From Paracoccus albus (GTDB lineage: Bacteria > Pseudomonadota > Alphaproteobacteria > Rhodobacterales > Rhodobacteraceae): 64,000 nucleotides of DNA. Each line of letters begins with the position of its first letter. Position 1 is the stretch's first letter. Made by a program: the position numbers and the translations under genes. Positions 1 to 64,000 of this stretch are shown here, piece after piece. The notes under the pieces were generated by a model. The model was not told where the DNA came from. It saw nothing but the letters and a program-made list of their open reading frames with translations, and made no database searches. Location of the stretch: assembly GCF_027913035.1 (NCBI RefSeq), contig NZ_CP115775.1:2812501-2876500 (forward strand), in the 5' to 3' direction.

Positions 1-93
1 CTCGCCGCTGAGGATCCGCAAAGCTGGACCGTCCCGCCACTAATCCAGAGGTTGGCCAGCGAGGGCCGCAGGTTCCGCGACCTGAACGGCTGA
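1..93 (+). CDS. C-terminal fragment, probable 3-hydroxyacyl-CoA dehydrogenase/enoyl-CoA hydratase
   Basis: An open frame enters from the left edge and stops with TGA at 91-93, leaving 30 visible residues. The tail has an aromatic-x-Pro-Pro-Leu...Leu-Ala-x-Glu-Gly-x-x-Phe pattern like the extreme C-terminus of FadB/FadJ-type multifunctional beta-oxidation proteins. Only the end is visible, so the family call rests on this short resemblance. It runs towards the TSUP gene on the other strand, and the two stop codons are only a few bases apart. Confidence 0.45.
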   Translation, partial: LAAEDPQSWTVPPLIQRLASEGRRFRDLNG

Positions 94-97
94 CACC

Positions 98-832
98 TCA
101 GACCGATTCAGCGATAAGCATGATCGCAATGACGAAAAGCAGCGCCATGATCATCCGGTCAAAGACCTTGGCACCGGTCCGCCTGACCAGTGCGGCGCCA
201 ATCGGCATTCCCAGAAACAGCGGGATACAGGCGACGATGCTGATCAGAAAAATCTCCCACGACATGATGCCGACGCCAGCAAGCGACGGCAGTTGAACGA
301 TGGCCATGGAAGCGAAAAGGGTCGAAATCGTCGCAATGAAACGCTCCCTCGGCATATGTATCGCGTGCAGATATGTCACCGATATCGGTGCCGAAATCCC
401 CGCTGCACCCTGAAGTATCCCGGCAGCGAAGCCTGCCGGCGCCGCGATTGCGCGTGCCAGACCGTAATCCAGTGCCCAATCGGGTTTCATCAGGCGGAAC
501 GCCACATAGAACAGCGCCAGCAGTGCCACGATTATCGACAGCGTTTCAGCCGGAAGCGCGGCCAGCAGCAACGTTCCGACAAATGCGCCCGCGCCTGCAG
601 CACCGGCCAGTCGAACGACAAAGCCGGTATCGCTGATGCTGCCGCGATATTGCCAGCCCTGCCAGATGTTTGACGCCAATGCAGGTAATGCGAAGGCCGC
701 AACCGCGTAAGGAACATCAAAATAAATCGACATGATCGGTATGACCACCACGGGCGTTCCGGCCCCGATGGCACCTTTCAGGATGCCGCCCAACAGAAAG
801 GCAACCATCGTGACCAGCATGGCCTCTACCAT
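98..832 (-). CDS. TSUP (TauE/SafE) family membrane transporter
   Basis: A 244-residue, almost entirely hydrophobic protein with about seven to eight membrane segments and the glycine-rich GGILKGAIGAG-type repeat motif near residue 15. A second related motif, GFAAGILQGAAGIS, lies near residue 140, the internal duplication typical of TauE/SafE proteins. The family exports or imports small anions such as sulfite, sulfoacetate or other carboxylates or sulfonates. It is the last gene of the pob/pca-TRAP operon, 24 bp after dctM, so it may move an aromatic acid or an organic anion. The substrate cannot be read from the sequence. Confidence 0.8.
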   Translation of the reverse strand: MVEAMLVTMVAFLLGGILKGAIGAGTPVVVIPIMSIYFDVPYAVAAFALPALASNIWQGWQYRGSISDTGFVVRLAGAAGAGAFVGTLLLAALPAETLSIIVALLALFYVAFRLMKPDWALDYGLARAIAAPAGFAAGILQGAAGISAPISVTYLHAIHMPRERFIATISTLFASMAIVQLPSLAGVGIMSWEIFLISIVACIPLFLGMPIGAALVRRTGAKVFDRMIMALLFVIAIMLIAESV

Positions 833-856
833 GAAACGGCGTCCTTTTGGCGCGAC

Positions 857-2176
857 CTAGCCCAGCAATCTGACAAGGAAAAGTGAGATCCAGGGCATCG
901 TGATCAGGAAGGCAATGCGAATGAAGTCGCTGAGAAGGAAGGGCAGCACGCCGCGGAAGCTTTCGACCATCGTCACATCCTTCGCCATGCCGTTGATGAC
1001 GAAGACATTCATGCCCACGGGTGGTGTTATCAGCCCCACCTCTACCACGACCACGGCAAGAATGCCGAACCAGATCAAGGTATCCTCTCGGCTCATGCCG
1101 AAATCCAGACCCGCGATGATCGGATAGAAGATCGGCACAGTCAGCAGCAGCATGGACATGGAATCCATGACGCAGCCCATCGCCAGATAAAGAAGCAGAA
1201 TTGCCAGCAGGACAAGCATCGGGGACAGCCCACTGTCGACAATCGCCTGTGCCGCCAACATCGGAGTCTGGGTGGCCGAAAGGAAGGCGTTGAACATCTC
1301 TGCCCCCAGCATGATCAGGAAGATCATGGCCGAGGTCCGCGCCGCACCCTGAAGGCAGTCGAGCAGACCGGACAGGCGCAGCCCGCCGTGCACGACCGCA
1401 AGGACAAAGGTTCCGAATGCACCGATGGCAGCGGCCTCTGTCGGGGTGAACCAGCCGCGATACATCCCGACGATTACCAGCAGGAAAATCAGCGCAATCG
1501 ACCATGTTTCACGAATGGCGGTCAGCTTTTCGGCGCGGGTCGCACGCTCTGCTGCCGGGCCTGCATCGGGGTGACGGCGTACGAACCATGCGATGGCAAG
1601 CATATAGCCAAGCGCCGCAAGGATACCCGGCACCATCGCGGCCACGAACATGTCGCCAATGCTTTGTTCGGTCATCAGCGCATACAGTACCAGAATCACG
1701 GATGGCGGAATCAGGATGCCCAGCGTACCACCTGCCGCGACTGAGCCCGTCGACAGCGCCCCGGAATAGCCGTAGCGCCGCATCTCTGGCAGCGCGACCT
1801 GTCCCATCGTGGCCGCGGTGGCCAGCGAAGATCCGCAGATCGCACCAAATGCGGCGCTGCCCCCAATGGTCGCCATAGCCAGCCCACCCCGGCGATGGCC
1901 AAGGAAGGCGGCAGCCGCGCGATACAAGGCACGGCTCATCCCGGCATGGGTCGCAAATTCTCCCATCAGCACAAACAGCGGGATCACCGAAAGCGAATAG
2001 CTGGAGAACTGATAATATGTGTTGGTCTTGAGGTAAGCCAGCAACGGCATCGTGCCGTTCATCAGCCAATAGCCCGAAACCCCCGTCGCCAGCATCGCAA
2101 CCGCAATCGGCACGCGGAATGCCATGAGCACCAGAAGCGCGGCGAAACCCGTTAGTCCGGCGGCAATGCCCGTCAT
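857..2176 (-). CDS. TRAP transporter large permease (DctM type)
   Basis: A 439-residue integral membrane protein with about twelve hydrophobic segments and DctM motifs such as FAAICGSS-like, GTLGILIPPS and GGWFTPTEAAA-type loops. It is the sodium-coupled conducting subunit of a tripartite periplasmic transporter. The frame is open further upstream, but the start at 2176 (MTGIAAGLTG) overlaps the stop of the small permease as ATGA, which gives normal family length and translational coupling. With the P and Q genes directly upstream it forms a complete TRAP set at the end of the pca operon, which suggests an aromatic acid substrate (inference). Confidence 0.9.
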   Translation of the reverse strand: MTGIAAGLTGFAALLVLMAFRVPIAVAMLATGVSGYWLMNGTMPLLAYLKTNTYYQFSSYSLSVIPLFVLMGEFATHAGMSRALYRAAAAFLGHRRGGLAMATIGGSAAFGAICGSSLATAATMGQVALPEMRRYGYSGALSTGSVAAGGTLGILIPPSVILVLYALMTEQSIGDMFVAAMVPGILAALGYMLAIAWFVRRHPDAGPAAERATRAEKLTAIRETWSIALIFLLVIVGMYRGWFTPTEAAAIGAFGTFVLAVVHGGLRLSGLLDCLQGAARTSAMIFLIMLGAEMFNAFLSATQTPMLAAQAIVDSGLSPMLVLLAILLLYLAMGCVMDSMSMLLLTVPIFYPIIAGLDFGMSREDTLIWFGILAVVVVEVGLITPPVGMNVFVINGMAKDVTMVESFRGVLPFLLSDFIRIAFLITMPWISLFLVRLLG

Positions 2177-2709
2177 GCCCGTGCCTCTTTCAGATGTCCG
2201 ATCATGGTGAAGAAGGTGGTGATCGCAAGAACGACGAAGGCAGGCAGCATGAGCGCCGCACTGATCCAGACCGGCGCGCGCAGGACCATGGATTGTTCGC
2301 CATAGCTGCGGAACTCCACCACGCCATGCCACATACGCCACAGGATCAGCAAACCGATCAACAGGTAAATCAGATCACCGATGGCTTCGAGGAAATGATT
2401 CACCCTGTCCCCCGCCTTCATGGTGAAGAAATCGACCAGCACATTCCCGCCGGAGACCTGACACCATGGCAGGAAACAGGCGATGAGCACAGCAGAGCCC
2501 ATCTCTACCATTTCGTAGTCGCCAGGAATGGGGGCGCCGAACACACCGCGCTTTACCACGCTGGCGACGGTCATGAACATGATCGCCAGCAGAACCAGCC
2601 CGCCAAAACCCGCCAACCAGCGACACAGCGTAACCAGCCAACCCGGCACAGGAACCTTATTGGGCTGTTCTGTCAGCAGTTCGGTTTGGTTATCCGGCAC
2701 CCCCGTCAT
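2173..2709 (-). CDS. TRAP transporter small permease (DctQ type)
   Basis: A 178-residue protein with four predicted membrane helices and a cytoplasmic N-terminal stretch of about 25 residues, the usual DctQ layout. The segment around CFLPWCQVSGGNVLVDFFT is typical of the family. It lies 2 bp after the dctP stop and overlaps dctM by 4 bp, so the three subunits are co-expressed in the order P, Q, M. Family membership is clear from topology and neighbours; the substrate is inferred only from the operon. Confidence 0.88.
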   Translation of the reverse strand: MTGVPDNQTELLTEQPNKVPVPGWLVTLCRWLAGFGGLVLLAIMFMTVASVVKRGVFGAPIPGDYEMVEMGSAVLIACFLPWCQVSGGNVLVDFFTMKAGDRVNHFLEAIGDLIYLLIGLLILWRMWHGVVEFRSYGEQSMVLRAPVWISAALMLPAFVVLAITTFFTMIGHLKEARA

Positions 2710-2711
2710 TT

Positions 2712-3734
2712 TTACTGCGCCCCTGCTTCCAGCATGGCGCGGGCGTCGTCCAGCATTGCCTGGCCGTCATGTCCAGCGGAATCCATAGCCTCGACCCATG
2801 CGTCAACGACGGGCTGCGACGCCTCGCGCCACGGGCCAAGCTGGTCTTCCGGGATAACGGTAATGGTCGCACCGGCATCGACATATTTCTGCCGCTCGAC
2901 CTCCTCGGCATTGTCGAATGCAGGGCCCGCAATGGCGGCAAGCGCGGCGCCGGAATTGTCGTCGATCACCTGTTTCAGATCGTCCGGCAGCCCGTCATAT
3001 TTCGCCTTGTTCATCACAAGCGCCATGACAGAGCCCGCTATGCCGCCGTTTTCCGTACCAAGTTCGGTATGGCCCTGGGTCACATCCTCGATCCGCAGAG
3101 AACCGACAACCTCCCACGGGATGACGGCCCCGTCGATCACGCCGGTGCTCAGCGACTGCGCCACTTCCGGCACCGGCATCCCCACCGCCGTTGCGCCAAG
3201 CGCATTCAGCCCGTCGGTCATGACCCGCGACGGTGCGCGGATCTTCAGCCCGGCCAGATCCTCCAGCGAGGCGACCTGCTGGTCTGCCATGTGAAACTTG
3301 TAGGCCGAGGGCGCATGGATCAGCAGGGGATGCACGTCCTTCAGCTCGTCCCCCAGATATTTGGCCTGAAATTCCTGAAGGGCATTGGTTGTCGCGGTTG
3401 CCGTGGTCGACATGAAGGGCAGCTCGAACACCTCAGAGACAGGGAAGCGACCGGGCGTATAACCAAGCAGTGTCCAGGACACGTCTACGATGCCGTCGCG
3501 TGCCTGGTCGTATAGCTGGGGTGGTTTGCCGCCAAGCTGCATCGAGGGGTAAAGCTGCACGTCAATGCGACCGCCGGACGCCTCTTCCACCATGGTTTCC
3601 CACGGCATCAGCACATCTTTGTGCATGGGTGCGTCTGCCGACAGGAAGTGATGCACGCGGATGGTCACCTCTTGCGCGGCGACTGGCGTGGCGACGCCAA
3701 GGGCCACGATGCCTGAGATAATAAATCTTTTCAT
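2712..3734 (-). CDS. TRAP transporter substrate-binding protein (DctP family)
   Basis: A 340-residue periplasmic binding protein. Residues 1-20 form a signal peptide (MKRFIISGIVALGVATPVAA) ending in a VAAQE-type cleavage site. The body shows DctP hallmarks: a 'GGRIDVQLYPSMQLGG' stretch near residue 55 and 'LKIRAPSR', with a conserved Arg that usually binds the substrate carboxylate, near residue 165. The start overlaps the pcaB stop by 4 bp, so this transporter belongs to the protocatechuate operon and probably captures 4-hydroxybenzoate, protocatechuate or a related aromatic carboxylate (inference). Confidence 0.88.
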   Translation of the reverse strand: MKRFIISGIVALGVATPVAAQEVTIRVHHFLSADAPMHKDVLMPWETMVEEASGGRIDVQLYPSMQLGGKPPQLYDQARDGIVDVSWTLLGYTPGRFPVSEVFELPFMSTTATATTNALQEFQAKYLGDELKDVHPLLIHAPSAYKFHMADQQVASLEDLAGLKIRAPSRVMTDGLNALGATAVGMPVPEVAQSLSTGVIDGAVIPWEVVGSLRIEDVTQGHTELGTENGGIAGSVMALVMNKAKYDGLPDDLKQVIDDNSGAALAAIAGPAFDNAEEVERQKYVDAGATITVIPEDQLGPWREASQPVVDAWVEAMDSAGHDGQAMLDDARAMLEAGAQ

Positions 3735-5047
3735 TTCATTTCCTCCCTAAGTTTGTTCCCGTAATGTCCGGCGATGCGCTCTGCCTCGCCGATATTCCGC
3801 TCAGGCGTCAGAATTGTCGCCCAGTCATGTCCCGGCACCAGCGATGCCAGTGCTTCGGCCAGTGTCAGCTTGCCATCGTTCTGCATGGCGGTAAGCGCCT
3901 TGCCGACGACCTTCATAGCGTCCGTACGCGGCATCGTGCCAGCAACGACAAAGCCCGCAGCCTCTGCCATCATCATGCCACGGTCGGCGGTGAAGCTGGC
4001 GGCGATGCGCTCAGGATTGGCCCGCAAGCTCTGCGCCAGATCAAGCCCGATCCGCAGGCAGGCCGCAGCGCGTTCCAGCATATCGGGCAGCACCGCCCAT
4101 TCAATTTCCAAGGCAGAGCCGTCACGTTCATACGCATGAACCATGGCCTGATGCAGCGTGCCGACCGCACCCGCATTCAGCCGCGCCAGGGTCACCAGCG
4201 TTTCAGCCGCGACCGGGTTCGATTTCTGTGGCATGGTCGATGAGCCGCCACCCATGCCAGCCGTGACCTCGCCCAGTTCGGACTGGCCCAGAAGCACCAG
4301 ATCGGCACCTATCTTGCCCAATGCACCCGTGGTCATCGACAGCCAGCCGCCGAGTTCGGCGATCATGTCGCGCGTGCTGTGCCACGGCACATCCGGCGCA
4401 CCCAGTTCAAGTTCTTCCGCCATAGCCTGACGAAGCGCGCCTGCCTGCTGACCAAGGGCGGCTGACGTCCCGGCAGCGCCATATAGCGACACGTTCAGCA
4501 CGCGGGGAAGCATCTCATCCAGCCGCAGAAGCTGACGTGCAAGCGGTGCCCGCCAGACGGCGATTTTCGCACCAAAGGTGGTCGGCGCGGCAATCTGAAA
4601 GCGGGTATGTGCAGGCATGGGCAGCCCCGCATATTCACGAGTCTTGGCGCCCAAAGCGCGATCCACCCCATCAAGGCGCGAACGCAACAAGGCAAGCGCC
4701 TGCGAAAGCTGGATTGCCAGACCCGTATCCACGATATCCTGAGATGTCGCGCCGAAATGCACCCATCCCGCGTGCTCGCCCGCTGCCTGTTTCAGCGCAA
4801 CGACGACAGGTTGCGCCGCTATGCCCGCGCGGGCAACGCCGGGTGCAAGACTGGCCGGATCGGGGCGCAGCTCCTCTGCCGCGCGGACGATTGCCTTAGC
4901 GGCCCCGTCAGGGATGATGCCAAGCTGGCCCTGAGCGCGCGACAAGGCTGCCTCTGCCCGCAACATGGCGGCAAGGGTGGCCTCGTCCGACAGCAGCGAC
5001 GCCATTTCAGCGTCGCCAAGCAGTTCAGCGAACAGGGCAGTTACCAT
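3731..5047 (-). CDS. pcaB: 3-carboxy-cis,cis-muconate cycloisomerase
   Basis: A 438-residue member of the fumarase/aspartase superfamily carrying the signature GSSTMPQKSNPV near residue 270 and the 'HFGATSQDIVDTG' region near residue 100. It converts 3-carboxy-cis,cis-muconate, the ring-cleavage product of PcaGH, to 4-carboxymuconolactone in the beta-ketoadipate pathway. It starts 1 bp after the BKACE stop and overlaps dctP by 4 bp. Position within the pca operon separates it from adenylosuccinate lyase and argininosuccinate lyase relatives. Confidence 0.93.
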   Translation of the reverse strand: MVTALFAELLGDAEMASLLSDEATLAAMLRAEAALSRAQGQLGIIPDGAAKAIVRAAEELRPDPASLAPGVARAGIAAQPVVVALKQAAGEHAGWVHFGATSQDIVDTGLAIQLSQALALLRSRLDGVDRALGAKTREYAGLPMPAHTRFQIAAPTTFGAKIAVWRAPLARQLLRLDEMLPRVLNVSLYGAAGTSAALGQQAGALRQAMAEELELGAPDVPWHSTRDMIAELGGWLSMTTGALGKIGADLVLLGQSELGEVTAGMGGGSSTMPQKSNPVAAETLVTLARLNAGAVGTLHQAMVHAYERDGSALEIEWAVLPDMLERAAACLRIGLDLAQSLRANPERIAASFTADRGMMMAEAAGFVVAGTMPRTDAMKVVGKALTAMQNDGKLTLAEALASLVPGHDWATILTPERNIGEAERIAGHYGNKLREEMK

Positions 5048-5048
5048 A

Positions 5049-5888
5049 TCAGGCAGCCCTTAGCCCAAGTATCTGCCGGGCCTGTTGATAGCTGGCGACG
5101 GGCCTTTCGTATTTTTCGCAAAGCTCCACCGCGCGCGCCACAAGTGCCGCATTTGAAGGGGCCAGTTTGTCCTTGTCCAGTCGGACGTTATCCTCCAGCC
5201 CGGTACGTGCGTGGCCGCCTGCGGAAATCGCCCATTCATTCAGAACGATCTGATTGCGGCCAATGCCTGCGGCGCACCATGCGACATCATCGCCGAACAG
5301 ACGCTTTACGGTGTGAATGTAGTAATCGAACACGTCGCGGTCGACCGGCATTGCATTCTTCACACCCATGACGAACTGGACATATGGCGTATCCTTGATC
5401 TGCCCCGCCTTATGCATCGCTGCTGCTTGCAGGATATGGGACAGATCGAAGGCCTCGATCTCTGGCTTCACATCGTATTTCAGCATTTCAGAGGCCAGCC
5501 ACTCGACCAGATCCGGCGGGTTTTCATAAACCCGCGTCGGGAAATTGTTCGATCCCACCGACAAGCTGGCCATATCCGGTGACAACGGCAGCATACCGCC
5601 GCGTGCATTGCCGGCCCCGGAACGCCCGCCCGTCGAAAGCTGGACGATCATGCCCGGACAGTGCTTTTCGATCCCCTCTTTCAGCGCCGCAAAGCGCTCG
5701 GGGTCGCTGGTTGGCTTGCCTTCATCGTCGCGGACATGGCAATGCGCGATGGTAGCCCCCGCCTCGAAGGATTCCTGAACGGATTCTACTTGCTCGGCCA
5801 CGATGATTGGCACGGCAGGGTTGTTTTCCTTGGTTGGGAGTGAGCCGGTAATGGCCACGCATATGATACAGGGTTTATTCTCAGACAT
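5049..5888 (-). CDS. BKACE family beta-keto acid cleavage enzyme (DUF849)
   Basis: A 279-residue TIM-barrel protein of the 3-keto-5-aminohexanoate cleavage family. 'AHCHVRDDEGKPTSD' near residue 45 supplies the HxH metal-binding pair, followed by 'VQLSTGGRSGAG'. The start at 5888 (MSENKPCIICVAITGS) is chosen because it overlaps the pcaG stop by 8 bp; the frame is open further upstream but only over pcaG. The family condenses a beta-keto acid with acetyl-CoA to give acetoacetate and a shorter acyl-CoA. Lying between pcaG and pcaB, its likely substrate is 3-oxoadipate, giving succinyl-CoA plus acetoacetate and replacing PcaIJ and PcaF, neither of which is in this operon (inference). Confidence 0.85.
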   Translation of the reverse strand: MSENKPCIICVAITGSLPTKENNPAVPIIVAEQVESVQESFEAGATIAHCHVRDDEGKPTSDPERFAALKEGIEKHCPGMIVQLSTGGRSGAGNARGGMLPLSPDMASLSVGSNNFPTRVYENPPDLVEWLASEMLKYDVKPEIEAFDLSHILQAAAMHKAGQIKDTPYVQFVMGVKNAMPVDRDVFDYYIHTVKRLFGDDVAWCAAGIGRNQIVLNEWAISAGGHARTGLEDNVRLDKDKLAPSNAALVARAVELCEKYERPVASYQQARQILGLRAA

Positions 5889-6573
5889 CGAAGAAGACCG
5901 TCTCATTGTCGCCTTGCAGGCGGATTTCGAACCGATAGAGGGGGACACCGTCGCGCTCCCCTTGCCGTTTTGCAAGTAGCGTGGCGCGGCGGTTTTCCCA
6001 TTCGATCAGGTTGAGGACAGGGTCTTCAACATTGGCCTGTTCCTCATCGGCAAAATACATGCGCGTGTTAAGGCCGATATTGATGCCACGCGAAACGATC
6101 CAAAGGCTGATATGCGGAGCCATTGGCGCGTGGCTTTCCATCCGGCCCTGCCAGTCGGGATTGCTTGCCGCGACTTTTTCGGACACGCCCGAGCCCAGCT
6201 TGACGCGCGGACGCACCTTGCCGGGCTTCACCGTGTCAAAACCCCATTCCCCGGTTTCGAAATCGGTGATGATCCGGCCCCAGCCACGAAAGCCATCCTC
6301 AACCTCGCCACCGCCTTCTGGATGGGCATAGATCCCTTCGGAGTTTGCCTGCCAAGCCTCAAGCAGCACGTCCTTGACCGGACTGCCCATGCCGTCGATC
6401 ACCACACCTTCGACCCGAATGCGTTCACCCTTTGCATTCGGTCCGGCAATGTCATGACCCAGTTCTTCGCGGTAAATATCAAAACCCGCGGCCCCCGGCG
6501 CAAGGCCGATATGGACGTAAGGTCCTGCGGTTTGCGAGGGCGTTTCTTTCAGATAGTCAAGCTGCTGCTTCAT
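5881..6573 (-). CDS. pcaG: Protocatechuate 3,4-dioxygenase alpha subunit
   Basis: A 230-residue intradiol dioxygenase subunit with the diagnostic N-terminal 'TPSQTAGPYVHIGLAP' at about residues 11-26 and 'LLEAWQANSEG' near residue 70. With PcaH it cleaves protocatechuate to 3-carboxy-cis,cis-muconate; the alpha subunit shapes the active site while iron is held by beta. It starts 1 bp after the pcaH stop and is followed by an 8-bp overlap with the BKACE gene. Confidence 0.95.
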   Translation of the reverse strand: MKQQLDYLKETPSQTAGPYVHIGLAPGAAGFDIYREELGHDIAGPNAKGERIRVEGVVIDGMGSPVKDVLLEAWQANSEGIYAHPEGGGEVEDGFRGWGRIITDFETGEWGFDTVKPGKVRPRVKLGSGVSEKVAASNPDWQGRMESHAPMAPHISLWIVSRGINIGLNTRMYFADEEQANVEDPVLNLIEWENRRATLLAKRQGERDGVPLYRFEIRLQGDNETVFFDV

Positions 6574-6574
6574 C

Positions 6575-7297
6575 TCAGTTCCCCTCCAGCCGGTTCTCGA
6601 ACAGGGTGGATCGCCGTCCGCGCAGGACGATGTCGAACTTGTAGGCGATACAATCCAGCGGAACAGAGGCGTTCATGTCCAGCCGCGCGATCAACTGTTC
6701 GATGGCGTCGGGGTCCGGGATGGTTGCCACAATCGGGCAAAGCGGAATCAGCGGGTCGCCTTCGAAATAAAGCTGCGTAATCAGCCGCTGGCTGAAGCTG
6801 GAGCCAAAGACAGAGACATGGATATGCGCCGGTCGCCAGTTATTCACCCAGTTCCGCCACGGATAGGCGCCGGGCTTGATGGTGCGGAAGTAGTAATAGC
6901 CGTTCTCATCCGTGATCGTCCGCCCGCAGCCGCCGAAGTTCGGGTCAAGCGCACCCAGATAAGTGTCCTTCTTGTGCCGATAACGGCCCGAGGCATTCGC
7001 CTGCCATATTTCGACCAGCGTATTCGTCACCGGCCGGGCATTTTCGTCCAGCACACGACCATGAACGATGATGCGTTCGCCGACCGGGTCCTGATCCTTG
7101 GCGTAATTCTTGATCAGGTCATTGTCGATCGGGTCTATATCGTTGTGGCCAAAGACCGGGCCAGTAATTTCTGAAACGGATTGCTGCAGCGAAATCATGC
7201 TATATCGCGGGCTGCGTGCAACCGAGGTCTTGTAATCAGGCGTATGTGCCGGAGGCTGACGGGTGCGGTCGCGCTGATAATACTCTGCCGGCTTCAT
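6575..7297 (-). CDS. pcaH: Protocatechuate 3,4-dioxygenase beta subunit
   Basis: A 240-residue catalytic subunit. It contains the intradiol dioxygenase signature around residues 78-105 ('[19 protein letters not shown]', then '[10 protein letters not shown]') and the Tyr/His ligands of the non-haem Fe(III) in '[13 protein letters not shown]' and '[11 protein letters not shown]'. It overlaps pcaC by 4 bp (ATGA) and is followed immediately by pcaG. Order and lengths match known pcaHG pairs. Confidence 0.95.
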
Positions 7298-7674
7298 TGG
7301 CTACCCTCCATCTCGGCGTAGGTTTGCTTTGCCAGTTTCAGTGCATGGTTCGCGCGTGGGACCCCTGCATAAATCGCGACGTGCTGGAACGCTTCAAGCA
7401 CGTCGCGCTTGCTTGCCCCGGTCCGCGAGGTGGCACGAATATGCATGGGAATTTCTTCGAAGTTTCCAGTCGCGGCCAGCAGCGCCAGCGTCAGCATTGA
7501 CCTTTCGCGGCGGCTTATCCCATCTGACGCCCACACATTGCCCCAGGCGCCTTCGGTAATCAGGGTCTGAAAGGCATCGTCGAACTCGGTCCTATCGGCC
7601 TCGGCCCGGTCGACATGGGTATCGCCCAAGACCTCTCGGCGGACCTTCATGCCGATGTCATAGCGCTCAGACAT
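7294..7674 (-). CDS. pcaC: 4-carboxymuconolactone decarboxylase
   Basis: A 126-residue AhpD-like all-helical protein, the normal PcaC length. It decarboxylates 4-carboxymuconolactone to 3-oxoadipate enol-lactone. The segment '[19 protein letters not shown]' near residue 77 carries the conserved His, and '[18 protein letters not shown]' follows. It overlaps pcaD by 8 bp and pcaH by 4 bp. It is a stand-alone enzyme, not fused to PcaD as in some other lineages. Confidence 0.93.
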
Positions 7675-8455
7675 GGCCGACCTCTTGCAGGAATGCGCTT
7701 AGGATTCGTGCATATTCGGGTGCCGCCTCGACGCAGGGCAGGTGGCCAGCACCGTCGATTTCTGCGTAGCGCGCACCGGGGATCAGCTTGCCCGACGCCT
7801 GAACAAGTTCCGGCGGCGTGGAACCGTCCAGGCCACCCGCAATCATCTGCACGGGCAGAGACAGCGCCGGAACATCCTTGCGAAGATCGGCCCCCGCGAT
7901 TGCCTGACAGCAGGCGATATAGCCATCGGCGGGCTGGCGTTCCAACATGCGCTGCCACAGCGCAAGCTCTGGCGTGGCGCGGAATTCAGGCGAGAACCAG
8001 CGTTCCATCGTCGGTGCCGCGACGACGGACAAGCCGCCCTCGCGGATCGCGTCCACCCGGTCATTCCACATCTGATCCGTGCCGATTTTTGCCGCGCTGT
8101 TAGAGACGACAAGCGACTTCAGCAAATCCGGACGCCGCAACGCAAGGCTTTGCCCGATCAGCCCGCCGATGGACAGCCCGACAAAAACCACATCCTTCAG
8201 CCCCAACCCCTCGATCAACCCGGCGGCATCATCGGCCAGTTGCTCGACCGTATAGGGACCGGTGGGAGCGGCGCTCAGCCCGTGACCGCGCTTGTCGTAT
8301 CGCACCAGACGCAGGCCATCCGGCAGCAGTGGCAGCAACGCGTCCCAGAGCCGCAAATCCGTGCCGAGGGAGTTGGAAAAGACCACCGCTTTGCCATCCC
8401 GCGGTCCATGATCAGTATAATGCAACCCGATCCCGTTCGTGTCGATTGTCAGCAT
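7667..8455 (-). CDS. pcaD: 3-oxoadipate enol-lactonase
   Basis: A 262-residue alpha/beta hydrolase. The nucleophile elbow 'FVGLSIGGLIGQSLALR' near residue 92 gives the catalytic Ser, and the C-terminal 'AGHLPCVEAAPEYA' gives the catalytic His. It opens the enol-lactone to 3-oxoadipate. The start shares one base with the pobA stop, so the first two genes of the operon are translationally coupled. Confidence 0.93.
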   Translation of the reverse strand: MLTIDTNGIGLHYTDHGPRDGKAVVFSNSLGTDLRLWDALLPLLPDGLRLVRYDKRGHGLSAAPTGPYTVEQLADDAAGLIEGLGLKDVVFVGLSIGGLIGQSLALRRPDLLKSLVVSNSAAKIGTDQMWNDRVDAIREGGLSVVAAPTMERWFSPEFRATPELALWQRMLERQPADGYIACCQAIAGADLRKDVPALSLPVQMIAGGLDGSTPPELVQASGKLIPGARYAEIDGAGHLPCVEAAPEYARILSAFLQEVGHV

Positions 8456-9624
8456 CAGTACGGTAACCCCACATAGTTTTCGGCGAATGCGCGCTGCTGC
8501 GCCTCGTTGTCGCGCAGGAATGCGATGTCGGCGGCCTGCATCTTCAGATCAAACTCGCTCATATCCGGATAGCGGTGCAGCAATCCGCTGAACCACCAGC
8601 TGAAGCGCTCTGCCTTCCAGACCCGAAGCAACGCCTTTTCGGAATAGCGGTCAATCCCTTCGCTGTCCTTGTCCTGATAGAACTGAGCGAGTCCGTGGTA
8701 GAGGTAGTGCACATCGCTTGCCGCAGTATTCAGGCCCTTCGCGCCGGTTGGCGGCACGATATGGGCGGCGTCGCCGCACAGGAACAGGCGACCCCAACGC
8801 ATCGGCTCTGTCACGAAACTGCGCAAGGGCGCGATGGATTTTTCGATGCTGGGTCCCGTGACCAGACGATCTGCGATTTCCTGTGGTATACGGTTGCGCA
8901 ACTCACTCCAGAACGCTGTATCCGTCCAGTCCTCGACATGATCTGACAGCGCACATTGAATATAATAGCGCGACAGGTTTTCATTTCGCATGGAACACAA
9001 CGCGAAGCCGCGCTCAGAATTGGCGTAGACCAGTTCTTCATGAACAGGTGGTGTTTCGGAAAGAATACCCAGCCAACCGAAAGGATAGGTCTTTTCATAT
9101 TCCCGCCGCACATTCAGCGGGATGGTATTGCGGCTGACACCGTGGAAACCATCGCAGCCAGCGACAAAATCGCAGTCGATGCGCTTTTCCTGTCCGTTCT
9201 GCTCGTAGGTCACATGGGGCGCATCGGTATCTGCGTCGTGGATCACGACATGATCCACCTCGAACTCCGTCTGTGCACCTGCGGCTTCACGCGCGTCATA
9301 AAGATCCCGCGTCACCTCGGTCTGGCCGTAGACAATCACCGGCGTGCCGGTCAGCGCCTTGAAATCGACGTGGAACATTTCGCCACCAAAGGCGATCTGG
9401 GTTCCGTCATGCACATAGCCTTCCTGATGCAGGCGGGTTGCAACGCCCGCCTCTTCCATCAGGCGGACAAGTCCTGTTTCCAGCACGCCCGCGCGGATAC
9501 GGCCAAGCACATATTCGCGCGTCTTGCGCTCCAGCACGACCGCGTCGATCCCCTGCCGGTGCAGCAACTGGCCCAGAAGCAACCCGGACGGGCCCCCGCC
9601 AATGATCACGACCTGAGTGCGCAT
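8455..9624 (-). CDS. pobA: 4-hydroxybenzoate 3-monooxygenase
   Basis: A 389-residue FAD-dependent aromatic hydroxylase with the Rossmann motif 'VVIIGGGPSGLLLGQLL' at residues 5-21 and the second FAD motif 'RLFLCGDAAHIVPPTGAKG' near residue 280. It makes protocatechuate from 4-hydroxybenzoate using NAD(P)H and O2. The sequence is close to the well-known PobA family throughout ('LGRIRAGVLETG' near residue 40). It is the first gene of the pca operon and is divergent from pcaQ across a 95-bp intergenic region. Confidence 0.95.
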   Translation of the reverse strand: MRTQVVIIGGGPSGLLLGQLLHRQGIDAVVLERKTREYVLGRIRAGVLETGLVRLMEEAGVATRLHQEGYVHDGTQIAFGGEMFHVDFKALTGTPVIVYGQTEVTRDLYDAREAAGAQTEFEVDHVVIHDADTDAPHVTYEQNGQEKRIDCDFVAGCDGFHGVSRNTIPLNVRREYEKTYPFGWLGILSETPPVHEELVYANSERGFALCSMRNENLSRYYIQCALSDHVEDWTDTAFWSELRNRIPQEIADRLVTGPSIEKSIAPLRSFVTEPMRWGRLFLCGDAAHIVPPTGAKGLNTAASDVHYLYHGLAQFYQDKDSEGIDRYSEKALLRVWKAERFSWWFSGLLHRYPDMSEFDLKMQAADIAFLRDNEAQQRAFAENYVGLPY

Positions 9625-9700
9625 ATCGGACCTCCAACCCCAACAGCTTCAAAATTGCATATGGAAATCGGCATGAAAAATGAGATTATGTGATTTATAA

Positions 9701-9716
9701 TTACCAAATCAGGTAA
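9701..9716. promoter_or_regulatory. Inverted repeat TTACC-N6-GGTAA, candidate PcaQ operator
   Basis: A perfect 5-bp dyad with a 6-bp spacer lies in the 95-bp pobA-pcaQ divergent gap and ends 3 bp before the pcaQ ATG. LysR regulators bind such short dyads, and known PcaQ boxes are AACC...GGTT-type inverted repeats of similar overall length. Its position over the pcaQ ribosome-binding region implies autoregulation as well as control of pobA-pca. Assignment to PcaQ is inference from position. Confidence 0.5.
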
Positions 9717-9719
9717 GTA

Positions 9720-10634
9720 ATGGATCGACGCATCAAGCTGAGACATATCGAAGCCTTCGTAGAGATCACGCGGCAGCAAAGCCTTAAGCGTGCGGCAGAA
9801 CGACTTAATCTGACGCAGCCCGCCATCTCGCGGACGCTGGCTGAGCTGGAGGAGATATTGGGCAGCCGCCTGCTGACGCGCGGGCGTGGCGGCGTCAGCC
9901 TGACCGCACAGGGCGAAGCGCTGTTCGATTTCGCACAGGCTGGGCTTGGGTCGCTGGCGCGTGGGCTGGAAGCGGCGTCTGCACGGCAGCGGCTTTCCAT
10001 CCCGCGCCTGCATGTCGGCGCATTGCCATCCGTATCGGCGCGGCTGCTTCCCGGCGTGGTGGCGATGCTGGAAGGCTCTTCGCAGGATTTTCAGCTTACA
10101 ATCGCCGATGGGTCCCACGAACATCTGACGGATCAGCTTCGCGCCGGAACGCTTGACCTTGTTCTGGGTCGCTTGGGTGCGCCCGATACAATGCGGGGGC
10201 TCAGTTTTGCCCAACTTTATCTGGATGAGGTGGTCTTCGTGGTGCGACCGGGGCACCCGGTGCTTGATTCTCCGTCATTGTCGCGGCTGGCTGAGTTCAC
10301 CGTTATCTTTCCCCCGCCCTGGGCCGCGATCCGACCGTTTGTCGAGCAATTGCTGATCGCGGAAGGCGTGCCGATTCCGCCGCACCGGATCGAGACCGTC
10401 TCTGGCGCATTTGGCCGCGCCTATACTGCGCAAAGCGATGCGATCTGGGTGATTTCCTCTGGTGTGGTTGGAAATGAGATTGCCGAGGGGCGACTGCTTC
10501 GCCTGCCCTTCAGCACGCGCGGCACCGAAGGGCCGGTGGGCCTGATGCGACGCGACGCCGACCGGGAAACGCCACAGATGAGGGCATTTGCGCAAGCCGC
10601 ACGCGCCGGGGTGGAAAGGCTTGGTCTGGCGTAA
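9720..10634 (+). CDS. pcaQ: LysR-family pca operon activator
   Basis: A 304-residue LysR regulator. The N-terminal winged helix-turn-helix covers residues 1-60 ('SLKRAAERLNLTQPAISRTL'), followed by the inducer-binding domain. The opening 'MDRRIKLRHIEAFVEITRQQ' closely resembles PcaQ from rhizobia and roseobacters, which responds to 3-carboxymuconolactone or related intermediates and activates pcaDCHGB. Divergence from the pob/pca operon supports the call. Confidence 0.88.
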   Translation: MDRRIKLRHIEAFVEITRQQSLKRAAERLNLTQPAISRTLAELEEILGSRLLTRGRGGVSLTAQGEALFDFAQAGLGSLARGLEAASARQRLSIPRLHVGALPSVSARLLPGVVAMLEGSSQDFQLTIADGSHEHLTDQLRAGTLDLVLGRLGAPDTMRGLSFAQLYLDEVVFVVRPGHPVLDSPSLSRLAEFTVIFPPPWAAIRPFVEQLLIAEGVPIPPHRIETVSGAFGRAYTAQSDAIWVISSGVVGNEIAEGRLLRLPFSTRGTEGPVGLMRRDADRETPQMRAFAQAARAGVERLGLA

Positions 10635-10657
10635 ATGTTCCTGTTTTCGTCGCCGTA

Positions 10658-11296
10658 TCAGATGGCATCAGGCTGTCTGGATGGGTGCGCATCCTTAAAT
10701 GCCGGCATCGCTTCGCAGGTGGCGCGTATTTCGTTCAGCCGTCCATAGGGTGCCGTATCCAGCCCAAAGCGGTCCGCCGAAAAAAGCTGAGGGGCGAGGC
10801 ATATATCGGCAAGGCTCGGAGAATCGCCGAAAACAAAGCCCCCGCCATGTGATTGCGCGGCAGCAATCGCTTCACACGCGGCCAGGCCTTCGGCAATCCA
10901 ATGCTGGCACCATCCATCGGCACCGGCCTGATCCTGACCGTGGTTCTGCTTGATATAGTTCAGCACGCGCAAATTCTGCAGCGGATGCACTTCACACGCG
11001 ATGATCTGGGCAAAGGCGCGGATATGTGCGCGCTCAATTGCAGTGCCGGGTAGCAGCGGCGGTGCGGGATTGGTTTCGTCAAGCCACTCGATCATGGCCA
11101 GGGATTGGCTAAGGACGTTTCCATCAACCTCTAGCGCGGGCACCAGCCCTTGCGGGTTCAGGCTGCGGAAATCATCTGACTTTTGCAGCCCTTCGCGCAA
11201 GTTCACGAAAACCGTCTCTGGCTGAACGCCCTTCAGGTTGAACGCGATGCGGCAGCGATATGCCGAGGACGAGCGGAAATAACCGTAGAATTTCAT
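10658..11296 (-). CDS. maiA: Maleylacetoacetate isomerase (zeta-class GST)
   Basis: A 212-residue glutathione-S-transferase fold protein. The zeta-class motif 'SSSAYRCRIAFNLKG' lies at residues 9-23 with the catalytic Ser cluster, and 'NPQGLVPALEVDG' follows near residue 47. It isomerises maleylacetoacetate (homogentisate route) or maleylpyruvate (gentisate route) using glutathione. No homogentisate or gentisate dioxygenase is in the window, so the exact substrate is open. It converges on pcaQ with a 23-bp gap. Confidence 0.85.
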   Translation of the reverse strand: MKFYGYFRSSSAYRCRIAFNLKGVQPETVFVNLREGLQKSDDFRSLNPQGLVPALEVDGNVLSQSLAMIEWLDETNPAPPLLPGTAIERAHIRAFAQIIACEVHPLQNLRVLNYIKQNHGQDQAGADGWCQHWIAEGLAACEAIAAAQSHGGGFVFGDSPSLADICLAPQLFSADRFGLDTAPYGRLNEIRATCEAMPAFKDAHPSRQPDAI

Positions 11297-11372
11297 TGAT
11301 CAGACCTTTTTTGACTATGGACCCGATAGCGGCCCAACCAAGATTTACAAACCCTGCGCATCATCCCCGACT

Positions 11373-12140
11373 TCACTTCGGCGCCATTCGAACGGCATTG
11401 TCGAGGCGAATGACCTCTCCATTCAGGACCGGGTTCTCGACGATCTGCTGGACCAGCATCGCGAATTCATCCGGGCGACCCATGCGCGAGGGAAAGGGAA
11501 GGCTGGCTTCCAGCGATTTCTTGAAATCGGGGGTCAGACCGGCGGCCATCGCGGTTTCGAACAACCCCGGCGCGATGGTCATCACGCGAATGCCAACCCG
11601 CGCCAGTTCCCGCGCCGCTGGCAATGTCATAGAGGCGACACCGCCCTTTGACGCGGCATAGGCCGACTGGCCGATCTGGCCGTCCTGATAGGCGATGGAC
11701 GCCGTGTTGATCACGACCCCGCGCCCACCATCAGCATCCAGCGGCTCTTGCGCGGCCATGCCACGCGCCGCGTAGGACATGACGATATAGGTGCCGATCA
11801 GGTTGATCTTCACCGTCTTTTCAAACGCATCAATCGGCAGGTCGCCGTCGCGCGGAAGGATGCGCCCAGCGGTCGCCACGCCCGCGCAGTTCACCGCGAT
11901 GCGTGGTGCCGCACCCAGCTTTGCTTCTACCTGGGCGAATGCGGCCTCAACGGCGTTTTGATCGGTCACATCCGCGCCCAGGGCCAGCCCGCCGATGTCA
12001 TCCGCCACGGCCTGTGCGGCATCAAGGCTGCGATCCAACACAGCCACCCTTGCGCCGTGCCCCGCCAGCCGCCGCGCCGTCGCTTCGCCCAGGCCGCTTC
12101 CCGCGCCGGTCACTAACGCTATCTGTTTGTCGATCTTCAT
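11373..12140 (-). CDS. SDR family 3-hydroxyacyl-CoA dehydrogenase (HSD10-like)
   Basis: A 255-residue short-chain dehydrogenase with the cofactor motif 'TGAGSGLGEATARRL' at residues 11-25, NAG-type 'NCAGVA' near residue 89, catalytic Ser in 'NTASIAYQDGQ' and 'YAASK' near residue 160. Overall similarity, including 'SLPFPSRMGRPDEFAMLV', points to the type-II (17-beta-HSD10-like) 3-hydroxyacyl-CoA dehydrogenases. It is monocistronic or linked to maiA 76 bp downstream. The substrate chain is unknown. Confidence 0.82.
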   Translation of the reverse strand: MKIDKQIALVTGAGSGLGEATARRLAGHGARVAVLDRSLDAAQAVADDIGGLALGADVTDQNAVEAAFAQVEAKLGAAPRIAVNCAGVATAGRILPRDGDLPIDAFEKTVKINLIGTYIVMSYAARGMAAQEPLDADGGRGVVINTASIAYQDGQIGQSAYAASKGGVASMTLPAARELARVGIRVMTIAPGLFETAMAAGLTPDFKKSLEASLPFPSRMGRPDEFAMLVQQIVENPVLNGEVIRLDNAVRMAPK

Positions 12141-12349
12141 GAATATCCCCCCAAACGCCGACTGCGTCTTAGCAGCATAGCCAGGACAAGTGCGAGGTCC
12201 ACCAGCGGCGGAGATGGAGGTAAAGACCTGCGCCAGCGTTCCCGTCGGCGAAACACCGCGTTCGACCGGGCAAGATTGACTTCCGGCGGGTGAATGACTT
12301 CGTTCAACGCAAGGCGCCGCATCGGCGCATTCAATGGTTAGGACACATC

Positions 12350-13885
12350 ATGACCACAGGCATACATCACGTCACTGGGATCACCCGCCGTGTGCAGGAC
12401 AATGTGGATTTCTATGCCGGGTTTCTGGGTCTGCGCATTGTGAAGCAGACCGGCGGCTATGAAGATGCCGAACAGCTTCACCTTTTCTACGGCGATAGCT
12501 CTGGCAGCCCGGGCAGCATTGTCAGCTTCCTTGTCTGGGAAGCTGGATCCCCCGGCCGCACCGGCTTGGGTCAGGTCAGCGAAATCGCATTCGCGGTCCC
12601 GCCCCACAGCATCGGCGACTGGCTGCAACGTGCGATGAGCGCTCATATCCCGGTCGAGGGGCCATTGCGCGAATTCGGTGAGACGGTGCTGCGGCTGAAA
12701 GATCCCGACGGCATCATCGTCAAGCTGGTTGGGCTGGATATGCCCGCCGCCTCGGCCCTGCCGGACCCAATCGCGCCGACCCGCATCCGCGCCGTCACGA
12801 TCCTGACCGACAATCCGGAAGAGACGGCGGCATTCACGGCCCGCTTCGGCTATCGCAGTGAAAGGACAGAGGGCAACAGCCACCGGATGCAGTCGGATAC
12901 AGATGCCGTCGATATTCGCGATGCGCGTGGCTACTTCCCCGGCATTCCGGGAACGTCCATCTTCGATCACGTCGCCTTCAGGGCGCCGGATGTGGATGCC
13001 GTGCGCCAGATGCGGCTGGATCTTCGCGATAGCGACGGGCTGACGAATGTCCACGACCGGAAATACTTCCTGTCGCTTTATGTCCGCGAACCCGCCGGAA
13101 CGCTGTTCGAATACGCCACCGATGCGCCCGGCTTTACTGTTGATGAACCCATGGCGCAGCTTGGTCAGACGCTGATGGTACCACCGTCTGAATCGAGCCG
13201 CGCCGCTGATCTGAAAATAATGCTGCCGCAATTCGCCCTTCCTGGCGAGGAAAGGATCCCCATGAGAGACCTGCCCTTCACCCACCGCTTCCACCACCCC
13301 AAAGATCCGGATGGCAGCGTCATCATCCTGCTGCACGGAACCGGGGGCGATGAAACGGACCTGATGCCGCTTGCGGCCAAACTGAACCCCCGCGCGACGT
13401 TGCTTGGCGTGCGCGGCCGCTCGACAGAAGAAGGAATCAACCGCTGGTTCCGCCGCTTTGATGCGGTCACCTATGATCAGGCGGATATTGCGGCCGAATC
13501 TGCCGCTTTCGTGGCCTTTGTCGAAGGTGCCATCAAAGGATACGGGCTTGAGGCATCGAAGCTTACCTTCCTTGGCTACTCCAACGGTGCAAACCTGCTG
13601 GGCGCCGTGATCCAGATTCACCCCGGCACAATCCGGCGTGCCATCCTTCTTCGCGCCGTGCAGGCACTGGAAGCTGCGCCGGAAAGCGCGGCGTCGGATA
13701 CGCAGGTGCTGATGCTCACCGGCACGCGCGACCCGTTCAGCCGTATGGCACCCGCTTTGGAAGATGCTCTGAAGAAAGGCGGGGCCGATCTTGACGCGCG
13801 CCTTATCGAGGCGGGCCACGAACTTGCGCCCGCCGATATCGAAGTCAGCAGGGAATGGCTGGAACGCCTGACGGAAGGTGCCTGA
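12350..13885 (+). CDS. Ring-cleaving VOC dioxygenase fused to alpha/beta hydrolase (MhqO/MhqD-like)
   Basis: A 511-residue two-part protein. Residues 1-300 contain two glyoxalase/VOC modules ('IHHVTGITRRVQDNVDFYAG', later 'IFDHVAFRAPDVDAV' and a Glu in 'AGTLFEYAT') matching MhqA/MhqO hydroquinone-type ring-cleaving dioxygenases. Residues ~305-511 form a carboxylesterase-type alpha/beta hydrolase with 'LHGTGGDE', the Ser elbow 'LGYSNGANLL', an Asp in 'TGTRDPFS' and a His in 'AGHELAP'. In Bacillus these are separate genes (mhqO, mhqD). The start at 12350 has AGGA 7-10 bp upstream; an upstream in-frame ATG lacks such support. It probably opens hydroquinones and hydrolyses the product. Confidence 0.85.
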   Translation: MTTGIHHVTGITRRVQDNVDFYAGFLGLRIVKQTGGYEDAEQLHLFYGDSSGSPGSIVSFLVWEAGSPGRTGLGQVSEIAFAVPPHSIGDWLQRAMSAHIPVEGPLREFGETVLRLKDPDGIIVKLVGLDMPAASALPDPIAPTRIRAVTILTDNPEETAAFTARFGYRSERTEGNSHRMQSDTDAVDIRDARGYFPGIPGTSIFDHVAFRAPDVDAVRQMRLDLRDSDGLTNVHDRKYFLSLYVREPAGTLFEYATDAPGFTVDEPMAQLGQTLMVPPSESSRAADLKIMLPQFALPGEERIPMRDLPFTHRFHHPKDPDGSVIILLHGTGGDETDLMPLAAKLNPRATLLGVRGRSTEEGINRWFRRFDAVTYDQADIAAESAAFVAFVEGAIKGYGLEASKLTFLGYSNGANLLGAVIQIHPGTIRRAILLRAVQALEAAPESAASDTQVLMLTGTRDPFSRMAPALEDALKKGGADLDARLIEAGHELAPADIEVSREWLERLTEGA

Positions 13886-13903
13886 GACGCACCGTCGACA
13901 CTG

Positions 13904-13933
13904 CTGCTGGACCGCGAATTCACGGTCCAGCAG
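13904..13933. terminator. Hairpin between convergent genes
   Basis: A perfect 11-bp stem (CTGCTGGACCG / CGGTCCAGCAG) with an 8-base loop sits between the dioxygenase-hydrolase stop and the reductase stop. No long T-run follows on either strand, so it may be a weak bidirectional terminator or an mRNA 3'-end stabiliser. Confidence 0.65.
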
Positions 13934-13936
13934 CCG

Positions 13937-14476
13937 CTAAAGCTCTGCTGCGAAATCCTTCACAAATTTCGCCAGGGCATCGCGGGACTTTTCATCCGCA
14001 AGATTACCCTCGTCGTCATAGACGTTGCCTGCGCGCGAAACGAGCATACGTACTTCTGACCACAGCTCTGCCTTCAGGGTCCGCAGCACGGGAAGCCATG
14101 CGTTCTGCGACAGGATCGTGCCGAAACCGCCGGGCGATGCGCCCATCACCGCGACCGGCTTTCCAACGAACATCTTCAGCCCATCGCCGCGTGACATCCA
14201 GTCGATCGAATTCTTGAAAACGCCCGGTATCGAATTGTTGTATTCCGGCGTTGCCAGAAGCAGACCATCAGCCGCCGACAGTTGAGATTGCAAACGCTCG
14301 ACAGCTTCGGGCAGGCCATGAGCCGCCTCTTCGTCGGCATTATACAGGGGCACCTCGCGGATATCGCCGATCTCTATTGTAACGCCTGCGGGCGCCAGTT
14401 CTGCCGCCGCACGAAGCAGGCCGGTATTGAACGAAGCTTTGCGCAGGCTACCGGATAGGCCGAGGATGACTGGCAT
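13937..14476 (-). CDS. NADPH-dependent FMN reductase (quinone/azo/chromate reductase family)
   Basis: A 179-residue flavodoxin-like reductase. 'LSGSLRKASFNTGLLRAA' at residues 6-23 is the FMN phosphate-binding loop, and 'TPEYNNSIPGVFKNSIDW' near residue 78 is the family signature. Such enzymes reduce quinones, azo dyes or chromate with NAD(P)H. It is convergent with the VOC-hydrolase gene, which fits quinone handling. Physiological substrate unknown. Confidence 0.85.
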   Translation of the reverse strand: MPVILGLSGSLRKASFNTGLLRAAAELAPAGVTIEIGDIREVPLYNADEEAAHGLPEAVERLQSQLSAADGLLLATPEYNNSIPGVFKNSIDWMSRGDGLKMFVGKPVAVMGASPGGFGTILSQNAWLPVLRTLKAELWSEVRMLVSRAGNVYDDEGNLADEKSRDALAKFVKDFAAEL

Positions 14477-14711
14477 AGATGCTCCCTGACAATAGTGACA
14501 TTTGCGCTCACCTTATCGCAGTTTTGGTTAACCGCAATCCGCCAGCTATGCCCAGAGTTTCAGGTCTCGCAGTCGAGGACAGATACATCGCCCGCCAACA
14601 CTATGAATAATCATAAGTTAACTTCCACTTGCCTGATGGACGTGAAACTCTCAATCTGAGCTTGCACTCAAAGCATCGACAAATTCCCACCCAAAAGGCA
14701 GGAGCCACGCG

Positions 14712-15413
14712 ATGAACGAACCCCCTGGATTTCCCAGCCGTCGTAGTTTCCTTAAAGCCTCAGCCGCAACTGTTGCCTTTTCTGGCATCGCGGCGACGGC
14801 ACAGGCTCAAACGGCAGAGCCACCGCCACCGCTTGAAGATTACGAACCAGAGTATTTCACCGCCGAGGAATGGGCATTCATTCTGGCCGCGACCGCCAGG
14901 CTGATCCCGTCAGACGGCGAGGGTCCCGGCGCGATTGAGGCGCGCGTGCCTGTCTTTATCGACCGTCAGATGGTGGGCGATTACGGCTCTGCCGATGACT
15001 GGTATATGGAAGGTCCGCATGACGCGGCGGCCGATCCATTGCTGGGTTGGCAATCGCCCCTTCCGCCCGCGCAGGTCTATCGCGAAGGCATCGCCGCATT
15101 TGATGCGTGGTGCGAAAGCGAGCATGGCGGGATTTTCACCGAACTTGCGCCAGATGCACAGGACGCGGCACTGACCTCGCTTCAGAAAGGCGACGTTGGC
15201 CTTCAGCCGGAGATCCGGGATTTCTTCACCATCCTGCTGCAGAACACGAAGGAAGGCTATTTCGCCGATCCGATGTATGGCGGAAACCACGGGATGCAAT
15301 CATGGGTCTATATCGGTTTCCCCGGTGCGCGGGCGAGCTTCCGCGAATGGGCCGGCAGACATGATACACCCTACCCGCTGGGACCTGTATCCATTTCCGG
15401 GGAAAGGGCCTGA
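14712..15413 (+). CDS. Gluconate 2-dehydrogenase subunit 3 family protein (Tat-exported small subunit)
   Basis: A 233-residue small subunit of a membrane-bound FAD dehydrogenase. Residues 1-32 form a twin-arginine signal (SRRSFLKASAATVAFSG...AQA). The remainder matches the gluconate 2-dehydrogenase subunit 3 family, which escorts the folded flavoprotein partner across the membrane. AGGAG lies 8-12 bp before the start, and the next gene follows after 2 bp. It heads a three-gene dehydrogenase operon. Confidence 0.87.
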   Translation: MNEPPGFPSRRSFLKASAATVAFSGIAATAQAQTAEPPPPLEDYEPEYFTAEEWAFILAATARLIPSDGEGPGAIEARVPVFIDRQMVGDYGSADDWYMEGPHDAAADPLLGWQSPLPPAQVYREGIAAFDAWCESEHGGIFTELAPDAQDAALTSLQKGDVGLQPEIRDFFTILLQNTKEGYFADPMYGGNHGMQSWVYIGFPGARASFREWAGRHDTPYPLGPVSISGERA

Positions 15414-15415
15414 GC

Positions 15416-17185
15416 ATGGCACGCGAGGAAAAGAAGAAAGACGTCGTCATCGTCGGGCTTGGCTGGACCGGTTCGATCATCGGGATGGAGCTTGCGCAGG
15501 AAGGGCTGGAGATTGTCGCCCTTGAGCGCGGCGAGGATCGCGAAACGGTCCCGGATTTCAAATATCCCAATATGATTGATGAGCTGCGCTATGGCGTGCG
15601 CGTCAAGCTGATGCAGCCGCCCGCGCTTCAGACCCTGACCGTGCGCCGCAGCGCGGCGGAAACGGCTTTGCCATACCGCGTCCTTGGGTCATTCCTGCCG
15701 GGTCGCGGGGTCGGCGGTGCCGGCACGCATTGGAATGGGCTGAACTGGCGGCCCATGCCGGAAGAGATGGGCCTGCGCAGCTATGTCACCGAGAACTGGG
15801 GCGAAGAGATCATCCCCGACGATATGCTGCTGGGTGACTATCCCGTAACCTATGACGAGCTGGAGCCGTTTTTCGACCGTTTCGAGCGCGTGGCGGGTAT
15901 CTCTGGTCAGGCAGGCAATATCAACGGCAGAATCGTGGCTGGCGGCAACCCGTTCGAGGGCTGGCGTTCGCGCGACTATCCGATGCCGCCCATGCCGCCG
16001 ACCTATGACAGCACCAAGTTTGCCGATGCCGCGCAGGCAATGGGCTATCATCCGTTCCCGGCCCCTGCCGGGATTGCATCGACCGCTTATGTCAATGAGT
16101 ACGGGATGCAGATGGGGCCGTGCAATTTCTGCGGCTTCTGCGAGCGTTTCGGCTGCTATCAATATTCCAAATCCTCACCGCAGACAGCGATCCTTGATGC
16201 GCTGAAGCGAAAGCCCAATTTCAGCTATCGCACCCATGCAGAGGTCCTGCGGGTCGAACTGGCAGAGGACGGCAAGACCGCGACAGGCGTGACCTACTAC
16301 GACGAATCGGCGCAGGAAGAGGTGTTCCAGCCCGCCGATATCGTGGTGCTTGCCTCTTATCAGCTGAACAACGTCCACCTCATGCTGCTGTCGGGGATTG
16401 GTCAGCCATATGATCCCGCGACGGGCGAAGGCGTCACCGGTAAAAGCTATGCCTATCAGATGAATGGCGGGATCTCGATGTTCTTCAAAGAGGACATCTT
16501 CAACCCCTTCGTCGGCCACGGATCGAACGGTCAGGTGATCGACGACTTTGCCATCAACCAGATCGATTTCGGCGCCGAAGGGTTTATCGGCGGGTCATAC
16601 TGGCGGTCGGGCACGTTCAATGGACAGCCGATCCGGTCCATGTCGCTGCCGGCGGGCACACCGTCTTGGGGACCCGACTGGAAGGCCGCGATCAAGGAGT
16701 GGTACGGACACGCCATGTCCATCGGCTCTCACGGGTCGCATATGGCCTACAAGACCAATCACCTTGATCTCGACCCGACTTACAGGGACCGCCACGGCAG
16801 GCCGCTGATGCGCATGACCTTCAACTGGAACCCGAACGATTTGCGGATGAACCAGTTCATGAAGTCAAAGATGGAGCCGCTGGCCGAATCCATGACGCCG
16901 GATGTGATGCAGTCCGGCTTCAAGGATATCGGTGCGCAATATGATGTCCGGCCCTATCAGACCACGCATAACACCGGTGGTCACATCATGTCGGAAAGCC
17001 CGGCAGAGGGCGTCGTCAACCGCTATTCGCAGGTCTGGGGACAGCACAACATCTTCGCCACGGGCGCGGGCAACTTCGTCCAGAACACGCAGTATAACCC
17101 GACCGGACTGGTTGGCGGGCTGGCCTATTGGACAGCTGACGCCATCCGCTCGCAATATCTGTCCAACCCGCGGCCATTGGTCTGA
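15416..17185 (+). CDS. GMC oxidoreductase, gluconate 2-dehydrogenase-type flavoprotein subunit
   Basis: A 589-residue FAD enzyme with the dinucleotide-binding motif 'VIVGLGWTGSIIGMELAQ' near residues 11-28. A four-cysteine cluster (CNFCGFCERFGC) lies near residue 235, matching the Fe-S centre of FAD-dependent glucose dehydrogenase alpha subunits. The C-terminal GMC active-site region has 'TTHNTGGHIMSESP' with a catalytic His. It has no signal of its own and should be co-exported with the Tat-bearing small subunit. The sugar or polyol substrate is not determinable; gluconate is the family name only. Confidence 0.9.
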   Translation: MAREEKKKDVVIVGLGWTGSIIGMELAQEGLEIVALERGEDRETVPDFKYPNMIDELRYGVRVKLMQPPALQTLTVRRSAAETALPYRVLGSFLPGRGVGGAGTHWNGLNWRPMPEEMGLRSYVTENWGEEIIPDDMLLGDYPVTYDELEPFFDRFERVAGISGQAGNINGRIVAGGNPFEGWRSRDYPMPPMPPTYDSTKFADAAQAMGYHPFPAPAGIASTAYVNEYGMQMGPCNFCGFCERFGCYQYSKSSPQTAILDALKRKPNFSYRTHAEVLRVELAEDGKTATGVTYYDESAQEEVFQPADIVVLASYQLNNVHLMLLSGIGQPYDPATGEGVTGKSYAYQMNGGISMFFKEDIFNPFVGHGSNGQVIDDFAINQIDFGAEGFIGGSYWRSGTFNGQPIRSMSLPAGTPSWGPDWKAAIKEWYGHAMSIGSHGSHMAYKTNHLDLDPTYRDRHGRPLMRMTFNWNPNDLRMNQFMKSKMEPLAESMTPDVMQSGFKDIGAQYDVRPYQTTHNTGGHIMSESPAEGVVNRYSQVWGQHNIFATGAGNFVQNTQYNPTGLVGGLAYWTADAIRSQYLSNPRPLV

Positions 17186-17200
17186 GGAGGAGGGAATATC

Positions 17201-18574
17201 ATGATTAACCTGCTTCGCTTTCTGGCTGCGCTTGTCCTGATCGGCCTTGTCCTGCTGGTGGCATTCATCTTCTTGCCGGTCCGCACGACGCCACCAACGG
17301 CAGAACTTCCCGATGACTGGACCCCGGCAGAGGGTCAGGGGGAATATGCAATGTATGCCGCAGACTGCATGGCCTGCCACACGGCAGAGGACGGCGAACC
17401 CTTTGCCGGTGGTCTGGCCGTCGCAAGCCCGCTTGGCACGATCTGGTCTACGAATATCACGCCGGACAAGGAAACCGGGATAGGGAACTACACGCTCGAT
17501 CAGTTTCGGGCGGCGCTCTATGACGGTATCGCGGCGGATGGCACGCATCTTTACCCGGCAATGCCTTACGAAAACTACCGTAAGCTGACCGAGGAGGACG
17601 TTCGGGCGCTGTATCATTACTTCATGAATGAGGTTGAGCCGGTCTCGAACGAAGTGCAGACCACCTCGCTTGATTTTCCGTTCAATCAGCGTTGGGGCAT
17701 CCGGGCGTGGAACTGGCTGGCATTGCGCGGAGATGCGGGCTTCACACCTGCCGGCGCGTCGGAGATTCAGGATCGCGGTCAGTATCTGATCGAAGGACCG
17801 GGCCACTGTGCCGCTTGTCACAGCCCCCGAGACCGTTTCATGACGCAGAAAGGCACGTCACTTGGGGAAGAGGGTTTCCTGACCGGCGGTGTCGTCGGCG
17901 GCTGGGACGCGCCCGCCCTTCTGGGTGAGGGCTCTGTCTCCGAATACTGGGATATCGACCAGATCGCACAGTATCTGGCGACGGGACGAAACGTCCATGA
18001 TACCGCGAATGGAGAGATGGCCCTGGTCGTCCGCGATTCGCTCCAGCACCTGACGGACGAAGACAACATTGCGATGGCCGCCTTCCTGAAAGGTTCCGAT
18101 GGGGCAGAGGTGACATTGCCTGAAACGCTGATGCCGGAAGGGACGCAATCACTGCCCGCGGCTGAGGCGGATGAAGCAGGTCAGGAAACCGCTGCGATGC
18201 TGACAGAGGCATCACCCGATATGCCACTTGGTGCGCGGCTGTATCTGGACAATTGCAGCGGCTGCCACTTTGTCACCGGCAAGGGTGCGCCGGGGATATT
18301 CCCGGAACTGGCTGGAAGCGCTCTGACCAATGGCAGCGAAGTTTCGCCGCTTGTTTCGATCATCCTGAACGGAACGTCCGGGCCTTCGACCACATTGCGT
18401 CCCATGCGGCTGGTCATGCAGGGCTATGCCGACAGGCTCTCCGATGAAGAAGTGGCAGAGCTTGCCACCTTTGTACGCTCCGCGTGGGGCAACGAGGGTT
18501 CTGCCGTAACGGCGGATCAGGTCAGCGCGCTGCGTTCTGACGCCGGGCATGGTGAGGCTGCGCAGGCGCAATAG
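17201..18574 (+). CDS. Tri-haem cytochrome c subunit of gluconate-type dehydrogenase
   Basis: A 457-residue membrane-anchored cytochrome. An N-terminal hydrophobic segment at residues 5-26 is a signal anchor. Three haem sites are present: CMACH at 56-60, CAACH near 203 and CSGCH near 353. It takes electrons from the flavoprotein and passes them to ubiquinone or the oxidase. A strong GAGGAGGG precedes the ATG and only 15 bp separate it from the flavoprotein gene. The 18.6-kb hairpin closes the operon. Confidence 0.92.
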   Translation: MINLLRFLAALVLIGLVLLVAFIFLPVRTTPPTAELPDDWTPAEGQGEYAMYAADCMACHTAEDGEPFAGGLAVASPLGTIWSTNITPDKETGIGNYTLDQFRAALYDGIAADGTHLYPAMPYENYRKLTEEDVRALYHYFMNEVEPVSNEVQTTSLDFPFNQRWGIRAWNWLALRGDAGFTPAGASEIQDRGQYLIEGPGHCAACHSPRDRFMTQKGTSLGEEGFLTGGVVGGWDAPALLGEGSVSEYWDIDQIAQYLATGRNVHDTANGEMALVVRDSLQHLTDEDNIAMAAFLKGSDGAEVTLPETLMPEGTQSLPAAEADEAGQETAAMLTEASPDMPLGARLYLDNCSGCHFVTGKGAPGIFPELAGSALTNGSEVSPLVSIILNGTSGPSTTLRPMRLVMQGYADRLSDEEVAELATFVRSAWGNEGSAVTADQVSALRSDAGHGEAAQAQ

Positions 18575-18600
18575 AGGACGCCAGAAACGCGAATGAAAAC

Positions 18601-18630
18601 GGGGCGGCGGTTAATTCCACCGCCCCCTTT
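18601..18630. terminator. Bidirectional rho-independent terminator
   Basis: A GGGGCGG / CCGCCCC stem with a 12-base loop is followed by CTTTT on the plus strand. On the minus strand the flanking sequence also gives a T-rich tail. It lies between the cytochrome c stop and the convergent aldehyde dehydrogenase stop, so it can serve both. Confidence 0.75.
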
Positions 18631-18648
18631 TCATAACAGCGCCTGCTT

Positions 18649-20109
18649 TCAGCCGTGCTGCGCTGTAACGGTTTTCAAACGCGAAAAGCCATACAGCGCC
18701 TCGAACCCTTTTTCGCGACCGTGGCCAGACTTGCCGACTCCGCCGAAAGGCAGTTCGACGCCCCCGCCCGCACCATAGTTGTTGATGAACACCTGACCGA
18801 CATTCAGCCTTCGCGCCATACGCATCTGTCGAGCGCCGTCGCGCGTCCAGACCCCGGCGACAAGGCCGTAATCTGTGCCATTGGCGATCCGGATCGCCTC
18901 GGCCTCATCGTCGAACGGGATCAGGACCTGAACCGGGCCGAAGACCTCCTCCTGTGCAAGGCGATGATCCGGTGGAACATCGGCAAACAGGATCGGCGCG
19001 ACATAATGCCCAGCGGCAGGTGCACGATCCGCGATGACCCCTTCCGCCGCGACAGTAAGTTCGCTTTTGCCAAGGACAATGTAGTCGCTCACGATCTTCT
19101 TCTGCTTGGCAGAAACCAGCGGCCCAAGATCAAGATTTTCCGCCGCTGGTCCGACACGCAGCCCCGCATAAACCTCTGCCATTCGGCGGCGAACCTCATC
19201 ATAGATGCCCCGCTGAACCAGAACGCGCGACGCGGCAGAGCAGGTTTGTCCGGCGCCCTGAATACACGCGCCCACCAATGTCGGCAGGGCTGCTTCAAGG
19301 TCGACATCGTCAAACACGATATGCGGGCTTTTCCCGCCGAGTTCCAATGTGACGGGAACGACGTTCCGCGCCGCGGCCTCTTGTATGTGCTGTCCGGTCA
19401 GGACCGATCCGGTGAAAGAGACATGATCGACACCCGGATGGGTCGACAGTGCCCGGCCAACATCGGCCCCGTATCCCGTCACCACATTCAGCGCCCCGGC
19501 CGGCAGACCAGCCTCTGCCGCCAGTGCCGCGAATGCCAGCGATGAAAGCGAGGCATCCTCTGCCGGTTTCAGCACACAGGCATTGCCCATCGCAAGTGCC
19601 GCCCCGACAGAGCGCCCAAGGATCTGCATCGGATAGTTCCACGGAATGATATGCGCCGTCACACCATGCGGTTCGCGCAGTGTATAGACGGTGAAACCTT
19701 CCTGATAAGGAATGGTCGTGCCATGCAGTTTATCCGCCGCCCCGCCGTAGAACTCCAGATAGCGGGCAAGCGCGACTGAATCGTTACGGGCCTGTTTCAT
19801 CGGTTTGCCGACATCGGTCGATTCCAGAAATGCCAGCTCTTCCGCGCGCTCTTTTACCAATTGCGCGAGGCGGGTCAGCAGGCGACCCCGCTCGACCGCG
19901 GGGGTGCGGCCCCAATCCCCTTCAAGGGCCAGCTGCGCGGCTGCGACGGCCTTGTCGACATCATCCGCCGATGCCTGTCCGATTTCACCGACCACTTCAC
20001 CGGTCGAGGGGTCCTCGACCGCAATCGTCGCGGCATTGCCGGGGTCTTGCCACGCACCGCCGATAAAGATTTTCTTGGGGTCAAACCACAGCGTTTGCTG
20101 GATATTCAT
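18649..20109 (-). CDS. NAD(P)-dependent aldehyde dehydrogenase
   Basis: A 486-residue ALDH. It shows 'PWNYPMQILGRSVGAALAMG' near residue 150, FTGS-type 'SFTGSVLTGQHI', Glu in 'ELGGKSPHIVFDDVD' near residue 255 and the catalytic Cys in 'GAGQTCSAASRVLV' near residue 289. The C-terminus 'PFGGVGKSGHGREKG' is that of betaine-aldehyde/gamma-aminobutyraldehyde-like ALDHs. The start at 20109 (MNIQQTLWFDPKK) is preferred to an upstream ATG because it follows GGAGG. It is divergent from the TRAP pair at 20284. The substrate is open. Confidence 0.9.
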   Translation of the reverse strand: MNIQQTLWFDPKKIFIGGAWQDPGNAATIAVEDPSTGEVVGEIGQASADDVDKAVAAAQLALEGDWGRTPAVERGRLLTRLAQLVKERAEELAFLESTDVGKPMKQARNDSVALARYLEFYGGAADKLHGTTIPYQEGFTVYTLREPHGVTAHIIPWNYPMQILGRSVGAALAMGNACVLKPAEDASLSSLAFAALAAEAGLPAGALNVVTGYGADVGRALSTHPGVDHVSFTGSVLTGQHIQEAAARNVVPVTLELGGKSPHIVFDDVDLEAALPTLVGACIQGAGQTCSAASRVLVQRGIYDEVRRRMAEVYAGLRVGPAAENLDLGPLVSAKQKKIVSDYIVLGKSELTVAAEGVIADRAPAAGHYVAPILFADVPPDHRLAQEEVFGPVQVLIPFDDEAEAIRIANGTDYGLVAGVWTRDGARQMRMARRLNVGQVFINNYGAGGGVELPFGGVGKSGHGREKGFEALYGFSRLKTVTAQHG

Positions 20110-20283
20110 CAGGTTTCCTCCATCCGCGGATGCCCTTTGCCGCACGCATCGGGATATCTTACCAGGAAAACATTGCCCATACCCGACACCGAAGCGGTCG
20201 ACAAATTCGGTTGTTGTTGAGAATACTGTGCCAGCACCTGTGTCGTCTGAACATGGCTGGCCCAGGTCCGTAAGGGGGGCTGA

Positions 20284-20775
20284 ATGAATCTTTTACGACG
20301 CGGCGCCGAATGGCTGATGGTTGTGACCCATAATATCGCGGCCCTGTTACTTGCGGTGGCGTCAGGCATGGTCATCTATCAGGTGTTCACGCGCTTTGTG
20401 CTGGGCGATGCCTCTGGCTGGTCAGAGGTCGCCGCGCGCGGAACAATCATCTGGATGGTCTTCATCGCGGCTGGTGTCGGCTTTAGAACAGGCGCGATGA
20501 TTTCGCTGGAGTTTATTCGTGGCGTGTTGCCGCCCCCGTTGCGGCGGGTTGTGCTGCTGCTTGTCGGCGGGCTTGTGCTGCTGTTTCTGTGTATCCTGGG
20601 CTGGTACGGGATCCAGATGGTGCTGCGCGTGCAGAATCAAAGGGCCGCAATGCTGGGCGTGTCGATGAGCTGGCTTTACGCTGCCATTCCCGTGGGATGC
20701 ATCATTGCCATTCCGGGGGTGATCCTTGCCCTGATCGACCCGCCGCGCCGCCCTGAAGAGGATCTGCCCGAATGA
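20284..20775 (+). CDS. TRAP transporter small permease (DctQ type)
   Basis: A 163-residue, four-helix DctQ protein ('VTHNIAALLLAVASGMVIYQVFT' forms the first helix). It overlaps dctM by 4 bp. No DctP gene is next to the pair, although one normally precedes or follows it. The neighbouring ALDH (divergent) and the downstream hydroxyacid dehydrogenase suggest a hydroxy- or aldehyde-acid substrate (inference). Confidence 0.83.
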   Translation: MNLLRRGAEWLMVVTHNIAALLLAVASGMVIYQVFTRFVLGDASGWSEVAARGTIIWMVFIAAGVGFRTGAMISLEFIRGVLPPPLRRVVLLLVGGLVLLFLCILGWYGIQMVLRVQNQRAAMLGVSMSWLYAAIPVGCIIAIPGVILALIDPPRRPEEDLPE

Positions 20776-22043
20776 ACGCAGCCCTTGCCGTCTCGCTTGT
20801 CGTTCTGTTCGTGCTGTCTGTGCCGGTCGCGGTCGCAATCGGTCTGTCTGCAATCTTCGGCATCACCTTTTTCTCGACCATGCCCTTGCTGGTCGTCCCG
20901 CAGAAGATTTTTACCAGCCTCGACAGCTTCCCGCTGCTGGCCGTGCCGTTCTTCATCCTCGCGGGCAACCTCATGTCGCGCGGCGGCGTCTCGACCCGGC
21001 TGGTCGATTTCGCCAAGTCCATCATTGGCGGGATGCAGGGCGGGTTGGCCAGCACATGCGTGGTCACCTGCATGATATTTGCCGCCATCTCAGGCTCATC
21101 GGTTGCGACGACGTATGCCATCGGCGCAATACTTATCCCTGCGATGGTCGCGCATGGCTACCCGACGCCAATGGCCGCCACGATTCAGGCTTCCTCGGCA
21201 GAGCTGGGTGTGATCATTCCGCCGTCCGTGCCAATGATTATCTACGCCGTCTCAACCGAAACCTCGGTCACGAAGCTGTTCATGGCCGGCATCGTACCCG
21301 GCATGTTGATCGCAGCGATGCTGGTCGCGATGGTCCAGATCTGGTGCCGACTCAAAGGCTACGGCACGCGCGACGGCGAGGCGAGGCTATCCATAATTAC
21401 CAGCACTGGACGGGCTTTCTGGGCGTTGCTGTTGCCGATCATTATCCTTGGCGGCATCTATGGTGGTGTGTTCACCCCGACAGAGGCATCTGCCGTCGCG
21501 GTCGGATATGCCCTTTTGGTTGGCATGTTCATCTATCGCGAAATTACACCGCGCGACCTGCCCGAGATATTCCGCACCGCCGCAGTCTCGACCGCCGCGA
21601 TCATGCTGATCATCGGCACTGCCGGTCTGCTGTCGTTTCTGGTAAACCTTTCGGGCCTGCCCCGCGTCATCGGCGGCTGGGCCGAGGGGAATTTCACCAG
21701 CCCGTGGGCGTTTCTGCTTTTCGTGAACCTGCTGTTGTTCGTCGTCGGCATGTTTATCGAAACCTCTGCGGCGATCCTTGTCCTTGGCCCCATCCTCGCC
21801 CCCATCGCCATCAGCTATGGCATTGACCCGGTGCATTTCGGTGTCGTGATGATCGTTAACCTTGCGATGGGAATGATCACCCCGCCACTTGGCGTCAATC
21901 TGTTTGCTGCCGCGTCAGTTGCGCAGATTCCCGTGCAGCGGATGTTCCGCTCTCTGCTGATCCCACTGCTGACCGTCGTGGTGGCGCTTTTGCTGATTAC
22001 CTATATCCCTGACATCAGCCTGTTCCTGACGCGGGGTCTTTAA
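20772..22043 (+). CDS. TRAP transporter large permease (DctM type)
   Basis: A 423-residue, about twelve-helix protein with DctM motifs 'GVIIPPSVPMIIYAVS' near residue 145 and 'GGVFTPTEASAVAVGYALLV' near residue 230. It overlaps dctQ (ATGA) and is followed 3 bp later by the dehydrogenase gene, so the three form one operon. Confidence 0.9.
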   Translation: MNAALAVSLVVLFVLSVPVAVAIGLSAIFGITFFSTMPLLVVPQKIFTSLDSFPLLAVPFFILAGNLMSRGGVSTRLVDFAKSIIGGMQGGLASTCVVTCMIFAAISGSSVATTYAIGAILIPAMVAHGYPTPMAATIQASSAELGVIIPPSVPMIIYAVSTETSVTKLFMAGIVPGMLIAAMLVAMVQIWCRLKGYGTRDGEARLSIITSTGRAFWALLLPIIILGGIYGGVFTPTEASAVAVGYALLVGMFIYREITPRDLPEIFRTAAVSTAAIMLIIGTAGLLSFLVNLSGLPRVIGGWAEGNFTSPWAFLLFVNLLLFVVGMFIETSAAILVLGPILAPIAISYGIDPVHFGVVMIVNLAMGMITPPLGVNLFAAASVAQIPVQRMFRSLLIPLLTVVVALLLITYIPDISLFLTRGL

Positions 22044-22046
22044 TTC

Positions 22047-22946
22047 ATGGAGATGGACGGAATGGAGAAAGAACGGGTCGGGATCATCGGGGTTGGCCTG
22101 ATGGGACACGGCATCGCGCAGAACATTGTGGCAAAGGGCTGGCCGCTTTCCTATCTGATTCATCCGGGCAACCAGCCGACTGACAGATTGGACGAAGCAG
22201 GCGCGCGCCCCTGCGAGACAACGGCACAGCTGGCGAGCCAATGTGATATACTGCTGCTCTGCGTCACCGGCACCCCGCAGGTAGAGGATGTGCTGACCGG
22301 ATCGGGCGATCTCCTCTCGGCTCTGCGCAAGGGGATGGTTGTCATCGACTGTTCGACCGCGATCCCGGAGTCGACCGTCGCGATGGCTGAAAAGGTCACG
22401 AAAAGCGGCGCTCATTTCGTCGACGCCGCGATGACGCGGACCCCCAAAGAAGCGCAAGAGGGGCGGCTGAACCTGCTGATCGGCGGCGATGCAAAGGTGG
22501 TTGAACGCATCACACCGCTGCTTTCGGCTTTCTCGGAAAACCGTTTCTACGCTGGTGCGGTCGGCTCTGGCCACCGTCTGAAGCTGCTGCATAACTTCGT
22601 CTCGCTCGGCTCGGTTAGCCTGATTGCAGAGGCAGCGGCCTGCGCGCGTGCTTCCGGCATTTCCGACGAGGTGCTGGTCGATTGCCTGCGTCGCGGCGGC
22701 GGCTATGGCGCGGGTCTGGACCGTATGGCACCGTTTTTGCTGGACGGACAGGTCGATCAGCTTCGCTTTTCGGTTTCAAACAGCCTGAAGGATCTGAGCT
22801 ACTATAATGCGATGGCGGAAGAGGTTGGCACCCCCCACCTGATTGCCGCCGCCGTTCGGCAGATCATGGACAATCTGGTCAATGCCGGTCACGGGCAGGA
22901 AATGCTGCCGCGACAGGTTGATCTGATGGCTCAATCCAAGGAATAG
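22047..22946 (+). CDS. 3-hydroxyisobutyrate dehydrogenase family oxidoreductase
   Basis: A 299-residue beta-hydroxyacid dehydrogenase with the NAD motif 'GIIGVGLMGHGIAQNI' at residues 12-27, 'CSTAIPESTVAMAE' near residue 110, the substrate-binding glycine-rich loop in 'GSGHRLKLLHNFVS' and the catalytic Lys in that segment. The family oxidises 3-hydroxyisobutyrate, tartronate semialdehyde or similar. A second in-frame ATG at 22062 is an alternative start. It is cotranscribed with the TRAP QM pair, so it likely acts on the imported acid. Confidence 0.85.
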   Translation: MEMDGMEKERVGIIGVGLMGHGIAQNIVAKGWPLSYLIHPGNQPTDRLDEAGARPCETTAQLASQCDILLLCVTGTPQVEDVLTGSGDLLSALRKGMVVIDCSTAIPESTVAMAEKVTKSGAHFVDAAMTRTPKEAQEGRLNLLIGGDAKVVERITPLLSAFSENRFYAGAVGSGHRLKLLHNFVSLGSVSLIAEAAACARASGISDEVLVDCLRRGGGYGAGLDRMAPFLLDGQVDQLRFSVSNSLKDLSYYNAMAEEVGTPHLIAAAVRQIMDNLVNAGHGQEMLPRQVDLMAQSKE

Positions 22947-22966
22947 CGCCGACAGGCAGCGGCGGG

Positions 22967-24145
22967 CTACGCGACGTGTCGCAGATGTTCCCGCGCCGCG
23001 CGCGCAATCACCAGGCCCTCATTGGTCGGAATGACCATGACCTTTGACCGCGACATGTCGGACGAAATGATCTCTGCATTCCCGGCATTACGCGCGTGGT
23101 CAATCTCTATCCCCATCCACTCGGTGCGCTCGCAGATGCGCGACCGGATGAGGCGTGAGTTCTCACCAATACCTCCGCAAAAGACCAATGCGTCGATCCC
23201 GCCCATTGCCGCTGCCATCGCGCCGAGTTCACGCTGAATGCGAAAGACAAAATACGCAATTGCCTCTTTCGCCTCAATCGCGTCGGATGCTTCAAGCGTT
23301 CGCATATCGCTCGCCAGGCCGCCCGACAGCCCCAGCAGGCCGGAACGGCGATACAGCATGTCGGAAATCTCATCCGCATCCATACCTTCCTGATCCATCA
23401 GATACAGAAGCACACCCGGATCGACCTGCCCGCAGCGCGTGCCCATCGGCAGGCCGTCCAATGCCGAAAAGCCCATCGTCGACGCGACCGAGCGGCCGTT
23501 CTGAATGGCACACATCGACGCACCATTGCCAAGATGCGCAACCACCACCCTGCCCGCCGCGATCAGCGGTGCCCGACGCTGCAATTCGGATGTGATGTAA
23601 TCATAGCTGATCCCGTGAAAGCCGTATCTCCGCACACCCCTGTCATAATATTCTCGCGGTAAGGCGAAGGTATCATTCACCCATGGATGGGTGCGATGAA
23701 ACGAGGTATCGAAACACGCAATCTGCGGCACACCGGGAAATGCCTGCATTGCTGCGCGGATGCCCGCCAGATTATGCGGTTGGTGCAGCGGTGCGAAGGG
23801 CGCCAACGCTTCCAGTTTCTCCAGAACTTCGTCATCAATCGAGGTTGGCCGGTCGAACTCGGTCCCGCCATGAACGACGCGGTGGCCAATCGCGCCAAGC
23901 TTTTTATCTGGAAATGCGGCACGCAGGCTCTCCAAAACCGCCTTGATCGACTGTGCGTGATCCACCAGCGGAATATTGACCACCGGCAATTCCGTCCCAT
24001 CGGCGGCCTTCAGTGACAGCGAAGCCTCATTTGCGCCGATACGGTCAACTGCGCCATCGGCGACGGGCTCATCCCCGTCTTCATCGTAAAGCGCAAACTT
24101 CAGCGAGGACGAACCTGCGTTCAGCGTAAGAACCGCACCAATCAT
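22967..24145 (-). CDS. ackA: Acetate/propionate kinase
   Basis: A 392-residue ASKHA-fold kinase with 'LTLNAGSSSLKFALYD' at residues 6-21, 'AHLGNGASMCAIQNG' near residue 205 and 'GIGENS' near 325, all acetate kinase signatures. It interconverts acetyl-phosphate plus ADP with acetate plus ATP. No phosphotransacetylase or phosphoketolase gene is adjacent. It converges with the dehydrogenase gene across 20 bp. Confidence 0.9.
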   Translation of the reverse strand: MIGAVLTLNAGSSSLKFALYDEDGDEPVADGAVDRIGANEASLSLKAADGTELPVVNIPLVDHAQSIKAVLESLRAAFPDKKLGAIGHRVVHGGTEFDRPTSIDDEVLEKLEALAPFAPLHQPHNLAGIRAAMQAFPGVPQIACFDTSFHRTHPWVNDTFALPREYYDRGVRRYGFHGISYDYITSELQRRAPLIAAGRVVVAHLGNGASMCAIQNGRSVASTMGFSALDGLPMGTRCGQVDPGVLLYLMDQEGMDADEISDMLYRRSGLLGLSGGLASDMRTLEASDAIEAKEAIAYFVFRIQRELGAMAAAMGGIDALVFCGGIGENSRLIRSRICERTEWMGIEIDHARNAGNAEIISSDMSRSKVMVIPTNEGLVIARAAREHLRHVA

Positions 24146-24237
24146 AAAGTACTCCGAAACAGATTGTTCACCTGATTTTGTCGGAGCGAAGTTTTTCCTG
24201 CCGTTGGGCGATTGGCAACCCGCCGGTGGCGTTTTCG

Positions 24238-24948
24238 TCAGGTAGTTTGCAGCACCTTATGCGCACCAGCGACCCAGCCCTGCGCGTAGCGATGCAGGGC
24301 GGCATCGCGTACGTTCATGTCGACCAACGCCTTACGAATACGTGGTGTCAGATCATAGCGCGTGCCCTTGCGATCGGGATTCCGACGCTCTGTCGGGATT
24401 TCGGCTATCTTGCGGTCGGGTCGGAAAAGCCTGGTGAAAACCTCAATCGAGGCATCATAGGCTTCGGTGCAACCAACAAAGGCAAACTCTTCTATCGGCA
24501 TATTGCGAAGCTGAGCGAACTGGCGGTTTTCGCCATACTTGGTCTTTGTCAGGAACTCCTCCGCATCCATCGTTTTTGCCGCATGTTCCCAGGGCGGCAT
24601 CTTTTCAATCGGCTGATGAGATGGGTTGGACCGCAGGAAATAATAGGCGGAAGCGGCACGTTCGACCGGATCGCGAAGCCAGGTGATGAAGATCGGCCGG
24701 ATCCCCTCTACCTCAAAAAGTCGCTTGTATTTTTGCGCCGGAAAATGACCGTGGATACAACGCACATGGCGCAGGGCCTTACGGATGTCCTCATCGCTGC
24801 CGCTTAGCGCCGTGCCTGACAGAACGCCGGGTCGTTCCAGCCAATCGTAATCCTCGATAATCTCGCCCCCGAACGTGCCCTGCAATATCTGGCGAAAGCT
24901 CGTTCCGCCGGTCTTTGGGATATGAACCGAGATGACGACGTTCTGCAT
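24238..24948 (-). CDS. Sulfotransferase family 2 protein
   Basis: A 236-residue protein with the 5'-PSB loop 'VHIPKTGGTSFRQIL' at residues 8-22 and the 3'-PB motif 'ITWLRDPVERAASAYYFL' near residue 89. These are hallmarks of the carbohydrate (heparan-type) sulfotransferases that use PAPS. The acceptor is probably a glycan or cell-surface sugar. It stands alone, without glycosyltransferase neighbours. Confidence 0.8.
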   Translation of the reverse strand: MQNVVISVHIPKTGGTSFRQILQGTFGGEIIEDYDWLERPGVLSGTALSGSDEDIRKALRHVRCIHGHFPAQKYKRLFEVEGIRPIFITWLRDPVERAASAYYFLRSNPSHQPIEKMPPWEHAAKTMDAEEFLTKTKYGENRQFAQLRNMPIEEFAFVGCTEAYDASIEVFTRLFRPDRKIAEIPTERRNPDRKGTRYDLTPRIRKALVDMNVRDAALHRYAQGWVAGAHKVLQTT

Positions 24949-25158
24949 CCTTACCCTTTGATCAAGCGGCCCAAACGATCACCATACGAGCCAATTCGTC
25001 ACGCATACTAGAAAAGTAGATACGCGCATCAAGTGTAAATTAAATAAATATGCGACCACTGGTTGCTTTACAGCTGAACGTCACGCAATTCATATATAAA
25101 CTTGCCAACCATCAGCGAATTTCTTAAGCTTCCCTGACACTCACCGTCGGGGCATTTG
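24949..25158. promoter_or_regulatory. AT-rich divergent intergenic region with an ATTCATATA element
   Basis: This 210-bp non-coding stretch separates the sulfotransferase and CoA-transferase genes. It is much more AT-rich than its neighbours. The element ATTCATATA at 25088-25096 recurs in the IclR-sugar ABC divergent region, which hints at shared control. No other gene or RNA is evident. Confidence 0.5.
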
Positions 25159-26340
25159 ATGAGCGTGACATCCTCTGCAGAACTGCCGACAAGTCAGACC
25201 GATCTTCCATTGGCCGGCCTTGTCGTCGTTGACCTCAGCCAGTTTCTTTCGGGCCCTTACTGTTCGTTGAGACTGTCTGACCTTGGCGCTCGGGTAATTA
25301 AGGTTGAACGTCCCGGCACGGGCGACCTGTCCCGTCAGCTTTATCTTTCCGACACGGAAATCGGCGGTGACAGCACGATCTTTCACGCGATCAATCGCGG
25401 CAAGGAAAGCATCGCGCTTGATCTGAAGGATCCCGGCGACCTTTCGAGACTGAAGAAGCTTCTGGGGCAAGCCGATGTCATGATCCAGAACTTCCGCCCC
25501 GGCGTGGCGGCGAGAATAGGTCTGGACTGGCCAGCGGTACAGAAGATCAATCCGCGCATCGTTTACGGGTCAATCAGCGGATACGGGACATCCGGACCGT
25601 GGGTCGGCCTGCCGGGTCAGGACCTGCTGGCGCAGGCCAGATCGGGCTTGATGTGGCTGAGCGGCGATGCCGATCAGGGGCCAGTCCCGATGGGGTTGGC
25701 CGTTGCAGATATGATGGCTGGCGTCGCGCTGAGCCAGGGCATCCTGGCGGCACTGGTCGGGCGGGGCGTATCGGGTCGTGGGCGACTTGTGGAAACCAGC
25801 CTGCTGGAAGCGCTTGTGGACCTGCAGTTCGAAGTGCTGACCACGCATCTGAACGACGGCCGCCGCCTGCCAGGTCGTGCGGCGAAAAACAGTGCACACG
25901 CCTATCTTTCCGCGCCTTACGGCGTCTACGCCTGCAAGGACGGGCATATTGCATTGGCCATGACCCCTTTGCCGGGTCTGTTCAACTTGCTGGGAATGAC
26001 CGACCTGACCGAGGGCCAGGCAGATGCAGGTTTTCGACGCCGAGATGAGATCAAATCCGCAATCGCTGCACGTCTGGCATCGGAAAAGGTCCCGCATTGG
26101 CTGTCGATCCTTCAGCCGGCGGATATCTGGTGTGCCGAAGTCATGAACTGGCCCGAACTTCTGGCCAGCGAAGGCTTTGCGCAGCTTGATATGCTACAGG
26201 TCGTAACGCGAGATGACGGCGTAAGCATAGAGACGACGCGATCACCGCTTACTCTGGACGGGAAACGCCCGGCAAATGGAAGGGCGGCGCCGAAGGTTGG
26301 AGATCACTCTGATCAGATACGTAAGGAGTTCGGCCTGTGA
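25159..26340 (+). CDS. CaiB/BaiF family III CoA-transferase
   Basis: A 393-residue type III CoA-transferase: 'VVVDLSQFLSGPYCSLRLSDLGARVIKVE' region at about residues 23-51 and 'GSISGYGTSGPWVGLPGQDL' near 137. The nucleophilic Asp is expected in 'GLAVADMMAGVALSQGIL' near residue 181. The ATG at 25159 is used; an in-frame TTG lies directly before it. It overlaps the next gene by 4 bp (GTGA). It probably moves CoA between carboxylic acids. Its role beside a fucose-type pathway, which normally needs no CoA thioesters, is unexplained. Confidence 0.88.
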   Translation: MSVTSSAELPTSQTDLPLAGLVVVDLSQFLSGPYCSLRLSDLGARVIKVERPGTGDLSRQLYLSDTEIGGDSTIFHAINRGKESIALDLKDPGDLSRLKKLLGQADVMIQNFRPGVAARIGLDWPAVQKINPRIVYGSISGYGTSGPWVGLPGQDLLAQARSGLMWLSGDADQGPVPMGLAVADMMAGVALSQGILAALVGRGVSGRGRLVETSLLEALVDLQFEVLTTHLNDGRRLPGRAAKNSAHAYLSAPYGVYACKDGHIALAMTPLPGLFNLLGMTDLTEGQADAGFRRRDEIKSAIAARLASEKVPHWLSILQPADIWCAEVMNWPELLASEGFAQLDMLQVVTRDDGVSIETTRSPLTLDGKRPANGRAAPKVGDHSDQIRKEFGL

Positions 26341-27446
26341 CCACGTTGCGCGGCATGACGTGGAGCCATCCACGCGGCTATGACCCGATGATAGCCGTAT
26401 CCGCCGAATGGCGTCGGTCAACCGGCGTCACGGTAAACTGGGAAAAGCGGTCGCTGCAGGATTTCGAAAGCTACCCTGTCGAAGATCTCGCGCGGAAATA
26501 CGACCTGATCGTCATTGACCACCCGCATGTCGGACAGATCACGGCAGAAGGATGCCTGCACCCGCTGCCGGACGCGCCCGAGATTGCCGCAGGCAGCGTC
26601 GGGTTGTCCTATCCCAGTTACACATGGCAGGGGCATCAATGGGCTTATCCCATAGATGCCGCGGCTCAGGTGCAGGCGATCCGGCCCGACCTGATGGAGG
26701 CGCCGCCTGCCACATGGGACAATGTGCTGGAGCTTGCGAGGGATGGGCGGGTCGCCATTCCCCTGCGCGCGCCTCATGTGCTGATGTCTTTCCTCACCTT
26801 GGTTGCGAATTCCGGTAATCCCGTCAGGACGAACGGAAGGGGACAGTTCATCGAGCGTCACGCGGGCGTTACCGCACTGGATCGGCTGGCGGCATTGGTC
26901 AATCTGATAGATCCCGATTGTTTCAATTGGGACCCCATCGACGTGCTGGAGCGTATGGCCCGAGATGACAGTATCGCCTGCGCACCGCTGATATATGGCT
27001 ATGTCAGTTACGCCGCACGGAGTGCTGTCGGCAAACGGATCAGCTTTCACGACATTGCCGAAATCCATTCCGGCGCAGGAGTGGCAGGCTCCGCCCTTGG
27101 CGGGACAGGGATCGCGGTTTCCGCTTTCACAGAAAACCCCGACCTTGCGATTGCTTTTGCCCGTCATATTGCCGGACCGGAGGCACAGCGGACCTTGTAT
27201 GCAAGCGCGGGTGGTCAGGTCGGACATGGGGCGGCATGGGCGGACCCACAGGTCGACCAAAAGGCAGGTGGTTTCTATTCGGGAACCTATCGGACGCTGC
27301 AAGCTGCATCCCTGCGCCCCCGGCACGATGGCTATATGCCATTTCAGGAGCAAGCATCGGCACGCATCGCACAGGCATTGCGCGTTGGTGACTTCGAAGA
27401 GGCAATCGACGATCTGGATCGCCTTTTCGACGAAAGCTTCAACTAA
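26337..27446 (+). CDS. Family 1 solute-binding-protein fold, no signal peptide
   Basis: A 369-residue protein related to ABC sugar-binding proteins: 'GMTWSHPRGYDPMIAV' at its N-terminus corresponds to the first strand of a mature binding protein, and 'GGTGIAVSAFTENPDLAIAFA' is the usual hinge region. Translation starts at GTG 26337, overlapping the CoA-transferase stop. There is no hydrophobic leader, lipobox or Tat motif, so it should be cytoplasmic. It may be a ligand sensor or a recruited enzyme. It is distinct from the exported binding protein at 29247. Function unknown. Confidence 0.75.
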   Translation: MTTLRGMTWSHPRGYDPMIAVSAEWRRSTGVTVNWEKRSLQDFESYPVEDLARKYDLIVIDHPHVGQITAEGCLHPLPDAPEIAAGSVGLSYPSYTWQGHQWAYPIDAAAQVQAIRPDLMEAPPATWDNVLELARDGRVAIPLRAPHVLMSFLTLVANSGNPVRTNGRGQFIERHAGVTALDRLAALVNLIDPDCFNWDPIDVLERMARDDSIACAPLIYGYVSYAARSAVGKRISFHDIAEIHSGAGVAGSALGGTGIAVSAFTENPDLAIAFARHIAGPEAQRTLYASAGGQVGHGAAWADPQVDQKAGGFYSGTYRTLQAASLRPRHDGYMPFQEQASARIAQALRVGDFEEAIDDLDRLFDESFN

Positions 27447-27452
27447 AGCTCA

Positions 27453-28301
27453 TTACGCGGAAGGCAACGACCAGATCCGCTCTGCATTGGCTGAGAACAC
27501 CGCCCGACATTCGCTGTCGGAAAATTCGGCAAAAATCTGTCGGGTTGCATCCACCCATTTCGTCAGCCCACCGCCAAGCGTGCAAACGAACCAGTCGCTG
27601 CCCCATACCATCCGGTCTGTCCCGAAGCTCTGCACGATATGGTCGGTCCAACGGCGCAGGTCTTGCGCCTGCCATCCCTCTTTCGCATAGGCAGGCAGGC
27701 CGGAAACCTTCACCACGACATTATCGCGACGCGCCAGTGACGCGATATCCCGCGACCACGTTTCGAACGCGTCACCTGCGATGTCGGGAACACCGCAATG
27801 GTCCAGCACGAACTGCGTATCCGGCGCCGCATCCGCAAGCGCCATCGCCAGAGGCAGCTGCCGCGCGAGGACGCAGATGTCGAAAGGAATACCGGCTGGC
27901 CCCAGCCGCCTGATATTCTGACGGAAGGTTTCTGTCTGAGATACCTCGTCAGGGACGACATGCAGAACACGGCGGAATCCCACGACCGAAGCCCGCGCCT
28001 GAGCGCGCTCTATCTCTGCCGCGAACCCGTCTGCTCCGGGGCGGCAGGAACTGATGATCCCGGCGATCGGGACGTCATCACGAAACGGCAACGACTCGAT
28101 AAAATCCGTTTCAGCGTCGATCATGTCGGGCGCCACATCCACTTCCATATGGAGGGCGCGCGTAATGCCGCATTGCGACGCCTCAGTCGCATATTCGGCG
28201 TGGCTCCAGTCACGCTCCAGCGGTCCGGCACCTTCGATCCAAGGATAGCTGATCCGGTTGCGGTCAACGAGGTGCAGATGCGTATCCAGTATCGGTGTCA
28301 T
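27453..28301 (-). CDS. Amidohydrolase 2 family lactonase (L-fucono/L-rhamnono-lactonase like)
   Basis: A 282-residue TIM-barrel hydrolase starting 'MTPILDTHLHLVDRNRISYPW', with the HxH metal motif at residues 8-10, 'LDHCGVPDIAGD' near 166 and 'GSDWFVC' near 250. This architecture is that of COG3618 sugar lactonases, which open L-fuconolactone or related lactones. It lies 21 bp downstream of the IclR gene on the same strand and faces the CoA-transferase operon. In the fucose route it would feed L-fuconate dehydratase. Confidence 0.82.
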   Translation of the reverse strand: MTPILDTHLHLVDRNRISYPWIEGAGPLERDWSHAEYATEASQCGITRALHMEVDVAPDMIDAETDFIESLPFRDDVPIAGIISSCRPGADGFAAEIERAQARASVVGFRRVLHVVPDEVSQTETFRQNIRRLGPAGIPFDICVLARQLPLAMALADAAPDTQFVLDHCGVPDIAGDAFETWSRDIASLARRDNVVVKVSGLPAYAKEGWQAQDLRRWTDHIVQSFGTDRMVWGSDWFVCTLGGGLTKWVDATRQIFAEFSDSECRAVFSANAERIWSLPSA

Positions 28302-28322
28302 GTTCCCCCCAAAATATTAGAC

Positions 28323-29096
28323 TTAGCGTTCTCCGTCGCGGACCCCCGCCATCTCGGACAGGCGATGACAGGTATCGACCAGCAAATGCGTGCAATCTGA
28401 CATATCCGGCGCGCCGCTGATATTCACCAATGGGATATATGGCACGGTCAGCGCGGCGATTGCATTTCCGTCGCCGGCAACGATCGGGGCAGAGAGGTTG
28501 AAGACACCCGCAGTCTGCGCCGACGGCATACTTTCATAGCCCTGCTCTCGGATCCGGCCGAAACGATCCTGCAAGGCAGGCGGTATCTCGCCCTTACCGT
28601 CAAGCTGGTTCTCCGTGACCATCATCTGGCGGCGCTCGGGCGTGTTGAACGCCATCAGGATATGCCCCGATCCGGTGTCGAACAGGCTGATATGCGAACC
28701 CACCCGGATGCTGATACCCCAATAGGTCGGCGCTTCCTGCTGCGCGATGACGACAACCTGCCCGCGATCGAACACGGCCAGATGAACGGCCTGTCGCGCG
28801 TTGTTTGCAAGTTCGCGCATCAGCGGTGTCGCATAGCTGACAAGGCGGCGGGTCGGCGCGTGAAGCTGCGCAAGACCGAACATCTTCAGGGTCAGCGCAA
28901 AACGATCGCCGTCGATTCGCGTGACGTAACCGCGCTTTTGCAACCGGTCGAGCATCCGGTAAAGTTCGTTCGGCGTTCGCCCAAGGCTTTTCGCAATCTC
29001 CGCCTGCGTCAGACCGCCATCAATTTCCGCCAGCAATTCCAGCATATCCAACCCCTTATCCAAGGCGGGCGCGCGGTAGCGATCATCTTCGGTCAT
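28323..29096 (-). CDS. IclR-family transcriptional regulator
   Basis: A 257-residue regulator. The N-terminal winged helix ('GGLTQAEIAKSLGRTPNELYRML') covers residues ~25-70, and the C-terminal GAF-like effector domain includes 'DTGSGHILMAFNTPERRQ'. The start at 29096 (MTEDDRYRAPALDKG) is chosen because the frame upstream runs through the AT-rich operator region with no family similarity. It is divergent from the sugar ABC operon and probably represses it. Confidence 0.88.
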   Translation of the reverse strand: MTEDDRYRAPALDKGLDMLELLAEIDGGLTQAEIAKSLGRTPNELYRMLDRLQKRGYVTRIDGDRFALTLKMFGLAQLHAPTRRLVSYATPLMRELANNARQAVHLAVFDRGQVVVIAQQEAPTYWGISIRVGSHISLFDTGSGHILMAFNTPERRQMMVTENQLDGKGEIPPALQDRFGRIREQGYESMPSAQTAGVFNLSAPIVAGDGNAIAALTVPYIPLVNISGAPDMSDCTHLLVDTCHRLSEMAGVRDGER

Positions 29097-29105
29097 CGTT
29101 TCTCC

Positions 29106-29191
29106 ATGAATAGCTAAATTCATATACGACGTCAGAATCTGGAAAAACAGAAATTTATTGACAGAGCATAGCTTATGAATTTGTATATGAA
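29106..29191. promoter_or_regulatory. Inverted-repeat operator region between iclR and sugar ABC operon
   Basis: Two related elements are visible. ATGAAT-N6-ATTCAT at 29106-29123 is a perfect dyad. TTCATATAC at 29119-29127 recurs as its reverse complement GTATATGAA at 29183-29191. The region is AT-rich and sits between the divergent iclR and binding-protein genes, as expected for IclR operators. Binding by this regulator is inferred. Confidence 0.6.
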
Positions 29192-29246
29192 CAGAGCACT
29201 TACTGATGCACAAAACTGTCACTCACGTGCTCGCAGGGAGGATAAT

Positions 29247-30560
29247 ATGAAATTCTTGACGACCACCGCATTGGTTGTCGGCGGCTCGATCGTGGCGGGC
29301 ACCGCCATTGCGCAGGAGTTGCCGGGAACATTTGATGGCGTGACCGTTCAGGCCAAGCTGATCGGCGGCCAACAGTATGAGGCGCTTTACGCACGCATCG
29401 CAGAATGGGAAGCCGCGACCGGCGCAACGGTCGAGGTGATCTCGAAAAAGAACCATTTCGAACTGGACCGCGAAATCAAATCGGACATCGCGACCGGCCA
29501 GCTTGGCTGGTGTGTGGGATCGAACCACTCGTCCTTCGCGCCGCAATATCCCGGCATCTATGCCGACCTGCGCGGTCTGCTGCCGGAAGACGCACTGGCC
29601 GACTTCGTGCCGGCCACGCTTGACGCAGCGACGCTGGAAGACAAGCTGGTGATGCTGCCCCGCGCCCAGTTCGATGTATCCGCCGTCTACTACCAGAAAT
29701 CGCTGTATGAGGACGAGGAGAACAAAACCGCGTTCCAGGAAGAATACGGCTATGATCTGGCCCCGCCGGACACATGGGAACAGCTTTCGGATCAGGCAAA
29801 ATTCTTCGCGAACCCGCCAGATTTCTACGGCACGCAATATGCCGGCAAGGAAGAGGCAATTGTTGGTCGCTTCTACGAAATGCTGCTGTCCAACGGTGGT
29901 GAATATCTGGACGCGGACGGACGCCCCGCCTTCAATTCGGAAGCAGGCGCGACAACGCTACAATGGTTCGTCGATCTGTACGAAGCCGGTGCGGTCCCGA
30001 ATGGTGTTCCAAACTATCTTTGGGATGACCTCGGGCAGGGTTTTGCTTCGGGCACTGTCGCCATCGACCATGACTGGCCCGGCTGGATGGGCTTTTTCAA
30101 TGACTCGGCCTCCAGCAAGGTCGCGGGCAATGTCGGCGTCGCACCGCCGCCCAAAGGCACATCGGGTGCACGCAGCGGCTGGTCCGGTTTCCACGGATTT
30201 TCCGTCACAGAAGATTGCGGCAACAAGGAAGCGGCAGCATCACTTGTCTGGTTCCTGACGAATGAGGACAGCCAGAAGTTGGAAAGCTCTGCCGGGCCGC
30301 TGCCGACCCGCAATTCGGTGTGGGAACACGTCATCGCAGAAGCGCAGGACGATCCTTACCGGGCAGAAGCGCTTGCTGCCTTCCAGACCGCATCCGAAGG
30401 TGCCTATCCCGTCCCGCGCACGCCAAGCTGGATCGAGATCACCAACGCAGTCTACCCCGAACTTCAGGCCGCAATCCTAGGCGACAAATCGGTGCAGGAC
30501 GCGCTCGACACCGCCGCCGAGGAAGCGACCATCGTGCTTGAGGACGCGGGCGAACTTTAA
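29247..30560 (+). CDS. ABC transporter sugar-binding protein (family 1)
   Basis: A 437-residue periplasmic binding protein. Residues 1-22 are a signal peptide (MKFLTTTALVVGGSIVAGTA) with AIAQE cleavage. The start at 29247 follows GGGAGGA. 'GFSVTEDCGNKEAAASLVWFL' near residue 320 is a family 1 hinge region. It delivers a sugar to the permeases encoded just downstream after a hairpin. Context with L-fuconate catabolic genes suggests L-fucose or a related deoxysugar or sugar acid. Confidence 0.9.
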   Translation: MKFLTTTALVVGGSIVAGTAIAQELPGTFDGVTVQAKLIGGQQYEALYARIAEWEAATGATVEVISKKNHFELDREIKSDIATGQLGWCVGSNHSSFAPQYPGIYADLRGLLPEDALADFVPATLDAATLEDKLVMLPRAQFDVSAVYYQKSLYEDEENKTAFQEEYGYDLAPPDTWEQLSDQAKFFANPPDFYGTQYAGKEEAIVGRFYEMLLSNGGEYLDADGRPAFNSEAGATTLQWFVDLYEAGAVPNGVPNYLWDDLGQGFASGTVAIDHDWPGWMGFFNDSASSKVAGNVGVAPPPKGTSGARSGWSGFHGFSVTEDCGNKEAAASLVWFLTNEDSQKLESSAGPLPTRNSVWEHVIAEAQDDPYRAEALAAFQTASEGAYPVPRTPSWIEITNAVYPELQAAILGDKSVQDALDTAAEEATIVLEDAGEL

Positions 30561-30568
30561 AATCACAA

Positions 30569-30591
30569 CAGGGGGCGGTCGGCGCCCCCTG
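30569..30591 (+). terminator. Attenuating hairpin after the binding-protein gene
   Basis: An 8-bp perfect stem CAGGGGGC / GCCCCCTG with a 7-base loop lies 9 bp after the binding-protein stop and 30 bp before the first permease start. It is followed by CCTTCATTCC rather than a T-run. Such intercistronic hairpins commonly protect the abundant binding-protein mRNA and reduce read-through. Confidence 0.7.
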
Positions 30592-30620
30592 CCTTCATTC
30601 CACGGCTGGGCCGAAACGCG

Positions 30621-31517
30621 ATGAAACCCTGGCGAATGCCTCCGCATATTCTTCTGCTGTTGCCTGCGCTTCTTGTGCTGGCAGCCGTGGTGGTTTTGCC
30701 GCTCTTACTGTCGCTGTGGTCCAGCATGACACCGTTCCGGCTGACGCGCCCGGATTCGATTTACGATTTCATCGGCCTTCGCAACTACTCACGCTTGATG
30801 AGCGACGGAACCTTCTGGGCGGCATTCGGACGAACGGTCCTGCTGCTGACCCTGGCGCTGAATCTGGAGATGCTGCTTGGGCTTGGACTGGCGCTGCTGA
30901 TCGAGCGGGCCAGCCGGGGGCAGCGCATCCTTCGCACGCTGCTGATGTTCCCGATGATGTTCTCGCCCGTATTGGTGGGCTTTCAGTTCAAGTTCATGTT
31001 TAACGACAATATCGGACTGGTGAACAATACGCTGCAATCGCTCGGGCTGACCGATCAGGCAATCCCCTGGCTGATTGATCAGAATCTGGCCTTCTTCTCG
31101 ATCCTTGTCGCGGAAATCTGGTCGTCGACGTCCGTTTTCGCGATCTTCATCCTGGCCGGTCTGATGGCCATGCCGCGCGACCCGTTGGAGGCAGCGCGGG
31201 TGGATGGCTGCACACCGTGGCAGACTTTCCGCTATGTCACATGGCCCTTCCTGATGCCTTTTGCCTTCATTGCCATGACGATCAGGTCGCTGGATGTCGC
31301 GCGCGCCTATGACATCATCAAGATCATGACGGATGGCGGCCCCGCCCGCCGGACAGAGGTCTTGTGGACGCTGATCGCCCGCACCGGCTATTCGGATGCG
31401 CGGATGGGGATGGCCAATGCGATGGCTTACATTGCCATCCTTTTGTCGATCCTGTTCACGGTGATCTTTTTCCGCAAACTCGCCCAATCGCGCGAACAGA
31501 TCGCGGCGGAGTGGTAG
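30621..31517 (+). CDS. Sugar ABC transporter permease (MalF/UgpA type)
   Basis: A 298-residue, six-helix permease. The EAA loop 'EAARVDGCTPWQTFRYVTWPFLM' near residue 191 is the contact site for the ATPase. It pairs with the second permease, which starts 3 bp after its stop. Confidence 0.9.
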   Translation: MKPWRMPPHILLLLPALLVLAAVVVLPLLLSLWSSMTPFRLTRPDSIYDFIGLRNYSRLMSDGTFWAAFGRTVLLLTLALNLEMLLGLGLALLIERASRGQRILRTLLMFPMMFSPVLVGFQFKFMFNDNIGLVNNTLQSLGLTDQAIPWLIDQNLAFFSILVAEIWSSTSVFAIFILAGLMAMPRDPLEAARVDGCTPWQTFRYVTWPFLMPFAFIAMTIRSLDVARAYDIIKIMTDGGPARRTEVLWTLIARTGYSDARMGMANAMAYIAILLSILFTVIFFRKLAQSREQIAAEW

Positions 31518-31519
31518 GC

Positions 31520-32386
31520 ATGGACGCCAACAGATCATCACGCATCCGCAAACGCCTGACCCGCTGGGGTCTGAATCTGGCGTTGTTCATCGCCATGGCG
31601 ATCATCTGCCTGCCCGGTCTGTGGATCGTCCTGAACTCTCTGCGCCCGACGGTCGAGATCATGGCAAAACCGCCCGTCTGGATACCCAGAGAGCTGAACT
31701 TTGAGGCTTATGTCGCCATGTTCTCGGGCGTCGGTTCGGGCGGCATTCCGGTCATCGACTACTTCCGAAACTCGATCATTATCGCGGTGACCTCGACGGT
31801 GATTGCACTCGCAATCGGCATGTCTGGCGGCTACGCCTTTGCCCGCTATCGTTTCCGCGGAAAATCCGGCTGGTTCCTTGGCCTGATGCTGACACGAACT
31901 GTTCCGGGCATCGCCCTGTCACTGCCGCTGTTCTTCGTCTATGCGCGACTTGGCATCATCGACACGCATTTCGGCCTGATCCTTGCCTATGTCGCGATGA
32001 ACGTGCCCTTTACCATCTGGCTGATCGACGGTTTCTTCCGTCAGGTGCCGAAGGACCTGGCAGAGGCCGCCCAGATTGACGGCTGCACCCGCTGGCAGGC
32101 CTTCTGGCAGGTCGAGTTTCCGCTTGCGCGCCCGGGCATCGCAAGCGCGGGCATCTTCGCCTTTCTGACAGCCTGGAACGAATTCGCGCTCGCCTCGCAA
32201 CTGACACGCTCAACAAACAGCAAGACGCTGCCGGTCGGGCTGCTGGACTATACCGCCGAATTTACCATCGACTGGCGCGGCATGTGCGCACTTGCCGTGG
32301 TGATGATCGTGCCGGCCCTGGCTCTCACCTATGCGGTTCAAAAACATCTCGTCTCTGGCCTGACCGCCGGTGCCGTGAAGGGATAG
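31520..32386 (+). CDS. Sugar ABC transporter permease (MalG/UgpE type)
   Basis: A 288-residue, six-helix permease with the EAA loop 'EAAQIDGCTRWQAFWQVEFPLA' near residue 180. The ATG at 31520 is preferred over longer in-frame extensions that lie within the preceding gene. The ATPase gene starts 5 bp after its stop. Confidence 0.9.
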   Translation: MDANRSSRIRKRLTRWGLNLALFIAMAIICLPGLWIVLNSLRPTVEIMAKPPVWIPRELNFEAYVAMFSGVGSGGIPVIDYFRNSIIIAVTSTVIALAIGMSGGYAFARYRFRGKSGWFLGLMLTRTVPGIALSLPLFFVYARLGIIDTHFGLILAYVAMNVPFTIWLIDGFFRQVPKDLAEAAQIDGCTRWQAFWQVEFPLARPGIASAGIFAFLTAWNEFALASQLTRSTNSKTLPVGLLDYTAEFTIDWRGMCALAVVMIVPALALTYAVQKHLVSGLTAGAVKG

Positions 32387-32390
32387 GAAA

Positions 32391-33485
32391 ATGGCCGACC
32401 TGACACTTGCAAAGCTCGACAAGAAATATGGCGCTTTCCACGCTGTGAAGGGGATCGACCTTGCCGTCGAGGATGGCGAGTTCGTCGCGCTTGTCGGGCC
32501 CTCTGGCTGCGGCAAATCCACAACTTTACGCATGATTGCCGGGCTGGAGGAAATATCCGGCGGCGATATTCTGATCGGCGAACGTCTGGTCAACGATCTG
32601 CCGCCGCGGCAGCGCAATATCTCTATGGTGTTCCAGTCATATGCACTCTACCCGCACATGACCGTGCGTGAAAATATGGGTTTCACCCTGAAAATCGCAA
32701 AACGTCCCCAGTCGGAAATCGACACCGCCGTCGATGAGGCCGCTCGGGCGTTGGAGATTGAGGCACTTCTGGACCGCCGTCCGGCGCAGCTATCGGGTGG
32801 TCAGCGTCAGCGCGTGGCGATGGGCCGGGCCATTGTGCGCAGCCCCGATGTCTTTTTGTTTGATGAACCGCTGTCCAACCTCGACGCGAAGCTGCGCGGC
32901 CAGATGCGGACAGAAATCAAGAAGCTTCACGCCCGCCTTGGCGCGACGGTCGTGTACGTTACTCACGATCAGGTAGAGGCAATGACGCTGGCCGACCGCA
33001 TCGTCATCATGCGCGACGGCAATATCGAACAGGCAGGAACCCCGGACGAGGTGTTCAATTATCCCGCCACGCAGTTCGTCGCAGGTTTCATTGGATCGCC
33101 ACCAATGAACATGGCCGAGGCAGAGGTTCGCGGCGGACGTCTTCAATTTGCCGAAGGGGCGGAGCTGCCTGTGCCTGCGACCTATGCCGATCGCGTCACC
33201 GAAGGTCAGAGGGTGATATTTGGCCTGCGTCCCGACGACATCTACCCCGAGGGCCACGGACTGCACACCGGAACAGAGGTAGAGACACGCCCCCTGGAAG
33301 TCATACTGACCGAGCCGCTTGGCAACGAAACCCTGCTTTTCATCCGCTTCGCGGGCGCCGAATGGACAAGCCGGATGCTGAATCCACGGCCGATCCGCAG
33401 TGGAACAGCACTGGATTTTCAGTTCGATCTGTCTCGCGCGCACCTGTTTGACGCCAGCACCGGCCAAAGCCTGAGGGCGACCTGA
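32391..33485 (+). CDS. Sugar ABC transporter ATP-binding protein (UgpC/MsmK type)
   Basis: A 364-residue ATPase with Walker A 'GPSGCGKST' near residue 37, ABC signature 'LSGGQRQRVAMGRA' near 134, Walker B 'DVFLFDEPLSNLD' and H-loop 'VTHDQ'. The C-terminal ~130 residues form the regulatory OB (TOBE) domain seen in MalK/UgpC. Its stop overlaps the start of the enolase-superfamily gene (TGATG), linking transport and catabolism. Confidence 0.93.
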   Translation: MADLTLAKLDKKYGAFHAVKGIDLAVEDGEFVALVGPSGCGKSTTLRMIAGLEEISGGDILIGERLVNDLPPRQRNISMVFQSYALYPHMTVRENMGFTLKIAKRPQSEIDTAVDEAARALEIEALLDRRPAQLSGGQRQRVAMGRAIVRSPDVFLFDEPLSNLDAKLRGQMRTEIKKLHARLGATVVYVTHDQVEAMTLADRIVIMRDGNIEQAGTPDEVFNYPATQFVAGFIGSPPMNMAEAEVRGGRLQFAEGAELPVPATYADRVTEGQRVIFGLRPDDIYPEGHGLHTGTEVETRPLEVILTEPLGNETLLFIRFAGAEWTSRMLNPRPIRSGTALDFQFDLSRAHLFDASTGQSLRAT

Positions 33486-34606
33486 TGGCCCGGATCGAGC
33501 GCATCGAACTGGCAATGGTCGACCTTGCGCCCAAGGTCGAACGCCGCGATGCGATTCAAAGCTTTGTCAGTCAGGAAACCCCGCTTGTCACCATCACGGA
33601 CAGCGATGGCGCAACCGGGACGGGCTATTCCTATACCATCGGCACCGGCGGGTCGTCGGTCATGCGATTGCTGGCCGATCACCTTTGCCCGCATCTGATT
33701 GGCCGTGACGCGACCGAGGTAGAGGCGATCTGGCATGAGCTGGAATTTCTGACCCACGCCACCACAATTGGCGCGATTACCTCGATTGCTCTGGCCGCCA
33801 TCGATACTGCGCTTTGGGATCTGCGCTGCCGCAAGGCCGGGCTGCCCCTGTGGCGTATGGCCGGGGGCGCGCGGCCATCGGCGCCGTGCTACACGACGGA
33901 AGGCGGCTGGCTGCATCTGCCTGTCGAAGCCATCGTCGATGACGCTCTGAACGCCAAGGCGCAAGGCTTCACCGGATCTAAGGTCAAGATAGGCCGCCCG
34001 GTAATCGCCGAGGATGTGGCCAGAATCGCCGCCCTGCGCGAGGCGGTGGGTGACGGCTATGAGATCATGACCGACGCTAATCAGGGCTTTGCCCGCGACA
34101 GCGCACGCCGCCGCGCCGAGGCATTGTCGCCTTTCAACCTCGCATGGATAGAAGAGCCACTGCCAGCCGATGATATCGCAGGTCACGTCTCGCTTGCGCA
34201 ATCTACCGCCATCCCGATTGCCGTGGGTGAATCACTCTACTCAATCCGACATTTCGCAGAATACGCCGCCCGCGACGCCTGCGGGATCATTCAGGTCGAT
34301 GCAGGCCGGATCGGCGGCATCACCCCCTGGCTGAAGGTCGCCCATATGGCGGAGGGCTTCGACATCCCCGTCTGCCCGCATTTCCTGATGGAGCTGCATG
34401 TCAGCCTGGTCTGCGCGGTCCAGAATGGCCGCTATGTCGAATATATCCCGCAGCTGGATGAGATCACCCGTTCTGGCCTGCGCATCGAGGGTGGACAAGC
34501 CTACGCACCCGAAAGCCCCGGAATTGGGATCGACTGGGATCAGGATGCCATCGCCGCGCGCGCGATAGCGGAATTCAATCGCTCAATCACGGAGGCCGCA
34601 GCATGA
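33485..34606 (+). CDS. Enolase-superfamily sugar-acid dehydratase/racemase (MR/MLE family)
   Basis: A 373-residue member of the mandelate-racemase subgroup. 'SKVKIG' near residue 158 supplies the KxK pair; metal ligands are in 'IMTDANQG', 'WIEEPL' and 'AVGESL'; and a catalytic His is in 'CPHFLMELH' near residue 299. It abstracts the alpha proton of a sugar acid. It is not close to the fuconate dehydratase encoded downstream at 38002, so the cluster contains two different enolase-superfamily enzymes. Substrate unassigned. Confidence 0.85.
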   Translation: MARIERIELAMVDLAPKVERRDAIQSFVSQETPLVTITDSDGATGTGYSYTIGTGGSSVMRLLADHLCPHLIGRDATEVEAIWHELEFLTHATTIGAITSIALAAIDTALWDLRCRKAGLPLWRMAGGARPSAPCYTTEGGWLHLPVEAIVDDALNAKAQGFTGSKVKIGRPVIAEDVARIAALREAVGDGYEIMTDANQGFARDSARRRAEALSPFNLAWIEEPLPADDIAGHVSLAQSTAIPIAVGESLYSIRHFAEYAARDACGIIQVDAGRIGGITPWLKVAHMAEGFDIPVCPHFLMELHVSLVCAVQNGRYVEYIPQLDEITRSGLRIEGGQAYAPESPGIGIDWDQDAIAARAIAEFNRSITEAAA

Positions 34607-34932
34607 TCCGCATGGGATCCGTCATCGCCCTCGCGCCGGAGAAGATTGAGGAATACAAGAAGCTCCACGCCAATGCATGGCCCGGCGTGCTGAAGACCAT
34701 AACCGACTGCAACATCCGCAACTATGTGATCTATCTGCGCGAGCCGGAGAATTTGCTCTTCTCGCATTTCGAATATCACGGTGATGATTGGGCGGCCGAT
34801 CAGGCAAAGATGGCCGCCGATCCCGTGACACAGGACTGGTGGGCCGTTTGCGAGCCCTGCCAACGCCCGCTCGACAGCGCGAAGGAGGGCGAATGGTGGG
34901 CGCCGATGGAAGAGGTGTTCTTCCATGAATGA
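34603..34932 (+). CDS. L-rhamnose mutarotase family protein
   Basis: A 109-residue protein starting 'MIRMGSVIALAPEKIEEYKKLH', with 'NYVIYLREPENLLFSHFEY' and '[12 protein letters not shown]' at its end, matching RhaM. The family interconverts alpha and beta anomers of L-rhamnose, and also acts on L-fucose. It overlaps both neighbours (4 and 8 bp). It supports a 6-deoxy-L-sugar as the imported substrate. Confidence 0.85.
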   Translation: MIRMGSVIALAPEKIEEYKKLHANAWPGVLKTITDCNIRNYVIYLREPENLLFSHFEYHGDDWAADQAKMAADPVTQDWWAVCEPCQRPLDSAKEGEWWAPMEEVFFHE

Positions 34933-35971
34933 TAGCTCTGCCCTGCGCCAGCAATGGCCCGAGCCTTCCGTCCGAAGGCCGATCGTGATTTTCGGCGCGG
35001 GCTCTATCGTGCGTGACGCTCATCTGCCTGCCTACGAAAAGGGCGGGTATGAGATCGCGGGGATCTATGACCCGGACAGTGAAAAAGCCGCGGAACTGGG
35101 CCACCATGCCTTCACATCCATAGAAGACGCGGCATCCGTCGAAGGCGCGGTGTTTGATCTTGCGACACCGCCTGCGGCACATGCCGAGTTGCTGTCGGTT
35201 CTGCCAGAAGGCGCGCCGGTGCTGATCCAGAAGCCGATGGGCATGGATCTGTCCGGCGCGACTGAAATCCTGAAGATTTGTCGGAAACGCAGCCTGTTGG
35301 CGGCGGTGAATTTTCAGCTTCGCTTCGCACCCATGATGCTCGCCCTGCGCGATGCCATCGAAAGGGGTTGGCTGGGCGAGATCGTCGAAATCGAAATGCA
35401 CGGCGTCATGGCCACACCGTGGAGCCTTTGGGCCTTTCTGGACGGCCTTCCACGGATCGAGATGACCATGCATTCGATCCACTATCTTGACAGTATCCGT
35501 ATGTTGCTGGGTGACCCCGAAGGCATACACGCCAAAAGCATCGGTCACCCGGCCCACGAGGTCGCGCAGACAAGAACCTCTGCCATTCTCGACTATGGGG
35601 ATCGGATCCGCTGCACATTATCTGTCAATCACGACTGGAACTATGGCCGCCCGCATCAGGCCTGCGACATGCGCATAGCGGGCACGGAAGGTGCGGCCTA
35701 TCTGAAGCTTGGCGTCAATCTCGACTACCCGAAGGGTGAGCCGGATATCCTTCAAATCAAGCCGAAGGGCAATGATTGGCAGAATGTGGTTCTGAAGGGA
35801 ACGTGGTTCCCCGATGCCTTCACCGGACGAATGCACAACCTGCAACGCGCCATCGCTGGCGAGGAAGCGCTTGTGTCATCGGTCGAGGATGCGTGGAGAA
35901 CAATGGCGCTTGTAGAAGCGGCCTATACGTCCTCCGCCCAGCCAGCGACATCAATCGAAAGCCCGCCCTGA
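34925..35971 (+). CDS. Gfo/Idh/MocA family NAD(P)-dependent sugar dehydrogenase
   Basis: A 348-residue oxidoreductase. The nucleotide-binding motif '[18 protein letters not shown]' lies near residue 20, the conserved 'IQKPMG' (catalytic EKP-like Lys) near 101, followed by the alpha/beta C-terminal domain. It is the best candidate in the cluster for the first oxidation of the sugar, for example L-fucose to its lactone. It overlaps the upstream gene by 8 bp and the downstream gene by 1 bp. Confidence 0.83.
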
Positions 35972-36420
35972 TGGAAATCATCCGCTATTTTGACGAGATC
36001 GAGATCGGCGAAAGCCGCATGACCTTCGGCCGTACGATCACCGAGACCGATTTCGTGGTCCATGCCGGCCATACCGGCGACTTCTTTCCGCATCACATGG
36101 ACGCGGTTTTCATGGCTGACAGCGAATTCGGCGGGCGCATCGCGCATGGCACAATGGTCTTTGCCATCGGGATCGGGCTGACTGCGACAGTCATCAACCC
36201 TGTCGCGTTCTCCTATGGATACGACAGGCTACGCTTCATTCGCCCGGTTTTCATAGGAGATACAATCCGCACCCGTGTGACCGCCGCGCGGAAAGAGGAC
36301 GATCCGAAGCGCAGGGATTCCGGCCGGTTGTTCGAAAAGGTCGAGGTCCTGAACCAGCATGATGAAGTCGTGCTGGCCTGCGAACATATCTACATCATCC
36401 AGAAGAAGGAGGCGGCATGA
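35971..36420 (+). CDS. MaoC-family hydratase
   Basis: A 149-residue single hot-dog domain. '[18 protein letters not shown]' near residues 31-48 contains the Asp/His pair of the hydratase-2 motif, with '[14 protein letters not shown]' after it. The MaoC family usually hydrates enoyl-CoA or processes mesaconyl-CoA. Its presence in a non-phosphorylative sugar pathway is unusual and, together with the CoA-transferase at 25159, suggests a CoA-bound intermediate (inference). The start at 35971 shares a base with the previous stop. Confidence 0.85.
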
Positions 36421-37148
36421 CCGACCTGGCTGGCAAGACAATCCTGATCACCGCCGCCGCGCAGGGCATCGGACGCGCCACAGCAGAGGCTTTCGCCCGT
36501 GTCGGTGCAACGGTCCATGCGACCGACATTAATGAGGCAGGGCTGAAAGCTCTGAATGATATCGCCGGTATCACCACCCACCGGCTGGACGTGCTGGATG
36601 ATACCGCCGTCAAGGCGCTCGTGGCGGAGATCGGACCTGTAGACGTGCTGTTCAATTGCGCCGGTGTCGTACATGGCGGCAATGTGCTGGACATGCCCGA
36701 CAGCGACCTGGACTTCGCATTCGATCTGAATGTCCGCTCAATGGTACGCACGATCCGCGCCGTGCTGCCCGCCATGCTGGAACGCGGCGAGGGCTGCATC
36801 ATCAATATGAGCTCTGTCGCAAGCTCTATCAAAGGGGTGCCCAACCGCTTTGCCTACAGCACGACAAAGGCAGCCGTTCTGGGGCTGACCAAAGCCATTG
36901 CGGCCGATTTCGTGACGCAGGGCATCCGCTGCAATGCGATCTGTCCGGGTACGGTCCAGTCACCCTCGCTGGACGAAAGGCTGTCAGCGACCGGCGATTA
37001 CGACAAGGCGCGTCGGGACTTCATTGCCCGTCAGCCGATGGGACGGATCGGCGAGGCCGAGGAAATCGCCGATCTGGCCCTGTATCTTGCTGGCGCAACC
37101 TATACCACTGGACAGGCCGTCTGCATCGACGGCGGCTGGACGATTTAA
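36417..37148 (+). CDS. SDR oxidoreductase, probable 2-keto-3-deoxy-L-fuconate dehydrogenase
   Basis: A 243-residue short-chain dehydrogenase: '[17 protein letters not shown]' at residues 10-26, 'NCAGVVHGG' near 80, 'MSSVASS' and 'YSTTKAA' with the catalytic Tyr and Lys near 143. The length, the '[15 protein letters not shown]' segment and the 'CIDGGWTI' terminus match the DHRS6-like enzymes that oxidise 2-keto-3-deoxy-L-fuconate. It lies between the MaoC gene (4-bp overlap) and the FAH-family hydrolase. Confidence 0.82.
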
Positions 37149-37159
37149 GGAGTTCACTT

Positions 37160-38005
37160 ATGAAGCTTGTACGTTTTGGGACGGCTGGCGCCGAAAAGCC
37201 CGGCATGATTGATGCGGATGGCAATATCCGCGACCTGTCAGCCCATATCAGTGATATTGCGGGCAAAGATATCGACCCCGCCCGCCTTGCAGAGCTTGCG
37301 CAGGTCGATCCGGCCTCTTTGCCGCTGGTCGAAGGCAATCCGCGGCTGGGGCCATGCGTCGGCGGAACGGGCAAGTTCATCTGCATCGGGCTGAACTATT
37401 CCGACCACGCGGCCGAGACAGGCGCTCAGGTCCCGGAAGAGCCGATCATCTTCATGAAAGCGACATCGGCCATTTGCGGGCCGAATGATCCGATCATCAT
37501 CCCACGCGGTTCGGAAAAGACCGATTGGGAGGTAGAGCTTGCGATCATCATCGGCAAGCACGCCAAATACGTGTCCGAAGCAGATGCGCTCGACTATGTC
37601 GCCGGATATGCCGTGACCAACGACGTGTCAGAGCGCGCCTTCCAGATCGAGCGTTCGGGCCAATGGACCAAGGGCAAAAGCTGCGACAATTTCGGTCAGA
37701 TCGGCCCGTGGCTGGTGACCAAGGATGAAATAGCGGATCCCCAGAATCTGGGAATGTGGCTGACGGTGAATGGCGAGAAGATGCAGGATGGCACCTCGTC
37801 CACGATGGTTTTCGGTGTCGTTCAGCTTGTCAGCTATCTGTCGCAGTTCATGTCGCTGCATCCCGGTGATGTCATTTCGACCGGCACGCCGCCGGGTGTG
37901 GGCCTTGGGATGAAACCGCCGCGTTTCCTGAAGGCGGGCGACGTTGTCGAACTTGGCATCGAAGGGCTGGGTCAGCAGCGCCAGGACGTGGTTGCCGATA
38001 AATGA
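37160..38005 (+). CDS. FAH-family hydrolase, probable 2,4-diketo-3-deoxy-L-fuconate hydrolase
   Basis: A 281-residue fumarylacetoacetate hydrolase-fold enzyme. 'CIGLNYSDHAAETG' near residue 74 and the metal ligands in 'DWEVELAIIIGK' near 122 and 'TNDVSER' define the family, and 'STGTPPGVGLG' is the C-terminal signature. In L-fucose catabolism it splits the diketo acid to pyruvate and L-lactate. AAGGAG sits 9-14 bp before the start at 37160; longer in-frame extensions lie inside the SDR gene and are rejected. Confidence 0.86.
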   Translation: MKLVRFGTAGAEKPGMIDADGNIRDLSAHISDIAGKDIDPARLAELAQVDPASLPLVEGNPRLGPCVGGTGKFICIGLNYSDHAAETGAQVPEEPIIFMKATSAICGPNDPIIIPRGSEKTDWEVELAIIIGKHAKYVSEADALDYVAGYAVTNDVSERAFQIERSGQWTKGKSCDNFGQIGPWLVTKDEIADPQNLGMWLTVNGEKMQDGTSSTMVFGVVQLVSYLSQFMSLHPGDVISTGTPPGVGLGMKPPRFLKAGDVVELGIEGLGQQRQDVVADK

Positions 38006-39273
38006 AAATCACGGGGCTGCGGACATATGACCTGAGGTTTCCATCCGAAGGTGCGCTTGACGGATCGGATGCGATGAACCTCGACCCGGTCTATTCTGCG
38101 GCCTATGTCGTGCTGGAGGCTGAAGGCGGGCATGAAGGCTACGGCCTGACCTTCACCATCGGTCGCGGAAACGAGCTCTGCGTGGCGGCAATCGAGGCAT
38201 TGGCGCCACGCGTCGTCGGGCTGGATCTGGACTGGATACGCGAAGATCCCGGTCGTTTCTGGCGGCATGTGACGGGTGACAGCCAGCTTCGCTGGGTGGG
38301 GCCGGACAAGGGCGTCATCCATCTGGCAACCGGGGCGGTCGTAAATGCGGTCTGGGACTTATGGGCGCGGGCAGAGGGCAAGCCGGTCTGGCGCTTGGTC
38401 GGCGATATGACCCCTGCGGAGATCCTGAAAATTGTCGATTTCCGTTATATTACCGATGCGATAACACCAGCGGAGGCGCAGGATATTCTGGAACGCGCCG
38501 CTGACGGCAAAGCAGGTCGCATCGCAGACCTGCAGGCCAATGGTTACCCCTGCTATACGACCTCGGCCGGTTGGCTCGGCTACTCGGACGAGAAACTCCG
38601 ACGCCTGTGCCGCGAGGCCAAGGAAGCGGGCTTCAGTCATGTGAAAATGAAGGTCGGTGGGGACGTTAACGACGACATTCGCCGCCTGACCATCGCCCGC
38701 GAAGAACTCGGCTGGGACACCACCATGATGATTGACGCCAACCAGGTGTGGGAAGTCGATCAGGCCATCAAATGGGTCAAAAAGCTGGAATTCGCGAAAC
38801 CCTATTTCATTGAAGAGCCGACATCACCTGACGACGTGCTAGGCCATCGCTCGATCCGGCGGGAGGTCGCGCCGATCAAGGTTGCGACGGGAGAGATGTG
38901 CCAGAATCGCATCCTCTTCAAACAGTTCATCGCAGGCGGCGCGATCGATATCGTACAGATCGACGCCTGCCGTCTGGGCGGCTTGAACGAGGTTCTGGCA
39001 GTTCAACTGATGGCCGCGAAATATGGCCTGCCGGTCTGGCCCCATGCCGGTGGCGTCGGGCTGTGCGAATATGTCCAGCACCTGTCAATGATCGACTATG
39101 TCGCCGTCGCCGCTACGAAGGAGGGCCGCGTGATCGAGTTTGTGGATCATCTGCACGAGCATTTCAGCGACCCGTGCGAGGTCAGGAACGGCGCATATAT
39201 GGCACCAGATCAGCCCGGCTTTTCGATCCGGATCAAGGAAGCGACGCTGCGTGCCTTCAGCCACACTGGCTGA
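38002..39273 (+). CDS. L-fuconate dehydratase
   Basis: A 423-residue enolase-superfamily enzyme that matches L-fuconate dehydratase along its length. It starts 'MKITGLRTYDLRFPSEG' and includes 'SHVKMKVGGD' (KxK, near residue 213), 'MIDANQVW', 'FIEEPTSPDD', 'VATGEMCQN' and 'PVWPHAGGVGLCEYVQ' with the catalytic His near 349. It converts L-fuconate to 2-keto-3-deoxy-L-fuconate. It overlaps the FAH gene by 4 bp and ends the operon, converging on the SMP-30 gene 19 bp away. Confidence 0.92.
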   Translation: MKITGLRTYDLRFPSEGALDGSDAMNLDPVYSAAYVVLEAEGGHEGYGLTFTIGRGNELCVAAIEALAPRVVGLDLDWIREDPGRFWRHVTGDSQLRWVGPDKGVIHLATGAVVNAVWDLWARAEGKPVWRLVGDMTPAEILKIVDFRYITDAITPAEAQDILERAADGKAGRIADLQANGYPCYTTSAGWLGYSDEKLRRLCREAKEAGFSHVKMKVGGDVNDDIRRLTIAREELGWDTTMMIDANQVWEVDQAIKWVKKLEFAKPYFIEEPTSPDDVLGHRSIRREVAPIKVATGEMCQNRILFKQFIAGGAIDIVQIDACRLGGLNEVLAVQLMAAKYGLPVWPHAGGVGLCEYVQHLSMIDYVAVAATKEGRVIEFVDHLHEHFSDPCEVRNGAYMAPDQPGFSIRIKEATLRAFSHTG

Positions 39274-39292
39274 TCGCAGATCAGGCGCGGTA

Positions 39293-40306
39293 TCACCCGG
39301 TCCAATGCGCCAAAGGCAACCCTGCCACCGGGGCGCGGAAGATCGGTATGCGCGTTCCGCGCAGCGATCCGATGGCCACATCGCGCAGATCCGGCCCGCA
39401 AAAGGTCAGAGACGCAAACCATGGCGCAATCTGCCCCCCGCAGGCCAGCATTTGGTCGGCGGTCAGCCGATCCTCGGCAAAGGCGTCATACATTTCCTGC
39501 GCGGCTTGCGGGTTGAAATCTTCCAGCAGAACACGGAAATCGCCGTCCGGCGTGATTGCAAAAATCCGGTCGGACATGACATGCGTGCCCCAAAGATTGC
39601 CGTAAGCATCGAACGCAATCCCATCTATGAACCCGCCCGTATCTTCCGGGCCGAACACTTCGCGATGCGTCGCCTGTCCAGCGTCATCTATCCTTAACCG
39701 GCTGATGCGCCGCCCCGTTGTTTCAACGACATAAAGCCACTCTTCCGTGGCATCGAAGCGGATTTCATTGGTGAACCGAAACCCGTCGGCGACGATGCGT
39801 ATCCCGTTCTCATCCATAACCGCGACATAACCATCCGCTATATTCGGGCTGATCGCCTTCATCCAATTGCGGATCATGGTAGAGATCGTCAGCCATATAC
39901 GTCCCTTGCTGTCCGCCAACACGAAGTTGACCTTTCCAATCGGCTGGCCGTCTATCTGGTCAATCACCACCTCTGAGCGACCATCGCGCTGCATACGCTC
40001 CAACCGGTCGGTTCCGAAATTGGAAATCAGTATGGAACCATCGCGGTCGAAGGCCAGACCGTTGGGCAAGGTCCCCTCTGTAAAGCGCCTTGCTTCGTCG
40101 CTGTTCTGACCGAAGCTGTCACTTTGATCCTGAACGACAAGGCGCTGCGTGCCGTCGGGGCGGATGTGGACCACCCCGCCGCGTGCGTCCGCGCTCCACA
40201 AGCTGCCATCTGCTTCGGCCAGAATACATTCCGGCCGTTGCAGCCCCTCTCCGACATAGCGCAGGCCGTCTGGGTCGATCTGGAACCCGTCAATGGGATT
40301 GGCCAT
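39293..40306 (-). CDS. SMP-30/gluconolactonase-like lactonase
   Basis: A 337-residue six-bladed beta-propeller with the family pattern 'YVGEGLQRPECILAEADGSLW' at the N-terminus and 'FIDGIAFDAYGNLWGTHV' near residue 230, where an Asp ligands the metal. Members hydrolyse aldono- or aromatic-derived lactones. It is the last gene of the TetR-TRAP-cyclase-BKACE operon, 9 bp after BKACE. Its extra C-terminal 80 residues are longer than usual SMP-30 domains. Confidence 0.83.
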   Translation of the reverse strand: MANPIDGFQIDPDGLRYVGEGLQRPECILAEADGSLWSADARGGVVHIRPDGTQRLVVQDQSDSFGQNSDEARRFTEGTLPNGLAFDRDGSILISNFGTDRLERMQRDGRSEVVIDQIDGQPIGKVNFVLADSKGRIWLTISTMIRNWMKAISPNIADGYVAVMDENGIRIVADGFRFTNEIRFDATEEWLYVVETTGRRISRLRIDDAGQATHREVFGPEDTGGFIDGIAFDAYGNLWGTHVMSDRIFAITPDGDFRVLLEDFNPQAAQEMYDAFAEDRLTADQMLACGGQIAPWFASLTFCGPDLRDVAIGSLRGTRIPIFRAPVAGLPLAHWTG

Positions 40307-40315
40307 GATGCGCCC

Positions 40316-41254
40316 CTAGAAGCCCACCATGTCGCCGCCCTTGAGCGCCAGCATCTCTCGCGCCTCGGTCGGTGACGCGATCTCAAGCCCCATCTCTTCG
40401 ACGATGGCGCGGATCTTGCGGACCTGTTCGGCATTGTTCGCGGCCAGCTTGCCCCGACCGATATACAGGCTGTCTTCCAACCCGACGCGGACATTGCCGC
40501 CCATCATCGCGGCCTGCGTGGCAAGCGGCATCTGCCATTTACCAGCCGCAAGAACGGACCACCGATACTGGTCGCCGAACAGCTTGTCCGCCGTTTCTTT
40601 CATAAAGACGAGGTTTTCGACAGATGGCCCGATCCCGCCAAGAATACCGAAAATCATCTGAACGAAGAACGGTCCCTTAACCAGCCCGCGATCAACGAAA
40701 TGGGCGAGGTTATAAAGGTGGCCGACGTCGTAGCATTCATGTTCGAACCGGGTGCCATGTTCTTCCCCGAGCATCTGAAGAATGCGTTCGATATCGCGGA
40801 AGGTGTTGCGGAAGATAAAATCGTCCGTGCTTTCCAGATAGGGTTTTTCCCAGTCAAATTTCCATTCACGCTCCTTCGCGGCCAGACCGTGAATGGCGAA
40901 ATTCATTGACCCCATGTTCAGGGAACACATCTCTGGCGCCGTCTTCAGCGGTGCGGCCAGACGTTCCTCGACCGTCATGGACAGGCTGCCGCCGGTGGTG
41001 ATGTTTACCACGGCGTCAGTGGACTGTTTGATCCGCGGCAGGAACTGCATGAACACATCCGGGTCCGGCGTCGGCCTGCCATCATCGGGATCACGCGCGT
41101 GCAGATGAAGGATGGCAGCGCCTGCCTCTGCCGCTTCAATGGCCTGTTTGGCGATGTCGTCGGGCTTATAGGGCAGTGCCGGCGACATGGAGGGGGTGTG
41201 AATACCGCCCGTAACCGCGCATGTGATAATGACCTTACCTTGCTTGGCGCTCAT
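40316..41254 (-). CDS. BKACE family beta-keto acid cleavage enzyme (DUF849)
   Basis: A 312-residue TIM-barrel enzyme. 'AAILHLHARDPDDGRPTPD' near residue 46 provides the HxH metal pair and 'VVNITTGGSLSMTVEERL' the acetyl-CoA-side loop. It is a divergent paralogue of the enzyme at 5049 and carries about 30 extra residues. Its predicted reaction is beta-keto acid plus acetyl-CoA to acetoacetate plus an acyl-CoA. The substrate is likely supplied by the cyclase and lactonase beside it. Confidence 0.87.
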   Translation of the reverse strand: MSAKQGKVIITCAVTGGIHTPSMSPALPYKPDDIAKQAIEAAEAGAAILHLHARDPDDGRPTPDPDVFMQFLPRIKQSTDAVVNITTGGSLSMTVEERLAAPLKTAPEMCSLNMGSMNFAIHGLAAKEREWKFDWEKPYLESTDDFIFRNTFRDIERILQMLGEEHGTRFEHECYDVGHLYNLAHFVDRGLVKGPFFVQMIFGILGGIGPSVENLVFMKETADKLFGDQYRWSVLAAGKWQMPLATQAAMMGGNVRVGLEDSLYIGRGKLAANNAEQVRKIRAIVEEMGLEIASPTEAREMLALKGGDMVGF

Positions 41255-41269
41255 GATGGGTTCCTCTTC

Positions 41270-42046
41270 TTAATCGTTCAGAATTGCGACGGCCCTGACA
41301 AATCCGGCGGAAGCGCCCTTGATGTTGAAAGGGAAGCAGGAAATTTCGAAGCCGTCAGGCGGTAGCCGATCCAGATTGGCAAGTTTTTCAATGTGGCAAT
41401 AGCCCCTATCCATAGACGCACGGTGCCCCTCCCATATGATCGAGGGATCATGCGTTTCGTCCCACGCCTTGGCGGTATGTGAAAATGGCGCATCCCAGCT
41501 CCACCCATCGGTGCCGGTCACACGAACGCCACGCTGTGTCAGCCAGTTGGTCGCGTCGCGACCGATGCCACAGCCACGATGGATATAATCATCTTCGCCG
41601 TAGCGTCCGCCAGCGGCAGTGTTCACCACGACAATCTCCAGCGGTTGCAGATGATGGCCGATCCGCTTCAGCTCGGCCTCGATATCTTCCGGTGTCGCGA
41701 CATATCCATCCGGCAGATGCCGGAAGTCCAGTTTCACCGCTGGCTGAAAACACCACTCCAACGGCACCTCATCAATGGTGATGGCGCGCTGCCCGCCATC
41801 CATCGTGGAATGATGATGATAAGGCGCGTCCAGATGGGTGCCGGTATGGGTGGACATCTCCAGCATCTCTATTGCCCACCCCTCGCCGCCGGGCAGCTGG
41901 TCCGTCCGCATTCCCTCATAGAACGACGCCATGCCTTCAGCAGTCGCCCTGTGGTCAAGATAGGTGATCTTCGGCTCATACCCCTTCGGGTCCGAGGCGA
42001 TGCCGGACATGAGCGGAACCGAGATGTCGATGAATTTTCTTGGCAT
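41270..42046 (-). CDS. Cyclase family metal-dependent hydrolase (kynurenine-formamidase like)
   Basis: A 258-residue protein with the signature 'HTGTHLDAPYHHH' near residue 67, whose histidines and aspartate bind the metal. The family includes bacterial kynurenine formamidase and isatin hydrolase, which open amide or lactam bonds. It is followed 15 bp later by BKACE. No kynurenine genes are nearby, so a cyclic amide, lactone or anhydride is equally plausible. Confidence 0.85.
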   Translation of the reverse strand: MPRKFIDISVPLMSGIASDPKGYEPKITYLDHRATAEGMASFYEGMRTDQLPGGEGWAIEMLEMSTHTGTHLDAPYHHHSTMDGGQRAITIDEVPLEWCFQPAVKLDFRHLPDGYVATPEDIEAELKRIGHHLQPLEIVVVNTAAGGRYGEDDYIHRGCGIGRDATNWLTQRGVRVTGTDGWSWDAPFSHTAKAWDETHDPSIIWEGHRASMDRGYCHIEKLANLDRLPPDGFEISCFPFNIKGASAGFVRAVAILND

Positions 42047-42067
42047 GATAATCCTCTCCGCCGAGCT

Positions 42068-43384
42068 TCAGACAAGACCGGTCACGATGCCGGGGAAGAT
42101 GATGCACAGCACCAGGACGAACAGCATCATCAGTGCAAATGGCACGGTTCCGGCGAAAATCTCGCCGATGGGTATACTATCGTCATCAAGGCTGGATTTG
42201 ATGACAAAGACGGACAGCCCCATCGGTGGCGTCAGCAACCCGATCTCAACCGCGATAACGGTGATCAGCCCGTACCAGATCAGATCAATCTGCAAGGACA
42301 TTGCAATCGGCAGCGCAAGTGGGATGGTGATCAGCAGGATCGAACTGCTGTCGAGGATCGTTCCCAGCAAGATCAGCAGCAGCACGAAGCACGCGAGAAA
42401 GCCGTAGATCCCCAGATTCTGCGCCACCACCCATTCCGTCAGGAATGCAGGTAAACCAGACAGCGCCAGCATACGGCTGTACATCGTAGCTGATATGATA
42501 AGGAAACAGATTGAGGCGGTGACATGCCCCGTTTCCAGCGTAATCTCCCACAAGGTTCGAAGCCCCAGCCGACGCTTGAATGCCGCGATGATCACGGCAC
42601 CGAATGCACCGACAGCGCCTGCCTCTGTCGGGGTGAAGAACCCGCCATAGATGCCGCCCAGAACGAGCGCAATCAGCAGCAGGACGGGTGCAAGCTTGTT
42701 GATCGTGTCAAAGCGGCCATGCGGACCCTCGGCAGCCAAGTCCTGCGCCTCATGCGGATCGCCGGTATAGTCGTGCCAGAACCGCACCATCATCCAGATG
42801 GCGATGCAATAAACCAGAGACAGAAGAACGCCCGGACCGATCCCGGCGATAAACAGCGCGCCAACGGATTGCTCGGCCAGAATGCCGTAAAGGATCAGCA
42901 GCAGGCTCGGCGGGAGCAACATCCCCAGAACAGAGCTTCCCGCGACGACACCCGTCGCGAAGCGCGGAGAGTAGCCCATGCGGATCATCTCGGGCACCGC
43001 GACCTTGGTGAATACGGCAGCCGATGCGATAGATATTCCGGTGATCGCCGCAAAGACTGCATTGGCAGCAACCGTGGCAATGCCTAATCCGCCGGTCACG
43101 CGCCGCAGCGCACGGCCCGCCACCTCGAACGTGTCCCGCCCAAGGCCCGCCCGCGCGACCACAAGACCCATCATCACAAACAAAGGCACGACGCCGAACA
43201 GATAGGAAGAGATGCTTTCGCGCGTCGCCAGCGACATCACCCTTGCGGCTTGCGTCGCATCGCCGCGCAAAATCCAGATGCCAATGAAGCTGACAAAGGC
43301 CAGCGTTATTGCGACATGCAGCCCGGAATAGATCAGCACCAATATCCCGATAAGCGAGGCCAATCCGATTTCAACGCCGCTCAT
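42068..43384 (-). CDS. TRAP transporter large permease (DctM type)
   Basis: A 438-residue DctM protein with 'GMLLPPSLLLILYGIL' near residue 140 and 'GGFFTPTEAGAVGAFGAVI' near 235. The ATG at 43384 overlaps the dctQ stop (ATGA); the frame is open upstream only through dctQ. The cyclase gene starts 21 bp downstream. Confidence 0.9.
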   Translation of the reverse strand: MSGVEIGLASLIGILVLIYSGLHVAITLAFVSFIGIWILRGDATQAARVMSLATRESISSYLFGVVPLFVMMGLVVARAGLGRDTFEVAGRALRRVTGGLGIATVAANAVFAAITGISIASAAVFTKVAVPEMIRMGYSPRFATGVVAGSSVLGMLLPPSLLLILYGILAEQSVGALFIAGIGPGVLLSLVYCIAIWMMVRFWHDYTGDPHEAQDLAAEGPHGRFDTINKLAPVLLLIALVLGGIYGGFFTPTEAGAVGAFGAVIIAAFKRRLGLRTLWEITLETGHVTASICFLIISATMYSRMLALSGLPAFLTEWVVAQNLGIYGFLACFVLLLILLGTILDSSSILLITIPLALPIAMSLQIDLIWYGLITVIAVEIGLLTPPMGLSVFVIKSSLDDDSIPIGEIFAGTVPFALMMLFVLVLCIIFPGIVTGLV

Positions 43385-43941
43385 GGCGCTGCATCCTTCG
43401 CGGCCAGCACCCACAGGCACACCGCGCGCTGAACGAAAACGGCACACATCAGCACCGCACCGACAAGAACCACCAGATAGCTGGGCCAGATCGGGGCGAG
43501 GAATTGCCCGACCGTTCCCACCATCTCATCGCGTTCATAGCTGCGGACAAACAGCGGGTAGAAGGCAGAGATCAGGACAGCCATGACACCTGCCCCAATC
43601 ATGTGCAGCAGACCATCGAGAATCAGCCGCAGCTTCGGCCGGGTTACGTCCAGCCTGTCCAGCAGCAGGTCTGCCCGCGTGATCTTGCCATGCGCAAGAG
43701 AGTTCGGAAGCTGTAGAAAGACGATGGACAGGATCAGCATCGAAACGATTTCCGGCACACCCATGATAGGCGCGGCGAATACCAGTCGCATCAAGATGTC
43801 CGCGACAATCAGCACCATGATGGCAATGATGCCCAGCGTACCGAACACGCTTAACACCCCGGTCAGCCGGTCCAGCCCGCGCGAGGCGACGTCAAGCCAG
43901 CCGATACCTGTGCGCAACTCTGTCGTTGTGGCGTAGCTCAT
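43381..43941 (-). CDS. TRAP transporter small permease (DctQ type)
   Basis: A 186-residue four-helix protein with the DctQ pattern 'RLVFAAPIMGVPEIVSMLI' near residue 51. It lies between dctP (57-bp gap) and dctM (overlap), completing this TRAP set. Confidence 0.87.
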   Translation of the reverse strand: MSYATTTELRTGIGWLDVASRGLDRLTGVLSVFGTLGIIAIMVLIVADILMRLVFAAPIMGVPEIVSMLILSIVFLQLPNSLAHGKITRADLLLDRLDVTRPKLRLILDGLLHMIGAGVMAVLISAFYPLFVRSYERDEMVGTVGQFLAPIWPSYLVVLVGAVLMCAVFVQRAVCLWVLAAKDAAP

Positions 43942-43998
43942 GTCACGACCTGCCTGAGTGTCATTGCGGGCGAACCAATATCCGCCCGCAGAAACGGC

Positions 43999-45057
43999 TC
44001 AATCTTCACGCCAATCGCGCAGCAGCGGCGCACCGCCGTCCTGCAAGCCGCCGATATAGGCGTCCAGAACGCCCGCACCATCCAGCCCCTCTTCCCCGGC
44101 TGCATCGGCCCATGTTTTTGCGATCTGCGGCAACGCATCGGCCCAACGCTTCTTCTCGGCATCGTCCATTTCGGAAACGCCGCCTTCATCGGTGTCCAGC
44201 ACCTCCATCGCTGCGGCAACACGCTGTTCCTGTTCATCCAGATAGGCCGCAGTATAGGCTTTGGCGCCTTCGCGCAGCGCATTCTGCACTTCTTCGGGCT
44301 GCTCTGCAAACCAGTCGCCATTTGCGACGACAGCACCCGCATATTGCGCGCCGAAATTGGTGACGGTGGTATAGGGCGCAACCTCTTGCAGTTTCGCCGG
44401 GGACGCAGCGGTCGGGAAAGTAATGACGCCCTCGAAAACGCCGGTCTGAATATCGCTGTAATAGGTGGTCAGATTGCCCGAAACCCCAACTGCGCCGGTT
44501 CCTTCCAGCCAGTTGACCGCAGGTCCCGGCGCGGCGATCCGCTTTCCGCTCAAATCGTCGATGGAATTCACCGGGAACGTCGTCATCAGCACATAATTGT
44601 CCAGCGTGAAGCCGCCGCCCAGATATGCCAGCCCGTATTTGTCCCACGCCTCGGTCATCGCGGGAACATCGGCGTAAAGCTTATCCATTGTCGCCATGAC
44701 CAGGCGGGGATCACCCGATGAAAACGGCGTGAAATACGACACGTTTTGAAGGGGCAGCGCGGTTGGTTCGAACACGGTCGGCACGACGCCGACTTCGGCA
44801 AGACCGTCCTCAAGCGCCTCCAGCTCACCACCGACAGCGGCCAGCGTCCCGCCATAGTTTTCCGTCCAGGAGATCTGGTAGTCCGTACCCTCCAAAGCCT
44901 GATCAACAGTCGGAATGAAGGTCTCTGTCAGGTGCTTCACCCAAAGGAAAACCGGCGGGTGTCCGTTAACCACGGATACGCGAATTTCTTCTTGCGCCAT
45001 CGCAGCGCCAGTTTGCGCAAGCAATATAGCGCCGGTACTTAGTAGCAGTTTTCTCAT
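43999..45057 (-). CDS. TRAP transporter substrate-binding protein (DctP family)
   Basis: A 352-residue periplasmic protein. Residues 1-21 are a signal peptide (MRKLLLSTGAILLAQTGAAMA). The mature part has the 'DDLSGKRIAAPGPAVNWLEG' region near residue 145, where the ligand Arg/Lys normally sits, and 'GAVGVSGNLTTYYSDIQTGVFEG'. It differs from the pca-linked DctP, so the substrate is probably different. It starts 23 bp after the TetR stop. Confidence 0.87.
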   Translation of the reverse strand: MRKLLLSTGAILLAQTGAAMAQEEIRVSVVNGHPPVFLWVKHLTETFIPTVDQALEGTDYQISWTENYGGTLAAVGGELEALEDGLAEVGVVPTVFEPTALPLQNVSYFTPFSSGDPRLVMATMDKLYADVPAMTEAWDKYGLAYLGGGFTLDNYVLMTTFPVNSIDDLSGKRIAAPGPAVNWLEGTGAVGVSGNLTTYYSDIQTGVFEGVITFPTAASPAKLQEVAPYTTVTNFGAQYAGAVVANGDWFAEQPEEVQNALREGAKAYTAAYLDEQEQRVAAAMEVLDTDEGGVSEMDDAEKKRWADALPQIAKTWADAAGEEGLDGAGVLDAYIGGLQDGGAPLLRDWRED

Positions 45058-45080
45058 CTTCTCCTCCCCAGGAAATTCGT

Positions 45081-45761
45081 TCAGATTTTAACAGTTTGCC
45101 CTGCTGTCTTTGTAAGGATTGCATGTGCACCAGCGGTCACGAATGCCACCGCGTCACTGATCACCGCATCGAGTTCGAAATCTTCAGCCATTGGACCCGC
45201 ACCAGCCAACGATGCTTCACGCCCTGTATTCGCCATCAACGAAATAGAGACGCTGATCGCGAACATATACGCCCGCACCGCTTTCGCATGTCCTGCCAGC
45301 GGGTACACGGCAGCGATACGGTCGGAAAACTCGCGTGCAATTGGATCGAAGGCAGCAGAGGTCAGCGCCCGCGACTGTTCGTCCGTGCGCGAGGCGACAT
45401 CTGCCACCAGACGCGCAAAGTACTGCCCGTCGGGCAGGAGCCGGATTTCAACCGCGGGCCGCAGCAGAGATTCAAATATCTGTTCAAGCGGTGGTCGGTC
45501 CGGCAATTGCGCAAGAAGGGCCCGGCGCTGATCGTTCAGATAGTCAGCGCGGCGCTTCACAGTCGCCTCGAACAGCGTGCGTTTGTTGCCGAAATAGTAA
45601 TGGATAAGGGCCAGATTAACGCCAGCTTCCCGCGCAATCTCCCGCGTTGTCGCCCCATCGAAACCGACGCTGCCGAACACCTTTTCAGCCGCCTTCATAA
45701 TCGCCTCTCGGGGTGAGAGGTCGTCAGATTGCGTCTGTTCGATGAAGGATTGTTTGGTCAT
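45081..45761 (-). CDS. TetR/AcrR-family regulator
   Basis: A 226-residue regulator. The helix-turn-helix lies at residues ~30-60 ('GFDGATTREIAREAGVNLALIHYYFGNK') and an all-helical effector domain follows. It is the first gene of the TRAP-cyclase-BKACE-lactonase operon. Its start codon lies inside a 33-bp dyad, a clear sign of autoregulation. No Shine-Dalgarno is evident before the ATG, and the next in-frame Met would remove the helix-turn-helix N-terminus. Confidence 0.9.
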   Translation of the reverse strand: MTKQSFIEQTQSDDLSPREAIMKAAEKVFGSVGFDGATTREIAREAGVNLALIHYYFGNKRTLFEATVKRRADYLNDQRRALLAQLPDRPPLEQIFESLLRPAVEIRLLPDGQYFARLVADVASRTDEQSRALTSAAFDPIAREFSDRIAAVYPLAGHAKAVRAYMFAISVSISLMANTGREASLAGAGPMAEDFELDAVISDAVAFVTAGAHAILTKTAGQTVKI

Positions 45762-45784
45762 TTGACTTAATCAAACGACCAAAC
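45752..45784. promoter_or_regulatory. 33-bp near-perfect dyad operator overlapping the tetR start
   Basis: The arms are GTTTGGTCATTTGA (45752-45765) and TCAAACGACCAAAC (45771-45784) around CTTAA, matching at 13 of 14 positions. The tetR start codon (45759-45761) is within the left arm. This length and geometry are typical for a TetR dimer or pair of dimers, so the operon is very likely autoregulated from here. Confidence 0.85.
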
Positions 45785-45832
45785 ATCCGATTCGGTCAAG
45801 CGTCGATTGGTTGCTGAACGGCTGTTTCGTGA

Positions 45833-47299
45833 TCAGAACGGATATTCTGGCACTTCATGATTAACCGTAATCCATTGCCACTGGCTGTATTCATCCGCGA
45901 CAGAAGGTCCGCCCGATCTTGCCCCATTCCCAGATGTCCCCATACCGCCAATCGGTGCGAAAGCCTCGTGAACGACAGTCTGATCGTTAATATGCACGAT
46001 CCCGGTTCTAAGCCGATCCGACACGCGCAAAGCCCGCCCAATGTCGTCCGTAAAGACAGAGGTGACCAATCCGTCCGCGACGGCATTGGCAAGGTTAACC
46101 GCTTCATCTTCGTTCCGGAACGTGGTGATCGGTGCAACAGGCCCGAAGATTTCTTCCCGGAACAGCGACATATCAGCCGTCACCCGATCTACCACGATTG
46201 GTTTCATGAACGCCCCCTCGCCATGATCGCCACCGCTCAATTCCGCCCCGGCAGAGATGCTTCGCACAAGGATGTCCCGCGCACGGTCGGCCTGCGTCCG
46301 GTTTATCATCGGCCCGAGATGCACCTGCTCTGTCGCCGGGTTGCCGACATGCAGCCTTGCGGCCTTTTCTGTCAGGAGTTTCAGATACGCCCCTCTCACA
46401 TCTTCATGGACAAGGTGCCTGCCGATCGTGAAGCAGATCTGGCCCTGATGGAAAAACGACCCGAACGCCGTGGCTGACGCCACCGCCGCCAGATCGCAAT
46501 CCGGAAAGACAATCGCCGCGTTGTTGCCACCAAGTTCCAGTGACACCTTTTTCAGCTGCTGCCCGGCTGTCGCGGACACATTGCGTCCGGTCTGCGTCGA
46601 TCCCGTAAAGGAAATCATATTGATACCTGGATTGGTGCATATCTCCTTCCCGATAGCGCCCTCACCAGGTACAACGCTGACCAGTCCGGGCGGGGCGCCG
46701 GCCATTTCGACAAGCCGTGCGATCAGGTAGCCGCCGCTGATCGGCGTTTGAATATCGGGCTTCAAGACGCATCCGTTGCCCATCGCAATGGCGGGCATGA
46801 TGACTCGCGCCGCCAGCACGAAGGGCGAATTCCACGGCGTAATGACACCTACAACGCCAAGCGGAACCCGCCGCGCCTTGCTTTCCCGCACGGATGGCGA
46901 AGCCAGAATATGGCCGTTCGGCTGATCGGTGAGGCTGGCCGCAAACAAGGCATCACGGGCAGATGTCTGAACTTCGAAAACACCCTTGGCGGGGATAGAG
47001 CCGGTCTCCCGCACGATCCAGCCGCCAATCTCATCCTGATGCAAATGACAAAGCCGCGCGAATTCTCGAAGAACATCGCTACGCTCCACCGGGCTCCGGC
47101 TGGCCCACATCTTTTGCGCCGCTGCGGTTGCCTTCACCGCGTCATTGACATCATCAACCGAGGCGACACCCGCTGTGAAAAGTGTTTCGCCGGTGGCTTT
47201 GTCCGTGACTGCGACTGACCCACCTCTGGCTGGACTCAACCTGTCCAGAACAACGCACTGTTCATGCTGCTCGCTCAGCAGTGTGAGGTTTTTTTCCAT
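45833..47299 (-). CDS. Aldehyde dehydrogenase, benzaldehyde/vanillin dehydrogenase type
   Basis: A 488-residue ALDH: 'GVVGVITPWNSPFVLAARV' near residue 140, 'SFTGSTQTGRNV', Glu in 'SLELGGNNAAIVFPDCD' and Cys in 'HQGQICFTIGRHLVHE' near residue 287. The 'GQICxxxGRHL' form and the 'EYSQWQWITV' terminus are characteristic of benzaldehyde, vanillin and salicylaldehyde dehydrogenases. The start at 47299 has GGAG upstream; the longer open frame has no ALDH similarity before it. It is separated by 71 bp, including the TetR operator, from the downstream operon. Confidence 0.87.
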   Translation of the reverse strand: MEKNLTLLSEQHEQCVVLDRLSPARGGSVAVTDKATGETLFTAGVASVDDVNDAVKATAAAQKMWASRSPVERSDVLREFARLCHLHQDEIGGWIVRETGSIPAKGVFEVQTSARDALFAASLTDQPNGHILASPSVRESKARRVPLGVVGVITPWNSPFVLAARVIMPAIAMGNGCVLKPDIQTPISGGYLIARLVEMAGAPPGLVSVVPGEGAIGKEICTNPGINMISFTGSTQTGRNVSATAGQQLKKVSLELGGNNAAIVFPDCDLAAVASATAFGSFFHQGQICFTIGRHLVHEDVRGAYLKLLTEKAARLHVGNPATEQVHLGPMINRTQADRARDILVRSISAGAELSGGDHGEGAFMKPIVVDRVTADMSLFREEIFGPVAPITTFRNEDEAVNLANAVADGLVTSVFTDDIGRALRVSDRLRTGIVHINDQTVVHEAFAPIGGMGTSGNGARSGGPSVADEYSQWQWITVNHEVPEYPF

Positions 47300-47778
47300 A
47301 TACTCCGTATCCCCGGCAAGTTCTCGTTGTGCGAAGATACGCTGCAATATCTCGCGAAGGAGACGGAAACTGCGGCTATGCTTAATGCCGGGGGTATGCG
47401 CTCGGCAGGGTGGGGGCTTCCAAGACCGGCGTATCGAAGCACTAGCAAAAATTTCAGGAAGCGGTCCAGCCACCGTCTTACTACGCTGCGGGCCGGGCAG
47501 AAAAACCAGTCTGCCCTGCGGGCCTGCTTTATGCGCGGCGCTGACATATTCTGAGGCTGGACCGACACCTGAAAGACGGAGTTTTCCCAACCAGCGGCCA
47601 TGCCAAAGAGCAGCTGGCAGAACTTTTATCGTTTATTTAAGGGCAATTGGCGATTGCAATATATCATCAAACTGTATATTTCGCCAAAATGTATACCATT
47701 GTACACCAAGTTAATATCCTTTGGTGTCAGGCTGGTCATACACAGCACGATCCGGAACACAGCAAGCGGGAAATACCG
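47300..47778. promoter_or_regulatory. 479-bp non-coding divergent region upstream of acnB and ALDH
   Basis: No gene is supported here. The acnB-proximal 130 bp is markedly AT-rich and contains TGTATA at 47673-47678 and 47690-47695 plus TGTACA at 47700-47705. The combination TGTATAC-CAT-TGTACA resembles short GntR-type dyads. Promoters for both divergent genes must lie here, but I cannot place -35/-10 boxes with confidence. Confidence 0.4.
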
Positions 47779-50568
47779 ATGAGCCTTTATGCCAGCTATC
47801 TAGATGAAATCGCCTCGCGCAAGGAACAGGGGCTAAGCCCGAAGCCGATCGACGACGGTGCGCTGACCGAGGAAATCATCGCCCAGATCAAGGATGCCGG
47901 GCACGAGCACCGCGCAGACTCGCTGCAGTTCTTCATCTACAACACATTGCCCGGCACGACGAGCGCGGCGGGCGTGAAGGCAGGTTTCCTGAAAGAAATC
48001 ATCCTTGGGCAGGCAGACGTTCCGGAAATCACCCCGGCTTTCGCATTCGAACTTCTGTCACATATGAAGGGCGGCCCATCGGTCGAGGCGCTGCTGGATC
48101 TGGCGCTTGGCGAGGATCAGGGGATCGCCGCGCAAGCCGCCGAAGTGCTGAAAACGCAGGTCTTCCTGTATGAGGCCGACACGGATCGTCTGGAAGCGGC
48201 CTACAAATCCGGCAATCCGGTGGCCGAAGATATCCTGCAAAGCTACGCCAAGGCCGAGTTCTTCACCAAACTGCCCGAGGTTGAGGAAGAGATCGACGTT
48301 GTCACCTTCGTCGCGGCCGAGGGCGATATCTCGACCGACCTGCTTTCGCCCGGCAATCAGGCGCATTCCCGCGCCGACCGGGAACTGCATGGCAAATGCA
48401 TGTGCGACGAAGCCGCGCAGAAGCATATCGAGGAACTGAAACTGCAGCATCCCGACAAGCGCGTCATGCTGATCGCTGAAAAGGGCACGATGGGTGTAGG
48501 TTCCTCGCGGATGTCGGGCGTCAACAATGTGGCGCTGTGGACCGGCAAGCAGGCCTCTCCCTATGTGCCCTTCGTCAACTATGCGCCGGTCGTGGCCGGC
48601 ACTAACGGGATTTCGCCGATCTTCCTGACCACCGTCGGCGTGACCGGCGGGATCGGTGTCGATCTGAAGAACTGGGTCAAGAAGATGGGCGAGGACGGCA
48701 AGCCGATCCTTGGCAATGACGGCAACCCGCTGCTGGAACAGAAATATTCGGTCGAAACCGGCACGGTTCTGAAGATCAATACCCGCAAGAAAAAGCTGTT
48801 CAGCGAAGACGGCGATGAGCTTGTGGATATGTCCGAGTCCTTCACGCCGCAGAAGCTGGAATTCATGAAGGCAGGCAGCTCCTACGCCATCGTTTTCGGA
48901 AAGAAGCTGCAAACCACCGCTGCCGATATTCTGGGGATCGAGCCGCCGCTGGTCTTTGCGCCATCCAAGGAGATCAGCCACGAGGGTCAGGGCCTGACAG
49001 CGGTTGAGAAGATCTTCAACGCCAATGCCGTCGGCGTGGCAGAAGGCAAGGTTCTGCACGCTGGTTCGGACGTCCGTGTAAAGGTGAATATCGTCGGTAG
49101 CCAGGACACCACAGGCCCGATGACCGCGCAGGAGCTGGAGGCCATGGCCGCGACCGTGCTGTCGCCCGCCGTGGACGGCGCCTATCAGTCCGGCTGCCAC
49201 ACGGCATCGGTCTGGGATGCAAAGGCGCAGGCCAATACACCCAAGCTGATGGCCTTCATGAACAGGTTCGGCCTTGTCACCGGGCGCGATCCTAAGGGCG
49301 TCTATCATCCGATGACGGATGTGATTCACAAGGTTCTGAACGACATTACCGTCGATGACTGGGCTATCATCATCGGCGGCGACAGCCACACCCGCATGTC
49401 CAAAGGCGTGGCCTTTGGCGCGGATTCCGGCACTGTCGCATTGGCATTGGCGACGGGCGAGGCGTCGATGCCGATCCCGGAATCGGTGAAGGTTACCTTC
49501 AAGGGCGAAATGGCCGATCACATGGATTTCCGCGATGTGGTCCATGCGACCCAGGCGCAGATGCTGAAACAGCATGGCGACAACGTCTTCCAGGGCCGCA
49601 TTATCGAGGTCCATATCGGCACCCTGCTGGCCGATCAGGCTTTCACCTTCACCGACTGGACGGCCGAGATGAAGGCAAAGGCCTCTATCTGTATCTCGAA
49701 CGACGACACGCTGATCGACAGTCTGGAACTGGCGAAGAGCCGCATCCAGATCATGATCGACAAGGGGATGGAGCAGGACAGCGGGATGCTGGCCAGGCTG
49801 ATCGGCATTGCCGACCGGCGTATTGCCGAAATCCGTTCCGGCGAGCGTCCGGCGCTGAAGCCCGACGACAATGCCAAGTATTTCGCCGAAGTCGTCGTGG
49901 ATCTGGACGCCATTGTTGAGCCGATGATCGCCGACCCGGATGTGAACAATGCCGATGTGTCCAAGCGCTATACCCACGACACGATCCGGCCGATTTCCTA
50001 TTACATGGCCGAAAAGAAGGTCGATCTGGGCTTTGTCGGTTCCTGTATGGTCCATAAGGGCGATATCAAGATCGTTGCCCAGATGCTTCGCAATCTTGAG
50101 GAGGAGACCGGAAAGGTCGAGTTCAAGGCCCCGCTTGTCGTCGCCGCACCGACCTACAACATCATCGACGAGCTGAAGGAAGAGGGCGACTGGGAGATCC
50201 TGCAGAAGTACTCTGGCTTCGAGTTCGACGATTTCAACCTGAAAACGAAGGCACGGACCGAATACGAAAACATCATGTATCTCGAACGTCCCGGCTGCAA
50301 CCTGTGCATGGGCAATCAGGAAAAGGCCGAGAAGGGTGACACCGTGCTTGCCACCTCGACCCGGCTTTTCCAGGGCCGTGTCGTGGCGGATGCCGAGACA
50401 AAGAAGGGTGAATCGCTGCTGGCATCGACGCCGGTGGTGGTGCTGTCCGCAATCCTCGGGCGCACACCTACGCTGTCGGAATATAAGGAAGCCGTGAAGG
50501 GGATCGACCTGACCAAATTCGCACCGCCGAAACAGACGCCGATTGATACGCTTTCGGTTCATTTCTAA
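47779..50568 (+). CDS. acnB: Bifunctional aconitate hydratase B / 2-methylisocitrate dehydratase
   Basis: A 929-residue protein beginning 'MSLYASYLDEIASRKEQG', the AcnB N-terminal HEAT-like domain. The swivel domain follows, then the three aconitase domains with the Fe-S cysteines ('SGCHTASVW' near residue 473 and 'RPGCNLCMGNQ' near residue 837, giving the CxxC pair). It isomerises citrate to isocitrate in the TCA cycle, and many AcnB also dehydrate 2-methylisocitrate. The start at 47779 is standard; the longer open frame runs into the AT-rich promoter. It ends at a strong terminator. Confidence 0.95.
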   Translation: MSLYASYLDEIASRKEQGLSPKPIDDGALTEEIIAQIKDAGHEHRADSLQFFIYNTLPGTTSAAGVKAGFLKEIILGQADVPEITPAFAFELLSHMKGGPSVEALLDLALGEDQGIAAQAAEVLKTQVFLYEADTDRLEAAYKSGNPVAEDILQSYAKAEFFTKLPEVEEEIDVVTFVAAEGDISTDLLSPGNQAHSRADRELHGKCMCDEAAQKHIEELKLQHPDKRVMLIAEKGTMGVGSSRMSGVNNVALWTGKQASPYVPFVNYAPVVAGTNGISPIFLTTVGVTGGIGVDLKNWVKKMGEDGKPILGNDGNPLLEQKYSVETGTVLKINTRKKKLFSEDGDELVDMSESFTPQKLEFMKAGSSYAIVFGKKLQTTAADILGIEPPLVFAPSKEISHEGQGLTAVEKIFNANAVGVAEGKVLHAGSDVRVKVNIVGSQDTTGPMTAQELEAMAATVLSPAVDGAYQSGCHTASVWDAKAQANTPKLMAFMNRFGLVTGRDPKGVYHPMTDVIHKVLNDITVDDWAIIIGGDSHTRMSKGVAFGADSGTVALALATGEASMPIPESVKVTFKGEMADHMDFRDVVHATQAQMLKQHGDNVFQGRIIEVHIGTLLADQAFTFTDWTAEMKAKASICISNDDTLIDSLELAKSRIQIMIDKGMEQDSGMLARLIGIADRRIAEIRSGERPALKPDDNAKYFAEVVVDLDAIVEPMIADPDVNNADVSKRYTHDTIRPISYYMAEKKVDLGFVGSCMVHKGDIKIVAQMLRNLEEETGKVEFKAPLVVAAPTYNIIDELKEEGDWEILQKYSGFEFDDFNLKTKARTEYENIMYLERPGCNLCMGNQEKAEKGDTVLATSTRLFQGRVVADAETKKGESLLASTPVVVLSAILGRTPTLSEYKEAVKGIDLTKFAPPKQTPIDTLSVHF

Positions 50569-50587
50569 GGAGCGCTGTGCAATCAGA

Positions 50588-50617
50588 ATGGCCCGCCAGA
50601 CTGGCGGGCCATTTTTC
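50588..50617 (+). terminator. Rho-independent terminator of acnB
   Basis: An 11-bp perfect stem ATGGCCCGCCA / TGGCGGGCCAT with a 3-base loop (GAC) is followed by a T5 run, 20 bp after the acnB stop. Confidence 0.92.
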
Positions 50618-50661
50618 GTACCGGCTGTGCGTCTGCCATTTACCAAAACCGAGGCATAGCC

Positions 50662-50699
50662 ACGGCTTCACTAACGTCGCTAACGGCTTCACTAACGTC
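50662..50699. repeat. Two tandem copies of a 21-bp repeat
   Basis: ACGGCTTCACTAACGTC occurs at 50662-50678 and again at 50683-50699, giving a 21-bp period. It lies in the intergenic strip between the acnB terminator and the hpaI stop. Function unknown. Confidence 0.85.
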
Positions 50700-50719
50700 A
50701 CAGGTTAAGGTTCTATCTT

Positions 50720-51487
50720 TCAGTTCCGGTTCATCGCCGTCAGCAGCTCACGCGCCGCGCCGGTCAGCAGACCCAGATCGACACCACAGGCAACAAACCG
50801 ATAGCCCATTTCACAATAGCGTTTCGCATCCGCCATATTTGTGGCGAGGATGCCGGGTGCCTTACCCGCTGCAATGATCCGCTTGGCAGTCTGCGCCAGT
50901 TGTTCCTGCACATCGCGTGCGGAGGGATTCCCCAGATAACCAAGCGACGCCGAAAGATCGGAGGGACCGATGAATATTCCGTCAACGCCATCAACAGCAG
51001 CGATTGCCTCTATTTCGTCTAGCGCGGCACGGGTCTCGACCTGAACGATGGTGCAGATCTCGGCATTTGCGGTTTGCAGATAGTCGGGCTGCGTACCGTA
51101 TCGGCTGGCGCGTGTTCCGCCTGCCACGCCGCGTATGCCTTCGGGCGGATAGCGGGTTGCTGCCACGGCGCCGGCGGCTTCTTCGGCATTCTGCACAAAC
51201 GGCACCAATACGGTCTGCGCCCCGACATCGAGGACGCGCTTGATCAGCACCTTGTCGTTCCATGCGGGACGTGCGGCGCAGCTCGCGGTGCCGGTGGCTG
51301 CGGCCTGAAGAAGCGACTGTAATTGCGCAATCTCGACCGGGGCGTGTTCTGTATCGAACAGCAGCCAGTCGAAACCCAGAAGCGACAGGGCCTCGGCGGC
51401 GACAGGGCTGGCAAGGCTCATCCACAGGCCAAGCTGAGTTTCACCCGCCAGCAGGCGCTGCTTAAAAAGGTTTTTCGGTGCCGGCAT
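50720..51487 (-). CDS. hpaI: HpcH/HpaI aldolase family protein, probable 4-hydroxy-2-oxoheptanedioate aldolase
   Basis: A 255-residue TIM-barrel aldolase: 'GLWMSLASPVAAEALSLLGFD' near residues 21-41, 'LFDTEHAP' with the catalytic His, 'VQVETRAALDEIEAI' with the metal-binding Glu near residue 147, and 'GIFIGPSDLSASLGYLG'. It cleaves 4-hydroxy-2-oxoheptanedioate to pyruvate and succinate semialdehyde, the last step of homoprotocatechuate meta-cleavage. The start shares its first base with the hpaH stop. Confidence 0.87.
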   Translation of the reverse strand: MPAPKNLFKQRLLAGETQLGLWMSLASPVAAEALSLLGFDWLLFDTEHAPVEIAQLQSLLQAAATGTASCAARPAWNDKVLIKRVLDVGAQTVLVPFVQNAEEAAGAVAATRYPPEGIRGVAGGTRASRYGTQPDYLQTANAEICTIVQVETRAALDEIEAIAAVDGVDGIFIGPSDLSASLGYLGNPSARDVQEQLAQTAKRIIAAGKAPGILATNMADAKRYCEMGYRFVACGVDLGLLTGAARELLTAMNRN

Positions 51488-52269
51488 CAGACGAACCTGA
51501 CCGCGACAGAGCCGAGCGGGCCGAAATCTGCGTGCAGTGTATCGCCCTTATTGGCCCAGACCGGACGCGTGAAGGACCCGGACAGGATCATGTGACCGGG
51601 TTCCAGAGTGGTCCCGAATGCGCCCAGCTTATTGGCCAGCCACGCCACCGCCATGGCCGGATGGCCCAGCACGCCCGCGGCAATGCCCGTTTCCTCAATC
51701 CCGGCATTGCGATAGAAAATCGCGCCGACCCAACGCAGATCGACCTCATCAGGCCTGACAGGCCGCCCGCCAAGCACCGTCCCCGCAGCGGCCCCATTAT
51801 CGGCGACCGTGTCAAAGATGCGGCGCGGTTCGGTTACGCGGGCGTCGATGATTTCGATGGACGGCACCACCCATTCGGTCGCACGCAACACATCGACCAG
51901 ACCCACGCCGGGGCCTTTCAGTGGCTCTTTCAGGATAAAGGTCAGCTCAGGCTCGACGCGCGGCACGCAGAAACTGTCAAACGGAACCTCGGCACCGTCC
52001 TGCAACACCAGATCGTCGAACATATAGCCGTAATCCGGCTCATCTATCTTGGACGCGGCCTGCATCGCCTTGGAGGTCAGCCCGACCTTGTGACCAACGA
52101 TGCGGCGGCCTTCGGCGATTTTCGCGTCGGCCACCATCGACGAAATGGCATAGCTGTCCTCGATCTCGATCTCGGGGAACATCTCGGAAGGGCGCTTGCC
52201 CTGCACCTTGGTTCGGTGGCTTTCCAGAAGCGAGGCGACGGCCTCGCGGCGTTGTGCATCACTGAGCAT
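51487..52269 (-). CDS. hpaH: 2-oxohept-3-ene-1,7-dioate hydratase
   Basis: A 260-residue FAH-fold hydratase starting 'MLSDAQRREAVASLLESH', with 'HKVGLTSKAMQAASKIDEPDYGYM'-type region near 60 and metal ligands in 'RVEPELTFIL'. It hydrates 2-oxohept-3-enedioate for HpaI. An in-frame extension upstream runs inside the chimeric gene and is rejected; the start at 52269 lies 8 bp after that gene's stop. Confidence 0.88.
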   Translation of the reverse strand: MLSDAQRREAVASLLESHRTKVQGKRPSEMFPEIEIEDSYAISSMVADAKIAEGRRIVGHKVGLTSKAMQAASKIDEPDYGYMFDDLVLQDGAEVPFDSFCVPRVEPELTFILKEPLKGPGVGLVDVLRATEWVVPSIEIIDARVTEPRRIFDTVADNGAAAGTVLGGRPVRPDEVDLRWVGAIFYRNAGIEETGIAAGVLGHPAMAVAWLANKLGAFGTTLEPGHMILSGSFTRPVWANKGDTLHADFGPLGSVAVRFV

Positions 52270-52277
52270 CTTCGGAC

Positions 52278-53669
52278 CTATAGTTTGACGCAGACATTGC
52301 GCAGTTCGGAATAGAATTCCATCGAATGGACCCCACCCTCGCGGCCGATCCCGCTGGATTTCGCGCCGCCAAAGGGCGTGCGCAGATCGCGCAGGAACCA
52401 GCAATTCACCCAGCTTATGCCGACCTCGACGCCTGCTGCCACGCGGTGGGCCCGTTGCAGGTTGGTCGTCCAGATCGACGTGGCAAGCCCATAGGGCGAG
52501 TTATTGGCAAGGGCCACGGCCTCATCTTCGCTGTCGAAGGGCTGAAGATGCGTGCAGGGGCCAAAGATTTCGTCGGTGACGACGGCGGCATCCTCGGGCA
52601 GGCCGGTCCAGACGGTGGGTTCGACCCAATAGCCGCCCTCATATCCCTGCATTTCGGGCGCGCCGCCCCCGGCCAGAATGTTGGCCCCGGTAGCACGGGC
52701 CTTGTCGTAATAGGACAGCACCTTCTGGCGATGTTCTGCGGAAATCACCGGCCCCATCGTCGTGGCATTGTCGAACGGGTCGCCAAGGCGATAGCTGCGG
52801 GCCTGTTTGGCCAGCCCCTCGGCCACGCGATCAAAGACACCACGCTGGACATAGATGCGTTCGGTCCCCAGACAGACCTGCCCGGTATTGGCGAAGCACG
52901 CCCGCCCGATACCCTCCATCGTCGCCTCAAAATCAGCGTCGTCGAAGATGATACCGGGATTTTTGCCGCCCGTGCCACCGGACAAGGCAAAGACCGAATG
53001 CGGGCCGATATCACACCAGCGGGGGGCAAGCGCCTCGGTCACGGCACGTTCTGTATCCTCTAGGCTTGCCGCGCCGGTGGTTACCAGATGCACGGCCTCT
53101 CGCCACAGGGCAAGCTGAAGGCGATTGACCAGATGCCCCTTCACAGGCTTATGCAGTGTCAGGACGGTCTTGCCCGCGCCTTCATAGATTTGTCGCGCGG
53201 AATCGATCGCCTGTGGTTGACAGACCGATCCGGCCGACATCTCGACCACCGGCATGAGCCAGGGCGGATTGCACGGATGACCGATAAGCAGACGGTCGGC
53301 AAGGCCCGTCTCTTCCGCAATCTGATCGGCTGTAAAGGTGGACGAACTGGAAGCAATCGCCCTCGCCTGCGCCAGAACCGGCGCAATGGCGCGCAGAGCG
53401 CGCCGCTTTAGTGCAAGATCTTCTGGCAGCGCCTCTTGCAGGAAATCGGCCCGCGCGGCGTCATCAGTGCTACCAATACGTGGAGGCGTGGCTTCGGCGG
53501 TCAGCCGGCCCATCTGCTCCAAAACGGGTCGGGCCTGTTGCCAGCAATCGCTCAACCTGTCTGCCGCAACCGGATCTGGATCAAGCGCCACGACATCATG
53601 ACCCGCCGCCCCGAAGGCCACAGCCCATCCTGTCCCGATCAGCCCGCCGCCGAGGACAGCGAGGCGCAT
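52278..53669 (-). pseudogene. Chimeric 3-hydroxyacyl-CoA dehydrogenase N-half / aldehyde dehydrogenase C-half (deletion fusion)
   Basis: The frame is open for 463 residues from MRLAVLGGG at 53669, which overlaps the dctM stop as TGATG. Residues 1 to ~235 match a 3-hydroxyacyl-CoA/L-carnitine dehydrogenase: NAD motif 'VLGGGLIGTGWAVAFG' and catalytic His in 'IGHPCNPP', up to 'RWCDIGPHSVFALSGG'. The sequence then switches to ALDH at 'GGKNPGIIFDDADFEATM', keeps the catalytic Cys (GQVCLGTE, residue 266), and ends 'MEFYSELRNVCVKL' like 2-hydroxymuconate/HpaE-type semialdehyde dehydrogenases. About 80 residues of the first enzyme and ~250 of the second, including NAD-binding PWN and the catalytic Glu, are absent. 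The junction is near 52965-52985 over GGC-rich microhomology. Neither activity is likely to survive. Confidence 0.85.
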
Positions 53670-54940
53670 CAGCCCAGCCAATTGTTCAAGCCCAGTGTCA
53701 GCACCGGGAACAGGGCCAGCATCACCAAAACCAAGGCGACCGCCAGAAAGAACGGTGTGATCAGCATGGCCAGGCGTTCCGCCCGAACGTTGCCCATCAT
53801 AGAAGCCGCAAAAAGCCCTGTCCCGACCGGTGGCGTCAGCAGGCCAGCGGTCAGGTTAAGACAGACGATAACGCCGAACTGAAAAGGGTCGATGTTGTAA
53901 ATGTTCACCGCGACCGGCAGGAACACGGGTACAACAAGGATGATCGCTGGTATGGGATCAGTGATCATGCCCAGAAGCAGCAGCATCAGGTTGATCAGCA
54001 GCAGAAAGATCAGCGGTGAGGTCGTCACGCTTTGCAGCCAGGCCGATACGATTGCGGGCAGGTTGTTAAAGGTGATGACCCAGGAAAACAGCCCGGCCGC
54101 CGCGATCAGGAACAGCACCACGGCAGAGGACGCGCCCGCCCTGATGAAGGAAGGCCAGATATCGGACCATTCCATCTCTCGATAGACGAAACGCCCGATC
54201 AGGATCGCCAGAATGCTGGCCACTGCCGCGGACTCCGTTGGTGTCGCGATACCGCCAAGGATGGTGCCGATGATGACGACCGGGATCAGCGCGGCGGGCA
54301 GAGCATCCCGCGCGGCGCGAACACGCTGCGTCATCGTCACCTTTTCGCTGCGGGGAAAGTCATATCTTTGCCCGAGCCAACCAATCACGGCCAGGAAGAC
54401 GATAAACAGGATCACCCCCGGCACGATCCCGGCAATGAACAGGTCCCCAATGGGAAGCTGAGCAATGACTCCAAAGATAATGAACAGCATGGAGGGCGGT
54501 ATGATCGGCGCAAGCATTCCGCCTGCCGCCGTAATCGCGACCGAGACATCGCGTGGATAGCCCGTGCGCTCCATCTCGGGCACGGCGACACGCGACATGA
54601 TGGTGATCTGCGCGACGGTAGAGCCAAGAATCGACGCCATCATCATATTAGCCACAAGGTTCACATAGGCCAGCCCGCCCTTAACAGATCCAAGCAATGC
54701 GACCGCAAGGTTCATCAGGCGTCGTCCGATGCCGCCGGCATTCATGAACTCACCAAGCAAAATGAAAAGTGGCAGGGCTAGAAGTCCGTAATTCTCCAGC
54801 CCGCCGAAGAACTGTTGCGGAAAGCTCTGGAAAAGGATGGCGTTACCGCTGGCCCATATCATGATCATGGCAAAAGCGATAAGCGCGAAAGCAATCGGCA
54901 CACCGATGACAAGCATTGCCAGGAAGGACAGCCCGGTCAT
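53669..54940 (-). CDS. TRAP transporter large permease (DctM type)
   Basis: A 423-residue DctM protein with 'GGMLAPIIPPSMLFIIFGVI' near residue 140 and 'GGIATPTESAAVASILAILI' near 227. It overlaps dctQ (4 bp) and the chimeric gene (1 bp). No DctP gene is linked to this pair. It probably imported an aromatic or phenylacetic-type acid for the hpa genes (inference). Confidence 0.9.
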   Translation of the reverse strand: MTGLSFLAMLVIGVPIAFALIAFAMIMIWASGNAILFQSFPQQFFGGLENYGLLALPLFILLGEFMNAGGIGRRLMNLAVALLGSVKGGLAYVNLVANMMMASILGSTVAQITIMSRVAVPEMERTGYPRDVSVAITAAGGMLAPIIPPSMLFIIFGVIAQLPIGDLFIAGIVPGVILFIVFLAVIGWLGQRYDFPRSEKVTMTQRVRAARDALPAALIPVVIIGTILGGIATPTESAAVASILAILIGRFVYREMEWSDIWPSFIRAGASSAVVLFLIAAAGLFSWVITFNNLPAIVSAWLQSVTTSPLIFLLLINLMLLLLGMITDPIPAIILVVPVFLPVAVNIYNIDPFQFGVIVCLNLTAGLLTPPVGTGLFAASMMGNVRAERLAMLITPFFLAVALVLVMLALFPVLTLGLNNWLG

Positions 54941-55497
54941 TGCAACTTATCCGGCGCGGGCTTGCCAAAGCGGGCGGCAACATGGATCAGCCCTGAGAAA
55001 CAGAAAAACGGCATGATCAGCCAGAACCATAGCTTGCGGATACCAAGCGTCGTCGTCGGCTCCTGATACATGAAATTAAAGCTGTCGCGGGCGTAATCCG
55101 ACATGCTTTCCGCGGCAATTACGCCGGGCAGATCAAACCAGTTCCACAGGGTCCAGCCGAAAATCAGCAGGATCGCCAGCAGGACGGTATCAACCACGCG
55201 CAGCAGATTTTTCTGTGCGCCGGGCCCAAGCCTATCGGCCAGAAGCGTTACGGCCAGATGCTCGCGGTTTGCGATTCCAAGCGACGCACCGGCAAAGGCA
55301 CCTACAACCATGAGATACACCGCCAACTCATCTGTCCAGATCAGCGGTCGCCCGAAAGCACGCGAGACGACATTTGCCAGCAGCAGCGCCAGTACCGTAA
55401 GGATCATAAGCCCGGTCAGTCGCGCCTCGGCCCAAGCGAATCCCGCACTCAGCCTTTGCAGCGGACCCGATATCTCACTCTGTGGAAGCTCGGCCAT
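54937..55497 (-). CDS. TRAP transporter small permease (DctQ type)
   Basis: A 186-residue four-helix protein ('AFGRPLIWTDELAVYLMVVG' near residue 48 is the DctQ core). It is the first gene of the hpa-remnant operon, divergent from the GntR gene. No binding-protein gene precedes it. Confidence 0.87.
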   Translation of the reverse strand: MAELPQSEISGPLQRLSAGFAWAEARLTGLMILTVLALLLANVVSRAFGRPLIWTDELAVYLMVVGAFAGASLGIANREHLAVTLLADRLGPGAQKNLLRVVDTVLLAILLIFGWTLWNWFDLPGVIAAESMSDYARDSFNFMYQEPTTTLGIRKLWFWLIMPFFCFSGLIHVAARFGKPAPDKLQ

Positions 55498-55563
55498 AAT
55501 CCCCCCAATTGCTTAGAGAGATCGCACATACTGGTTTGCCTCCCTCCGGAAATTGAATAAATA

Positions 55564-55600
55564 TCGATATTTTTATTCTGTCAAACCTAAAATCGATATT
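55564..55600. promoter_or_regulatory. Paired TCGATATT boxes upstream of gntR
   Basis: TCGATATT occurs at 55564-55571 (inside the palindrome ATATCGATAT, 55561-55570) and at 55593-55600, a 29-bp spacing close to three helical turns. They lie in the dctQ-gntR divergent gap and are plausible GntR operators. Confidence 0.55.
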
Positions 55601-55666
55601 CTTGCGCTTGCCGATCAGCTTGGATACGCTTGCCCAGACAAGTCACATAAAAAGAGGTCGCCTGCG

Positions 55667-56362
55667 TTGAACCAGTTTGAGCCTGAAGTGCAGGAAAAAA
55701 CGCTGTCCGAACGCGCCTATCGCGTTATCCGCGAAGACATCGTTTCGGGTAAGCTTGCGCCCAGTCAGAAGCTGAAGATCGACATGTTGCGGCAGCGCTA
55801 TAGTCTGAATGCGAGCCCACTGCGCGAGGCTCTGTCGCGATTGGCTGGCGATAATCTGGTCGAGGTTTTGGGCCAGCGGGGATTTGCCGTTGCCCCGATC
55901 TATCCCCGCGATGCCGAGGAAATCGGCGACCTCCGCAAGATGCTGGAGGCAGAGGCATTGGCGCGCTCCATCCCGCGCGGCGATAGCGCATGGGAAGAAC
56001 GACTGATTACCGCCTATCATCGCTTGTCGCGCTATGAGGTCGGGCACGATCAGGGCATTGACGAACTGGCCGCATGGGAACTGCGGAATTTCGAGTTCCA
56101 CGAAGCAACGGTCGCTGCCTGTGACAGCCTCTGGCTGCTGCGCGTGCGCGAACAGCTGTTCCGCCAACATGAGCGCTATCGCCGCTTCAGCCGCATCATG
56201 TCGGTCGCCACGCGGGCCATTCATGACGAACACGAAGCCCTGTTCGAAGCCTGTATCGCCCGCAACGTCACCCTCGCACAGGATGTGATCGCCAGCCACA
56301 TCCAGCGTACCACCGATGCGGTCACCTCTGCTCTAAAAGAGAATGGCGATAGGCAGGATTAA
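55667..56362 (+). CDS. GntR-family (FCD) transcriptional regulator
   Basis: A 231-residue FadR-subfamily regulator. The winged helix covers residues ~10-75 ('QRYSLNASPLREALSRLAGDNLVEV') and an all-helical FCD effector domain follows, ending 'DVIASHIQRTTDAVTSAL'. TTG at 55667 is the preferred start because AAAGAGG lies 9 bp upstream and the length fits the family. An earlier in-frame TTG at 55553 would begin in the operator. It is divergent from the TRAP/hpa genes and likely controls them. Confidence 0.85.
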   Translation: MNQFEPEVQEKTLSERAYRVIREDIVSGKLAPSQKLKIDMLRQRYSLNASPLREALSRLAGDNLVEVLGQRGFAVAPIYPRDAEEIGDLRKMLEAEALARSIPRGDSAWEERLITAYHRLSRYEVGHDQGIDELAAWELRNFEFHEATVAACDSLWLLRVREQLFRQHERYRRFSRIMSVATRAIHDEHEALFEACIARNVTLAQDVIASHIQRTTDAVTSALKENGDRQD

Positions 56363-56634
56363 TCGCAGCCCTGCCGGATTCCAGAGAGTATGCATCGGTC
56401 ATTTCCAGCAACCCGCCCCGAATTATTATGCGGCAACATCTGCCTGCCTAAAAACCATGCCTCTTTTGATTCCCTTCGGCAGTGGCCCCGAACATAACAT
56501 TTGAAAATCATGCCGCGCTCGCTATAATTTAATTGTTATCAATCAATATACTGTGCAGAACTTGCAGAATTCGTGTCGACCGAAACAGTTTGTCGGCGTT
56601 TGAAACGGCATATGACGAGTTAAGGGGTATCGTG
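56363..56634. other. 272-bp intergenic region
   Basis: This AT-rich stretch is upstream of the GMC oxidoreductase gene. A TAATTTAATTGTTATCAATCAATA segment near 56526-56549 stands out by composition, but I see no clear promoter, operator or RNA. Confidence 0.35.
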
Positions 56635-58881
56635 ATGAATGGCACTTTGCTGGACAATATTCGTCCTGACAGAAGGTTTTTTATTCTGTCCATCGCATCC
56701 GCAGTTCTTGCTGCGTCGACCGCGCCCGCATTGGCAACCGGCAGCCCGCCACCGGCACAGCAGGCCGCGCTTCGCGCCACGCATGACGCGCTTTTCGGGC
56801 TGTGGTTCCCTTTGGACGAACTTGGCCTCAGCGATACGGTTAAGGACGCGGTCACGCCGATTTCCGCTCAGGTCAGCGACGGCATCTTCGCAGCATTTCA
56901 GGAACCCCCGCTGAGCGCGCTTCTGGCCGGCATGACCAACCCCGATGCCCTGCCCTTCCACGACAAGCTGGTCGCCAGCGACAACGATGCCGTCAAGGCT
57001 TTCATCTCCAGCCCCGGCGGGTTCGGGGCGCTTGGCCCGGATCAGCAATCGGCGCTTTTGTCTTTCTTCATGAGCGGCAGCGCCGGACCTGTCGCAACAC
57101 AGATTGCACAGGTCCTGCGTGAGGCCTATCTCAGCATGATCTGGGGCCTGCCACTGGCCGAACCCCTGGCAGATTTCGTCGCGCCGCCGGTCTTCGTCAA
57201 ACAACCCGACATTTACGCCGGTCTGAATGCCCCGAAAATAGCACCCAGCCGGCTGCGCTATGATCCGGCGACTCAGACCGTTTCACATGCAGATGGCCCG
57301 ATAGAATATCTCGTGATCGGCAGCGGGCCCGGCGGGGCGACGGTCGCAAGCCAGCTTCGGCAAGCGGGCAAGCGGGTCGTGCTGGTGGAAAAGGGGCCGT
57401 TCGTTGTCTGGGGCTCGATGGATACGCGCAGCTATGCCGGGCTGATGTATCGCCACGACCGCGCGGCGACGGTTGACAATGCCATCGTCATTCGCAGCGG
57501 CGAAACCCTTGGCGGCGGTTCTGCCGTCAATATCGACCTCGCCTTTTCGCCGCTGGAGGCAACCGTTCAGGCCCGCATCAATGAATGGATCGAAAGCGGG
57601 TTAATGGATGGCGATTACTACGCCACCGACAGCATTGCGGCGGCGTATCAGTGGGTTCGCGAAGCCATCGGCACAAGGACATTGTCCGAATCCGAATTGA
57701 ACAACGACAATCGCGTGTTGTGGGACGGTGCGGCATCCTATGGCGTCGATCCGTCGCTCTATCATCTTAACCGTTTTCCGGTCGGCGACTCTCCATCCCC
57801 GGTGAACGACAAGCGCGATGCGGCGCGCCAGCTGATCTATGAAGCGCTTGGCGATGATACAAATCCACTTGGCCTGATCCCCGACGCGACGGTCGACCGC
57901 ATCATTTTCGACGACACGGCCAAGCGGGCAACCGGCATCAGCTTTCGGGCAAACGCACCCTGGACCGATCATGGCAACACCATCGTCGATCCTGCGGGTC
58001 TGAACCTGCCGCTCGATCAGCCATGCACGATAAATGCGGAAAACGTCGTTCTGGCGGCCGGAACGCTTGGTTCGACGCGCGTGCTGCTCAATACGGCAGA
58101 AGCGAATCCGGCAGTTGCCAATGACCTGATCGGTCGCGGGTTGATCCTGCATCCCTCATTCCCGCTGATGGGGCGCTTCGACAAGACGATCAATCTGCTG
58201 CAAGGGCTGGACAGTGCGACCTATGTCAGCTCCTTCGGCGTGTCACCGGGGTTTATCTATGAAACGATGGGCGGTTTGCCGGCCTATGGCGCGCCGCTGA
58301 TACCCGGCAGCGGCAAACAGGTCTTTGATGAGATCAGCAGTTTCAACAACTATGCCGGCTTCGGCTGTATGCTGGTCGACACCCCTTCGCATGACAACAG
58401 GATCGTTCTGGATGCAGAGGGCAATACGACGGTCGAGTACAGTCTCAGCGCCGATGACAAGGCGCGGTTCAGGACGGGCGTCGGTATCGGCATCCGGATG
58501 ATGTTCCTGGCCGGGGCCAGTCAGGTCATCATTCCATCAAGCGAGAACGTGCTGGGCCTGCCCGATTTCGACCCGATGGTCGGCACCTACCTGACCGATA
58601 TCGCTCAGGCCGATCTGGTCGAGCAGAATATCGCCTTCACCCCGAACCGGACAACGCTGACCTCGGCACATCTTCAGGCATCGAACAAGATGGGGCCGCA
58701 TGGACAGGGTGTGGTTTCCCTGCGCCACAGGCTCTGGGCGGCTGACGGGTCAGAGATACCGAATGTCTATGTCATGGACAGCAGCATTTTCCCGACCTCG
58801 GTCGGGGCGAACCCGATGCAGTCGATCTATTCCATCGCGAAGATATTCTCTGATCGTCTGATCGCGGGCATCCCGACCTAG
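56635..58881 (+). CDS. Large exported GMC oxidoreductase with N-terminal extension
   Basis: A 748-residue flavoprotein. Residues 1-34 hold a hydrophobic leader with a twin-arginine-like 'PDRRFFILS' and an ALA-type cleavage region. About 180 residues of an alanine/proline-rich domain follow, recalling the gluconate dehydrogenase small subunit. Then comes the FAD motif 'YLVIGSGPGGATVASQLRQ' near residue 221 and the C-terminal GMC region ('VYVMDSSIFPTSVGANPMQSI'). The start at 56635 has AAGGGG upstream. Substrate unknown; cholesterol-oxidase-like and alcohol oxidase families share the fold. Its TAG stop lies in the IS481 target site. Confidence 0.82.
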   Translation: MNGTLLDNIRPDRRFFILSIASAVLAASTAPALATGSPPPAQQAALRATHDALFGLWFPLDELGLSDTVKDAVTPISAQVSDGIFAAFQEPPLSALLAGMTNPDALPFHDKLVASDNDAVKAFISSPGGFGALGPDQQSALLSFFMSGSAGPVATQIAQVLREAYLSMIWGLPLAEPLADFVAPPVFVKQPDIYAGLNAPKIAPSRLRYDPATQTVSHADGPIEYLVIGSGPGGATVASQLRQAGKRVVLVEKGPFVVWGSMDTRSYAGLMYRHDRAATVDNAIVIRSGETLGGGSAVNIDLAFSPLEATVQARINEWIESGLMDGDYYATDSIAAAYQWVREAIGTRTLSESELNNDNRVLWDGAASYGVDPSLYHLNRFPVGDSPSPVNDKRDAARQLIYEALGDDTNPLGLIPDATVDRIIFDDTAKRATGISFRANAPWTDHGNTIVDPAGLNLPLDQPCTINAENVVLAAGTLGSTRVLLNTAEANPAVANDLIGRGLILHPSFPLMGRFDKTINLLQGLDSATYVSSFGVSPGFIYETMGGLPAYGAPLIPGSGKQVFDEISSFNNYAGFGCMLVDTPSHDNRIVLDAEGNTTVEYSLSADDKARFRTGVGIGIRMMFLAGASQVIIPSSENVLGLPDFDPMVGTYLTDIAQADLVEQNIAFTPNRTTLTSAHLQASNKMGPHGQGVVSLRHRLWAADGSEIPNVYVMDSSIFPTSVGANPMQSIYSIAKIFSDRLIAGIPT

Positions 58882-59537
58882 GTGTTTAGTCCCGGCATCT
58901 GGTGGATTGGATCGACGATGAATCGGTTGGGCTCTGAAGTCCAGATTTTGCAGATGTACTGGTAGGATGTGAGGCCGCTGAGCGTCTTGAGGCGGCGGGC
59001 GAAGTTGTACGCATCAAGGAAATCGGCGAGATGGCTGCGGAGTTGTTCGTGGCTTTCGTAGTGGTAGCGCTTGACGGTCGCGTCCCTTATCGTCCGGTTC
59101 ATTCGCTCGACCTGGCCGCTTGTCCAGGGATGGTTGGACTTGGTGCGTCGGCGCTCGATCCCGTTCGCCCCGCAGATCATATCGAACCGCATCGGCCGTG
59201 AGATGCCGTGTCGCTGAAGGCATCTGTGCAAAGAAGAACGCGTGAGATGCGGGATCGTCGGCTGCAGGGCATAGAGACAGTCGTCCAGCGGCAGCAGAGT
59301 GTGCCGACGAAAGGCGACGACGATGCCCTCTTCCTGCTCGCTGAGGACGGTCGAGCGCGACTCTTTCGGACCGGTCTTAAGATCCTCGACTGACTTCCGC
59401 TGCCGCCACTTCGCGACCGTCTTCGGGTTAATCCCAAGGTCGCGGCTTAGTTAGCTCCGCGGTCGAAGCTTGCGATCGCTGTATTGCTGCTCTGATGGCG
59501 TGCGTGGTCGTGGCGCTGCCGTGACGTATCTGTCCCA
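58878..59537 (-). pseudogene. IS481-family transposase, frameshifted and internally deleted
   Basis: The coding remnant starts 'MGQIRHGSATTTHAIRAAI' at 59537. It is frameshifted by a 4-bp tandem duplication (CTAACTAA on its strand, about 59449-59456) and continues with the helix-turn-helix region 'INPKTVAKWRQRKS'. It then jumps near 59195-59200 from 'HRCLQRHGIS' straight to 'MRFDMICGANGIERR', removing most of the DDE core. The C-terminus 'VERMNRTIRDATVKRYHYES' is typical of the family. The stop codon is supplied by the CCTAGG target site just outside the element. Confidence 0.85.
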
Positions 59538-59594
59538 TAACGCGTCCTTCCATTTATCCGAATGGATCGCACCAGCAAACCGTGGGATCAGACA
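58883..59594. mobile_element. Decayed IS481-family insertion sequence
   Basis: The element is bounded by related imperfect terminal repeats: TGTTTAGTCCCGGCATCTGG at 58883 and TGTCTGATCCCACGG reading inward from 59594. At 712 bp it is about 340 bp shorter than typical IS481-family elements, consistent with an internal deletion. The left end abuts CCTAGG, matching the IS481 target NCTAGN. The right flank lacks this sequence, so the original target duplication is not intact. Confidence 0.8.
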
Positions 59595-59941
59595 CTTTGC
59601 TGCATCCCCACCAACCGCGACTGCAGGAACACGGTATAAAGCACGCCCAGCACCGCCTCGAACGACACAACGTACTGCGCGAAAGACCCCATCGGGGTGA
59701 TGTCGCCATAGCACCGCGTCGTCAGCGCGATATAGCCTTAATAGACCATCTGCTGCCAGTTGATCGCCGCGCCAGAGCTTGCGACGAACGACCCCGGCAC
59801 CAGCCATTCGATCAGCGCCAGAACCACCCCGGAACCAGAGCCGATCACTACGCCGACAGCGGCACATCCGTCATCACCGTTCTGGCCCTGAAGGGATAAA
59901 TCGCCAGCGTGATGCAGATAACCTAATCTGTGAACCGACAT
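59588..59941 (-). pseudogene. Ion (potassium) channel family gene, broken
   Basis: On the minus strand the sequence reads 'NWQQMVY', a TAA stop, then 'GYIALTTRCYGDITPMGSF' and 'AQYVVSFEAVLGVLYTV'. This is the pore loop and last helix of a two-helix potassium channel. The selectivity filter has Arg-Cys in place of the expected residues before YGD, and the frame runs into the IS481 end and stops there. Upstream reading frames also appear shifted. It is a non-functional remnant cut by the IS. Confidence 0.65.
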
Positions 59942-60154
59942 GCATGTTTGGATGCCCCCCTTGGATGCAAGGATTTTATGACTTTGTGAGCATGTGATCG
60001 GGTGCGGTCATGTTTCAGGCGGACGCCCATCTATTCCTGACCCGACTTGACCCTTATGCCACGCTCCACAACACATTCGGTTCAAAAGATGCCCTTTGAT
60101 CATCAAACTGACTATGGCATGTCCGGGATCACCCGGCAGGCAGAGGCAAAACGA
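59942..60154. other. Intergenic stretch without a recognisable gene
   Basis: These 213 bp between the channel remnant and the DUF3489 gene carry no conserved coding signal or clear RNA structure that I can support. Together with the IS and the channel remnant they form a 1.27-kb zone with no intact gene. Confidence 0.4.
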
Positions 60155-60688
60155 TCACTCCTCGCGACAGATTCTGTAGATCCGGCCTCTCTTCGCATTC
60201 TTCTCAGAAGTGACCTGCAACCCCAGCTTCCTTTTCAACGAGCCGGAGATTGCGCCTCGAATCGAATGATGCAACCAGCCCAGCGCCTCGGCAACCTCTG
60301 CAATAGTTGCGCCTTCGGGCCTCTGCAGCATCGAGATCAGCCGCGCCTGTTTTGTGTCAGGGCGCTGGGCGGCGATGATGGCCTCGGGCTTCGCGTCCCG
60401 CAAACCCATCATGGTCTTGACCACGACCGGATCGATGCCGATGGCGTCAAGCCCGGCATCGGTGGCGATCAATGTGGTGCCATGGCCGTCGCCGGTCTCG
60501 CGCCAGAGCGGTTCGTTGCGCCGGAGGTTGGCATCGACTTCTTCGATAAAGCCGTTCGCAATCACTTTGCCGACAGACATTTTCGCCGCAGCGCCATGCA
60601 GCCCTTCAGGCAGTGGCAGGGCGATATTGCCCGGCCGGATACTGGCGCGGGTCAGTATCAGGGCTTGGGTGTTGGTGAGTTTGTTCAT
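60155..60688 (-). CDS. DUF3489 domain protein
   Basis: A 177-residue protein. The C-terminal ~65 residues ('TKQARLISMLQRPEGATIAEVAEALG' region and 'GAISGSLKRKLGLQVTSEK') form a DUF3489 winged-helix-like domain. The N-terminal half ('KLTNTQALILTRAS', 'LPEGLHGAAAKMSVGKVIANG') is the usual partner region. The family is often found near mobile or phage-derived DNA, and its function is unknown. An alternative start at 60715 would add nine residues. Confidence 0.78.
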   Translation of the reverse strand: MNKLTNTQALILTRASIRPGNIALPLPEGLHGAAAKMSVGKVIANGFIEEVDANLRRNEPLWRETGDGHGTTLIATDAGLDAIGIDPVVVKTMMGLRDAKPEAIIAAQRPDTKQARLISMLQRPEGATIAEVAEALGWLHHSIRGAISGSLKRKLGLQVTSEKNAKRGRIYRICREE

Positions 60689-60838
60689 GGCTGGGTCGTT
60701 GAACTGGATCGTCATCCTCGAAAAGCATGCTCCATCGGCCGCCGACGAGTAGGCAATTCAGGGTAATATTATTGCCTTCTGACTGTCATTTTACTCATCT
60801 CTGGTTCTTCCGGGAGTTCGCTGGCAGGCGACCTTCCC

Positions 60839-61633
60839 TCACATCAAGTGTTCGACCTCCGGCGCGGCCACGAATCGCCAGTGCCTGCGCGGTCCTGCCA
60901 TGACGTTGAGATAGTACATCTCGAACCCATAGGGCGCGCCGCAAGGGTGGTGGCCGCGGGGGACGCAGACGACGTCGCCATCCTTGACGGCCATGGTTTC
61001 ATTCAGAGCACCGTCATCGGTGTAGACGCGCTGAATTGCCCAGCCATTGCTGGGGTTCAGGCGATGGTAATATGTCTCTTCCAGATAGGTGATGCGCGGA
61101 AAGTCGTCCTCATCATGGCGGTGGCTGGGATAGCTGGACCAATGGCCTGCTGGTGTGAAGACCTCGGTCACCAGAAGGCTGTCGCAATAATCTTCGGCCT
61201 CCATGGCGATATTGTTGATATGGCGTGTATTGGTGCCCTTGCCGCGTTCGGTAAGGGTGATGCCGTCGGGGCCGATCCGGCGCGCCTGATGGCCGCCATG
61301 GCCGGGGGCGGAACAGACCGCGACGACGCAATCGGTCACCGCTTCGGCCTGCCATTGCTGGGCATTCGGGACATAGAGGCAATGCGGAGGGGTCTTTTCG
61401 AACACGTCCATGCGGTCACCCAATTCGCCCCAATCCTGACCGGCGGCCTCGATATGTGCCTTGCCCTCGACCATGACCAGAATGACCTCGTTTTCACCCG
61501 TCGCCTCCTGTGCCGTCTCGCCCGCGCGCAGCCGGTAAAGCGAGAATCCGACATAGCGCCAGCCGGCGTTTTCGGGGGTGATCTGATGCACCTTGCCATG
61601 GGTGCCGAAGGGTTTCTTCAGAAGATCGGGCAT
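60839..61633 (-). CDS. iolB: 5-deoxy-glucuronate isomerase
   Basis: A 264-residue cupin enzyme. 'VFTPAGHWSSYPSHRHDED' near residue 154 carries metal-binding His residues, 'ITYLEETYYHRLNP' follows, and 'CVPRGHHPCGAPYGFEMYYLN' is a near-diagnostic IolB segment. It isomerises 5-deoxy-glucuronate to 2-deoxy-5-keto-gluconate in myo-inositol breakdown. The start at 61633 (MPDLLKKPFG) follows AAAGGAG. It has its own upstream region with 11-bp repeats, separate from iolE. Confidence 0.92.
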   Translation of the reverse strand: MPDLLKKPFGTHGKVHQITPENAGWRYVGFSLYRLRAGETAQEATGENEVILVMVEGKAHIEAAGQDWGELGDRMDVFEKTPPHCLYVPNAQQWQAEAVTDCVVAVCSAPGHGGHQARRIGPDGITLTERGKGTNTRHINNIAMEAEDYCDSLLVTEVFTPAGHWSSYPSHRHDEDDFPRITYLEETYYHRLNPSNGWAIQRVYTDDGALNETMAVKDGDVVCVPRGHHPCGAPYGFEMYYLNVMAGPRRHWRFVAAPEVEHLM

Positions 61634-61701
61634 GGGGTCTCCTTTCCGGATCGGGAGGCGGCAAGGGCGGCAGGTGCAAGCCTTGGAACCGCCGTGCAAA
61701 G

Positions 61702-61745
61702 CGTATGGATCGCGTCTATAACGCGTATATAATCCGTATATACGT
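61702..61745. repeat. Four phased 11-bp direct repeats upstream of iolB
   Basis: CGTATGGATCG, CGTCTATAACG, CGTATATAATC and CGTATATACGT run head to tail at 61702-61712, 61713-61723, 61724-61734 and 61735-61745. The exact 11-bp period puts equivalent bases on one helical face. It lies between the iolE stop and the iolB start and probably binds a regulator. Confidence 0.7.
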
Positions 61746-61758
61746 CATGCGGGGCGCA

Positions 61759-62673
61759 TCAGCCCACCGGACAACGGTCCAGCCCGGCCTCGGCGGCCAT
61801 CTGGCGCAGGGCGGTGTGACCCATCGACTGATAGTGACGCGGATCGCGCTGAACGGGGTCCTGCTCGGCCTCGATCACCAGCCAGCCGTCATAGCCGTGT
61901 TCGGCGGCGATCCTCAGGATCGGGGCGAAATCGACACAGCCCTCGGGGTCGCCCGGCACGGTGAACATGCCGCGGCGGACAGCTTCGATGAAGGACAGAC
62001 CGTCAGTGCGAACCTGATCCATGAACTCGCGGCGGATGTTCTTGCAGTGGATATGACCCACGCGTTCCATATATTTGCGCGCCACCTCTGCCGGGTTGGC
62101 ACCGCCAAAGGTGCAGTGGCCGGTGTCGAGAAGCAGGTAAACATCCGGCCCTGCCGCGGCCATGAATCGGTCGATGTCTTCGGCGCTTTCCACGCAGGAA
62201 CCTGCATGGTGGTGATAGCAGAAGCGCATCCCCTGCCCCGCCGCGTGCGCCGACAGATCGTTGATGCCCGTCATCAACCTGTCCCATTCCTCATCCGAAA
62301 GGATAGGCCTGTCATTGGCGGCAACCTCGCTATTGCCATGAACGGTATTCGAGCATTCGCAGATGATGATGACATCGCTGCCAGCGGCCTTGGACATCGC
62401 AATATGGGCATCCATTGCCGCTCGCTCCACCTCGGGCGTTGACCCGTTGGCAAGGATATTCGTCGAATGCCACCCGCCGATGAATTGCAGCCCGAAAGCG
62501 CCAAGCGCAGCTTTAAGCTCAGCGCCGTCCGAGGGCATCTTATGGCCCTTTTCGATGCCGTCAAAGCCGATCTCGCGGCAATCGGTCAGGCAATCCTCAA
62601 GGCTCAGATGGGCGCCGATGGATTGGTCGTCATCGTTCGACCAGGCGATTGGGTTGGTGCCGTAGCGGATCAT
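61759..62673 (-). CDS. iolE: Myo-inosose-2 dehydratase
   Basis: A 304-residue AP-endonuclease-2-like TIM barrel beginning 'MIRYGTNPIAWSNDDDQSIG', with 'DGIEKGHKMPSDG' near residue 38, 'LLLDTGHCTFGGANP' near 180 and 'EAEQDPVQRDP' near 280. It dehydrates scyllo-inosose (2-keto-myo-inositol) to 3,5/4-trihydroxycyclohexane-1,2-dione. It starts 7 bp after the iolD stop. Confidence 0.93.
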   Translation of the reverse strand: MIRYGTNPIAWSNDDDQSIGAHLSLEDCLTDCREIGFDGIEKGHKMPSDGAELKAALGAFGLQFIGGWHSTNILANGSTPEVERAAMDAHIAMSKAAGSDVIIICECSNTVHGNSEVAANDRPILSDEEWDRLMTGINDLSAHAAGQGMRFCYHHHAGSCVESAEDIDRFMAAAGPDVYLLLDTGHCTFGGANPAEVARKYMERVGHIHCKNIRREFMDQVRTDGLSFIEAVRRGMFTVPGDPEGCVDFAPILRIAAEHGYDGWLVIEAEQDPVQRDPRHYQSMGHTALRQMAAEAGLDRCPVG

Positions 62674-62680
62674 GTCACCC

Positions 62681-64000
62681 TCAATTCACGAGCCGCTGCT
62701 TGGCGGCATTTTTCAGATACACTTCATAGGCGTCGCGCAGCTTGTCGGTTTCGCCGACCTCCGGCACGGCCACGTCCCACCAATGGCCCGCACCTTCCAG
62801 CCCGTCGCCCGGTCCGGGGGCTGCCGTCGTGTCGATCACGATCACCGTCGGAATATCGCGGTCGCGGGCCTTGGCGATCTCAGCCTCCAGCTCGGCGATG
62901 CCGCCCGCCTTCACCGCATGGGCCCCCATGCTTGCGGCGTGACCCACAAAGTCGATCTGCGGCTGAACCTCGATATTGCTGTCCACATAGAGGTTGTTGA
63001 ACGGCACCCCGCCGGTGCCTTGCTGCAATCGGTTGATGCAGCCATAGCCACGATTATCGGTCAGCACGACAGTAAAGGGAACGCGCCGCATCACTGCCGT
63101 GGCCAGTTCGGAATTGGCCATCATGTAGCTGCCATCTCCGACAAAACAGATCACTTCGCGATCTGGACGGGCAAGTTTCAGCCCCATCGCGCCTGCGATT
63201 TCATAGCCCATGCAGCTGAACCCGTATTCCATGTGATAGCCATGCCGGCTTGGTTGCCACAACAGCTTCAGCGCACCCGGCATCGTTCCTGCCGCACACA
63301 TGGCGACAGCATCGGGGCCGGTCGCGCGCTGCACCGCACCGATGACCTGCGCATCAGTGGGCAGGGCGTTGGTATCGCAGGGCGCGGCGCAATGGCCATC
63401 GACGGCAGCCAGCCAGCTTGCGCGGATGGCCGGGTCCGCGGCATCGGCGCGGTAATCGCCAAGCGCGGCAGTCAGGGCGTCGAGCGCCTCGCGCGCGTCG
63501 GCGACAAGGGTTACACCGCCATGCTTTGCCGCGTCATAGGGCTGAATATTGATGCCGGCCAGTTGCGCATCCCCGAACAGCGTGCGCGAGCCGGTGGTGA
63601 AATCCTGCAGACGCGTGCCGATGGCGATGACCAGATCGGCCTGCGCCGCCATGGAATTGGCCGCGCCAGACCCATCGACGCCTGCCGCGCCGTAGTTCAT
63701 GACGTGATCCTGCGCCAACGCGGATTTCCCGGCCTGCGTTTCGATAACCGGAATATTGTGCCGGGTCGCAAACGCAGACAGCGTATCTTCGGCGCCGGAA
63801 TAGATCACCCCGCCGCCCGCGACGATAACCGGGGATTTCGCACCGCGGATCATCTCCGCGACTTCGGCCAGTTCGGCCCGGTCGGGTTGGGAGCGGCGGA
63901 TCCGCCAGATGCGCGGTTCAAGGAACGCGTCCGGCCAGTCATAGGCCTCGGCCTGAACGTCCTGACAGAAGGACAGACAGACCGGCCCGCAATTCGCCGG
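62681..64000 (-). CDS. iolD: 3D-(3,5/4)-trihydroxycyclohexane-1,2-dione hydrolase, 5'-truncated by window
   Basis: The C-terminal 439 residues of a thiamine-diphosphate enzyme are visible. The central domain contains 'SPVIVAGGGVIYSGAED', and the ThDP motif 'GDGSYMMANSELATAV...' (GDG...NS) lies in the C-terminal domain. 'GATSPVD'-type N-terminal parts lie beyond the edge. The reading frame is open to 64000 and the full protein would be about 620 residues. IolD opens the ring of the cyclohexanedione. It leads the iolD-iolE-iolB order on the minus strand. Confidence 0.92.
   Translation of the reverse strand, partial: PANCGPVCLSFCQDVQAEAYDWPDAFLEPRIWRIRRSQPDRAELAEVAEMIRGAKSPVIVAGGGVIYSGAEDTLSAFATRHNIPVIETQAGKSALAQDHVMNYGAAGVDGSGAANSMAAQADLVIAIGTRLQDFTTGSRTLFGDAQLAGINIQPYDAAKHGGVTLVADAREALDALTAALGDYRADAADPAIRASWLAAVDGHCAAPCDTNALPTDAQVIGAVQRATGPDAVAMCAAGTMPGALKLLWQPSRHGYHMEYGFSCMGYEIAGAMGLKLARPDREVICFVGDGSYMMANSELATAVMRRVPFTVVLTDNRGYGCINRLQQGTGGVPFNNLYVDSNIEVQPQIDFVGHAASMGAHAVKAGGIAELEAEIAKARDRDIPTVIVIDTTAAPGPGDGLEGAGHWWDVAVPEVGETDKLRDAYEVYLKNAAKQRLVN

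Follow-up and report, generated by a model that had tools for sequence, protein, structure and literature searches.

The window analysed here, a 64,000-nucleotide stretch of the Paracoccus albus genome, carries a hybrid gene on its minus strand that we attribute, with a probability of about 0.94, to a recent single deletion of ~4.5 kb in a likely catabolic operon, which fused a dehydrogenase at about codon 232 in frame to a 2-hydroxymuconic semialdehyde dehydrogenase (HMSD) at about codon 255 and would have left an inactive product. We consider the fusion gene to be real, and most likely a recent, inactive and otherwise ordinary scar. Its reading frame (52278..53669, minus strand, ATG at 53669) is open throughout and encodes 463 amino acids, joining the N-terminal part of the dehydrogenase to the C-terminal part of HMSD. 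This bears out the preliminary description, which had proposed an in-frame chimera of a 3-hydroxyacyl-CoA dehydrogenase and an aldehyde dehydrogenase. Pfam models place a nearly complete 3HCDH_N domain (PF02737, profile positions 2-177 of 180, E 8e-30) at residues 3-172, the beginning of the 3HCDH C-domain (PF00725) at residues 178-219, and an Aldedh match (PF00171, profile positions 236-461 of 461, E 4.2e-77) at residues 233-459. The Pfam partner changes around residues 230-235, in agreement with the abrupt switch in homology noticed near residue 235. Only positions 1-42 of 97 remain of the PF00725 profile, as expected from the suggested loss of the dehydrogenase C-terminal domain (the intact Stappia dehydrogenase matches positions 1-68 of 97); the fusion lacks the two complete domains of a 3-hydroxyacyl-CoA dehydrogenase. 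The retained dehydrogenase part (52974..53669, minus strand) spans codons 1 to ~232, comprising the NAD-binding domain and the start of the C-terminal domain, and the retained HMSD part (52278..52970, minus strand) supplies the last 230 codons, corresponding to residues 255-484 of the intact HMSD P0002, with the conserved Cys266.

The best family match of the aldehyde dehydrogenase partner is HMSD (TIGR03216), which aligns with fusion residues 229-463 over profile positions 246-481 at 381.2 bits, short of the cut-off of 693.25; intact P0002 reaches 814.9 bits with this model, versus 477.4 for HpaE. The gene hpaE had been named as the partner. However, HpaE (TIGR02299) scores 235.1 bits on the fusion, below both the HMSD score and its own cut-off of 638.35, and is ruled out by scoring lower than TIGR03216 in the fusion and in intact P0002 alike. 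A genuine hpaE sits elsewhere in the genome (C1:2169.2-2170.7 kb, 772.2 bits against 638.35), in an hpaD/hpaE pair at C1:2168.2-2170.7 kb whose members each exceed their family cut-off. The dehydrogenase half remains far under the cut-offs of its nearest named models (NF004783, 178.1 bits; NF005716, 139.7 bits), and its intact relative P0066 (303 residues), best related among solved structures to 4om8 and the lambda-crystallins, falls below the cut-off of every listed named model (e.g. 196.5 vs 347 bits). We therefore assign no reaction to this partner. The dehydrogenase part is 77% identical to P0066 and 80% to its counterpart in Pukyongiella litopenaei, the species in which the HMSD part finds 92-93% identity.

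P. litopenaei (locus L155, genome G394) is the closest intact relative found: its locus encodes residues 2-484 of P0002 exactly, and P0002 carries this species label in the protein search. Our literature search on P. litopenaei returned nothing. The L155 locus reads GntR, divergent, followed by DctQ-DctM-dehydrogenase-DctP-VOC1-VOC2-AldII-HMSD-HpaH-HpaI, and the window is collinear with it apart from one gap of 4,502 bases ending at window positions 52970-52974. The first blastn block (3386 bases, 81.2% identity) covers DctQ, DctM and the dehydrogenase part, and the second (2240 bases, 84.2% identity) starts at the HMSD part; the two are adjacent in the window and 4,502 bases apart in L155. 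Within the gap lie the dehydrogenase tail, the TRAP binding protein DctP, a pair of extradiol-type VOC proteins, a protein of class II aldolase fold and the front half of HMSD. A recombinational deletion had been put forward as the simplest reading, and the single gap against a collinear intact relative, with four whole genes also lost, strengthens it.

The retained neighbours flank the hybrid closely. Upstream lie the TRAP large permease DctM (53669..54940, minus strand, 423 aa), whose stop overlaps the fusion start (TGATG), and the small permease DctQ (54937..55497, minus strand, 186 aa). Downstream, the HpaH-type hydratase (51487..52269, minus strand, 260 aa) starts with an ATG at 52269, eight bases past the fusion stop codon, and passes its family cut-off (TIGR02312, 357.4 bits against 351.5, in a scan that included two additional residues at the N-terminus). 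It is followed by an HpcH/HpaI-family aldolase (50720..51487, minus strand, 255 aa), which scores 320 bits with TIGR02311, below the cut-off of 368.8. A divergent GntR/FCD regulator ORF (55553..56362, plus strand) has counterparts near the cluster in 15 of the 16 other genomes examined. The cluster looks like one for the breakdown of aromatic compounds, presumably transcribed as an operon. DctQ and DctM (window 53669-55497) are left without the DctP of their own cluster, which sat in the deleted stretch.

The comparison with relatives covered 16 other genomes, drawn from 8 of 80 protein-matched loci (L018-L025), 4 of 124 other genomes of the genus (E < 1e-100) and 6 of 14 other genomes of the family; L157 and L158 duplicate the records L021 and L022, each of which is counted once, and 8 more family genomes, with DNA identities of 67-72%, lie outside the set. 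The remaining 72 of the 80 loci were matched by script, and none extended over 8 kb with an HMSD half of at least 70% identity. All eleven genes are kept in 10 of the 16 genomes, and four genes separate the dehydrogenase from HMSD in each of these ten full clusters, indicating that the fusion arose by internal deletion and not by simple joining of neighbours. The preliminary description had suggested looking for the uninterrupted order in relatives: collinear intact clusters exist, and the intervening genes are absent here, which supports the deletion. The TRAP genes occur at L024 and L130 with no dehydrogenase match, and at three further loci (L022, L023 and L159) neither TRAP genes nor the dehydrogenase are present in the stretch examined, the L023 sequence ending within HpaI. 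At L130 (G109) and L024, the TRAP genes are accompanied by the VOC pair, and the interval from DctM to DctP holds no match to the dehydrogenase; the dehydrogenase gene thus seems to be optional in the cluster.

The VOC1-VOC2-AldII-HMSD-HpaH set is kept in 15 of the 16 genomes, the VOC pair and the class II aldolase-fold protein standing beside HMSD and HpaH (L018:4809-7239 and equivalents). This set may encode a meta-cleavage-like pathway; a 2,3-dihydroxybenzoate meta-cleavage cluster described in PMC6362003 has a different gene set. Among the matches listed, HMSD was detected at the DNA level (E < 1e-100) in five of 125 genomes of the genus, the window included. One of them, a draft genome 86% complete (L131, G121:C75:5500-20500), bears another, distinct deletion in this cluster at about 6513-6860, where DctQ is matched to residue 93 and is followed, out of frame, by AldII, with DctM, the dehydrogenase, DctP, VOC1 and VOC2 missing. 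Internal deletions, each different, hence affect two of the five carriers of the genus (the window and G121), suggesting that the pathway is easily lost.

At the junction (52970..52974, minus strand), three bases (52971-52973) lie between the two aligned blocks where the DNA changes partner. Codons 231-237 read GGT GGC ACG GGC GGC AAA AAT, and at the protein level the joining points are SGGAGGMAG in P0066 and ELGGKN in HMSD. The GGCGGC of codons 234-235 (52965..52970, minus strand) fits both parents, and this hexamer, perhaps one base longer at either end, may have been common to the two. In P. litopenaei, the dehydrogenase reads SGGRQGMAG at the joining point, without GGCGGC, and within 60 bases either side the two L155 ends have no exact word in common beyond 8 bases, the one of that length being offset differently at each end; we therefore only infer a short-homology deletion. 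The junction falls inside the range near 52965-52985 proposed for GGC-rich microhomology; the repeat is matched on both parental sides at the protein level only and is absent from P. litopenaei DNA. Microhomology at the junction is plausible, and the deletion would probably have occurred between short GGC-rich stretches, by short-homology slippage or end joining. No direct repeats of at least 14 bases occur in window 52000-54000, a search that covers repeats still present, not lost ones.

We sought the lost genes elsewhere in the genome. Family models, run on the Stappia copies (L018), identify DctP as a TRAP solute-binding protein and place VOC1 and VOC2 in the glyoxalase/extradiol dioxygenase fold, with scores that stay far short of the cut-offs for named dioxygenases. 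By the same models, AldII has a class II aldolase fold and weakly resembles 3,4-dihydroxyphthalate decarboxylase. Across all contigs, neither VOC1 nor AldII was detected; the AldII search, the only one with a separate positive control, recovered the gene in 4 of 4 relatives. No orthologue of VOC2 was found, the sole match (27%) lying in a gene identified as HpaD by family model, and none of DctP, for which the 15 matches share 22-32% identity with the Stappia protein. The HMSD front half gave matches solely inside 18 other ALDH-type places, with identities of 29-44%. An intact copy of either parent was likewise looked for in the genome and not found, which favours the deletion.

Among the matches listed, the hybrid itself occurs in this genome only. 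A search of ~5.8 billion proteins, in which 8000 candidates were scored and 7998 matched, returned no second protein spanning both halves among the 120 matches listed, the others covering 49-55% of the query; the window's own protein is represented there by one member on one contig. At the DNA level, apart from the window itself, none of the matches listed among 125 genomes of the genus and 394 of the family extends farther than some ten bases past the junction. Widespread conserved homologues, which would have argued for function, are therefore missing from the matches listed, and the deletion reading stands. Some ALDH protein matches start before the junction, at residue 191 in G025, 206 in several loci and 204 in a separate search. 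Two of these were inspected as possible fusions, G025 (L163, where the matched stretch was scanned and the ORF read) and L033, and both proved to be ordinary aldehyde dehydrogenases.

The age of the event was approached through the pattern of substitutions, using raw counts of unique changes with one outgroup (G411). Unique amino-acid changes in the window and in P. litopenaei number 5 and 7 in the HMSD part, 9 and 12 in the dehydrogenase part, 2 and 11 in HpaH, 6 and 12 in DctM, 10 and 7 in DctQ, and 9 and 9 in HpaI. Synonymous unique changes are higher in the window in all six (DctQ 29/8, DctM 76/27, dehydrogenase part 16/14, HMSD part 32/21, HpaH 41/23, HpaI 28/26). At invariant positions, defined as unchanged in at least five outgroup sequences, changes in the window and in P. 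litopenaei amount to 0/0 of 139 in the HMSD part, 1/1 of 62 in the dehydrogenase part, 0/4 of 182 in HpaH, 2/5 of 223 in DctM, 1/0 of 45 in DctQ and 6/7 of 120 in HpaI. For the single pair of window and P. litopenaei, YN00 gave dN/dS of 0.038/1.205 for the HMSD part, 0.123/0.806 for the dehydrogenase part, 0.022/1.158 for HpaH, 0.041/1.249 for DctM, 0.121/0.898 for DctQ and 0.092/1.124 for HpaI. Neither half of the fusion shows an excess of amino-acid change over P. litopenaei; the decay that had been envisaged is not visible, and both halves are conserved as in the intact relative. Given a dS of about 1.2 between the two sequences and some 522 non-synonymous sites for the HMSD part, a tenth of the window's branch spent under neutral drift would, by a rough estimate, have added ~30 changes to this part. 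The few changes observed indicate that the event is recent or that the protein is still constrained; the absence of decay would fit a recent event and, equally, a retained function. We prefer the recent event because the same deletion removed the rest of the pathway and because the fusion was found once, and the date would accordingly be recent.

A further possibility, compatible with the deletion, is that the fusion is an inactive scar whose open frame has been kept to preserve translation of HpaH and HpaI (and of the upstream permeases) for other use. With its frame open, the fusion still overlaps DctM at TGATG and ends eight bases ahead of HpaH, so that HpaH and HpaI could still be translated as usual, and window-unique amino-acid changes are few in HpaH (2 vs 11) and DctM (6 vs 12). 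However, a recent deletion accounts for the same conservation, in-frame joining is expected one time in three by chance, DctQ has no such low count (10 vs 7), and the G121 deletion of the same cluster is out of frame. We regard selection for the open frame as unlikely, while granting it a small share of the probability.

The product of the fusion is predicted to be inactive as HMSD, since the HMSD coenzyme domain and general base are both missing. The losses of the NAD fold and of the general-base Glu claimed for the aldehyde dehydrogenase are confirmed: by alignment, Glu253 of P0002 (in ELGGK) corresponds to Gly232 in the dehydrogenase-derived part, leaving the catalytic Cys266 without its Glu. 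In the related enzyme AMSDH, the E268A substitution left no detectable steady-state activity, and neither did the change of Cys302 to serine (PMC4286809). Since the VOC pair, AldII and DctP were lost as well, the pathway as a whole is most likely inactive: the deletion would have left a pathway without its ring-cleavage-type proteins and a transporter without its own binding protein.

The preliminary description had raised a more exciting alternative, a Rossmann-domain swap in which the HMSD coenzyme domain was replaced by the dehydrogenase NAD-binding domain to give a new working enzyme. Cys266, Glu367 of EIFGP and the dehydrogenase stretches GGGLIG, GHPCNPP and HLVNR are all kept, neither half shows excess amino-acid change, and the cut falls near what we take to be the ALDH domain boundary. 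Against this, the general-base Glu is replaced by Gly232, the equivalent of the inactivating loss in AMSDH; the protein has neither the N-terminal half of HMSD nor most of the C-terminal domain of the dehydrogenase; the cluster lost its two ring-cleavage-type genes in the same event; and the hybrid occurs in one genome only, among the matches listed. The swap has no direct support, although the absence of decay is compatible with it, and we hold it to be highly improbable. Equally far-fetched is its full form, in which the hybrid is folded, expressed and maintained by selection and has acquired a new activity as an oxidoreductase, an esterase or a trap for aldehydes; if true, this would be a domain swap of natural origin observed just as it arose. 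Finally, an assembly collapse, in which 4.5 kb of a cluster that is intact in the strain were passed over during assembly, is very unlikely. It would need a long repeat at both ends, whereas the L155 ends share no exact word above 8 bases, and that word is offset differently at each. In addition, the contig holding the window is 3.3 Mb long, the genome (5 contigs) is given as 99.99% complete, and a search of all contigs found no orthologue of the missing genes.

Taken together, these results support the recent deletion and provide a clean example of an in-frame hybrid gene arising in a single step; automatic annotation might easily label it an aldehyde dehydrogenase though the rest of its cluster is gone. 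Compared with the 3-hydroxyacyl-CoA dehydrogenase superfamily (PF02737 and PF00725), whose nearest named models here are NF004783 (generic) and NF005471/NF005716 (carnitine dehydrogenases), the fusion is alike over residues 1-232 and lacks the last ~70 residues. Compared with the HMSD family (TIGR03216), it keeps the C-terminal half, the solved relatives of which are 2-aminomuconate 6-semialdehyde dehydrogenases such as 7bzv and 4i1w, and lacks the front half with the coenzyme domain and general-base Glu. Gene fusions through internal deletion in gene clusters are a general phenomenon. As expected of a fusion of that origin, the intact parents are present in collinear relatives and the missing genes are not found elsewhere in the genome; here too both partners are cut, there is one junction and the intervening genes are lost, so that this case differs only in the genes concerned.
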